A stretch of 33,663 nucleotides of DNA from Myxococcales bacterium. GTDB taxonomy: Bacteria; Myxococcota; Myxococcia; Myxococcales; JAJYLH01. The DNA lies in the NCBI GenBank assembly GCA_021787845.1, contig JAJYLH010000057.1, positions 1-33,663 on the forward strand, read 5' to 3'. The first letter of the stretch is position 1; each line of letters starts with the position of its first letter. The notes beneath the pieces are model-generated. The model was not told the DNA's origin. It worked only from the letters and a program-made list of their open reading frames with translations, and did not search any database. Position numbers and translations under genes: made by a program. This document shows, piece after piece, positions 1-33,663 of this stretch.

Positions 1-27
1 CCCAGCCGAACCGCCGGCATGGCAGAT

Positions 28-61
28 CTCCAAGCGGCCACGGGCGAGGACGCCCGTGCCA
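28..61. repeat. dispersed palindromic repeat, copy A
   Basis: The core is an inverted repeat with arms CACGGGCG (39-46) and CGCCCGTG (51-58) around a 4-base AGGA loop. It sits in a longer block, CCAAGCGGC before the core and CCACG after it. The block reappears at 17204-17223, inverted and with similar flanks, and the core reappears at 17267-17286. All three copies are outside genes. Its role is unknown; a REP-like element is the most conservative reading. Confidence 0.6.
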
Positions 62-272
62 CGGGAGAAGAGCCCGCGCTGAACCTGAACGAAGGAGATA
101 CCCCTTGTTACGAAAGTAGCTACACCCCTCACGGGACTCAGTAGTGCCGGCCCTCTGGCCCGGTATGACCGCGATGGCCTTCGGTGCCGGGCCGCACTGG
201 ACTTGATGCAAGCGACCAAGAGTCGGGCAGCCGCAGGGCGGTCTCACGCCTTCGCCAGGCGGAAGCGCTGCC
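61..272. other. noncoding edge region with a possible folded RNA
   Basis: I see no credible gene here. Bases 143-198 can pair as a long stem: AGTGC (143-147) with GCACT (194-198), then GGCCC (149-153) with GGGCC (189-193), with smaller GC hairpins inside. The region lies 3' of the minus-strand lipoprotein gene and could be a transcript end or the tail of something beyond the left edge. I do not recognise it as a known RNA family, intron or insertion-sequence end. Confidence 0.3.
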
Positions 273-953
273 CTACTTCCCACACACCGGCGCGGTGAAG
301 CAGCCGTAGCTCGCGCCGGTCGCGTCGTGGACGTCGAATCCGATTTCCACCTGCCGGGGCTCGGCTTTGATCAGGTCGACGAAGCCGGTGAGGATCTTTC
401 GCACGTGCTTGTGGCCCTTGGGCCCGGTGAACACGAAGGCCAGCGCGGTCGTCGACTTGCCATGGTGGCCGACCAGGTAATGTCCGATCGGCACCGAACT
501 GCCCGGAGCGGTGATGTCCACCTCGAATCCGCGGAACGAGGCGGGCTTGCGTTTGGCGAACGCGCAGGCACCCGGCGCGTCGAGACCGAGCAATTCGAGC
601 GTCGCCCGCCCCCCGGTAGCGCTCTCGTGGGCCGCGGTCTCCACCAGCGAGAGACGGTGGTCGGCGTCGGACCCGTCGACATGCGGCGAACAAGGCTTGA
701 TCGGCTCGTGCTGGGTGTAGGCGTACGGCGGTTGCGTCGGTCCAGTCGCCGCGCCGGCGTCGGCGGTCGTCCCCCCGTCGGCGTTCGCGATCGACGTGCC
801 CGCCGCGGGCGTTCCGGCAGCGCGCCGGGCCGGATGCGTCGTCGCCTTCGGGGCCGGCGGGCTCGCCGCCGCCGTCTTCGAAGGAGCGGTTCTTTGACAG
901 GCGGCCAGAGACAGGCCGAGGGCGAGGGCGAGGGCAGGCGTCAGGCGGGTCAT
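273..953 (-). CDS. lipoprotein of unknown function
   Basis: A 226-residue protein with a lipoprotein signal: a basic start (MTRL), a hydrophobic stretch, and the lipobox LAAC ending at Cys19. It should therefore be lipid-anchored facing the periplasm. Residues 20-80 are a low-complexity linker rich in Ala, Pro and Thr, typical of envelope lipoproteins. The rest is a folded domain of about 140 residues with four cysteines, at PCSPH, GACAF, YGCF and PVCGK, which could form two disulphides. I do not recognise the domain and assign no enzymatic role. It lies next to, and in the same direction as, the CPBP-like gene, with a 52-bp gap. The ATG at 951-953 is preceded by only a weak ribosome site. 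It is a real gene on codon bias and signal peptide; its function is open. Confidence 0.75.
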   Translation of the reverse strand: MTRLTPALALALGLSLAACQRTAPSKTAAASPPAPKATTHPARRAAGTPAAGTSIANADGGTTADAGAATGPTQPPYAYTQHEPIKPCSPHVDGSDADHRLSLVETAAHESATGGRATLELLGLDAPGACAFAKRKPASFRGFEVDITAPGSSVPIGHYLVGHHGKSTTALAFVFTGPKGHKHVRKILTGFVDLIKAEPRQVEIGFDVHDATGASYGCFTAPVCGK

Positions 954-1005
954 GTGCCCGACTCTAGCGTCGCGGCGGCGAGCGCCTCAAGCGGCGGGCG
1001 GCAAG

Positions 1006-1899
1006 CTAGGCGGGCGCGAAGAGCCGCGAGGTCTTGCCCGCGCGCGGCAACACGATGACGAGCGCGACCAGCGCGAGCACCGCGATGCCGGTGACGCCGA
1101 AGAGGCCGGTCGTCCGTTCGCTCCCGCCCAGGACGAAGAAGCTCGGCAGGTGGCTCGAGGCGTTCAAGCCTCCGGCGAAGAGCGCCGCCGGCAGGACCGA
1201 GCCGCCTTTGAGCCGGAGGAACGTGGCGACGACGCTGGCGACGATCGAAAAGGCGGTCATCAGGAGCGCACCCGTCAAGCGGTGGGTCGGGAAGGGGAAG
1301 CCCGCCAGCACCAGCGGGACCATCCAGAGCCCGCGGGCGAGCCCGATGAGGAGCGACGCCCGCCAGAATCCGAGCGGCGCCAGCTCGCGCAGGAGCGTCA
1401 CCCGCCAGCCGATCTCCTCGCCCAGCGCGATCACCGCGTCGATCGTCGCGCCCGAGAAGAGCGCCTGCCCCAAGGCCGCGCCGAAGACCAGGCCCGGCGA
1501 GGTCTGGGCGAGCCGCTGGTGCGCCGCGGCGTACGTCGCCGCGCTCAGATGGGAGCGCATCGCCTCGAGGTGGGCGAGACCGCTGAAGGAGGGATGCGCC
1601 GGCGCGAAGAGCGGGCTCGCGAAGACGACGACCAGCCCGACGGCCGGCGGAATCACCCAGGCGGCGAGAAACCAGAGGTTGGGGAACGGGTCGCCGCCGA
1701 GGAGCGAAAGCGCTTTCTCCTGCCGGCGCCACTGCAGGTAGAGGGCACCGGCGAGGGGCCCCATCGAGTACGGCAGCACCACTTCGAGCAGCCGACCGGA
1801 AGCGCCGCCGGTGAGAAAGAAGATCGCCAAGAGCGCCCAGGAAAAGCCGCAGGTGACGACGAGGAACGTCGCGGTGGCCTTCAGGTGGCTGCGCGTCAT
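1006..1899 (-). CDS. CPBP-family membrane protein, probably protease-dead
   Basis: A 297-residue multi-pass membrane protein of the CPBP (CAAX protease and bacteriocin-processing) family, with about seven or eight hydrophobic segments. The family's first motif is intact: EEIGWR at residues 161-166, giving the EExxxR signature. The later catalytic positions are not. The helix that normally ends in a histidine reads GLWMVP, with Met193 in its place. The last HxxxN motif reads FAGGLN, with Ala242 for His and Asn246 kept. The spacing (161 to 193, 242 to 246) matches the Rce1 pattern (Glu, His, His, Asn), so the alignment looks right and both histidines look truly lost. The protein may be a non-catalytic homologue. 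The start at 1899 is an ATG just before a basic residue pair and the first membrane helix. It is flanked by a lipoprotein and the CHAD gene, same strand. Confidence 0.8.
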   Translation of the reverse strand: MTRSHLKATATFLVVTCGFSWALLAIFFLTGGASGRLLEVVLPYSMGPLAGALYLQWRRQEKALSLLGGDPFPNLWFLAAWVIPPAVGLVVVFASPLFAPAHPSFSGLAHLEAMRSHLSAATYAAAHQRLAQTSPGLVFGAALGQALFSGATIDAVIALGEEIGWRVTLLRELAPLGFWRASLLIGLARGLWMVPLVLAGFPFPTHRLTGALLMTAFSIVASVVATFLRLKGGSVLPAALFAGGLNASSHLPSFFVLGGSERTTGLFGVTGIAVLALVALVIVLPRAGKTSRLFAPA

Positions 1900-1964
1900 G
1901 ACGGCGGGCTCCCCCAGCAGGGTCGGTCAGCGAGACGCTCGCGCGATCGGGGACGCGTCCACGC

Positions 1965-2007
1965 CGATACGACCGATCCGTCGGCTCCGACCGAGCGGTC
2001 CGTTCGG
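1965..2007. repeat. GATCGGTC-family intergenic repeat, copy 1
   Basis: A stretch built from CGACCGATCC, CTCCGACCGAGCGG and GTCCGTTCGG, able to form an imperfect hairpin (GTCGG against CCGAC at its core). It lies about 95 bp past the stop codon of the minus-strand CHAD gene. It resembles four other intergenic stretches at 3681-3730, 8243-8270, 21507-21540 and 30876-30917. It is the most degenerate of the five. Confidence 0.5.
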
Positions 2008-2101
2008 GGCGAGCTTGCCGCGATTGGGCAGGCACTTCCACCACCCAGACACCCGGCGCCTCGGATGCGTCAGCTCCCGAAGAGATGCTCGCAAGAGGGC
2101 G

Positions 2102-2965
2102 CTATCCCCGGACGAGCCGCGCCAGACGGCCAAACGGGTCCTCCGTTTGCAGCGTCGCCAGGCGCGCCAACGTCTTCGCGGCGAGCTGCTCACGTTCCTG
2201 GCGGGCGCGCTCGGCGATGGCGAGCAGCACCGGCACCTGGTCGTTCGCGGCTTGCACGGCGCGCCCGAGCGCCCACCCCTCCCGCACGTCGGCGTCGTGG
2301 AGGTCCCCCAAGAGGGACTGGAGCGGTGCCGCTGTCTCCACCACCGGGCCGAACACCTCGGGCGCGGCCATGGCCGCCACCTCCGCCTCGTAGCGCAGCT
2401 TCTTGAGCTGAATCCGCATCCGATGGGCGGCCGGCGGCGGCGCGCCCGCGAGGACCTCCGGCAGCGCGTGCTCCAGCCGAGCCAGGCGTTCCCGCACCAG
2501 GCGACGAGCCCGCCCGCCGGCGAGCTTTCCTTTCGGGCGGAGCGCCGGCGCGACCCGGGCGACCTCGGCGCTGGTGTGCTCGCGCCAGGTCGCGAGCGCC
2601 TCGTGCAAGGGGGCCCAGGCGTTCGCCAAGGCCGCCTGCTCGCCATGCACGACGGCATCGATGCCGGTTAGCTCGAGCCCTGCCAGCCAGCGGATGCGCA
2701 TCTGCCGATCGCGCACCTGGCCGAGGGCGTCCTGCGTCTGTTTCGCGGCCCGGTCGAGCGACCGCGGCGCGCCGAAGAGTTGGAGCGCCGCCCTCAAACG
2801 CCGCAGGGCCACCCGGAGGTCGTGCACCCGCCGGGCCGAAAGGATGCGACGCGCCTTCGGCTCGACCGCGCGGACGTCGGCCAGGCGCGCGAGCACCACC
2901 TCCGGCGCGACCTCGCGCGCCAGCGCGGCCGGCGAAAGACCGGCGATCTCGGTCGGCTTCGACAC
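2102..2965 (-). CDS. CHAD domain protein
   Basis: A 287-residue all-helical protein matching the CHAD family (conserved histidine alpha-helical domain), which binds inorganic polyphosphate through basic helix faces. The first half carries RRVHDLRVALRRLRAAL around residues 45-60 (His48, Arg51). The second half repeats the pattern as HRMRIQLKKLRYEAE at residues 181-195. A typical LGDLHDADV turn follows. It is a stand-alone CHAD protein with no fused CYTH triphosphatase domain. It starts at an ATG divergent from the ferritin-like gene, 160 bp away, so the two may share a control region. Polyphosphate granule association or stress-related phosphate storage is likely from family knowledge; nothing here shows the specific role. 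Confidence 0.88.
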   Translation of the reverse strand: MSKPTEIAGLSPAALAREVAPEVVLARLADVRAVEPKARRILSARRVHDLRVALRRLRAALQLFGAPRSLDRAAKQTQDALGQVRDRQMRIRWLAGLELTGIDAVVHGEQAALANAWAPLHEALATWREHTSAEVARVAPALRPKGKLAGGRARRLVRERLARLEHALPEVLAGAPPPAAHRMRIQLKKLRYEAEVAAMAAPEVFGPVVETAAPLQSLLGDLHDADVREGWALGRAVQAANDQVPVLLAIAERARQEREQLAAKTLARLATLQTEDPFGRLARLVRG

Positions 2966-3091
2966 CTGGTTGACCTTTGGCCGAACCTCGCCCCTCGCAG
3001 AAACTTGGATAGCGCAAGCCAGGCCCGAACGTCTCGCCGACCGGCTGGCTGGCGCCAGTCTTTCGAGGCGTGACTATCGATGGAGAAGGCG

Positions 3092-3114
3092 CGCCCGCCA
3101 AAGTTTGGCGCGCG
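3092..3114 (+). promoter_or_regulatory. dyad at the ribosome-binding region of the ferritin-like gene
   Basis: An inverted repeat CGCCAAA-G-TTTGGCG (3096-3110), extended by three more pairs beyond one mismatch, ends just before the Shine-Dalgarno-like GGGAGAGG of the ferritin-like gene. It could be an operator, or an RNA hairpin that affects translation. The regulator is unknown. Confidence 0.35.
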
Positions 3115-3124
3115 GGAGAGGGCG

Positions 3125-3595
3125 ATGGCCGTCAGCGAGAAGCTCATCCAGCGGCTCAACGACCTGCTGATGCTCGACCACGACGCGGTCGACGCGTACG
3201 AGCAGGCGATCAAACGGATGGACAGCGAGATGTGCCGCAACAAGCTGCGCGAGTTCCAGGCGGACCACCGCCGCCACATCGTGGACTTGAAAGACTGCGT
3301 CGTCCGCTACCAGGGCAGAGCCCGCGACCACGCCGACATCAAGGGCTTCTTCATCAAGGGGATGACCGCCATCCAGTCGATGGCAGGCGACGAGATGGCG
3401 CTCAAGGCGATGCAGACGAACGAGAAGCTGACCAACCAGAAGTACCAGGAGGCGCTGGACGACCTGACGATGCCCGACGACGTGCGCAGCATCGTCCAGC
3501 GAAACCGCAACGACGAGGCGCGGCACCTGGAATGGGTGAACCTCGCCTTGGCGCAGCGGTACTGGGAGAAGGCGGGACCGACGGCGAACCCCTGA
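3125..3595 (+). CDS. ferritin-like four-helix protein (DUF2383/PA2169 type)
   Basis: A 156-residue helical protein resembling the DUF2383 (PA2169) branch of ferritin-like proteins. Candidate metal ligands fall in four helices: Glu26 in DAVDAYEQAI, the EFQADHRRH stretch (Glu43, His48, His51), Glu100 in TNEKLTNQKY, and the ExxH motif of NDEARHLEW (Glu131, His134). There is no signal peptide, so it should be cytoplasmic. Family members are often linked to general stress, but their reaction is poorly known. I chose the ATG at 3125 over an in-frame ATG at 3080 because GGGAGAGG lies right before it and similarity starts there. It is divergent from the CHAD gene and convergent with rnr, with a palindromic repeat after its stop. 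Confidence 0.8.
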   Translation: MAVSEKLIQRLNDLLMLDHDAVDAYEQAIKRMDSEMCRNKLREFQADHRRHIVDLKDCVVRYQGRARDHADIKGFFIKGMTAIQSMAGDEMALKAMQTNEKLTNQKYQEALDDLTMPDDVRSIVQRNRNDEARHLEWVNLALAQRYWEKAGPTANP

Positions 3596-3680
3596 GGTCC
3601 CGTTTCGAGCGTGGGGCGGCCGGGCGGACGCGGGGCAGGCCGCGGCCGCTCGGCTGGCTCGTTCCGGCAGAGGCGCAACC

Positions 3681-3730
3681 GATCCGACCGATCGGTCGGA
3701 TCCGACCATCCGATTGATCCGTCCGATCGG
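3681..3730. terminator. palindromic 3'-end element, GATCGGTC-family copy 2
   Basis: Bases 3681-3702 are a perfect 22-base palindrome whose half is GATCCGACCGA. Related CCGATTGATCCGTCCGATCGG follows to 3730. The element lies between the convergent ends of the ferritin-like gene (stop 3595) and rnr (stop 3757), so it is placed to end transcription from both sides. There is no U-tract. Terminator function is inferred from position and from the four sister copies. Confidence 0.5.
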
Positions 3731-3756
3731 CGTGGGCAGCCAGTGCCTCTTCGGCG

Positions 3757-5985
3757 TCACCGCCTCTTGTGCTTGGCGCGAAGCAGAAGGTCGATCCGCC
3801 GCGTCACGGGGTCGGCGCTCGCCACCTCGACCTCCACCCGGTCGCCGATGCCGAACGACCGCGTGCCCGCCTCCAGCCGGTGCCGCCGCTCGTCGAAGCG
3901 CGTCCGCGGCGAGAGCGTCTCGGCCCGCACCAGCCCTTCGACGAACGGGTCGTCCAGCTCCACGAACAGCCCCAGCTCCGCCACCGACGCCACCGTTCCC
4001 GGGAAGCGTTGACCGGTCCTGCCCTGCATCAGCGCCGCCGCATAGTAGGCGTCGATCTCGCGCTCCGCGCTGGTCGCCGCCCGCTCCCGTTCCGAGCAAT
4101 GCACCGCCACCTCCTCCAGCGCCCGCGCGTCGCGCGCGCGCGCCTCCCGGGAGGGCACCCGTCCGGCACGAGCCCAGTGGCCCTTCAGGAGCCGGTGGAC
4201 CACCAGGTCCGGATAGCGTCGGATGGGCGAGGAGAAGTGGAGGTAACCCTCGGCCGCGAGCCCGAAGTGGCCGATGTTCTCGCTCGAGTAGACCGCCTGC
4301 ATCATCGAGCGCAAGAGGAGGTGGTGGAGCGCGCGCTGCTCGGGGCGGCCCTCGACTCGCTCCAGGAAATCGTTGAGCGCCATCGCCGAGACGCTTCCTT
4401 TCGCGTCGAGCGGGATGTCGTACCCGAACGCGCCGGCGAGAAGGGCGAACGTGCGCAGCTTCTCCTCCTTCGGCGGCCCGTGGACGCGGTAGACGACCGG
4501 CAGGTCGCGCTCGGCGAAATAGCGCGCGACCGCCTCGTTCGCCGCGAGCATCAGCTCCTCGATCAGCCGGTGGGCGTCGGTCCGCGGCTGGCGCTCGACG
4601 GCGACGACCGGCCGCTCGGGCGCCGGCCCGAGCTTCACCTGCATCTCCGGGAGGTCGAAGTCCAGCGCTCCCCGCGCGCGCCGCCGCTCGGTCAGCCTCT
4701 TCGCGAGCTCGCCGGCGACGAGGAGCATCTCCCGGAGGTGACGCAGCTCGGGAACGCTGTCGCCATCCAGGAGCGCTGCAACCTGGCCGTAGGTGCAGCG
4801 CGCGCGGCTCTTCATCACCGCGGGATAGAGGTCGGTGTCGAGCGTCGCGCCTCGTTCGTCGAGCACCAGGTCCGCCACCAGGCAGAGCCGCTCGGCGTCC
4901 GGATTGAGCGAGCAGATGCCGTTCGACAGCCGCTCCGGCAGCATCGGCAGGACGTGGCCGGGGAAGTAGACGCTGGTCGCCCGGCGGCGCGCCTCCCGGT
5001 CGAGCGCGCCGTTCTCGGGCACGTAAGCGCTGACGTCGGCGATGGCGATCACCGCCCGGAAGCCGTGCGAGGTGCGCTCGACGAAGACCGCGTCGTCGAA
5101 ATCGCGCGCATCCTCGCCGTCGATGGTGATGAGCGGCAGCGCCGTCAGGTCCCGGCGGCCCAGCCGATCCCCGGCAGCGATTTCGAGCGGCACGGACTCG
5201 GCCGCCCGGAGCGCGTCCGGCGGGAACGAATCGGAGAAGCCCTCTCCGTACGCGACCGACAGCACCTCCGCGTCCGGGTCGCCCGGCCGGCCCAGGCGCG
5301 ACAGGACCTTCCCCGTCAACCCGAGCCACTTGTCGCCGCGCGACCGCCCACCGCGCTGACCATGAGCGCTCTCGGCAGGCGGTGCCGCGAAGTCCAGGAT
5401 CTTCACCCGCACCACGTCCCCATCGGCGGCCACTCGCGTCTCGGGAACGGAGATCGGCGGCAAGGCGCGGTCACGCGGTTCCACCCACGCCCCGGCCCCC
5501 GCCACGACCCGATAGGTGCCCACCGCGAGCACCCGCCGCCGCTCGATGACCTCCACCGCTCTCGCCAACCGGCGGCCGTCCCGCCCCACGCCGGCCCGCG
5601 CCCGGACCAGGTCGCCGTCGAGCGCGCCGGCCATCGCCGGGGGCGGCACGAACAGGTCGTCCCCGCCGTCGAGCGGATTGATGAAGCCGTAGCCGTCCCG
5701 GTGCCGGCGCAAGACCCCTTCGACGACACCGGGCGCCTTCGCGGCCGTCTGGTGAACGGGAGCGCTATTGCATATCGGCTCCGCTTCCACCTTCGGCGGG
5801 GCCGGGCGCGCGGCGAATCGCTTGCCGAGGCCCGCGATGCGGCCTTCCCGAACCAGCGCCCGCAGCTCCCGCCGCACGAGCGGCTCGAGGCCCGGGTCGA
5901 GGCCTCCGCGCACGAGGAGGTCCTCGATGCCCAGCGGCCGACCGCGAGCGCTCTCGAGCACCTTGACCAACAGCTCACGGTTCAA
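3757..5985 (-). CDS. rnr: ribonuclease R (3'-5' exoribonuclease)
   Basis: RNase R degrades structured RNA from the 3' end in the cytoplasm, in mRNA decay and RNA quality control. The 742-residue protein shows the usual order. There is an N-terminal winged-helix region (1-60), then an OB/cold-shock segment around residues 87-130 (VVEGVLRRHRDGYGFI). The RNB catalytic domain has the four-Asp motif DGEDARDFDDA (Asp289, 295, 297, 298) and the signature FSSPIRRYPDL. A C-terminal S1 domain (GTVASVAELGLFVELDDP) and a basic tail KHKRR complete it. I place the start at TTG 5985: GGAGG stands 5 bases upstream and the winged helix begins right there. Further in-frame upstream sequence runs antisense into the neighbouring lipoprotein gene and is not conserved-looking. 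A GTG at 6060 is a weaker alternative. Confidence 0.92.
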   Translation of the reverse strand: MNRELLVKVLESARGRPLGIEDLLVRGGLDPGLEPLVRRELRALVREGRIAGLGKRFAARPAPPKVEAEPICNSAPVHQTAAKAPGVVEGVLRRHRDGYGFINPLDGGDDLFVPPPAMAGALDGDLVRARAGVGRDGRRLARAVEVIERRRVLAVGTYRVVAGAGAWVEPRDRALPPISVPETRVAADGDVVRVKILDFAAPPAESAHGQRGGRSRGDKWLGLTGKVLSRLGRPGDPDAEVLSVAYGEGFSDSFPPDALRAAESVPLEIAAGDRLGRRDLTALPLITIDGEDARDFDDAVFVERTSHGFRAVIAIADVSAYVPENGALDREARRRATSVYFPGHVLPMLPERLSNGICSLNPDAERLCLVADLVLDERGATLDTDLYPAVMKSRARCTYGQVAALLDGDSVPELRHLREMLLVAGELAKRLTERRRARGALDFDLPEMQVKLGPAPERPVVAVERQPRTDAHRLIEELMLAANEAVARYFAERDLPVVYRVHGPPKEEKLRTFALLAGAFGYDIPLDAKGSVSAMALNDFLERVEGRPEQRALHHLLLRSMMQAVYSSENIGHFGLAAEGYLHFSSPIRRYPDLVVHRLLKGHWARAGRVPSREARARDARALEEVAVHCSERERAATSAEREIDAYYAAALMQGRTGQRFPGTVASVAELGLFVELDDPFVEGLVRAETLSPRTRFDERRHRLEAGTRSFGIGDRVEVEVASADPVTRRIDLLLRAKHKRR

Positions 5986-6120
5986 TCCGTCCTCCGAGGA
6001 GCGCCGGGCGCGCGGCCGACCGCCGACGGTGGAAGGCCGCTGGCGTTCGGCCGCCGACACGATGCCCAATTTCGCGCGGCCACGTGGTAGAAAAAGCGGC
6101 TTTCTCGGGGAGAGCCACCC

Positions 6121-6681
6121 ATGCGTCTGACCGTCATCGCCGTTCTCGCTTCGTTCCTCGCCGCCTGCACCGCCGCGACCCGCATCTGGATCGACCCGAA
6201 GGAGCCGGTCCTCAAGACGCCGCAGGAGCGCGTCCAACTCGTCGGCCACGTGATGCGCGGCAGCATCGAGGATGCGAAGGCGCCGGTGCAGTGGACCAGC
6301 TCCGACCCGAAAATCGTTTCGGTCGATCAGGACGGCTACGTCCGGGGCATCTCCAGCGGCCGCACCACCGTGGTGGCGCACTACGGAAACCTGTCGGCCC
6401 GGGTTCCGGTCGAGGTGTCCTTCGTCCAGGGGCTCTCGGCGAAGATGGGCTCGATCACGCTCAGCTACTCGAAGGGCTCGCCCATCGACCCGGGCGTCGT
6501 GCCGATGGGTTACGACGGGCGCGTCCTCAAGGACCGGACCCTGACCTGGGGCACCGACGACGTGAAGATCTGCCGGCCGGACGGGACCGGGCAAGTCTGG
6601 CCGGGTGAGGTCGGCCAGACCACCGTCACCGCCACCGTCGAGGGACACTCGGTCAAGATCCCCTGCACGGTCGTGAAGTAG
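6121..6681 (+). CDS. lipoprotein with a Big_2-like Ig domain
   Basis: A 186-residue exported lipoprotein. MRLTVIAVLASFLAAC ends in a lipobox with Cys16 as the lipidated residue. Residues about 30-100 look like a bacterial Ig-like group 2 (Big_2) domain: VQWTSSDPKIVSVDQDGYVRG, then SGRTTVVAHYGNLSA and a closing strand VPVEVSF. The second half (TLTWGTDDVKICRPDG, QTTVTATVEGHSVKIPC) looks like a second, more divergent copy, with two cysteines that may pair. Such domains usually serve as adhesion or spacer modules on envelope proteins. It is divergent from rnr. A GGGGAGAG ribosome site precedes the ATG. Its exact role is unknown. Confidence 0.8.
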   Translation: MRLTVIAVLASFLAACTAATRIWIDPKEPVLKTPQERVQLVGHVMRGSIEDAKAPVQWTSSDPKIVSVDQDGYVRGISSGRTTVVAHYGNLSARVPVEVSFVQGLSAKMGSITLSYSKGSPIDPGVVPMGYDGRVLKDRTLTWGTDDVKICRPDGTGQVWPGEVGQTTVTATVEGHSVKIPCTVVK

Positions 6682-6772
6682 CAGCGCTCCCGCGCTCAGG
6701 GCTCGCGGAATAGGTCGGAGCCATTTCGGCGCGGGTCGAGCCAGGCCGGGGGTCGGGTATGCTCCCGCCGCC

Positions 6773-8221
6773 GTGGCGGAGGAATCGGGTCAGCGTTCGG
6801 GGCCGCCGCACCTGGCAGGCAAGAGCGATCCCGGCCAGCTCGCGTTCTGGCTCGTCCTCGCGCTCGCGGCGGCGGCGCTGGTCGCGCCCTGGTGGGGCCA
6901 CGTCGACGACACCGACGCGCAGCTCTACCAGTTCGTCGCCCGCGGCATGGCGGCGCGTCATTCGTGGCTCGACCCGCGCTACCTCCCCCGCATCTACCCG
7001 CACTTCCGCGAGCACCTGCCGTTCGGCTTGTGGCCGTTCGTCGCCGCCATCCGTCTTGCCGGCGAGAGGGCTCTCGCTCCCCTCGCGGCGCTGGAGACCT
7101 TGACCGCTCTCGCCCTCACCGGCTGGCTGGGCCGGAAGCTCGCCGGTCCGTGGGCCGGCGCGCTCGCGATGGCGGTGCTCGCGACGAACGAATCGTTCGT
7201 GCTCTACGGCGGCCGCCCGCGGCTCGACCCGTTGCTCGTGCTGCTCGCGACCGCCGCCGCAGTCCCGGTCCTGCTCGGACGGCCGTCGGCCCGCGGCTGG
7301 CTCCTCGCCGCCGGCCTCGCGGCCCTCGCGGCCCTCGTCAAGGGCCCCTTCGGCGTGGTCCCGCTGGCGGCGGCCACCCTCGCTCGCGCCATCCTGGACC
7401 GTTCCCCGCGGGCGCTCATCGCCGGCGCCACGGCGAGCGTCGCCGCCCTCCTCCCGGCCGCCGGCTTCCTCCTCGCCGAGCGCTGGTGGGGCGACGGCAC
7501 CTGGTGGACGGGCTACGTCGTCAAGCAGCTCGTCTCCTCCGCGCTCGGCGTCCGCCACGACGGCCACCTCGCCTGGACCTTTCCGTTGACCGACCTCGGG
7601 CGGCGGTTCTGGCCAGGTCTTGCGCTCCTGCCACTCGGAATCGCTCAAGCATTACGGCGCCGCTCTCCTCCATCGGCCGAGGTCGAGGCGGCACGTCTTC
7701 TCGCCCTGACCGCGGTCGCCCAGGTGGCGCTTCTGACCCTCCCGGGCCGCAAGGTGTGGAACCACGAGCTCGTCGCCTATCCGCTGCTCGCGCTCGTCGG
7801 CGGGGTCGGCGTCGGTCCCTGGCTCGCCGCTCGCTCGCGCCCGGCGCAGGCGAGGGTGGCGCTCGGGGCGGCGGTGCTCGCGGGCGCGTGCTGGGGGGCA
7901 GCGCTCTCGGGTATCGGGCGCCGGTGGGACAAGCCCGCCTGCGTCGTCGCGGCCGAGTTCGCGCCGGAGCTGGCCCGTCTGCCGCCGGGGACCGAGGTGC
8001 CGGTGGTTTCGCGTCCGACCGACTGGCACCTCATCGCCCAGCTCGCCGAGGAACGATCGCTCGCGGCGTACCCGTCGGCGACCGTGACCGCGCTCGCTGC
8101 GGTGCCCGCCGGGGACCGTCTGGCGATCGCGTCCGGAAGCGTTTCTGGCCTGCCCGCCGGGTGGCACCTGGTCGCGCGCGCGCGCGGGTACGCGTTGCTC
8201 GCGCGCTCGCCCGCGCGGTGA
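6773..8221 (+). CDS. GT39/ArnT-like membrane glycosyltransferase
   Basis: A 482-residue multi-pass membrane protein of the GT-C class, closest in layout to GT39 (PMT/ArnT-type) enzymes that move a sugar from a lipid-linked donor to a periplasmic acceptor. The first helix is followed by HVDDTDAQLY (Asp45, Asp46, Asp48), the acidic motif of the first external loop. A second loop HREHLPFGLWPF resembles the HxPP region of ArnT-type proteins, and GGRPRLDPLLVLLA matches the region where these enzymes read RLDPL. Roughly nine or ten hydrophobic helices follow, then a soluble C-terminal part. The substrate cannot be told from sequence. The start is a GTG at 6773; the upstream ribosome site is weak. 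It follows the lipoprotein gene by 91 bp on the same strand. Confidence 0.82.
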   Translation: MAEESGQRSGPPHLAGKSDPGQLAFWLVLALAAAALVAPWWGHVDDTDAQLYQFVARGMAARHSWLDPRYLPRIYPHFREHLPFGLWPFVAAIRLAGERALAPLAALETLTALALTGWLGRKLAGPWAGALAMAVLATNESFVLYGGRPRLDPLLVLLATAAAVPVLLGRPSARGWLLAAGLAALAALVKGPFGVVPLAAATLARAILDRSPRALIAGATASVAALLPAAGFLLAERWWGDGTWWTGYVVKQLVSSALGVRHDGHLAWTFPLTDLGRRFWPGLALLPLGIAQALRRRSPPSAEVEAARLLALTAVAQVALLTLPGRKVWNHELVAYPLLALVGGVGVGPWLAARSRPAQARVALGAAVLAGACWGAALSGIGRRWDKPACVVAAEFAPELARLPPGTEVPVVSRPTDWHLIAQLAEERSLAAYPSATVTALAAVPAGDRLAIASGSVSGLPAGWHLVARARGYALLARSPAR

Positions 8222-8242
8222 AGGTCCGAGGCCGGCCGCGAC

Positions 8243-8270
8243 GATCGGTCGGATCGGTCGGATCGGTCCA
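8243..8270. terminator. GATCGGTC-family repeat, copy 3, between convergent genes
   Basis: Three direct 9-base units GATCGGTCG, GATCGGTCG, GATCGGTCC stand between the stop of the glycosyltransferase (8221) and the stop of the convergent permease gene (8288). Unlike the other copies this one is mainly tandem rather than hairpin-forming. Terminator or 3'-end function is inferred only from placement. Confidence 0.45.
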
Positions 8271-8287
8271 TCGCCCGACGCCATGCC

Positions 8288-9331
8288 TTACGGCTGCCCT
8301 CCCGCTGGGGAGGAGCGCCGCGCGGACGCGTACTCGCGCACGATGATCTGCGCTGCCGCGGCGACGGGCACCGCGACCAGCGCCCCTACCACCCCGGCGA
8401 ACTCCCCCAGCATCAACACCGCCATCAGGCTCACCAGCGGGTTGATGTGGACGGTCCGCCGGTAGACGAGCGGCCCCAGGACGTTCCCCTCCAGCGCGTC
8501 GTAGACGACGAAGTACGCGGCGACCGCCAGCGCCTGCCAGGGACCGCCGGTCGCCCACGCGAACAGCGCGATCGACGTGTGGACGACGGCCGGACCCGCG
8601 TAGGGCACGAGGCTCGCGAAGCCCGAGAGAATCCCCAGCGCGAGGAAGTACGGCACCCGGCTGAGGGCGAGGAAGGTCGTGGTCAGGGTCGCGTTGATGG
8701 TGCAGATGAGCGTCAGCCCCGCGAGGTAGCCGCCCACCGACCGGTAGACCGAACCCAGCACCCGGCGGTAGCGCTCCCGGTGCTCCTGGCGCGTCTGGAG
8801 AACGGCAGCGCTCACGAGCTCCTCGCCGAAGATCACCATGAAGACCGAGAGGAAGAGGACCATCGCCAGCCAGACCACTGCGCCGATGGCTCCTCCGACC
8901 GCGGCGATCGCCGGCGGCGCCACCTCCTTGAGGGACGGCGGCGCTTGTGCCCGCCTCGCGCCCTCGGCCAGATGGAACGCCCGCTCGAAGTGCCGGACGA
9001 CGGACGCGCTCTCGACGTGCCGGATGAGCACCGGCGCCCGCCGGGCCAGGTCGGCGGCCTGGCCGGCGGCTCGGGGAACCAGGGCGAAACCGGCGCCGGC
9101 CAGGGTCCCGAGGAAGGCCGCCACCACCACCGCCTTCGCCGCCCGCGCCGAAAGCCTCCACCTCGCCAGCGCCTCCACCGCGTGCGCGAGCGCCACCGCG
9201 ACCACCGCCGCCGCGAGAATCGCCGCCACCGCCGCCCGCGCGCGATAGAGAAGCCACGCGAACGCCACCACGCCCAGCCAAACCAGCGCGATTCTCAAGG
9301 ACGCCCGAACGGTGATCGGCTCTTTCTCCAC
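8288..9331 (-). CDS. AI-2E family (PerM-like) membrane permease
   Basis: A protein of about 347 residues matching the AI-2E/PerM exporter family (formerly UPF0118). Paired helices open the protein, a soluble stretch follows in the middle, and the C-terminal half carries the conserved part: SGFASLVPYAGPAVV, then YDALEGNVLGPLVYRR and VHINPL. Family members move varied small molecules or ions, and the name does not prove autoinducer-2 transport. I propose the GTG at 9331, just before the first membrane helix. A TTG at 9412 would add 27 residues, and neither has a strong ribosome site. It is the last gene of a minus-strand run, but a terminator separates it from the response regulator upstream. 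Confidence 0.82.
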   Translation of the reverse strand: MEKEPITVRASLRIALVWLGVVAFAWLLYRARAAVAAILAAAVVAVALAHAVEALARWRLSARAAKAVVVAAFLGTLAGAGFALVPRAAGQAADLARRAPVLIRHVESASVVRHFERAFHLAEGARRAQAPPSLKEVAPPAIAAVGGAIGAVVWLAMVLFLSVFMVIFGEELVSAAVLQTRQEHRERYRRVLGSVYRSVGGYLAGLTLICTINATLTTTFLALSRVPYFLALGILSGFASLVPYAGPAVVHTSIALFAWATGGPWQALAVAAYFVVYDALEGNVLGPLVYRRTVHINPLVSLMAVLMLGEFAGVVGALVAVPVAAAAQIIVREYASARRSSPAGGQP

Positions 9332-9447
9332 GTCGCGCGAGGCCTCGCCCAAGCCAACTTGCGCGCGCGCCCAGCGGCCGCCAAGCGGGCTTGCGTGGAG
9401 GATCCGTAACAATGCGAAGCCCTGGCGCGGATGGAGTCAGGATGCGC

Positions 9448-9474
9448 AAAAGGCGGTCTCGCCAAGAGGACCGC
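9448..9474 (-). terminator. rho-independent terminator after the response regulator
   Basis: Read on the minus strand, GCGGTC pairs with GACCGC around a 10-base loop and is followed by C and TTTT. It begins 6 bases past the stop codon of the single-domain response regulator. This is the only hairpin in the window with a clear T-run behind it. Confidence 0.65.
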
Positions 9475-9479
9475 AAGCG

Positions 9480-9857
9480 CTAAGCGGGCGCGGAGCGAGG
9501 CGGACGACGCAGCAGCTCCAGGAGGCGACGGGTCCCGAAGGGCTTGGCGAGAAGCTCCACCCCGCGAGGCACCTCGACCGCATCGTCGCCGGTCATCACC
9601 ACGACCAGCGTCGCCGGATCCGACCGGTGCAGCTCCCCGGCGAGCTTCGCGCCGACCGAGCCTTCGCTCAGGTGGGCGTCGAGAATCGCCGCGTGGTAGC
9701 GGCGCTCGCGCCAGCGGGTGCGCACGATCTCGACGCCGTCTGCGACCACGACCTCGAAGCCCTCCGAGCGCACCAGGTCCGCCAGCGCGAAGCGCAGATC
9801 GTCGTCGTCCTCCACAAGGAGGACGGCAGCACTCTCGGTGGGTTCGGGGCGCTCCAT
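9480..9857 (-). CDS. single-domain response regulator (REC only)
   Basis: A 125-residue receiver domain with no output domain. Expected landmarks are present: the acidic pocket VEDDDD (Asp17, Asp18), phosphoacceptor Asp60 in AAILDAHLSEG, Thr89 in VVVMTGDD, and Lys105 in LLAKPFG. Such stand-alone receivers act in phosphorelays or bind partner proteins. No kinase gene lies directly beside it; the nearest is the haem-c sensor kinase about 2.6 kb away, which has its own NarL-type partner. The ATG at 9857 is the first plausible start before the domain. The in-frame upstream extension overlaps the zinc-ribbon gene and is not credible. A terminator follows its stop. Confidence 0.82.
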   Translation of the reverse strand: MERPEPTESAAVLLVEDDDDLRFALADLVRSEGFEVVVADGVEIVRTRWRERRYHAAILDAHLSEGSVGAKLAGELHRSDPATLVVVMTGDDAVEVPRGVELLAKPFGTRRLLELLRRPPRSAPA

Positions 9858-9940
9858 CGGGCCAACAGGAGAGTGCAGTCGGACCGCGCAGGCGTCAAGA
9901 AAGCACAAGGCCGATCTGTCGGCGATTCGACCTGGCGGCG

Positions 9941-10459
9941 CTAGCCACCGTGCCGCGCGCGACAGTGGGGGCAGAAGAACGGCTGCCGCCAGGATGCCTG
10001 GAGCTTGAGCTCGCCGCCGCAGCACAGGAGCGGTGCCGCCTCCATGTCGTCCGGCTCGGGCGGCAGGTCTCCCGGCGCGGGCTCCGGGGGCACCGGGATG
10101 AACGTCAGGTACGGGTTCTCGTCGAGGTGGCGCTCGACTTCCTTGAGCTGCACATAGCGGACTTCGCCGGCGGTCGCGCGCGCCCGCGCCTGGACGTACT
10201 CGCGCTGCGCCGCCGTCAAGAACCTCTCGGCGCTGGCGGCGTGGCCGCAATAGGGGCAGAAGCGGTTCGGGAGAGCGGGAAGCTCCTGGGCGTTCGCGTG
10301 GGCGAGCGCCAGCACGAACACGGCGTGCAGGACCGGCTCGTCGGCGCCGCGAGCGGGCATCTTGAACTGCCGGGAACAGGCCGGACATGCCCGGCGCACG
10401 AACCCCGCGGGGTCTTCCGCCAGCCTAAGCCGTTCGATGTCCGGCCCCGACGGCGCCAT
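9941..10459 (-). CDS. zinc-ribbon protein of unknown function
   Basis: A 172-residue soluble protein with four cysteine pairs: CPAC near residue 25, CPYC near 69, CC near 146 and CPHC near 163. The first two pairs can make one zinc ribbon and the last two another. The middle holds a helical linker (AAQREYVQARARATAGEVRYVQ) and a Pro- and acid-rich stretch. There is no signal peptide, so it is probably cytoplasmic. I do not recognise a named family. Nucleic-acid or protein contacts are typical of zinc ribbons, but that would be a guess here. It lies just upstream of the response regulator on the same strand with an 83-bp gap, so co-transcription is possible. Confidence 0.7.
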   Translation of the reverse strand: MAPSGPDIERLRLAEDPAGFVRRACPACSRQFKMPARGADEPVLHAVFVLALAHANAQELPALPNRFCPYCGHAASAERFLTAAQREYVQARARATAGEVRYVQLKEVERHLDENPYLTFIPVPPEPAPGDLPPEPDDMEAAPLLCCGGELKLQASWRQPFFCPHCRARHGG

Positions 10460-10617
10460 CGCCCGACCAAGTTGGCGGCGGCTGGACCGAGGCGCAACCT
10501 CGCCGGCGCCCGGCGCAATAGGTCCGTCCAGGGTGGAAAGGATTTGCGCGCCCTCGAGCCACCGAGCTGCGACGCCCGGTCGGGACGCGGTTCTCGGGAA
10601 GGAACGCGACCTGGGTC

Positions 10618-11319
10618 CTAGCGCAGCCGGGCGTCGGGCACGGCCGCGTCGGCCGGGGGCGGGCTCGAGGCGAGCGATCGCTCGAGGAGCACCGCCGAGG
10701 CGAGCAGCGCCACCCGCCGGTCGGAATCGGAAAGGGCGTGCACGATGTCGCCGTCGAGCCGCAGGTTTCCCGGGCGGTCGGGCCCCGTCAGGAGCAGCCG
10801 CAGACCCTCCCGCCGATGCTCAGCGGAACCGGATTCGATGAGCGGCAGCACATCTCCCGAGCGGCGGCGGAAAAGAGGGGCGATGAGCTCCGGGTGCGGT
10901 GGGAGGCCCTCAGAGAGGGCGGGAGCGGTGTGGCTGAGCTCCTGGCGGCAGGCTTCGCGGACGAAGGGGTTGGTGTCGGTGCGGGCGAGGTCGGCGAGGC
11001 CGGACTTCCCCCCGTCGCGCGCCTCGATGCCGCAGAGGGCAATCGCGGCGCCGGCGGCGAGGAGCGCATCGTCCCCGGCGACCAGGAGGCGCAGGCGCGG
11101 CACCTGGGCGGGGACCTTCAGGGCGCTCACCGCCAGGGCGAGGTCGGCGGTGGCGGCGGGCGAGCCGCCACGCGCCTTGGCGAGGGCGACGAGAATCCGC
11201 TCCCCGAGGACTTGCTGCCGGGCGATTGCGCTCTTGGGAAGCGACACCGGCGCATGACACGCGCCGGCGCCGGCCACGGTCAAGGGCAGCAGGACTCGGA
11301 GAACCAACGACCGCCGCAT
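10618..11319 (-). CDS. HEAT-repeat-like lipoprotein
   Basis: A 233-residue predicted lipoprotein: MRRSLVLRVLLPLTVAGAGAC gives a lipobox (AGAC) with Cys21 as anchor. The body is almost entirely helical and Leu/Ala-rich, with HEAT-like signatures such as DPNPFVREA-type turns (TDTNPFVREACRQELS) and a late DSDRRVALLASAVLLE helix. HEAT solenoids usually act as protein-binding scaffolds. It follows the four-haem cytochrome gene on the same strand after 232 bp, so a shared envelope role is possible but not shown. It ends in a short Pro/Ala-rich tail. Confidence 0.7.
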   Translation of the reverse strand: MRRSLVLRVLLPLTVAGAGACHAPVSLPKSAIARQQVLGERILVALAKARGGSPAATADLALAVSALKVPAQVPRLRLLVAGDDALLAAGAAIALCGIEARDGGKSGLADLARTDTNPFVREACRQELSHTAPALSEGLPPHPELIAPLFRRRSGDVLPLIESGSAEHRREGLRLLLTGPDRPGNLRLDGDIVHALSDSDRRVALLASAVLLERSLASSPPPADAAVPDARLR

Positions 11320-11551
11320 CGCTCCGGCAGCAGATCTTGCCCCATCCGCCGGCCAGGATCACGCGTCCGGTGGGTTTGCGGCGCGCCCACCCGGGCCGTC
11401 TGGGTACGGCTGTCGAGATCCATCCCTCGCGCGACGCGCTCCCGCGTCGAACAGCTCTCGAGCGTCAGCGGGCGCGAGATTCCCGCGGCGGGACGGCCTC
11501 GTTTCGGGCCTTCCCGCCGCCGACCGGAACCGCAACCACCAGGCGGGGGCG

Positions 11552-11908
11552 CTAGTGCTTATGGCACTGCATGCACTTGACCGGCGCCTTCGGGTGGGTC
11601 GCCAATTCCTTCTCGTGGCAACCCTTGCACCGGGTGTGCATCGCGTCCTTGAGGCTGGGCTTCTTTCCCTCGGCCTTGGCCTTGTGGCAATTCGTGCAGG
11701 CGCCGGCCTGGACGCCCTTGTGGTGGCAGGTCGTGCACTTGAGGTGGAGGGCCATGTAGTGCTTCTGGTGGGGGAAGGTGACGTTCCCCGGCTTGGCCTT
11801 GAACGTCACGCTCTTCGGGGGGGCCTTGGCGGTGCCGGTCGCCGGCAGCGCTGCCGCCAGGAAGATGGCGGCCCCCAGGATTCCCAGAATGCGTCCGATG
11901 CGGTTCAT
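11552..11908 (-). CDS. periplasmic four-haem cytochrome c (c3/c7 type)
   Basis: A 118-residue cytochrome with a signal peptide (MNRIGRILGILGAAIFLAAA, cleavage near residue 26). It has four CxxCH haem-binding motifs: CTTCH at 58, CTNCH at 71, CKGCH at 94 and CMQCH at 112. An early FPHQKH supplies histidines typical of the sixth ligands of c3/c7 cytochromes. It should be a soluble periplasmic electron shuttle. Related c7 proteins such as Geobacter PpcA carry three haems and c3 proteins carry four; this one has four with regular CxxCH spacing. GAGGAG lies 8 bases before the ATG. It could accept electrons from the membrane cytochromes encoded at 18.4-20.3 kb; that link is inferred. Confidence 0.9.
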   Translation of the reverse strand: MNRIGRILGILGAAIFLAAALPATGTAKAPPKSVTFKAKPGNVTFPHQKHYMALHLKCTTCHHKGVQAGACTNCHKAKAEGKKPSLKDAMHTRCKGCHEKELATHPKAPVKCMQCHKH

Positions 11909-12437
11909 TGCGCTTCTCCTCGGTGTCGATTCACCGCGACATGGGACCCAGCGTGGGCCCGTTTATCCCGACCTCGGCGTTAGACGACCGGCCGGTGCCA
12001 GACATTCTCGGGAGTCGGCCGCGAGGCCGACCGGGTGCCCGCCCGCTCCGGGCCGCCTCGCGCGCCGCGAGCGCCAGAGCTCGGGCCGGGCGCAGTCCGC
12101 ACGCGGCTCCACGGGGCATCGTTCACCACGTCGTCTCTCATGGAGGAGGCACGCTAGCGCCGCCCCGTCGACTCGTCAACTCTCGGATCGCCGACGGCGG
12201 CGATGGCGACGAGCAGGCCGGCTCGCGAGCGGCAAGAAGTCGGCGGGCCTCGCGGGGTTCCCCGGCCGGGCGATTTCCACGGTCGCTCATGAGCCGCTGG
12301 TGCTGCGGGAGTCGATTCCTTAAGGCCACCCGAGCGCGGGTGCCCGCTGGCAGGGGCTGGAAGACGGCGAGGGTGCCCTTACGGGATCCGAGGCGCCTGT
12401 TTTGCCCGATTCTGTCGGCAGGTGTAACAAGCCGTCG
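11909..12437. other. intergenic region upstream of two divergent redox genes
   Basis: A gap of 529 bp between the four-haem cytochrome (minus) and the haem-c sensor kinase (plus). I see no credible gene in it. Near the right side TTGCCC and TGTAAC stand 16 bases apart, just upstream of the kinase, and could be a weak -35/-10 pair. A small hairpin CACCC/GGGTG lies at 12327-12342. As the control region of both genes it is a sensible place to look for NarL-type sites, but I cannot name one. Confidence 0.4.
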
Positions 12438-14786
12438 ATGCCCTGCTCACCGGGCCGACGCCGCTGGCAGAACAGCCTCTACGCGCGAGCTGCCCTCTTC
12501 TGGATTCTCGGGAGCGCGAGCCTCATCGGCGCGGTGACCGCGCTCTCGACGATGATGCTCGACGAATCGGTCGACCGCCTGCTCAAGGAACGGACCGACC
12601 TCGCGCGGACGGTCGGAGTGCTGCTCGAGGACCGGCTGGCGGCGGATCTCGATCGGCTTGCCGAGGTGGTCAGTCCGCTCGTCGGGGGGCGGCAGGGCTT
12701 CCTCGATACTCAAGCGCTCCAGGCGAGCTTGAAGCGGGAGGTCGGCGGAACGATCTTCTCCCAGGGCGCGCTGGTCTTGGACGCGAAGGGCGCACTGCTC
12801 GCCGCGGTGCCGCCGCAAATCGCCGACCTGCGGCCGGCGCTCGCTCTCCCGGGCCCCGGACGCCTCGCCGGCGGCGAGAAGCTCAGCATCACCCCTCTCG
12901 TCTACCCGCCGAAGGGCTCGCGACCGGTTCTCGTCCTGGTGAAGGCGCTCTTGACGCCGAACGGGAGCGTCGCCGCTTACCTGGCGGGCGTCTTGAGCCC
13001 GTCTTCGACCGACCTCCTCCACGCCCTGGCGCGCCAAGCGGGGACCGGCCACGCCGACTTCGACCTGGTGGACGCGAACGGGGTGGTGGTCGCCTCGACC
13101 GACCGGCACACCCTCTTTCGCAGCGCCGACCACGGCGAGGTCCTCACCCGGGCCATCGCTCAGCACCAGGACCTGCGCGGCCAGTGCCACCGCTGCCACC
13201 TCGCGGCGAGCCACCGGACCATGCGCGCGACCGACGTGATGGCCTTCGCGCCGCTGCCGACGCTCGAGCTCGGCGTCGTCGTCCACCAGCCGGAGAAGGA
13301 GGCGCTGGCGCCCGCCTTCACCCTGCGCCGGCGGCTCGTCGGCCTGGGCGTGTCGTTCGTCGTCCTCTTCCTGCTCTTCGCGGGCGCCTCCGTCCGCAGC
13401 GTGGTCCATCCGGTCACCCGGTTGACGCGGGCGGTCCGCGAGCAGGAGAACGAGAGCGGTCGCCTCCACCTGCCGACTTTCGGGCGCGACGAGGTGGGGA
13501 CGCTCGCGCGCACCTTGGAGAAGTGGCGGGGGAACCTGATGGATTCCCTGGCCGCGGTCCGGCGCCACCAAGAAGCGCTGCACGAGGAGATCGAGGCGAC
13601 GAGACGCCACCTGGAAGCGCTCCAGTTCATCGCGGCGCAGGCGATGCTCGGCGCCGACGCCCAGGCGATCGTCGAGCAGGGGCTCACCCGGACGCTCGAC
13701 CTCCTGGGCCTCAGGGCGGGCGCCTTGCGGGTGCGGCACGAGGAGCGGACGCTCCTCGCCCGCCGCGAGCTGTCCGAGAGCGTTGCCGAAGAGCTTCTGG
13801 GCCGGTGCGAGCGGGCCCTCTGCCGCGCGGCCGGGTCCGACCCGGCCTTGGGCTTCGCGGTCTGCCAGAGCGGCCGGACGCCATCCAGCCTGCCTGAGGC
13901 GGACCCGCCTCTCGAGACCGTCCTCGGAGCCTTCCACCGGGCGCCGCAAGGCCTGGAGATCAGTTGCGTCCTCGCCGACCCGGAAGCGCGGGGGCCGGTG
14001 GAAGAGCGCTGGGTCCAGTCGCTGCTCTCCCACCTCGGCATCAGCGTGATGAACCGGCTCTTGCGCCAGAAGGCGCTGGAGCGCCAGCAGCTCCAGGCCG
14101 AGTACCTGCGCCGGGTGCTGGACGCCCAGGAGGACGAGCGCCGCCGGGTCGCGCGGGAGCTGCACGACACGGTGTCGCAGGACCTCGCGGCGCTGCGGCT
14201 GGAGATCGAGCGGCTGCAGAAGAGAGCGTCGGACCCGTCCCTCCGGGCGAAGCTGCACGACCTGGAAGACCGGGCCCACGCGATGCTCCTCGCGGTGAGG
14301 GGCACCGTTCTCGACCTGCGTCTGAGCGTTCTGGAGAACATGGGCTTTCTGCCGGCGCTCCAGTGGCACCTGGAGCGCATCGAGCGCGAGCACCAGGTCC
14401 GCGGGACGCTTGCCGTCGACGGCGAGGAGGTGCGTCTCGCCTACGAGCGCAGCGTCACGCTCTTTCGCATCTTCCAGGAGGCGCTGCAGAACGCGATTTC
14501 GCACGGGCACCCGGAGCACGTCTTCGTCACGGTCGCCTTCTCGCCCGCGCGGGTCCTTCTCACCGTCGAGGACGACGGGAGCGGTTTCGACCTCACGGCG
14601 CTGCGCCACCGCGACCCGGCGGAGCACGGGCGCGGCCTCGGCCTGACCGGGATGGAGGAGCGGGCGCGGCTCTTGGGCGGCACCGTCGAGATCTCCAGCC
14701 GGCCGCAAGAGGGCACGGTCGTCAGGGTAACGGTTCCGCTGCCGCAAGGCGAGAGGGCTCAAGCCCCCATCGAGGAGAGCGCATGA
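12438..14786 (+). CDS. NarX/LiaS-type histidine kinase with a haem-c periplasmic sensor
   Basis: A membrane sensor kinase of 782 residues from the chosen ATG; numbers here count from an in-frame TTG at 12402, 12 codons earlier. The first membrane helix is at about 30-52. A periplasmic sensor region (53-305) holds QCHRCHLAA, a CxxCH haem-c motif (Cys262, Cys265, His266). The second helix is at about 311-333, followed by HAMP (334-385), a coiled coil, a GAF-like domain (about 405-550), and a HisKA_3 dimerisation domain with ARELHDTVSQ (His588). The HATPase_c domain has its N box at EALQNAISHG, then DDGSGFD and GRGLGLTGMEER. The haem motif suggests redox or gas sensing in the periplasm. Its ATGA stop overlaps the response-regulator start, so the two are translated together. 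Confidence 0.9.
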   Translation: MPCSPGRRRWQNSLYARAALFWILGSASLIGAVTALSTMMLDESVDRLLKERTDLARTVGVLLEDRLAADLDRLAEVVSPLVGGRQGFLDTQALQASLKREVGGTIFSQGALVLDAKGALLAAVPPQIADLRPALALPGPGRLAGGEKLSITPLVYPPKGSRPVLVLVKALLTPNGSVAAYLAGVLSPSSTDLLHALARQAGTGHADFDLVDANGVVVASTDRHTLFRSADHGEVLTRAIAQHQDLRGQCHRCHLAASHRTMRATDVMAFAPLPTLELGVVVHQPEKEALAPAFTLRRRLVGLGVSFVVLFLLFAGASVRSVVHPVTRLTRAVREQENESGRLHLPTFGRDEVGTLARTLEKWRGNLMDSLAAVRRHQEALHEEIEATRRHLEALQFIAAQAMLGADAQAIVEQGLTRTLDLLGLRAGALRVRHEERTLLARRELSESVAEELLGRCERALCRAAGSDPALGFAVCQSGRTPSSLPEADPPLETVLGAFHRAPQGLEISCVLADPEARGPVEERWVQSLLSHLGISVMNRLLRQKALERQQLQAEYLRRVLDAQEDERRRVARELHDTVSQDLAALRLEIERLQKRASDPSLRAKLHDLEDRAHAMLLAVRGTVLDLRLSVLENMGFLPALQWHLERIEREHQVRGTLAVDGEEVRLAYERSVTLFRIFQEALQNAISHGHPEHVFVTVAFSPARVLLTVEDDGSGFDLTALRHRDPAEHGRGLGLTGMEERARLLGGTVEISSRPQEGTVVRVTVPLPQGERAQAPIEESA

Positions 14787-15448
14787 GGTCGCCGGTCCGA
14801 CTGGTGCTCGCCGACGACCACACGGTGCTCCGGGTCGGCCTGCGCGCCTTCTTCGAGGAGCAGACCGATCCGGGCTTCGTGGTGGTGGGCGAGGCGGCGG
14901 ACGGCGAGCAGGCGATCGTGCTGGTGGAGAGCACGCACCCGGAGCTCTTGCTCTTGGACATCTCGATGCCCGGCCTCGGCGGGCTCGGGACCACCATCGA
15001 GCTGCGGCGGCGCGGCCTCAAGGTTCCGATCCTGGTCCTCACCCAGCACGCCGAGTCCGTCTACCTCAAGCGGCTCCTGGAGGCGGGAGCGAACGGGTAC
15101 ATCCTGAAGAGCGCGCGCGGCGAGGAGCTCCTGGCGGCGATTCGGGCGGTCCTGAGCGGGGGGACCTACATCGAGCCGAGCCTGGCGAGCGATTTCGTCT
15201 CCCAGGCGCTCGGGGAGGAGACGGCGACGAGCGTCGAGGACGCCTTCCAGAAGCTGACGCCGCGCGAGCGGGAGGTGTTGAAGCTCGTCGCGGAGGGGTT
15301 GAGCAACAAGGAAATCGCGCAGAGCCTGGACGTCGCGGTGAAGACCGTGATGGCGCACCGGGCGAACCTGATGGACAAGCTCGGCATCCGCAACCACTCG
15401 AAGCTCGTGCAGTTCGCGATCAAGATGGGGCTGGTCGCGGTCGAGTGA
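14783..15448 (+). CDS. NarL/LuxR-family response regulator
   Basis: A 221-residue response regulator. The receiver domain (1-125) has acidic residues Asp11 and Asp12, phosphoacceptor Asp59 in LLLLDISMPG, Thr87 and Lys109. The LuxR-type helix-turn-helix (about 156-218) reads LTPREREVLKLVAEGLSNKEI, with the recognition helix in VKTVMAHRANLMDKLG. Its ATG overlaps the kinase stop by ATGA, with GAGGAG just upstream, so it is the cognate partner of the haem-c kinase. It should bind DNA as a dimer once phosphorylated. The targets are unknown; the cytochrome genes on either side are the obvious candidates. Confidence 0.93.
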   Translation: MRSPVRLVLADDHTVLRVGLRAFFEEQTDPGFVVVGEAADGEQAIVLVESTHPELLLLDISMPGLGGLGTTIELRRRGLKVPILVLTQHAESVYLKRLLEAGANGYILKSARGEELLAAIRAVLSGGTYIEPSLASDFVSQALGEETATSVEDAFQKLTPREREVLKLVAEGLSNKEIAQSLDVAVKTVMAHRANLMDKLGIRNHSKLVQFAIKMGLVAVE

Positions 15449-15474
15449 GGACGGAGCGCCGACGCCGGTCGGAC

Positions 15475-15951
15475 CTACCGCCGCTTCAACCCGTCGAGCA
15501 CCCGCTCCAGCTCCGTCGGAGCGAGGGTCGAGATCACCCAGGCGGTCCGGCCGTCGAAGGAGCGGGAGAGCTGGTGCCAAGGCGGAGCGCAGCCGCTAGG
15601 CGTCGACGCGGGCAGGCACCTCGCGGCGGCGCGCATCGCGTCGGGCACCGGGGAACCGATTCCGAGCCAGAGGACCGGTCCCGGTGTCCGACGGGGTTCG
15701 ATCTCCATCCACCAGCCCGGCCGCCGGCCGTCGCGCCGGAAGACCCGCGCCGGTGGCCACGAGAGCGCTTCCGGCAGGTAGGAGGGCAGCAGCACCGGTT
15801 CCATCGAGCGCTCGAGCGCGCGCACCGAGCCGACCACCACCCACCCGACCGAGCGGGAGGGCCCCAGGAGGAGCCGGTCGGCGGCCAGCACCACCGCCGC
15901 GAGGACGATGGTCCATAGGAGCGCTTTCAAGGTACTCGCCAGGCGCTTCAT
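15475..15951 (-). CDS. small membrane-anchored protein of unknown function
   Basis: A 158-residue protein with one N-terminal hydrophobic helix (about 9-30, LLWTIVLAAVVLAADRLLL), then a domain that should lie outside the cytoplasm. The ATG at 15951 overlaps the TGA of the peptidase gene upstream (ATGA), so translation is coupled and the two products likely act together. Two cysteines (CLPASTPSGC) sit close enough to form a disulphide. I do not recognise the domain. It ends convergent with the NarL-type regulator gene, 26 bp away. Confidence 0.7.
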   Translation of the reverse strand: MKRLASTLKALLWTIVLAAVVLAADRLLLGPSRSVGWVVVGSVRALERSMEPVLLPSYLPEALSWPPARVFRRDGRRPGWWMEIEPRRTPGPVLWLGIGSPVPDAMRAAARCLPASTPSGCAPPWHQLSRSFDGRTAWVISTLAPTELERVLDGLKRR

Positions 15952-16916
15952 CCGAGAGACCAGAGGAGGAGGGCCAGGAGCAGGCTGGCACCGGTGACGA
16001 AGAGCGGCGGCGCTGCCCAGGGGCGTGAGGGCTTGAGCAGGCGTTCGACCCGGTCGCGGGTCGCGGCGGCATTCGCGCGACGAACCACCTCGGCGCGCGC
16101 GCGCCTCCAGGGGGTGGCGTCGGCCGGCGCCGGCGCGGGGGTGCCGTGGGCCTTGAGGATGGCGCTCGCGAGGGCGGCGGGCCGGTCGAGCACCCGCGCC
16201 GCGACCGCGTCGCAGGCGGCCTCCTCCGCCTCCACGAACTCGCGAAAGAGGGCGAGCACCGCCGGGTTGAACGCCTGGAGGCAGCGCGCGAGCCACACCC
16301 CGAAGAGGCGCAGGTTGCCGCCGCGGGCGTGGTGCGCGAGCTCATGGGCCACCGCGCCGTCGAGCTCCTGGTCGTCGAGCTGGTCGAGCAGCCCCCGCGA
16401 GAGCACGATCCGATTTTCGGCGAACCCGTGGAGCGCGGAAACCCGGTCGTCGACCTCGAGGCGGAAGATGCGCGGGAGGCGGCCGCGGGGCAGCGTCCAT
16501 CCCGCGGCGCGGAAGGCGGCGAGCACCCGGGCGAGCGCGGCGTCGAGCCGATCGTCAGCGCTCTCGGTAGCCGGCTGCGGTCTCATCCGGCTTCGCAGCG
16601 CGGGCACCACCTCCTGGAAGAGGAAGAGCAACACGGTGCCGCCGAGGAGGGCCGCCGCCACGACCGCCGTCGCGACGCCCCCTTCGCCGACGAGCACGGC
16701 CCATTCGTCCGCACGAAACACGCTCAGGCGCTCGGGCAAGGTGGGCAGGCCGGCGAGGCGCCAGGCGAGAAGGAGGGGCGGCAGCAACACCGCTCGGCGC
16801 AGGAGGTCAGACCAGGCGGGAGCCGCAAGCGCAGCCGCCAGCCGCCGGAGCCCGGCCATCCACACGAGGGCGACCACCCCCTGGGCCAGATTCTGGATGA
16901 CGGCCCGCAGGAGCAT
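15948..16916 (-). CDS. M48/M56-type membrane metallopeptidase
   Basis: A 322-residue integral membrane zinc peptidase. Helices at about 8-30, 40-55 and 80-100 precede a cytoplasm- or membrane-facing catalytic region. The zinc motif is AHELAHH (His191, Glu192, His195). The third ligand is probably Glu232 in EEAACDAVAARVL, matching the ExxxD pattern. A last helix lies at the C-terminus (LFVTGASLLLALLLWSL). The layout resembles BlaR1/M56 or short M48 peptidases. BlaR1-type proteins normally sit with a BlaI/MecI repressor; none is here. Instead it is coupled to a small anchored protein. I chose the ATG at 16916 because the first membrane helix begins there; the in-frame extension upstream is low-complexity and runs over repeats. 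Confidence 0.82.
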   Translation of the reverse strand: MLLRAVIQNLAQGVVALVWMAGLRRLAAALAAPAWSDLLRRAVLLPPLLLAWRLAGLPTLPERLSVFRADEWAVLVGEGGVATAVVAAALLGGTVLLFLFQEVVPALRSRMRPQPATESADDRLDAALARVLAAFRAAGWTLPRGRLPRIFRLEVDDRVSALHGFAENRIVLSRGLLDQLDDQELDGAVAHELAHHARGGNLRLFGVWLARCLQAFNPAVLALFREFVEAEEAACDAVAARVLDRPAALASAILKAHGTPAPAPADATPWRRARAEVVRRANAAATRDRVERLLKPSRPWAAPPLFVTGASLLLALLLWSLG

Positions 16917-17203
16917 CGCGCTTGATCCCAGCAATCGGGCGCGAGAAGTCAAGGCCGAATCGGCCGGAGCGACGGGAGACGCCGACCGACGCCAGGGCGG
17001 GATGCCCGGTATCCCTGGGTGGACGAGACGTCCGCGCTGCGTTGAGCGCACTGCCCCGCCGGCCGGGTCTTCAAGGTCGACGGGCCTTGCGGTTCGCTCA
17101 GGTCGCGCCCGGCCATTGCCCGCGCGCCCATCTGAGCTACTAAGCCTCGAAAGGCTCGCGCGGCGCGCACAGATTCTCGACGCCACGTAGCACGACTTCG
17201 TGG

Positions 17204-17223
17204 CACGGGCGTCCCCGCCCGTG
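17204..17223. repeat. dispersed palindromic repeat, copy B (inverted)
   Basis: CACGGGCG and CGCCCGTG arms surround TCCC. Read on the minus strand, its flank CCCCAAGCGCT before the core parallels TCTCCAAGCGGC of the copy at the left edge of the window. It faces copy C, 43 bp away, in the opposite orientation. Confidence 0.6.
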
Positions 17224-17266
17224 AGCGCTTGGGGACCTTCCATGCCAGCGGGTTCGACTGGGCTTT

Positions 17267-17286
17267 CACGGGCGAGGACGCCCGTG
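17267..17286. repeat. dispersed palindromic repeat, copy C
   Basis: The core CACGGGCG-AGGA-CGCCCGTG is identical to that of the copy at the left edge, including the loop and the following CCACG. The flanks before the core differ. Confidence 0.6.
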
Positions 17287-17393
17287 CCACGATTCCGATC
17301 GTCTCCAAGGTCGAGCTTGGGTTGCGGGCGTCGGCCCGCGCTAAGCGGAGCGGAAGCGACAGCCGGAGCCCTTCGGCAGTCAGGAAGAACTTC

Positions 17394-17438
17394 GTCGAAG
17401 GGCGGATCTCGCGGGATCTCCCGAGCCCGCCCTTCGAC
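17394..17438. repeat. hairpin with 12-base perfect arms
   Basis: GTCGAAGGGCGG (17394-17405) pairs exactly with CCGCCCTTCGAC (17427-17438). The 21-base loop contains GATCTC twice. It lies in the gene-poor stretch, about 450 bp before the small membrane protein gene. It is probably a REP-type element; no function can be read from it. Confidence 0.5.
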
Positions 17439-17888
17439 TCCGGCCGTTGCTGCCGTCGTGGCCTCCGCTCGGAAAGGCTCGCGGAGAAATCCGACCTGAG
17501 CTAACCGGAAAGCCCTTCAGGCAGTTCGCCCGACCAGGTTCCTGCCTGCTGGACGGCGCGGTCGTCTCGCTGGGCGACGCAGGCGATTGCCGCTACTCCA
17601 CCGCGCAGCCAGAGCCGCTTCCCGCCCGCATCGGACGCACGAGCGTCGGTTCCGATTTCCCACTCCACCCAGGACGCGCCGAGCGATAAATACTTTCGTC
17701 CATCCCGCATTCCTCCCCAGTGCTTCCCTGTCCGGTGGGCGCTCGGGCGCGATCGTCCTGCCCTCTAGGTAATCGTACCCAGCGCCTCTCGGGCCGTGTT
17801 CCGATTGGGCCTTCACGGCCCGATGCCGACACTCGCGGGTGGAAGGAGCGGGGATCATGCGAGCCCACCCGATCCCCAGGAGGACGCC

Positions 17889-18344
17889 ATGAAGACCTAC
17901 CAGAACGGCCAGTCGGCCCCGTACGGCGTGTACGTGAGCTTCGCCTGGCCCGACGTCCGGTTCGTCGGCGCCGACGGAGAGTCGATCGACGGCGTCCGGC
18001 GCGGCCGGTACCGGAAGGTGCCGACCTTGCTCGTCATCGCCGCCGGACCGCTCTTGGGCGGGCTCTTCGTCATCACCTTCCCGGTGCTGGTCATCGCCGC
18101 GACGCTCGCGGTCCTCGGCCAGGCCCTCGCCGATCGGGTTCGGCTCGCGGCCGACCGCCACGCCTACGTCGCCGAGGGCCGGTTCGAGCCGGCGGTGGCC
18201 TACCTGAACCACGCCCAGACCGAGCGGCCGGCGGGCGATGAGAGCCCGACCGCGGAGACCGAGAGCGGTCTCGCCGACCTCGAGAAGGCGGTCGACGAGC
18301 GCCGGGCGGAGGAGAAGGCGCAAGACGAGAAAGAGCGGTCCTAG
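17889..18344 (+). CDS. small membrane protein upstream of the cytochrome genes
   Basis: A 151-residue protein with a strong ribosome site (AGGAGG, 6 bases before the ATG). Residues about 46-84 are hydrophobic (TLLVIAAGPLLGGLFVITF and VLVIAATLAVLGQALA), enough for one or two membrane helices. The N-terminal 45 residues are soluble, and the C-terminus is highly charged (Glu/Arg/Lys), probably a helix or coiled coil. No family is recognised. It is 34 bp upstream of the nine-haem cytochrome gene and on the same strand, so it probably belongs to that operon and may help assemble or anchor the complex; this is inferred from position only. Confidence 0.72.
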   Translation: MKTYQNGQSAPYGVYVSFAWPDVRFVGADGESIDGVRRGRYRKVPTLLVIAAGPLLGGLFVITFPVLVIAATLAVLGQALADRVRLAADRHAYVAEGRFEPAVAYLNHAQTERPAGDESPTAETESGLADLEKAVDERRAEEKAQDEKERS

Positions 18345-18378
18345 TCACCGGCGGCGCTGCCTCTAGCCTGGAGCGAAC

Positions 18379-19458
18379 ATGACTCCCTCATCCCAGCACG
18401 CCAGGCAGTCAGGACACGCGGCGCTCGGGGTCCTGGCGGCGCTTCTCGCGACCGGAGCGCTGGCGCCGACCGCGAGGGCGCTTTCGACCGACGACTGTCT
18501 GGGCTGCCACGCGAACGACCACGACTCGGTGGTCAAGCTCGCCGACGGCTCGAGCTTCCAGGTCTTCGTCGATCCGCGGAAGTGGAAGAGCTCGGTGCAC
18601 GGCGGCAAGCTCGCCTGTACCGATTGCCATCTGAACATCACCGACTATCCGCATCCGGCGGTGACCGCGACGAGCGCGCGGGCGTTCGAGCTCGCCCAGG
18701 GCCAGAGCTGCAAGCGGTGCCACTTCGCCTTCTACACGCGGATGCTCGACGGCATCCACTACAAGCTCCTGGAGGCGGGTAACGAGAAGGCGCCCACTTG
18801 CGTCGACTGCCACGGCGCCCACGCGATCACCAACCCGCAGGTCCCGCGGCTGTCGATCACCCAGCGCTGCGCCAAGTGCCATCGGCGAATCGTCGAGACC
18901 TTCAAGAAGTCGGTCCACGGCGAGGCGCTGGTCGACGGCAACCCGGACGTCCCGGTCTGCACCGACTGCCACGGCGCGCACGACATCCACGACCCGACCA
19001 GGCCGGCGTTCCACACCGCCTCCTACGAGCTGTGCGCCAAGTGCCACGCCGACGAGAAGCGGATGGCGAAGTACGGGCTGAGCCCGGCGGTCGTCACCAC
19101 CTACCTGCAAGACTTCCACGGCCACTCGAACCATCTCTACCAGATGGGCGCCGGCCGGCCCGGCCGCCCGATGGCCACCTGCACCGACTGCCACGGCGTG
19201 CACGACATCCAGGCGGTCGAAAAAGGGCAGACCCGGGCCGAGATGCAAGCGCGGATCATCCAGCGCTGCCGCCGCTGCCACGACAATGCGCCGCTCCAGT
19301 TCGCCTCCGCCTGGATGTTCCACTACGAGCCGACGCTCTCCAAGGCTCCTTTGGTGTGGGCCATCAAGTGGGCCTACCGGTTCATCATTCCCACCATCGT
19401 TCTGGGTCTCGTCCTCCACATCCTGCTGCACCTGTTCCGGGTCCGCACGCACCGCTAA
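18379..19458 (+). CDS. nine-haem membrane-anchored cytochrome c (CbcL-like haem part)
   Basis: A 359-residue multihaem cytochrome. A signal peptide (about 1-35) is followed by nine CxxCH motifs at residues 40, 80, 111, 141, 164, 194, 219, 268 and 297. A C-terminal helix (about 333-352, FIIPTIVLGLVLHILLHLF) should hold it in the inner membrane with the haems in the periplasm. Many extra histidines (for example SVHG, GIHY, DFHGHS) can give bis-His ligation. With the next gene it resembles Geobacter CbcL, which joins a nine-haem domain to a cytochrome b in one chain; here the parts are separate genes 12 bp apart. Electron transfer from the quinone pool to periplasmic carriers is the likely job. 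GGAG lies 6 bases before the ATG. Confidence 0.9.
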   Translation: MTPSSQHARQSGHAALGVLAALLATGALAPTARALSTDDCLGCHANDHDSVVKLADGSSFQVFVDPRKWKSSVHGGKLACTDCHLNITDYPHPAVTATSARAFELAQGQSCKRCHFAFYTRMLDGIHYKLLEAGNEKAPTCVDCHGAHAITNPQVPRLSITQRCAKCHRRIVETFKKSVHGEALVDGNPDVPVCTDCHGAHDIHDPTRPAFHTASYELCAKCHADEKRMAKYGLSPAVVTTYLQDFHGHSNHLYQMGAGRPGRPMATCTDCHGVHDIQAVEKGQTRAEMQARIIQRCRRCHDNAPLQFASAWMFHYEPTLSKAPLVWAIKWAYRFIIPTIVLGLVLHILLHLFRVRTHR

Positions 19459-19470
19459 GGGAGAGACGCC

Positions 19471-20301
19471 ATGACTCGCCATCCCAAGCTCAAGCGGGGG
19501 AAGAACGGCCAGATTCTGGTCGAGCGATTCTCCCTTCCCCGCCGGCTCGAGCACGCGCTCGCGCTCTTGACCGTCACCACCCTCTTCCTCACCGGGCTCC
19601 CGCAGATTCTCGACGGCAAGGTCGGCGCCACGATGCTACGGCTCTTCGGCGGTCTGGACGCCGCCCGGCACATCCACCGCGTCGCCGGCCTCGTCCTCTG
19701 CGTGCACGCGGCGGCACACATCACGGCGAACTTCATCGGGGTGGTCACCGGACGGATGCGGCTCGCCCTCCTGCCGACCACCGAGGACGTCAAGGACGCG
19801 CGCGACACCTTGCTCTACTACTTCGGGTTCCGCAGCGAAGGCCCGAGACTGCCCAAGTTCGACTACCGGCAGAAGTTCGAGTACCTGGGGATGGTTTTCG
19901 GCGGGCTCGCGATGGTGGCCTCCGGGCTCGTTCTGCTCTATCCGCAGGCGACCGCGTCGCTCCTCCCGGGGGAGATCATTCCGGCCGCGCGGGTGCTCCA
20001 CACCAACGAAGCGGTGCTCGCGTTCCTGGTCCTGATCATCTGGCACGTGTACGGGTCGCACCTGTCCCCCGAGGTGTTCCCGATCGACAAGAGCATCTTC
20101 ACCGGCTACATCACTCTCGAGGACTTGAAGCGCCAACACGCGCGCGAGTACGAGCACCTGTTCCCCCATGGAGCACCGGTGCTGCCTGGCGAGAAGGCTC
20201 CCGCTCCCTCCCCGGCCCCGCCGCCGGCCGCCGCATCGCAAAGCCCGGGACTGCCCCCGGGCTCCGAGACCGGAACCGATGGGATGAACCGCTCCGCCTG
20301 A
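19471..20301 (+). CDS. di-haem cytochrome b membrane subunit
   Basis: A 276-residue inner-membrane protein like the cytochrome b subunits of formate dehydrogenases and Ni,Fe hydrogenases. About four helices carry paired histidines suited to two b haems: His28 (RRLEHAL), His67 and His69 (ARHIHRVAG), His79 and His83 (CVHAAAHI), His177 (RVLHTNEA) and His192/His197 (IIWHVYGSHLSPE). The end is a soluble, Pro-rich tail, which is probably flexible. It follows the nine-haem cytochrome after 12 bp, with AAGGGAGAG as ribosome site, so the two are almost certainly one complex. It would oxidise menaquinol and pass electrons to the c haems, or do the reverse. No catalytic (molybdenum or hydrogenase) subunit is nearby. 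Confidence 0.88.
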   Translation: MTRHPKLKRGKNGQILVERFSLPRRLEHALALLTVTTLFLTGLPQILDGKVGATMLRLFGGLDAARHIHRVAGLVLCVHAAAHITANFIGVVTGRMRLALLPTTEDVKDARDTLLYYFGFRSEGPRLPKFDYRQKFEYLGMVFGGLAMVASGLVLLYPQATASLLPGEIIPAARVLHTNEAVLAFLVLIIWHVYGSHLSPEVFPIDKSIFTGYITLEDLKRQHAREYEHLFPHGAPVLPGEKAPAPSPAPPPAAASQSPGLPPGSETGTDGMNRSA

Positions 20302-20352
20302 GCGCCGGTCCAGATTCCTCTTGGTGCTTATCCGCTTGGAGGCCACCCGGTC

Positions 20353-20498
20353 GGTCCATGCATGCCTATCCGGCCGACACGCTTGCCGGACGTTGGAGCC
20401 GGGAACGTCAGCGCCCGAGTTGGCTCGCGACGCCGCATCCGACCGGACACTGATGTGTCCGGCTCCAAGTGTGTCGACCGGATAGGCATGGGTCCATG
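20353..20498. mobile_element. MITE-like element with 8-bp direct repeats
   Basis: Bases 20361-20490 (130 bp) begin with CATGCCTATCCGGCCGACAC and end with its near-exact inverse (GTGTCGACCGGATAGGCATG), differing at one base; the inverted match continues to a GAGCCGG/CCGGCTC pair after a 10-base insertion on one side. Directly outside stand identical 8-base repeats GGTCCATG (20353-20360 and 20491-20498), as a target-site duplication would look. The inside has another hairpin, CCGGACAC/GTGTCCGG, and no transposase gene. This fits a small non-autonomous transposable element. The parent family is unknown. Confidence 0.65.
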
Positions 20499-20499
20499 G

Positions 20500-20579
20500 G
20501 CGCCGCTCCCTGATGGTCGCGGTACGGATCCCGTCCGACTCGAGCACGAGTCCGTACCGCGACCATCGGGGAGCGGCGC
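20500..20579. repeat. large hairpin between convergent genes
   Basis: Arms of 29 bases (20500-20528 and 20551-20579) pair fully except for one G-T position. The 22-base loop has its own ACTCG/CGAGT mini-stem. The hairpin begins one base after the right direct repeat of the MITE-like element and ends 15 bases before the deacetylase stop codon. There is no T-run. It may act as a bidirectional terminator or be a second small element. Confidence 0.6.
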
Positions 20580-20594
20580 GCCGCCGATACGCTT

Positions 20595-21392
20595 CTAGCG
20601 CTCCTGTAGCTCAGGAAGGCTGACGGGTTCGAGGCCGCGACGGCGGCACTCGGCGAGAATCCGGTCGAGGGCGGCCGCGGTCTGCGAGCGGTCCCTCCCC
20701 GGCAAGCCGTCGTGCAAGAGCAGGATGGTGCCGTCGCTCAGGCTCGCGAGCGCTCGCCGGACGATGACGTCCACGCCGGGCCGGTCGGTGTCCCACACTC
20801 CGCGGGTCCAGCCGCACAGGCGCAACGATTCGCGCGCGAGCACTCGACGCAGGTGGCGGCTCTTGAATCCCTTGGGCGCCCGAAAGAGCTTCGGCCGCGG
20901 CGCGCCGGCGGCTTCGATGGCGTCCTGGGTCAGCCGGACCTGCCGCTCGACCTCCGCCCGCGACCGCCAGGGCAGGAGGGCGTGCTCGAAGGTGTGGTTG
21001 CCGACGACGTGACCCTCGCGAGCGATGCGGGCGACGAGCTGCGGGTACTTCCTCGCCGCCTCGCCGACCAAGAAGAAGGTCGCCCGGGCGCCGTGCTTGC
21101 GCAGGACAGCGAGAACGCTCTCGGTGTGCTCGCCGTTGGGGCCATCGTCGAAGGTGATCGCGATGCGGCCGGTGCCGCGGCGCAGCCGGCGCAGCGTCCG
21201 TCCGGGCCAGTCGACGTCCGGCAGGTAGATCCACGAGAGGAAGGTCGCGAGGCCGACGAGGACGACGATGCCCCCCGCCGCAAGCCAGCGCCCGGGCGGG
21301 GACGCGCGCGCGCCCGCGCGCACGAGCAAGAAGAGCGGCGTCGTGCCGGCGACGGTGCAAATCAGCGCTCGGCGCCAGGCCTTCCACGGCAT
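20595..21392 (-). CDS. membrane-anchored polysaccharide deacetylase (NodB fold)
   Basis: A 265-residue protein with two hydrophobic segments (about 9-25 and 38-56), then a NodB-type deacetylase domain. Motif 1 is TFDDGPN (Asp82, Asp83). Motif 2 is NHTFEH (His133, His137), which with Asp83 makes the metal site. Motif 3 is RAPKGF, beginning at Arg171, and a late LLLHDG supplies His227. All key residues are present, so it should be active on N-acetyl groups of an envelope or extracellular polysaccharide. An upstream ATG at 21476 would add 28 residues with no sign of a domain, so I use 21392. Its stop lies beside the large hairpin. Confidence 0.88.
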   Translation of the reverse strand: MPWKAWRRALICTVAGTTPLFLLVRAGARASPPGRWLAAGGIVVLVGLATFLSWIYLPDVDWPGRTLRRLRRGTGRIAITFDDGPNGEHTESVLAVLRKHGARATFFLVGEAARKYPQLVARIAREGHVVGNHTFEHALLPWRSRAEVERQVRLTQDAIEAAGAPRPKLFRAPKGFKSRHLRRVLARESLRLCGWTRGVWDTDRPGVDVIVRRALASLSDGTILLLHDGLPGRDRSQTAAALDRILAECRRRGLEPVSLPELQER

Positions 21393-21506
21393 CGATTTTG
21401 AAGCTGGCGAGCGAGGCGCGAGAACGCAAGCGAAGACGCGGTCGATCCGCTCGGCGCCAGCGCTAAAGCCCACCATGGTCGCTGACGGTCACCGGCTTCG
21501 CCCGCC

Positions 21507-21540
21507 GGATCGGACGGATCGGTCCGCTCCGTCCGGTCGG
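21507..21540. terminator. GATCGGTC-family 3'-end hairpin, copy 4
   Basis: ATCGGACGGA and TCCGTCCGGT pair around a short loop (GGATCGGACGGATCGG at its start). It begins about 20 bases past the stop of the HIT gene on the minus strand and upstream of the deacetylase gene. The placement matches the other copies of this repeat family; there is no T-run. Confidence 0.5.
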
Positions 21541-21562
21541 GCGGCGCGTATACGGCGACCGC

Positions 21563-21907
21563 CTAACCTGGCGGCCACTCCATCGGGCGGCCGCCCAGGA
21601 GGTGCAGGTGGAGGTGAAAGACGGTCTGGCCGGCGTCGGCGTTGGTGTTCAGGACGAGCCGGTAGCCGCTCTCGGCGATGCCGTTCTCCCGGGCGAGGCG
21701 CGCCCCGACGCGCACCAGGTGCCCGGCGAGCGCCTCGTGCCGCTCATCGAGGGCGGAAGCGCTCTCGATGTGCTCGCGGGGGAGGACGAGCGCGTGCGTC
21801 GGCGCCATCGGGTTCACGTCGCGGATGGCGACGCACTCCTCGTCCTCGAACAGCTTCGCCGCCGGAATCTCGCCCGCGATGATGCGACAGAACAGGCAAT
21901 CGGGCAT
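21563..21907 (-). CDS. HIT (histidine triad) family protein
   Basis: A 114-residue HIT protein of the HINT-like branch, which hydrolyses nucleoside phosphoramidates and related adenosine monophosphate conjugates. The triad FHLHLHLLGG gives His98, His100 and His102. The N-terminal CLFC (Cys4, Cys7) together with His46 matches the zinc site seen in many bacterial members. Length and residue order are standard. GGAGGAG stands 4 bases before the ATG. It lies 71 bp downstream of the D-aminoacyl-tRNA deacylase gene and is probably transcribed with it. Confidence 0.93.
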   Translation of the reverse strand: MPDCLFCRIIAGEIPAAKLFEDEECVAIRDVNPMAPTHALVLPREHIESASALDERHEALAGHLVRVGARLARENGIAESGYRLVLNTNADAGQTVFHLHLHLLGGRPMEWPPG

Positions 21908-21978
21908 CTGCTCCTCCCAGACCGCTTCCAGGCCGCACGTTGGAGAAACCAGCGCATCCGACGCCGCCCGCGCCGCCT

Positions 21979-22440
21979 TCAGAACGTCCCCTTCGAGTCG
22001 AGGAGCAGCGTCACCGGCCCCTCGTTGACGATTTCGACCCGCATCGTCGCGCGAAACTCGCCCTCGGCCACCTCGAGGCCGCCCTCGCGCATCAGCTCGC
22101 AGGTCCTCAGGTAGAGCGCTTTCGCCGGCTCCGGCGCCATCGCGTCGATGAAGCTCGGCCGCCGCCCCTTGCGCAGGTCGCCCAAGAGCGTGAACTGGCT
22201 GATGCAGAGAATCGCGCCGCCGGCCTCGCGCACGTCGCGGTTCATCTTTCCCGCGGCGTCCTCGAACACCCGCAGCCCGGCGATCTTCTCGCTCATCCAG
22301 CGGGCGTCCTCCTCGGTGTCGAGCCGGTCGACGCCAACGAGCACCACCAGGCCGAGCCCCACGGCACCGGTCTCGCGCTCCGTGACGCCCTCGACCACCG
22401 TCACCCGCGCTCGGCTCACCCGTTGCACCACCGCGCGCAT
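21979..22440 (-). CDS. dtd: D-aminoacyl-tRNA deacylase
   Basis: DTD removes D-amino acids (and glycine mischarged on tRNA-Ala) from tRNA in the cytoplasm. The 153-residue length is usual. Diagnostic motifs are SQFTLLGDLRKGRRPSF in the middle and NEGPVTLLLDS near the end, which supplies the cross-subunit Gly-Pro loop. The start MRAVVQRVSRARVTV is typical of the family, with GAGGG 6 bases before the ATG. The longer in-frame extension upstream has no similarity to the family and is rejected. It is divergent from the large fibre gene. Confidence 0.95.
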   Translation of the reverse strand: MRAVVQRVSRARVTVVEGVTERETGAVGLGLVVLVGVDRLDTEEDARWMSEKIAGLRVFEDAAGKMNRDVREAGGAILCISQFTLLGDLRKGRRPSFIDAMAPEPAKALYLRTCELMREGGLEVAEGEFRATMRVEIVNEGPVTLLLDSKGTF

Positions 22441-22750
22441 CCAGACCCTCGCCGCCGAGCCGCCGAGCCCCTCCCGGTTATCGCACGGACGAGTCCCTCG
22501 CCGATCCGACGCTCGAAAGGCCCCACCCTCTGCCAGCCGCGACGGGAAGCGCCAGCCCTGCCGCCCCTCGGGGACCCCCGAGACTCGAAGGACGGGCTCG
22601 CCCTCGACGCCGTTGCGACCCGCCTTCCCGGGCGCGCCTCCTGCCGTGCCGCCGTGACCGCCGCTCGCTTGTCCCTGACCAGGGAACATGCGATCGTTCG
22701 CCGGATTTCTCGGCCATCGCTTGCTCCGACTCAGCGAAGGGGATTGTCCG
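22441..22750. other. divergent spacer between dtd and the large fibre gene
   Basis: A 310-bp region that should hold promoters for both genes. I see no convincing -35/-10 pair, repeat or small gene. It ends in AAGGGG, a plausible ribosome site 8-9 bases before the fibre gene ATG. Confidence 0.4.
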
Positions 22751-25700
22751 ATGAAGCGCACCGTGCTGTTCCTTCTCGTCGCCGCGGTCTCGAGCCTCGC
22801 CCGCGCGGACGCCGCCAGCCCTGCCGCGCCCATCGTTCCGATGGAGCTGCCCACCCAGGGCTATCTCCTCGACTCCACCAACAAGCCCGTCACCCAGCAG
22901 GGCTTGAAGATCACCTTTTCGCTCTATTCGTCGGATACGAGCCCCACGGCGATCTGGCAAGAAAGCGATACCGTCGACGTCGTCAACGGCTACTACGCCC
23001 TGGAGCTGGGCCAGGTCGCGCCGCTGTCCGCGGAAAGCCTGGCGACACCGCTCTTCCTCGGCGTCGCGATCGACGGCGGCCAGGAGTTGCAGCCCCGGCT
23101 GCAGGTCGGGTCGGTTCCCTTCGCCCTCGAGGCCGAGCTCGCCCATGACCTTGCGGGGGGCACCATCACCGGCGCGACCATCACCAACTCGAGCGTCGAC
23201 GCGACCCAGGTCTCGATCGACGGCACGCCGGTCATCGACTCGAGCGGGCAGTTCCTCGGCACCGCGCACGACGCCGAGAACCTGGGGGGCGTTCCCGCCG
23301 CGAGCTACCTGAGCTCCAACGGCGGGGACGGCTCCAAGCTGTCGAACCTGAATCCGGCAGCGCTCTCGCCCGGCACGGCGAGCATCGACATCACCGGCAA
23401 CGCCGCGACCGCCACCACCGCCCAGGATTTCTCCGGCAGCCTGAGCGGCGACGTCACCGGCACCGAGCACGCAACCGTGGTCAGCGGGCTCGAGGGCGTC
23501 TCGGTCTCCTCCGCCGCGCCGAACGCGACGGACGTGCTGCGCTTCGACGCGGCCACGAGCTCGTGGAGCCCGTCGCTCGACGCGTCGAGCTTCAACGGGC
23601 GCACGGGCGACATCGTGCCCCAGCCGGGCGACTACAGCTTCGACCTGATCGCGGGACAGGCGACCGACAGCCAGCTCGAGGGGCCACTCGTGACCGCGCT
23701 CACCGGGGGCAACGGGCTGACGGTCACCACGACCAATCCGACCGGCGTGGACCGGGCGAGCCTCGCGCTCAAGCTCGACGGCTCGACCCTGGCGAACGGC
23801 GCGAGCGGGTTGAGCGTGAACCTTGGGAACGCCAACACCTGGACGGGAGCGCAAGCGTTCTCCAGTGGCGCGACCTTCGGCGCCGGGGCCAAGTTTTCCA
23901 CCTCGACCGGAGACGCCCTCGACGTGACAAGCGCCGATGGCAACACGAAATACCTTGCGGTCGGCTCCACGGGAGCGCTGACGATCAGCGGACCAGCGAC
24001 GTTCAACGGGGGCATCAGCGCCTCGACCTTCACCGGAAACGTGTCCGGCACCGCGTCCAACGTCACCGGAACGGTGGCGGTCGTTAACGGCGGCACGGGG
24101 GTGAGCTCGGTCGGGAGCGGCAGACTGCTCATCGGCGCGGGCACGAGTCCCCTGGGCAGCATCGCCGCGCCGCTCCAGGCCGATCAGGTGCTGCGCTCCA
24201 GCGGCGCCGGCACGAACTTCGGGTGGGGCAGCTTGACGGTCGGGGACCTGCCGACCGGCATCCCCAATGCGAACCTCGCTCACTCCACCATCACCATCGA
24301 CACCCCGAACACCTCGGGCCTCACGGGGGGCAGCAGCACTCCTGTCTCCCTGGGGGGGGGCCTCTCCTTGTCCATCGCGAGCGGCGGCGTGACCAACTCG
24401 ATGTTGGCGAATCCGTCGTTGACCATCACCGCCGGCCAAGGCCTGACGGGCGGCGGGACCCCGGCGCTGGGGGGCAACGCCACCCTGGCCGCGAATCTCA
24501 ACCGAGACGCGACCCTGGTGGGAAACGGCGGCTCGTCGAGCCTCGGCCTGGATTTGACGCACGCGAATAACTGGACGGCAGCGCAAACGTTCTCCGGCAG
24601 CGCTACCGTTTCGACGACCGGCAACACGACGAGCCTCACCGTCGACCAGACCAGCCACGCGAGCCCGACCGCGGACGTGCTCGACGTGAACAGCTCGGGC
24701 GGCGCGACGAAGTACTTCACGATCGATTACGCCGGCAACGCGACGTTCTCTGGCACGGTCAATGCTTCCCAGTTCGTCGGCTCCACGGCGACGGGCGTGT
24801 CCGTCAACGCACCCCTGACGGGCGACGGGACGACGGGCTCGCGAATCACGATTCCCCAGGCCAATGGGTCGACCGACGGCTACCTGGCGCAAGGCGACTG
24901 GACCACCTTCAATTCGAAAGCCGCGAGCGGCGCGAACCACGACATCACCTCGCTGACGGGCTTGACGACAGCGCTGCCGGTGAGCGAGGGCGGCACGGGC
25001 GGGAGCGCGGCGCCCACGGCGGGCGCGGTGGCCTACGGCATCGGGAGTAGGTACGCGTTTTCGGTGGCAGGTGCCTCGGGAGAGCTGCTGGTCTCTGGCG
25101 GCGCTGGCGCTCCCACGTGGGGCCAGCTCGCCAGCATGGAGACCGACCCGATCTTCACGGCGTCGGCGGCCGACGGCATCACGTCCGGCAACATCACGAA
25201 CTGGAACACAGCTTACACGGATAGGATGGAGTGGAACGGCGGCTCGACGGGCTTGAACGCGACGACGGGCCGGGCCTCGCTTGGGCTCGGCGCGCTGGCG
25301 ACCGAGAGCGCGGTCACGTTCGGCCAGCTTCCCTCAGGAGGCTGCACGAACGGGCAAGTGCTGAAGTGGAACGGCTCGACCTGGGCCTGTGCAACCGAGA
25401 CCGACCCGGTTTTCGCAGCGTCCGCCGCCAGCGGGATCACCAGCACCGACATCAACAACTGGAACGCGGCGTACGGGAACGACCTGGAGTGGAACGGCGG
25501 CTCGACCGGCCTGAACGCGGCGAACGGGCGGACCTCGCTCGGCCTGGGGTCGCTGGCGACGAAGAGCTCGATTGCAGCGAGCGACATCACGCAGAGCGGC
25601 TGCACGAACGGCCAGATGCTGAAGTGGAACGGCTCGACCTGGGCCTGCGCCGCCGAGACCGACCCGGTCTTCACCGCGTCCCCCGCCGACGGGATCGCCG

Positions 25701-26362
25701 GCACTGACATCACCAACTGGAACACGGCGTACGGGCACGACCTGGAGTGGAACGGCGGCTCGACGAACCTGAACGCGGCGACCGGGCGAACCTCGCTTGG
25801 CCTGGGGTCGCTGGCGACGAAGAGCTCGGTCGCGGCGAGCGACATCGCGCAGAGCGGCTGCACGAACAGCCAGATGTTGGAGTGGAACGGATCGGCTTGG
25901 GCCTGCGCAACCGAGACGGACCCGGTCTTCACCGCGTCCGCCGCGCATGGGATCACGAGCCCGGACATCACGAGTTGGAATGGGAAGCTCGACGCTGCCG
26001 GTGGGACCATGACCGGCGCGCTGACGCTCGGCCCGGGCGGCGGCACGGTTCCCTTGACCGTCAATCCCTCCACCACCCCGAGCGTCGATTTGACCGACTG
26101 GCAGGTGGGCGGCTCCACCGTGGCGTCGGTCAGCTCGGCCGGCGACCTCCACACAAATGGTGTGGTCGGGTTCGGCGAGAGCCAGCTCAAGCTACAGGTT
26201 TGGGAAGCCGCTACGACCGTGTCTTTGACGACCTGCACCGGCGCAACTGGCGCCTGCGGCAACGGCTACTGCCTTGGTGCGTACGACGGGTCTGCGATCC
26301 CCGTGCAAAAGAGCTGCACGAGCGCCTCAGCGAAGTACTGCATCTGCGTTGGCTCGCCCTGA
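22751..26362 (+). CDS. large secreted fibre-like repeat protein
   Basis: A 1203-residue exported protein: the signal peptide MKRTVLFLLVAAVSSLARA cleaves near residue 20. Residues about 30-140 form a domain (QGYLLDSTNKPVTQQGLKI to LQVGSVPFALEAELA) shared with the paralogue at 28.3-29.8 kb. The middle is Gly/Ser/Thr/Asn-rich with many short TGN-type strands, as in phage-tail-fibre or adhesin stalks, including repeated TGGNGLTV/TAGQGLTGGG turns. Residues about 825-1080 are an 86-residue tandem repeat. The last 60 residues hold six cysteines (TCTGATGACGNGYCLG and KYCICVGSP), a likely disulphide-bonded tip. It is probably displayed or released as a fibre. The target is unknown. An upstream in-frame ATG at 22688 would bury the signal peptide, so I use 22751. 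Confidence 0.82.
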   Translation: MKRTVLFLLVAAVSSLARADAASPAAPIVPMELPTQGYLLDSTNKPVTQQGLKITFSLYSSDTSPTAIWQESDTVDVVNGYYALELGQVAPLSAESLATPLFLGVAIDGGQELQPRLQVGSVPFALEAELAHDLAGGTITGATITNSSVDATQVSIDGTPVIDSSGQFLGTAHDAENLGGVPAASYLSSNGGDGSKLSNLNPAALSPGTASIDITGNAATATTAQDFSGSLSGDVTGTEHATVVSGLEGVSVSSAAPNATDVLRFDAATSSWSPSLDASSFNGRTGDIVPQPGDYSFDLIAGQATDSQLEGPLVTALTGGNGLTVTTTNPTGVDRASLALKLDGSTLANGASGLSVNLGNANTWTGAQAFSSGATFGAGAKFSTSTGDALDVTSADGNTKYLAVGSTGALTISGPATFNGGISASTFTGNVSGTASNVTGTVAVVNGGTGVSSVGSGRLLIGAGTSPLGSIAAPLQADQVLRSSGAGTNFGWGSLTVGDLPTGIPNANLAHSTITIDTPNTSGLTGGSSTPVSLGGGLSLSIASGGVTNSMLANPSLTITAGQGLTGGGTPALGGNATLAANLNRDATLVGNGGSSSLGLDLTHANNWTAAQTFSGSATVSTTGNTTSLTVDQTSHASPTADVLDVNSSGGATKYFTIDYAGNATFSGTVNASQFVGSTATGVSVNAPLTGDGTTGSRITIPQANGSTDGYLAQGDWTTFNSKAASGANHDITSLTGLTTALPVSEGGTGGSAAPTAGAVAYGIGSRYAFSVAGASGELLVSGGAGAPTWGQLASMETDPIFTASAADGITSGNITNWNTAYTDRMEWNGGSTGLNATTGRASLGLGALATESAVTFGQLPSGGCTNGQVLKWNGSTWACATETDPVFAASAASGITSTDINNWNAAYGNDLEWNGGSTGLNAANGRTSLGLGSLATKSSIAASDITQSGCTNGQMLKWNGSTWACAAETDPVFTASPADGIAGTDITNWNTAYGHDLEWNGGSTNLNAATGRTSLGLGSLATKSSVAASDIAQSGCTNSQMLEWNGSAWACATETDPVFTASAAHGITSPDITSWNGKLDAAGGTMTGALTLGPGGGTVPLTVNPSTTPSVDLTDWQVGGSTVASVSSAGDLHTNGVVGFGESQLKLQVWEAATTVSLTTCTGATGACGNGYCLGAYDGSAIPVQKSCTSASAKYCICVGSP
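24352..24360 (+). repeat. run of nine G inside the fibre gene
   Basis: Nine consecutive G bases encode part of Leu-Gly-Gly-Gly-Leu in the fibre protein. A one-base slip would shift the frame and truncate the protein before its tandem repeats and cysteine-rich tip. Runs of this kind drive phase variation in some bacteria; whether this one varies is unknown. Confidence 0.7.
25227..25980 (+). repeat. 258-bp tandem repeat inside the fibre gene
   Basis: Units start at 25227, 25485 and 25743, exactly 258 bp (86 codons) apart. Each begins EWNGGST and runs through GRTSLGLGSLATKSS, CTNGQMLKWNGSTWAC and ETDPVFTASAADGI to NWNTAYG. The third unit diverges after its ETDPVFTASAAHGIT portion. A partial unit (its last third, ETDPIFTAS...) precedes the first near 25140. 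Each full unit has a CTNGQ...WAC cysteine pair. Confidence 0.85.
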
Positions 26363-26381
26363 TCGCCAAGCGTTTGGATCG

Positions 26382-26402
26382 TGGCAAGCCTTCGCCTTGC
26401 CA
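26382..26402. terminator. hairpin between convergent fibre and phosphoglucomutase genes
   Basis: TGGCAAG (26382-26388) pairs with CTTGCCA (26396-26402) around a 7-base loop. It lies in the 51-bp gap between two convergent stop codons, so it can serve both. There is no strong T-run. Confidence 0.5.
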
Positions 26403-26413
26403 AGGCGCTTTCG

Positions 26414-28165
26414 CTATCCCTGATGCGCGACGGCGAGGAACGCGTCCTGAATCGCTTGGAGCTTCGCCTTCCCGCGGGCGCGCGCGTCGTCGAGCGACTC
26501 GCCGTGCCCGGGCGTGACGCGCACGTCGAAGTAGAACTTGATCTTCGGCTCGGTCCCGCTCGGCCGGGCGACGATGCGGTCGCCGCCCTCCAGGTCGAAG
26601 GTCAGCACGTTCGATTTCGGCAGCGTCAGCGCTTCCGTGCGCCCGTCGGCGAAGCGCTTCTCGCCCGCGAGGAAGTCGCGGACGGACAGCACCTCGGTCA
26701 CCCCGAGCGCTTTCGGGGGGCGAGAGCGCAGCCCTTCCATCATCGCCCGGATGGCGGCGGCGCCGCTCGCGCCCGGCAGCGCCTCGTTGTGCTGGCGCGA
26801 GACGTAGATGCCGAACCGCCGGGCGATTTCGTCCAGCCGGTCGCCCAGCGTCTGCCCCCTCGTCTTGAGGAACGCCGCGAGAAGCGCGACGACCACCGCG
26901 CTCCCGATGCCGTCCTTGTCGCGCACCACGTCGCCCACCGTCGCGCCCAGCGCCTCCTCGTAGCCGAAGACGAAGGCCGCCTCTCCCTTCGCCTCCAGCT
27001 CGATCGCGCGATTCGCAATCCACTTGAACCCGGTCAGGGTCTCCTCGTAGCGCGCGCCGAGCGTGGCCGCGAGGTGCCCCAGCATCGGCGAGCTGACGAC
27101 GGTGGTGACGACGAGCGGGTTCTTCGGCGGGCGCGGGTCCTCCACCAGCCGGTGGTGGCCGAGCAGGGTGCCGACGTCGTTTCCGGAGAGCAGGAGGTAT
27201 TCCCCTCCCCGGGAGCGGTAGCCCACGGCGATGCGGTCGGCGTCGGGGTCGTTGGCGATGACGAGGTCCGCCTGCTTCTCGCGGGCGAGGGCGAGGACCA
27301 GGTCCATCGCGCCCGGCTCTTCCGGATTGGGGAAGCGCACCGTCGGGAACGCGGCGTCCGGCTCGGCCTGGCGGTCGACGACGAAGACGTTCTCGAACCC
27401 CGCGTCCCGAAGAACGCGCTGGGCGAAGCGCCCGCCGACCCCGTGCAGCGGCGTGTAGGCGATGGAGAGCGACCGGTCTTTCGCGAGCCCGAAGTCCAGC
27501 GCCTGTACCGCTTGGCAGTAGCGCTCCTCCACATCGGCGAGCACGGGCAGGTAGAGGCCCATCAGCCGGCCGGCCTCCCGGTCGACGAGCGCCAGGTCCT
27601 TGACGCTCGCGATGGCGTCGATCGCCTGCGCGATGCCCCGGTCGTGCGGCGGGACGATCTGCGCGGCGTTGCCCCAGTAGACCTTGTAGCCGTTGTACTC
27701 GGGCGGGTTGTGGCTGGCGGTGATCATGACCCCAGCAGCGGCGCCGAGGTCCTTGACGGCGAAGGCGCACACCGGCGTCGGGGTCGGCTCCTCGAAGAAG
27801 TGGACGAGGAATCCCATCCCCGTCGCGACCCGGGCGGCGTCGCGGGCGAAGACGTCGGAGAGCCGGCGGCCGTCGCGGGCGATGACGAGCCCGCGTGCGT
27901 GCGCGTGCGGGACGGTGCGCAAGAGGTACGCGCACAGACCGGCGGTCGTCTTGCGCACGACCGCGCGGTTCATCCGGTTCGGGCCGGCGCCGATGACGCC
28001 GCGCAAGCCCGCGGTGCCGAATTCGAGACGGCCGTCGAAGCGGTCGGCGAGCGCCGCCTGGTCGTCGTTCGCGACCAGATCCAGGGCCTCCCGCGCGGTG
28101 TCGCGGTCCGGGTCGTCGGCGACGAACGCGAATACGCGGGCGAGAAGGTCAGGAGCGATCGTCAT
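26414..28165 (-). CDS. phosphoglucomutase/phosphomannomutase (alpha-D-phosphohexomutase)
   Basis: A 583-residue cytoplasmic enzyme that interconverts hexose 1- and 6-phosphates, feeding glycogen, trehalose or cell-surface sugars. It has the full four-domain layout of the superfamily: FGTAGLRG at 49-56, the catalytic serine in TASHNPP (Ser151), the metal loop DPDADR in the middle, the sugar loop GYEEALG, and the phosphate-binding RPSGTEPK near the end. Length and the GYEEALG form fit the bacterial/eukaryotic Pgm2-like group (PgcA type) rather than the shorter ManB/AlgC type. The ATG at 28165 is preceded by GAGG; a GTG two codons earlier is less likely. It lies between the two fibre paralogues but is likely a housekeeping enzyme. 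Confidence 0.93.
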   Translation of the reverse strand: MTIAPDLLARVFAFVADDPDRDTAREALDLVANDDQAALADRFDGRLEFGTAGLRGVIGAGPNRMNRAVVRKTTAGLCAYLLRTVPHAHARGLVIARDGRRLSDVFARDAARVATGMGFLVHFFEEPTPTPVCAFAVKDLGAAAGVMITASHNPPEYNGYKVYWGNAAQIVPPHDRGIAQAIDAIASVKDLALVDREAGRLMGLYLPVLADVEERYCQAVQALDFGLAKDRSLSIAYTPLHGVGGRFAQRVLRDAGFENVFVVDRQAEPDAAFPTVRFPNPEEPGAMDLVLALAREKQADLVIANDPDADRIAVGYRSRGGEYLLLSGNDVGTLLGHHRLVEDPRPPKNPLVVTTVVSSPMLGHLAATLGARYEETLTGFKWIANRAIELEAKGEAAFVFGYEEALGATVGDVVRDKDGIGSAVVVALLAAFLKTRGQTLGDRLDEIARRFGIYVSRQHNEALPGASGAAAIRAMMEGLRSRPPKALGVTEVLSVRDFLAGEKRFADGRTEALTLPKSNVLTFDLEGGDRIVARPSGTEPKIKFYFDVRVTPGHGESLDDARARGKAKLQAIQDAFLAVAHQG

Positions 28166-28261
28166 CGGCACCTCGGCGCGAAAAAGGCGGCGCAGCTTCG
28201 GTCCGATGCGAGCGCCGGAACAAGGGTGGGTCGGGGAACAGTCGCAAGCAGGGCAGGTGCG

Positions 28262-29755
28262 CTACTGGCAACACCAGAACGACGGGGTGATGTCGTTGCA
28301 GCAACCCCATTGGATGAAGATGGCACCGCCGCCAGCCCCGTCGCGCTCGGTCGCGTCGAGAGTGGTGAAGCGCGTTTCGAAGTAGGTGCTGCCTGGCCCG
28401 GTGGCGAGGGTGCAGGCGGAATCGACGAAGTAAGCGCGCCCCCCACAGGCAGTCGGAGTGCCGACCGCTTGCCGCGGCACGCAGTGGTTCCACCCAGCCG
28501 CCTTGGCCATCGCGCTGAAGTTCTGGCATTCGGCGTTGCAACTGTTGTTCGTGCTCGAGTGATCGGGATGGAAGATGCCGCACACGGGCATCGCAGTCCC
28601 GTTGACGGTCAGCGACTGCGCCTTGATCGAGCCCGCGACGTCCAAGGTGGCCTGCGGCGGTGCTGTTGAGCCGATGCCGACGGACTGGGTGAACGTGTCG
28701 GTCCCGGTGAAGGCGTTGTTGGCGTCGAGCAAGGCGACGTTCGGCGACAGCCGGTTGTCGGCAACGGTGCCCTGGGAGAGCTCGGTCGCGTTCAAGCTCG
28801 TCAGCGCCGAGCCGTCGCCGCTGAAGCTGCCGCGAAAGGCGTTCGCCGAGTTGGTCAGGCTCACCGTTGCCGACTGCGTGCCCGAAAGGCGCCCGTCCGG
28901 AATCGTTCCGCTCGAAAGCTGCGCGGCGTCGAGGTTCGTCAGCGCCGACCCGTCGCCGGAAAACGCGTTCGCCGACACCGCTCCCGTGACGTCGAGCTTC
29001 CCGCCGATGGCGCCGTCGCCGGTCACCGACAGCGCTGCCGAGGAGAGAGTGCCCGACGCGGCCAAGTTGCTCCCCGACACCGCTCCCGTGACGTCGAGCT
29101 TCCCGCCGATGGCGCCGTCGCCGGTCACCGACAGCGCTGCCGAGGAGAGCATGCCCGACGCGGTCACGGCGCTTCCCGAGACCGCTCCCGTCGAGCTCAC
29201 CGAGCCGCTCACCGACAGATCGCCGCTCGTCGACAGCGAGCCGGCTTGCACCGACCCGCCGACGTCGAGGTTTCCGGGTTGGGCCACCGCGCTCGCGACG
29301 TCCGGCTGAAAGAGCGCGTAGCGCTGGTCGAGGTCGGCGAGCGCCTCTCCCTGGAGGAGGAGGGCGTTCGTCGCCACCGCCGCGGTCGGCACCGTGCCCA
29401 CCTCTAGCCGCGGCAAGAGCCGGGTCGACCCCACCGTGACCTCGAGGTAGCGCGCCTGGTCCGTCGGCAACATCGAGGGCAAGAGGCTCGTCCCGCAATC
29501 GCCGCCGAGGGTGACCGCGTAGTAGCCGTGGAGAACGGAAACGCTGCAGGACCCTTCCCAGAGCTTGTTCTCGTTCGCCACTGGCGCGCTCTGGTCGAAA
29601 ATGCGAAACGTCATCGGCTGCCCGTCGGTGGTGATGGGCGTGTCGGAGGCGTCGAGCAGGTAGCCGGTGTGGACGAGGACGATGGGCTTCTCGGTCGGGT
29701 CGGCGAGAGCGGTGACGCTCATCAGGAGCGGCACGAGCCAGAGCAGGCGAGCCAT
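28262..29755 (-). CDS. secreted fibre-like protein, paralogue of the 22.8-kb gene
   Basis: A 497-residue exported protein (signal peptide MARLLWLVPLLMSVTALA, cleaved before DPTE). The N-terminal domain (about 25-130: TGYLLDASDTPITTDGQPM, HGYYAVTLGG, LLPRLEVGTVPTAAVATNA) aligns with that of the larger fibre. Next is a Ser/Gly-rich stalk with two 34-residue repeats (LSSAALSVTGDGAIGGKLDV) and SGDGSALTNL/TSL turns, which are common in tail-fibre and adhesin stalks. The C-terminal 120 residues form a different tip with about ten cysteines (PVCGIFH, NSCNAECQNF, HCVPRQ, ACGG, SACTL, GCCNDI, FWCCQ). AGGAGG stands 7 bases before the ATG. The two paralogues share the base and differ at the tip. Confidence 0.82.
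   Translation of the reverse strand: MARLLWLVPLLMSVTALADPTEKPIVLVHTGYLLDASDTPITTDGQPMTFRIFDQSAPVANENKLWEGSCSVSVLHGYYAVTLGGDCGTSLLPSMLPTDQARYLEVTVGSTRLLPRLEVGTVPTAAVATNALLLQGEALADLDQRYALFQPDVASAVAQPGNLDVGGSVQAGSLSTSGDLSVSGSVSSTGAVSGSAVTASGMLSSAALSVTGDGAIGGKLDVTGAVSGSNLAASGTLSSAALSVTGDGAIGGKLDVTGAVSANAFSGDGSALTNLDAAQLSSGTIPDGRLSGTQSATVSLTNSANAFRGSFSGDGSALTSLNATELSQGTVADNRLSPNVALLDANNAFTGTDTFTQSVGIGSTAPPQATLDVAGSIKAQSLTVNGTAMPVCGIFHPDHSSTNNSCNAECQNFSAMAKAAGWNHCVPRQAVGTPTACGGRAYFVDSACTLATGPGSTYFETRFTTLDATERDGAGGGAIFIQWGCCNDITPSFWCCQ
28973..29149 (-). repeat. two 75-bp direct repeats in the second fibre gene
   Basis: Near-identical 75-bp stretches at 28973-29047 and 29075-29149, set at a 102-bp (34-codon) period. 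They encode LSSAALSVTGDGAIGGKLDV and flanking residues. The DNA identity is high enough to suggest a recent in-frame duplication. Confidence 0.75.
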
Positions 29756-29842
29756 GGGCGGCCTCCTTCGCGGGTCGAGATCGACGAGGGTACACGACGG
29801 CCGCGGGCGAGAGCCACCGTCGGATGCGCCCACAGCCGCCAG

Positions 29843-30832
29843 CTAAGCGAGCCGCCAGCGGTAGATCGGCTCGGCGGGCAGCATCACCACCGCGCCCTTT
29901 TCCTCGAGCACTTCCAGGTTCCCCACGACCTCGCTCAAAGTGAGGTAGAGCGATCTCAAGCCCACGTGCGGAAACAGGTGCTGCACGAGCTCGACCGCGC
30001 TCTTGGGGCCGTCGGCGAGCTTCGCCAGGAGGCGGCCCTGCCGCCGGGCGTAGAACGAGACGAGCCCGTCGATCACCTTGCGGTGGTCGTGGAACGGCTG
30101 GTCGTGCCCGGGAAGAATCAGCTCGAGGTCGAGCTCGCGGGTCTTCGCCGCAGTCTTGAGATACGTCGCGAGCGCCCGAAATTTCGCCGTCTCCCCTTCG
30201 GGGCCCACCTCCAACAGCGGGTTCGGGCTCACCCGCTCGAGCAGGTGATCGCCCGCGAAGAAGAGCCCGTGCTCCGGCACGTGGAGGCAGCACAGGCCCG
30301 GAGTGTGGCCCGGCGCATGGACCACCGTCGCCGAGAAGTGGCGGAAGCGCAACTGCTCGCCGTCCAAGAGCGGCTCGGTCTTCTCGACCGCCCGCGCCAT
30401 GGTCAGCGTGTACCGCTGTCCCTTGCCGAGCATGGCAATGGCGCTCCGGTCCACCCCGAGCCGGGTCAGGTAGCCGTCGTACGCCGCCCGGGAGCGCTGG
30501 AACTCCTCGCCCGGCAGCTCGACCTTGTTCCGGTCCAGCTCGTGGACGAACACCGGCGCGCCCGACGCCTCGCGGATGGTCTGGGCGAGCCCGTAGTGGT
30601 CGATGTGGCCGTGGGAGAGGAGCACCCGGCGGACGCTCTGGAAGCCGAGGCCCAGCGCCTTGAGCCCTTCCTGCACCGCCTCCTCGCCGGCCGGCGTCCC
30701 GAGGCCCGAGTCGAACAGGGCGACACCGCCGCCGTCCTCCTCGATGACGTAGACGTTGACCGGGCCGCCGGCTTCCGGAAAGGGGACCGGGCAGGGAACG
30801 CGCGTGATGCCGAGCTCAGTCAATGGATGCAT
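29843..30832 (-). CDS. MBL-fold metallohydrolase
   Basis: A 329-residue soluble protein of the metallo-beta-lactamase fold, in the broad hydrolase (glyoxalase II/LACTB2-like) branch. The metal motif is SHGHIDHYG (His74, His76, Asp78, His79). Further ligands lie in APGHTPG, FFAGDHLL and LPGHDQPFHD. After the core the last 70 residues (GRLLAKLADGPKSAVELVQH and the following part) look like the winged-helix tail found in LACTB2-type proteins. The substrate is not predictable; thioester or nucleic-acid hydrolysis are both known in relatives. It is the gene downstream of etfA but is separated by a palindromic element, so it may be a different transcript. Confidence 0.88.
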   Translation of the reverse strand: MHPLTELGITRVPCPVPFPEAGGPVNVYVIEEDGGGVALFDSGLGTPAGEEAVQEGLKALGLGFQSVRRVLLSHGHIDHYGLAQTIREASGAPVFVHELDRNKVELPGEEFQRSRAAYDGYLTRLGVDRSAIAMLGKGQRYTLTMARAVEKTEPLLDGEQLRFRHFSATVVHAPGHTPGLCCLHVPEHGLFFAGDHLLERVSPNPLLEVGPEGETAKFRALATYLKTAAKTRELDLELILPGHDQPFHDHRKVIDGLVSFYARRQGRLLAKLADGPKSAVELVQHLFPHVGLRSLYLTLSEVVGNLEVLEEKGAVVMLPAEPIYRWRLA

Positions 30833-30875
30833 GCGGCTTTCAGTCGGTTTCTCCGGGAACCCGTGGGGAACGCGC

Positions 30876-30917
30876 GGTCGGACCGATCGGTCTGATCCGA
30901 CCGATCGGTCCGACCGG
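30876..30917. terminator. GATCGGTC-family 3'-end hairpin, copy 5
   Basis: GGTCGGACCGATCGGT (30876-30891) pairs perfectly with ACCGATCGGTCCGACC (30900-30915) around an 8-base loop. It lies about 30 bases past the stop of etfA and upstream of the MBL gene on the minus strand. This is the most stable hairpin of the five family members and has no T-run. Confidence 0.6.
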
Positions 30918-30945
30918 CGTGAGCGCACCGCAGAGCCGGCGGGCC

Positions 30946-31908
30946 CTAGCCCTTCACCTTCCGAATCTCCTCGGTCAGCTCCGGCAGGGCCTTGAAGAGG
31001 TCGGCGACCAGGCCGTAGTCGGCGACCTGGAAGATCGGCGCCTCGGGGTCCTTGTTGATGGCGACGATGGTCTTCGACCCCTTCATCCCGGCGAGGTGCT
31101 GAATCGCTCCCGAGATGCCCGCCGCGATGTAGAGCTTGGGCGCCACCACCTTGCCCGTCTGCCCGACCTGCATGTCGTTCGGCTGCCAGCCGGCGTCCAC
31201 CACCGCCCGCGAGGCGCCGATGGCCGCTCCCAACAGGTCCGCCAGCGCCTCGATGGGCTTGAAGTCGCCCTTCGTCCCGCGCCCGCCAGCGACCACCACG
31301 CTCGCCTCGGTCAGCTCCGGCCGCTCGCTCTTGACCTCCTGGAACTGGAGGAACTTGGTCTTCGGAGAGGTCGGGTCGACCGCGAGCTTCTCGACCGGGG
31401 CGCTGCCCGACGGCACCGCTTCTGGAAAGTCCGTCGGCCGGATGGTCACCACCTTCACCGGCGTCGCCACCTCGACCGTGGCGATGGCGTTGCCCGCCCA
31501 CATCGGCCGCTTGAACAGGACGTTCGCGCCTTCCCCGGCGAGGCCGACGATGTCGCTCGCGAGCCCGGCGCCGAGCTTGCCCGCCACCCGCGGGAGGATG
31601 TCCTTGCCGAAATTGGTCGCGGCCGCCACGACGTAGGTCGCGCCGGACGCCTGCACCGCCTGCGCGATGACCTGCGCGTACGTCTCCGCCAGCGGGCTCG
31701 CGAGCGCGTCGGCGTCGGCCTCGAGCACCTTCGCCACGCCGCGCGAGGCGACCTCCTGGGTGACGGCAGCGGTGCCCTTCCCCAGGACCAGCGCGACCAC
31801 CTCGCCGCCCGCCCGCGCTTTCACCTGCTGCGCCGCGCCGATGGCGTTGAGCGACGCCTTGCGCAGCTTGCCCTTGAAATGCTCGGCCACCACGAGAATG
31901 TTGCCCAT
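30946..31908 (-). CDS. etfA: electron transfer flavoprotein alpha subunit
   Basis: ETF alpha (320 residues) binds FAD and, with ETF beta, takes electrons from acyl-CoA and other dehydrogenases and passes them to the quinone pool through ETF-quinone oxidoreductase. The N-terminal half is the variable ETF fold (MGNILVVAEHFKGKLRKASL). The C-terminal FAD domain has VVVAGGRGTKG, SRAVVDAGWQP, QVGQTGKVVAPKLYIAAGIS and INKDPEAPIFQVADYG, all standard. It lies 40 bp downstream of etfB with AAGGGAGAAG as ribosome site, so the two are one operon. Confidence 0.95.
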   Translation of the reverse strand: MGNILVVAEHFKGKLRKASLNAIGAAQQVKARAGGEVVALVLGKGTAAVTQEVASRGVAKVLEADADALASPLAETYAQVIAQAVQASGATYVVAAATNFGKDILPRVAGKLGAGLASDIVGLAGEGANVLFKRPMWAGNAIATVEVATPVKVVTIRPTDFPEAVPSGSAPVEKLAVDPTSPKTKFLQFQEVKSERPELTEASVVVAGGRGTKGDFKPIEALADLLGAAIGASRAVVDAGWQPNDMQVGQTGKVVAPKLYIAAGISGAIQHLAGMKGSKTIVAINKDPEAPIFQVADYGLVADLFKALPELTEEIRKVKG

Positions 31909-31948
31909 CGTCTTCTCCCTTGAAGGGGTTAGGAGCGCTGCGGGAAGC

Positions 31949-32749
31949 CTAGAGAACCTTCGCCTCGTTCTTGAGCTTGTCGACCAGCGTCGGCACGTCG
32001 GGGACCTTGATGCCCGCCTGCCGCGCCGGGGGCGGCTCGACCCGGACCACCTTGACCTTCGGCGTCAGGTCGACGCCGAGGCTCGCCGCGGCGAGCTCCT
32101 CGATCGGCTTCTTCTTCGCCTTCATGATGTCCGGCAGCTTCGCGTACCGGAGCTGCTTGACGAGCCGCAAGTCGCAGGTGATGACCGCCGGGAGCTGGAC
32201 CTCGAGCTGCTCGAGACCGCCGTCGACCTCCCGCCAGACCTGCGCCGCCTTCTTGTCCGGGGAAAGCTGCACCCCCGGGACCCCCTTCTTCTCCGCGTCC
32301 GACTCCAGGCTCTCCAGCTTCGAAGCGAAGGTCACCTGCCCCCAGCCGAGGTACTCGGCGACGAGCTGCCCCGCCTGGTTGTCGTCCAGATCCACCGCCT
32401 GCTTGCCCATCAAGACCAGGTCCGGCTTTTCTTTCTCCACCACCTTCACGAGCAGCCTGGCCGCCGTGTCGGAGTCGAGAAAGCCCTCGTGCTTGACGAG
32501 AACCGCCCGGTCGGCGCCGGTCGCCAGCATCTGCCGCAGCTCGGTCGTCGCCGCCGGCCCGCCGGCGCTGACCACCACCACCTCGCCGCCGTGCGCCGCC
32601 TTCAGCCGCAGCGCCTCCTCCACCGCGATGTCGTCGAAGGGGTTCGACTTGTAGTTCACCCCCGCCGTCTCGATCCACGACCCGTCGGCCTTCACCTTGA
32701 TCTTCGACTCGTAGTCCTCGACCCTCTTGACCGTCACCAGGATCTTCAC
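31949..32749 (-). CDS. etfB: electron transfer flavoprotein beta subunit
   Basis: ETF beta (266 residues) carries AMP and the loop that docks on partner dehydrogenases. Seen here are the start MKILVTVKRVEDYESKIK, the AMP site region MGKQAVDLDDNQAGQL, and the recognition loop with LRYAKLPDIMKAKKKPIEE, close to the family pattern (RYATLPNIMKAKKKKIE). Length is normal. AGGGAGAG precedes the ATG. The order fadR-like regulator, etfB, etfA on one strand matches the end of the Bacillus subtilis fatty-acid operon (fadR-fadB-etfB-etfA) except that fadB is absent. Confidence 0.95.
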   Translation of the reverse strand: MKILVTVKRVEDYESKIKVKADGSWIETAGVNYKSNPFDDIAVEEALRLKAAHGGEVVVVSAGGPAATTELRQMLATGADRAVLVKHEGFLDSDTAARLLVKVVEKEKPDLVLMGKQAVDLDDNQAGQLVAEYLGWGQVTFASKLESLESDAEKKGVPGVQLSPDKKAAQVWREVDGGLEQLEVQLPAVITCDLRLVKQLRYAKLPDIMKAKKKPIEELAAASLGVDLTPKVKVVRVEPPPARQAGIKVPDVPTLVDKLKNEAKVL

Positions 32750-32801
32750 GTTGGCTCTCCCTTGTCGCCGCGCGACCGGCTGTTGCTTGGGCGGCGCTCC
32801 T

Positions 32802-33440
32802 CTAAGCCGCTGCCGTTTTTCCCAGGGGCTCCTGCGCCAAGAGCCCGCGCACGAAAACGTTTCCCATCTCCCGGCCCGTCTGGGCCAGGTCGAACTTGCG
32901 CCGCGCCACCAGCCACCCGAGCGCGATTTCGTCCAGCGCCCCGAACAGCGCCCGCTTCACCGCCGACGGGTGCACGTCCGGCCGAAACTCCCCGCTCGCC
33001 TGCCCCCGCTTGACGATGTCGCCGATGAGGCCCAGGTACTCCGTCAGCCGCGGCTTGTCCGAATCGCGCACGAAGGCGTTTGACTGCCGCAGCTCGACGA
33101 TCAGCACCGCCGCCACCGACGGGTTCGTCTCCACCGCCTTCAGGTGCAGGTCGACCACACGCTGGAGAGCAGCGGCACAGGACGGCAGCTCCCGTGTCGC
33201 CCCCCGCGCCGCCTCGCACAGCTCGTGCATCTTCTCGTCGAAGATGTTGAGCAAGAGGTCGTCCTTGCTCTTGAAATATAAATAAATGGTCCCGTCGGCG
33301 ACCCCCGCCGCCCGGGCGATTTCGGCGACGGTCGCGTTGAAGAAACCCTTCTCGGCGAAGACCCGCACCGCGCCGTCCAAGATGGCCAGCCGCTTCTCCG
33401 CCCGCCGCTCCTGGCGCCTCTCGTTCGCTTCCACCGCCAC
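32802..33440 (-). CDS. TetR-family regulator, FadR-like
   Basis: A 212-residue TetR-type repressor. The DNA-binding region (about 15-62) reads ILDGAVRVFAEKGFFNATVAEIARAAGVADGTIYLYFKSKDDLLLNIF when followed in order: a first helix, the turn AGVADG, and recognition residues TIYLYFKSK. The ligand domain that follows fits the size of the fatty-acid-responsive FadR group (Bacillus type), and the neighbours etfB and etfA agree. I put the start at GTG 33440 with GAGG 6 bases upstream. A TTG at 33494 would place the gene start inside the operator next to it. Repression relieved by long-chain acyl-CoA, including of its own gene, is the likely mode, by family comparison. Confidence 0.85.
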   Translation of the reverse strand: MAVEANERRQERRAEKRLAILDGAVRVFAEKGFFNATVAEIARAAGVADGTIYLYFKSKDDLLLNIFDEKMHELCEAARGATRELPSCAAALQRVVDLHLKAVETNPSVAAVLIVELRQSNAFVRDSDKPRLTEYLGLIGDIVKRGQASGEFRPDVHPSAVKRALFGALDEIALGWLVARRKFDLAQTGREMGNVFVRGLLAQEPLGKTAAA

Positions 33441-33475
33441 TTCCCGCCTCGCTCGCCCCGGCGCGCGCCGCGCCC

Positions 33476-33493
33476 TGAATGAAGCCTCATTCA
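33476..33493. promoter_or_regulatory. probable FadR-type operator
   Basis: TGAATGA-AGCC-TCATTCA is a perfect inverted repeat with 7-base arms. It matches both half-sites of the Bacillus FadR consensus (TGAATGA, 4 bases, TCATTCA). It lies 36 bases upstream of the chosen start of the TetR gene, in the divergent region to the next gene, so it could control the regulator-etfBA operon and perhaps the divergent gene. Confidence 0.8.
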
Positions 33494-33572
33494 ACTAGCA
33501 AGGCCGCGCGGCGGCGTCAACCCGGGGGACCCGAAGGGGCGTAAGTCGGAGAAGTGAGCACGGAGATGGGGC

Positions 33573-33612
33573 TTGTTTTTCCGGCGTGTCTGATAGTATA
33601 AGGGCTATCAGA
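33573..33612 (+). promoter_or_regulatory. promoter with overlapping dyad
   Basis: TTGTTT (33573-33578) and TATAAG (33597-33602), 18 bases apart, form a plausible sigma-70 promoter for the divergent gene. An 8-base-arm inverted repeat TCTGATAG/CTATCAGA (33589-33596 and 33605-33612) wraps the -10 box, so a bound repressor would block it. It differs from the FadR-type operator nearby, implying a second regulator. Confidence 0.55.
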
Positions 33613-33624
33613 GAGGAGGAGTCG

Positions 33625-33663
33625 ATGTCCGACCCAGTTTCCAAGCTCGAATTCGACCGTGCG
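33625..33663 (+). CDS. start of an unidentified gene, cut by the window edge
   Basis: Thirteen codons (MSDPVSKLEFDRA) follow a strong GAGGAGGAG ribosome site 4 bases before the ATG and the promoter-dyad just upstream. There is too little sequence to name the product. Divergence from the FadR-like gene makes a fatty-acid or acyl-CoA gene plausible but unproven. Confidence 0.6.
   Translation, partial: MSDPVSKLEFDRA

Follow-up and report, generated by a model that had tools for sequence, protein, structure and literature searches.

A candidate haem-c double-Cache sensor kinase and its NarL-type regulator in a conserved cytochrome gene module of Myxococcota

Among the cytochrome genes of the window (the whole stretch of 33,663 nucleotides analysed, from contig JAJYLH010000057.1 of a Myxococcales bacterium) lies a two-component system comprising a sensor histidine kinase and a NarL/LuxR-type response regulator (Table 1). 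The kinase may start at TTG 12402 or at ATG 12438, a choice that alters only its cytoplasmic N-terminal tail, and its parts run in the order TM1, double-Cache (dCache) domain with one CxxCH, TM2, HAMP, a stretch of about 160 residues to which no domain was assigned, HisKA_3, and HATPase_c. A kinase with HisKA_3 and HATPase_c encoded beside a receiver–LuxR HTH regulator identifies the pair as a NarX/UhpB-type two-component system, and both this catalytic core and the LuxR-type regulator are common to the window system and NarX/NarQ-NarL. The input domains differ: NarX and NarQ sense nitrate and nitrite through a helical periplasmic domain, whereas the window kinase carries a candidate haem-bearing dCache domain. 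Orthology to NarX or NarQ was rejected, with scores of 72.9 and 94.5 bits against NCBIfam equivalog cut-offs of 578 and 553. The flanking genes are those named in the first-pass annotation, namely a four-haem cytochrome upstream and a nine-haem cytochrome/cytochrome b pair downstream. The products of the latter pair (18379 and 19471) are proposed to form a quinol dehydrogenase; Geobacter CbcL joins a nine-haem c domain to a dihaem b domain (PMC9129911), and the window has the same parts in two genes, a likeness drawn from the parts that bears on the putative target and not on the sensor. Related operons, described below as family f6, include a three-haem c7 gene.

Table 1. Features of the kinase locus and its neighbourhood, in window coordinates.
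Feature	Position	Strand	Basis or remark
Four-haem class III/c7-like cytochrome, 4 CxxCH	11552..11908	-	divergent from kinase
Sensor histidine kinase, 794 aa	12402..14786	+	counted from TTG 12402
TM1, residues about 30-53	12489..12560	+	hydropathy
Periplasmic dCache sensor, residues 54-307	12561..13322	+	Pfam dCache_1, AF2, Foldseek
His244, candidate distal haem ligand	13131..13133	+	18 residues before first Cys of CxxCH
CxxCH (CHRCH), residues 262-266	13185..13199	+	covalent haem-c attachment motif, His266 proximal ligand (predicted)
TM2, residues about 308-338	13323..13415	+	hydropathy
HAMP linker, residues 331-373	13392..13520	+	below Pfam cut-off in window kinase, strong in relatives
HisKA_3 dimerisation/phosphoacceptor domain, residues 579-642	14136..14327	+	RELHDTVSQD
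HATPase_c, residues 685-781	14454..14744	+	
NarL/LuxR-type response regulator	14783..15448	+	receiver and GerE/LuxR domains; 4-nt overlap with kinase stop
Single-TM protein, about 158 aa	15475..15951	-	conserved module member
M56 (BlaR1-like) membrane metalloprotease, HELAH motif	15948..16916	-	conserved module member
CTAGGTAATCGTACCC, partly dyad GGTA-N4-TACC	17765..17780	+	candidate regulator-binding site, about 110 bases before 17889
Small membrane protein, 151 aa	17889..18344	+	first gene of cytochrome operon; conserved module member
Nine-haem c-type cytochrome, 9 CxxCH	18379..19458	+	C-terminal TM
Cytochrome b561/formate dehydrogenase gamma-like membrane subunit	19471..20301	+	

The 794-residue kinase contains exactly one CxxCH, situated between the two transmembrane segments in the membrane-proximal half of the dCache sensor, where about 0.0009 such motifs would be expected by chance from the composition of the 255-residue periplasmic stretch. 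The motif is placed in the periplasm because TM1 and TM2 lie on either side of it, the N-terminus is Arg-rich, and HAMP follows directly after TM2; the single periplasmic CxxCH (Cys262, Cys265, His266) claimed in the first-pass annotation was thus exact in position, with its topology borne out by hydropathy and HAMP. When the kinase was used as a query against 60 genomes of the window's order, one family (f6, which we take probably to be Anaeromyxobacteraceae) was found whose kinases match in the sensor half too, and every one of these contains CxxCH. The aligned f6 sensors are only 24-31% identical to the window sensor, and CxxCH is invariant in all 18 aligned sensors, in an alignment with 25 invariant columns out of 370. 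When 195 genomes of the phylum were surveyed with a sensor profile, 30 matches were obtained at E<=1e-5; outside f6 these include three true members with CxxCH (G163, G192, and G119) and a decayed copy in which the motif reads CRSCG (G092). Three further matches (G060, G068, and G184) were set aside as ordinary Cache proteins or unrelated. A pattern scan of contigs, which alone covered genomes from beyond the window's phylum, added two Oligoflexia and two Myxococcota loci, one locus (L088) having the same sequence as G192. Across the tree of 27 kinases, CxxCH is present in 26, the lone exception reading CRSCG. One module (L094) retains the kinase, regulator, and cytochromes with the kinase motif now CRSCG, and the haem is therefore dispensable in at least one lineage.

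The genome also encodes c-type maturation, as CcmF/CcmC-like Cytochrom_C_asm matches occur on contig C83, so that a periplasmic CxxCH and a host able to mature c-type proteins are found together. The haem-c sensor proposed at first pass is strongly supported by the conservation of the motif and by this maturation system, and the kinase sensor is predicted to carry one covalent haem c.

By sequence and fold, the sensor resembles ordinary dCache proteins. Pfam dCache_1 was recognised in 17 of 18 sensors in one set and in four of five in another; the window sensor itself scores 19-21 bits, under the 45-bit gathering cut-off, and relatives reach E=1e-13. Foldseek searches with the AlphaFold model returned the dCache structures KinD, Tlp3, DctB, and PctA at E-values down to 8e-8, with the membrane-distal subdomain driving the matches. 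A family-profile search of the PDB returned HAMP and weak dCache entries, and a PDB sequence search with the window sensor alone as query gave no match. In the AlphaFold (AF2) model, built from a five-row alignment, the membrane-distal subdomain is good and the membrane-proximal subdomain that bears CxxCH has a pLDDT below 50; a second five-row run on the haem subdomain alone was no better. The dCache domains of KinD, DctB, Tlp3, and PctA, whose double-Cache fold is common to the window sensor by Pfam, HMM, and Foldseek comparison, bind small ligands without a cofactor.

A haem-bearing Cache family is known in sCache_heme (DUF3365/Tll0287, PF11845), whose members GSU0582, GSU0935, and Tll0287 have, as is predicted for the window kinase, a periplasmic Cache domain that binds one haem c covalently at CxxCH; fusions of the family to HAMP and kinases are frequent (PMC12889525; PMC8396549). 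Membership in that family was nevertheless rejected: sCache_heme is a single Cache module matching PF11845, whereas the window sensor is a double Cache of about 255 residues that, like its relatives, matches dCache_1 and never PF11845. At E<=0.1 the window kinase gave no PF11845 match, nor does that family appear in the lists for the aligned sensors (18 sensors at E<=1, five at E<=10). Of the parallel with Geobacter haem-c sensors drawn at first pass, the idea of a haem-c sensor consequently stands and the identity of domain type does not, the Geobacter domains being single-Cache DUF3365. The ligand geometry differs likewise, as the ligands of GSU0935, Met60 and proximal His144, lie far apart in sequence (PMC8396549), whereas the candidate in the window is 18 residues before CxxCH. 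DcrA of Desulfovibrio vulgaris also has a periplasmic haem-c domain, which is reported to respond to redox potential and oxygen (summarised in PMC8396549); compared by description, DcrA differs from the NarX-type kinase of the window in being a methyl-accepting chemotaxis protein.

The candidate distal ligand is His244. A His occupies the same position, 18 residues before the first Cys, in six other loci (L085, L086, L087, L088, L089, and L091), all with CHxCH, such that the His-type group has His there in 7/7 CxxCH members; f6 kinases have Cys at that position, or 17 residues before the motif in three sequences that have lost one residue. When four diverged kinases were aligned, His244 was among the few sensor residues that did not vary. 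The window kinase falls inside a supported six-row His-type clade that extends into Bdellovibrionota, and the His/Cys label requires three changes on the kinase tree, the minimum possible, as opposed to ten in shuffles; since near-copies make such clustering easy, it is taken as supporting evidence only. An exchange of His for Cys at fixed spacing is the pattern that would be expected of a distal haem ligand, and a metal site could give the same pattern. His244 is probably the distal ligand of a six-coordinate bis-His haem, with Cys/His coordination in the related Myxococcales family.

The genomic setting of the kinase is also conserved. About 20 genomes contain a module made up of the kinase, its NarL regulator, a small membrane protein, an M56 peptidase, the nine-haem cytochrome, and cytochrome b561, arranged in one of two gene orders. 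Every complete f6 operon examined has, on one strand, the order nine-haem cytochrome, cytochrome b, M56, p190 (a protein of about 190 residues), haem kinase, and NarL regulator, preceded on the same strand by genes for a ferredoxin-like Fe-S protein, NrfD, a GcvH-like protein, three-haem c7, and a second GcvH-like protein. The stops and starts of neighbouring f6 genes often overlap. In the window the last six of these genes are present and split into kinase and regulator (+), small protein and M56 (-), and small membrane protein, nine-haem cytochrome, and cytochrome b (+); exactly this order is found in another Myxococcota family of the same class (L089, which is G163) and in a member of the Oligoflexia, Bdellovibrionota (L087). 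Elsewhere the kinase stands beside an 11-haem cytochrome (L091), or with its regulator where nine-haem genes are not nearby (G192/L088 and L090). Among the 195 genomes, the kinase and the nine-haem cytochrome are each present in 27, and 24 genomes have the two together; of the six mismatches, three (G046, G079, and G081) are at contig ends or in incomplete genomes. One family dominates these counts and the genomes are related rather than phylogenetically independent, so a Fisher value for the co-occurrence overstates independence. The link between kinase and cytochromes is nonetheless better supported than the first-pass annotation claimed, by gene order, a second phylum, and co-occurrence, and that the kinase directly controls those genes is still something we infer.

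A candidate regulatory element of 16 bp precedes the cytochrome operon of the window, and CTAGGGAATCTTACCC is found at the equivalent place in L089; in L087 the equivalent place has TAGGTATTCTACC, only a partial match. The 16-base pattern, derived from the window and L089 sites themselves, occurs in one exact copy per 6-Mb genome in both the window genome and G163, and was not found when L085 and L088 were searched. It had been suggested at first pass that NarL-like sites might be shared upstream of 11908, 12438, and 17889; none were found, and such sharing is not supported because the window has a single copy of the element, upstream of 17889, and none before the kinase or before 11908. The f6 genomes have instead TTGCGC, at 7.3 per kb before the nine-haem operon versus 1.3 per kb in the remaining intergenic DNA. 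This hexamer was not seen in the upstream sequences of the window genes, so the two groups have no site in common.

Motif, topology, domain order, conservation, and a conserved neighbourhood are seen directly at this locus; haem occupancy, ligation by His244, signal, and target are what we infer in favouring, with moderate confidence, a haem-c dCache two-component system that reads redox state and tunes the neighbouring nine-haem/cytochrome b operon. The haem c would sit on the membrane-proximal Cache half, attached via Cys262 and Cys265, with His266 as proximal and probably His244 as distal ligand, and the signal would most likely be how oxidised or reduced the periplasmic electron-transfer chain is. 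When the haem gains or loses an electron, or its distal ligand is exchanged, the Cache domain could change; HAMP would relay this change to the kinase core of NarX type, whereupon the NarL-type regulator would adjust transcription of the nine-haem cytochrome/cytochrome b operon. Because the kinase accompanies these electron-transfer genes in several bacterial groups, a second phylum among them, the system is a good candidate for a redox-sensing switch that turns a respiratory chain on or off. In sCache_heme domains, Cys/His six-coordination is associated with redox-like properties and a missing axial residue is associated with tight NO binding and slow NO release (PMC12889525), and, given this ligand behaviour, the conserved distal ligands of the present sensors favour redox over NO.

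Sensing of a gas is an alternative for the haem kinase, in which NO (or O2/CO) would switch the kinase by taking the place of a weak distal ligand of the haem c. NarL-type regulators often serve nitrogen-oxide respiration, a point for such a sensor. Gas sensing has likewise been proposed for signalling-linked sCache_heme domains and DcrA; the signalling-fused sCache_heme of P. azotoformans binds NO tightly (PMC12889525), and GSU0582 and GSU0935 bind CO and NO with displacement of Met60 (PMC8396549). Nevertheless, nearly every member of the present group retains His or Cys as a strong candidate distal ligand, whereas the NO-type domain is without the axial residue (PMC12889525). The window genes searched included none recognisable as a nitrite or NO reductase, and gas sensing is considered unlikely. 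Far less credible is a periplasmic metal site (e.g., Zn) or thiol-disulfide site formed by His/Cys-x17-CxxCH, with CxxCH arising by coincidence: exact CxxCH, including its His, has been kept through large divergence, the position is periplasmic in a genome with c-type maturation genes, and c-type cytochromes adjoin the kinase in nearly every locus, even though four conserved Cys/His residues would suit a tetrahedral metal site and the AF2 model has no confident haem-like pocket.

Even if the haem kinase is real, its main target could lie elsewhere, with the nearby cytochromes being a functional partner (e.g., an electron donor to the haem) or the product of co-transfer. The separate transcription units of the kinase and the cytochrome operon in the window are compatible with this arrangement, as are the loci with kinase and regulator apart from nine-haem genes or next to an 11-haem cytochrome; conservation of the module in two gene orders and two phyla, the co-occurrence of kinase and nine-haem cytochrome, and the conserved element upstream of the cytochrome operon all point back to a local target, leaving a distant one rather unlikely.

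With the redox-reading system preferred, a broader proposal may be ventured, tentatively and at a little short of even confidence: a new "dCache_heme" family, separate from sCache_heme and with its own distal His/Cys, would serve as a redox-potential sensor setting the nine-haem/cytochrome b quinol dehydrogenase in Myxococcota and Bdellovibrionota. To date, covalent haem in Cache sensors has been reported for the single-Cache DUF3365 family, which a February 2026 preprint called the first Cache domain known to bind a cofactor covalently (PMC12889525), and a survey of periplasmic sensors in A. dehalogenans listed three Geobacter-type chemoreceptors with haem motifs (PMC3831638). No description of a haem-c double-Cache kinase was found in the literature searched, which lay mostly outside subscription journals, so priority is not certain. 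A second haem design, built on a double Cache and with an identifiable place for the distal ligand, would suggest more than one entry of haem into Cache sensors. In Geobacter, the inner-membrane quinol dehydrogenase used depends on the potential of the acceptor (PMC8227773); a haem-bearing kinase tied to a CbcL-like gene pair is a testable candidate for reading such an acceptor potential.

The hexamer TTGCGC, counted with its reverse complement GCGCAA in the region upstream of the nine-haem cytochrome gene at related loci L038-L054 and L092, is a candidate regulator site before the nine-haem operon in the Myxococcales family f6, as its density there is 7.3 per kb, whereas the remaining intergenic DNA at these loci has 1.3 per kb. 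In nearly all loci the haem-c kinase is accompanied by a BlaR1-like metalloprotease of the M56 family, together with a small protein that has a single TM segment. At L094, a module locus that is intact apart from the kinase motif, CRSCG replaces CxxCH while the His at -18 (18 residues before the first Cys) is retained; the kinase has apparently lost haem attachment.

Several f6 genomes encode, close to the module, a second putative haem-c kinase of a different type (~505 aa), which has one periplasmic domain with a single CxxCH (e.g., SESCARCHGTQSHVNGWLDL) and HisKA, and is followed by an NtrC-type regulator; at L045, hemA (glutamyl-tRNA reductase) lies upstream of it.

Coordinates of module-associated and neighbouring features
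Feature	Locus	Position	Strand
M56 metalloprotease and small single-TM protein	window	15475-16916	-
1203-aa protein	window	22751-26362	+
Kinase with CRSCG	L094	8444-10267	
Second putative haem-c kinase	L045	14121-15656	+
Second putative haem-c kinase	L046	12471-13988	+
Second putative haem-c kinase	L048	3541-5046	-
Second putative haem-c kinase	L049	3843-5345	-
Two GcvH-like (lipoyl-carrier-like) proteins	L041	3020-3715, 4120-4815	
Downstream module extension	L087	16143-17986	
Downstream module extension	L089	898-2886	

The 1203-aa window protein had no match in Pfam. In an f6 NrfD/cytochrome operon (L041), a three-haem c7 sits between two GcvH-like proteins. In Oligoflexia (L087), the module continues downstream with a seven-haem cytochrome and a second cytochrome b; in genome G163 (L089), from another Myxococcota family, the downstream extension is an eight-haem Cytochrome_cB-type protein.
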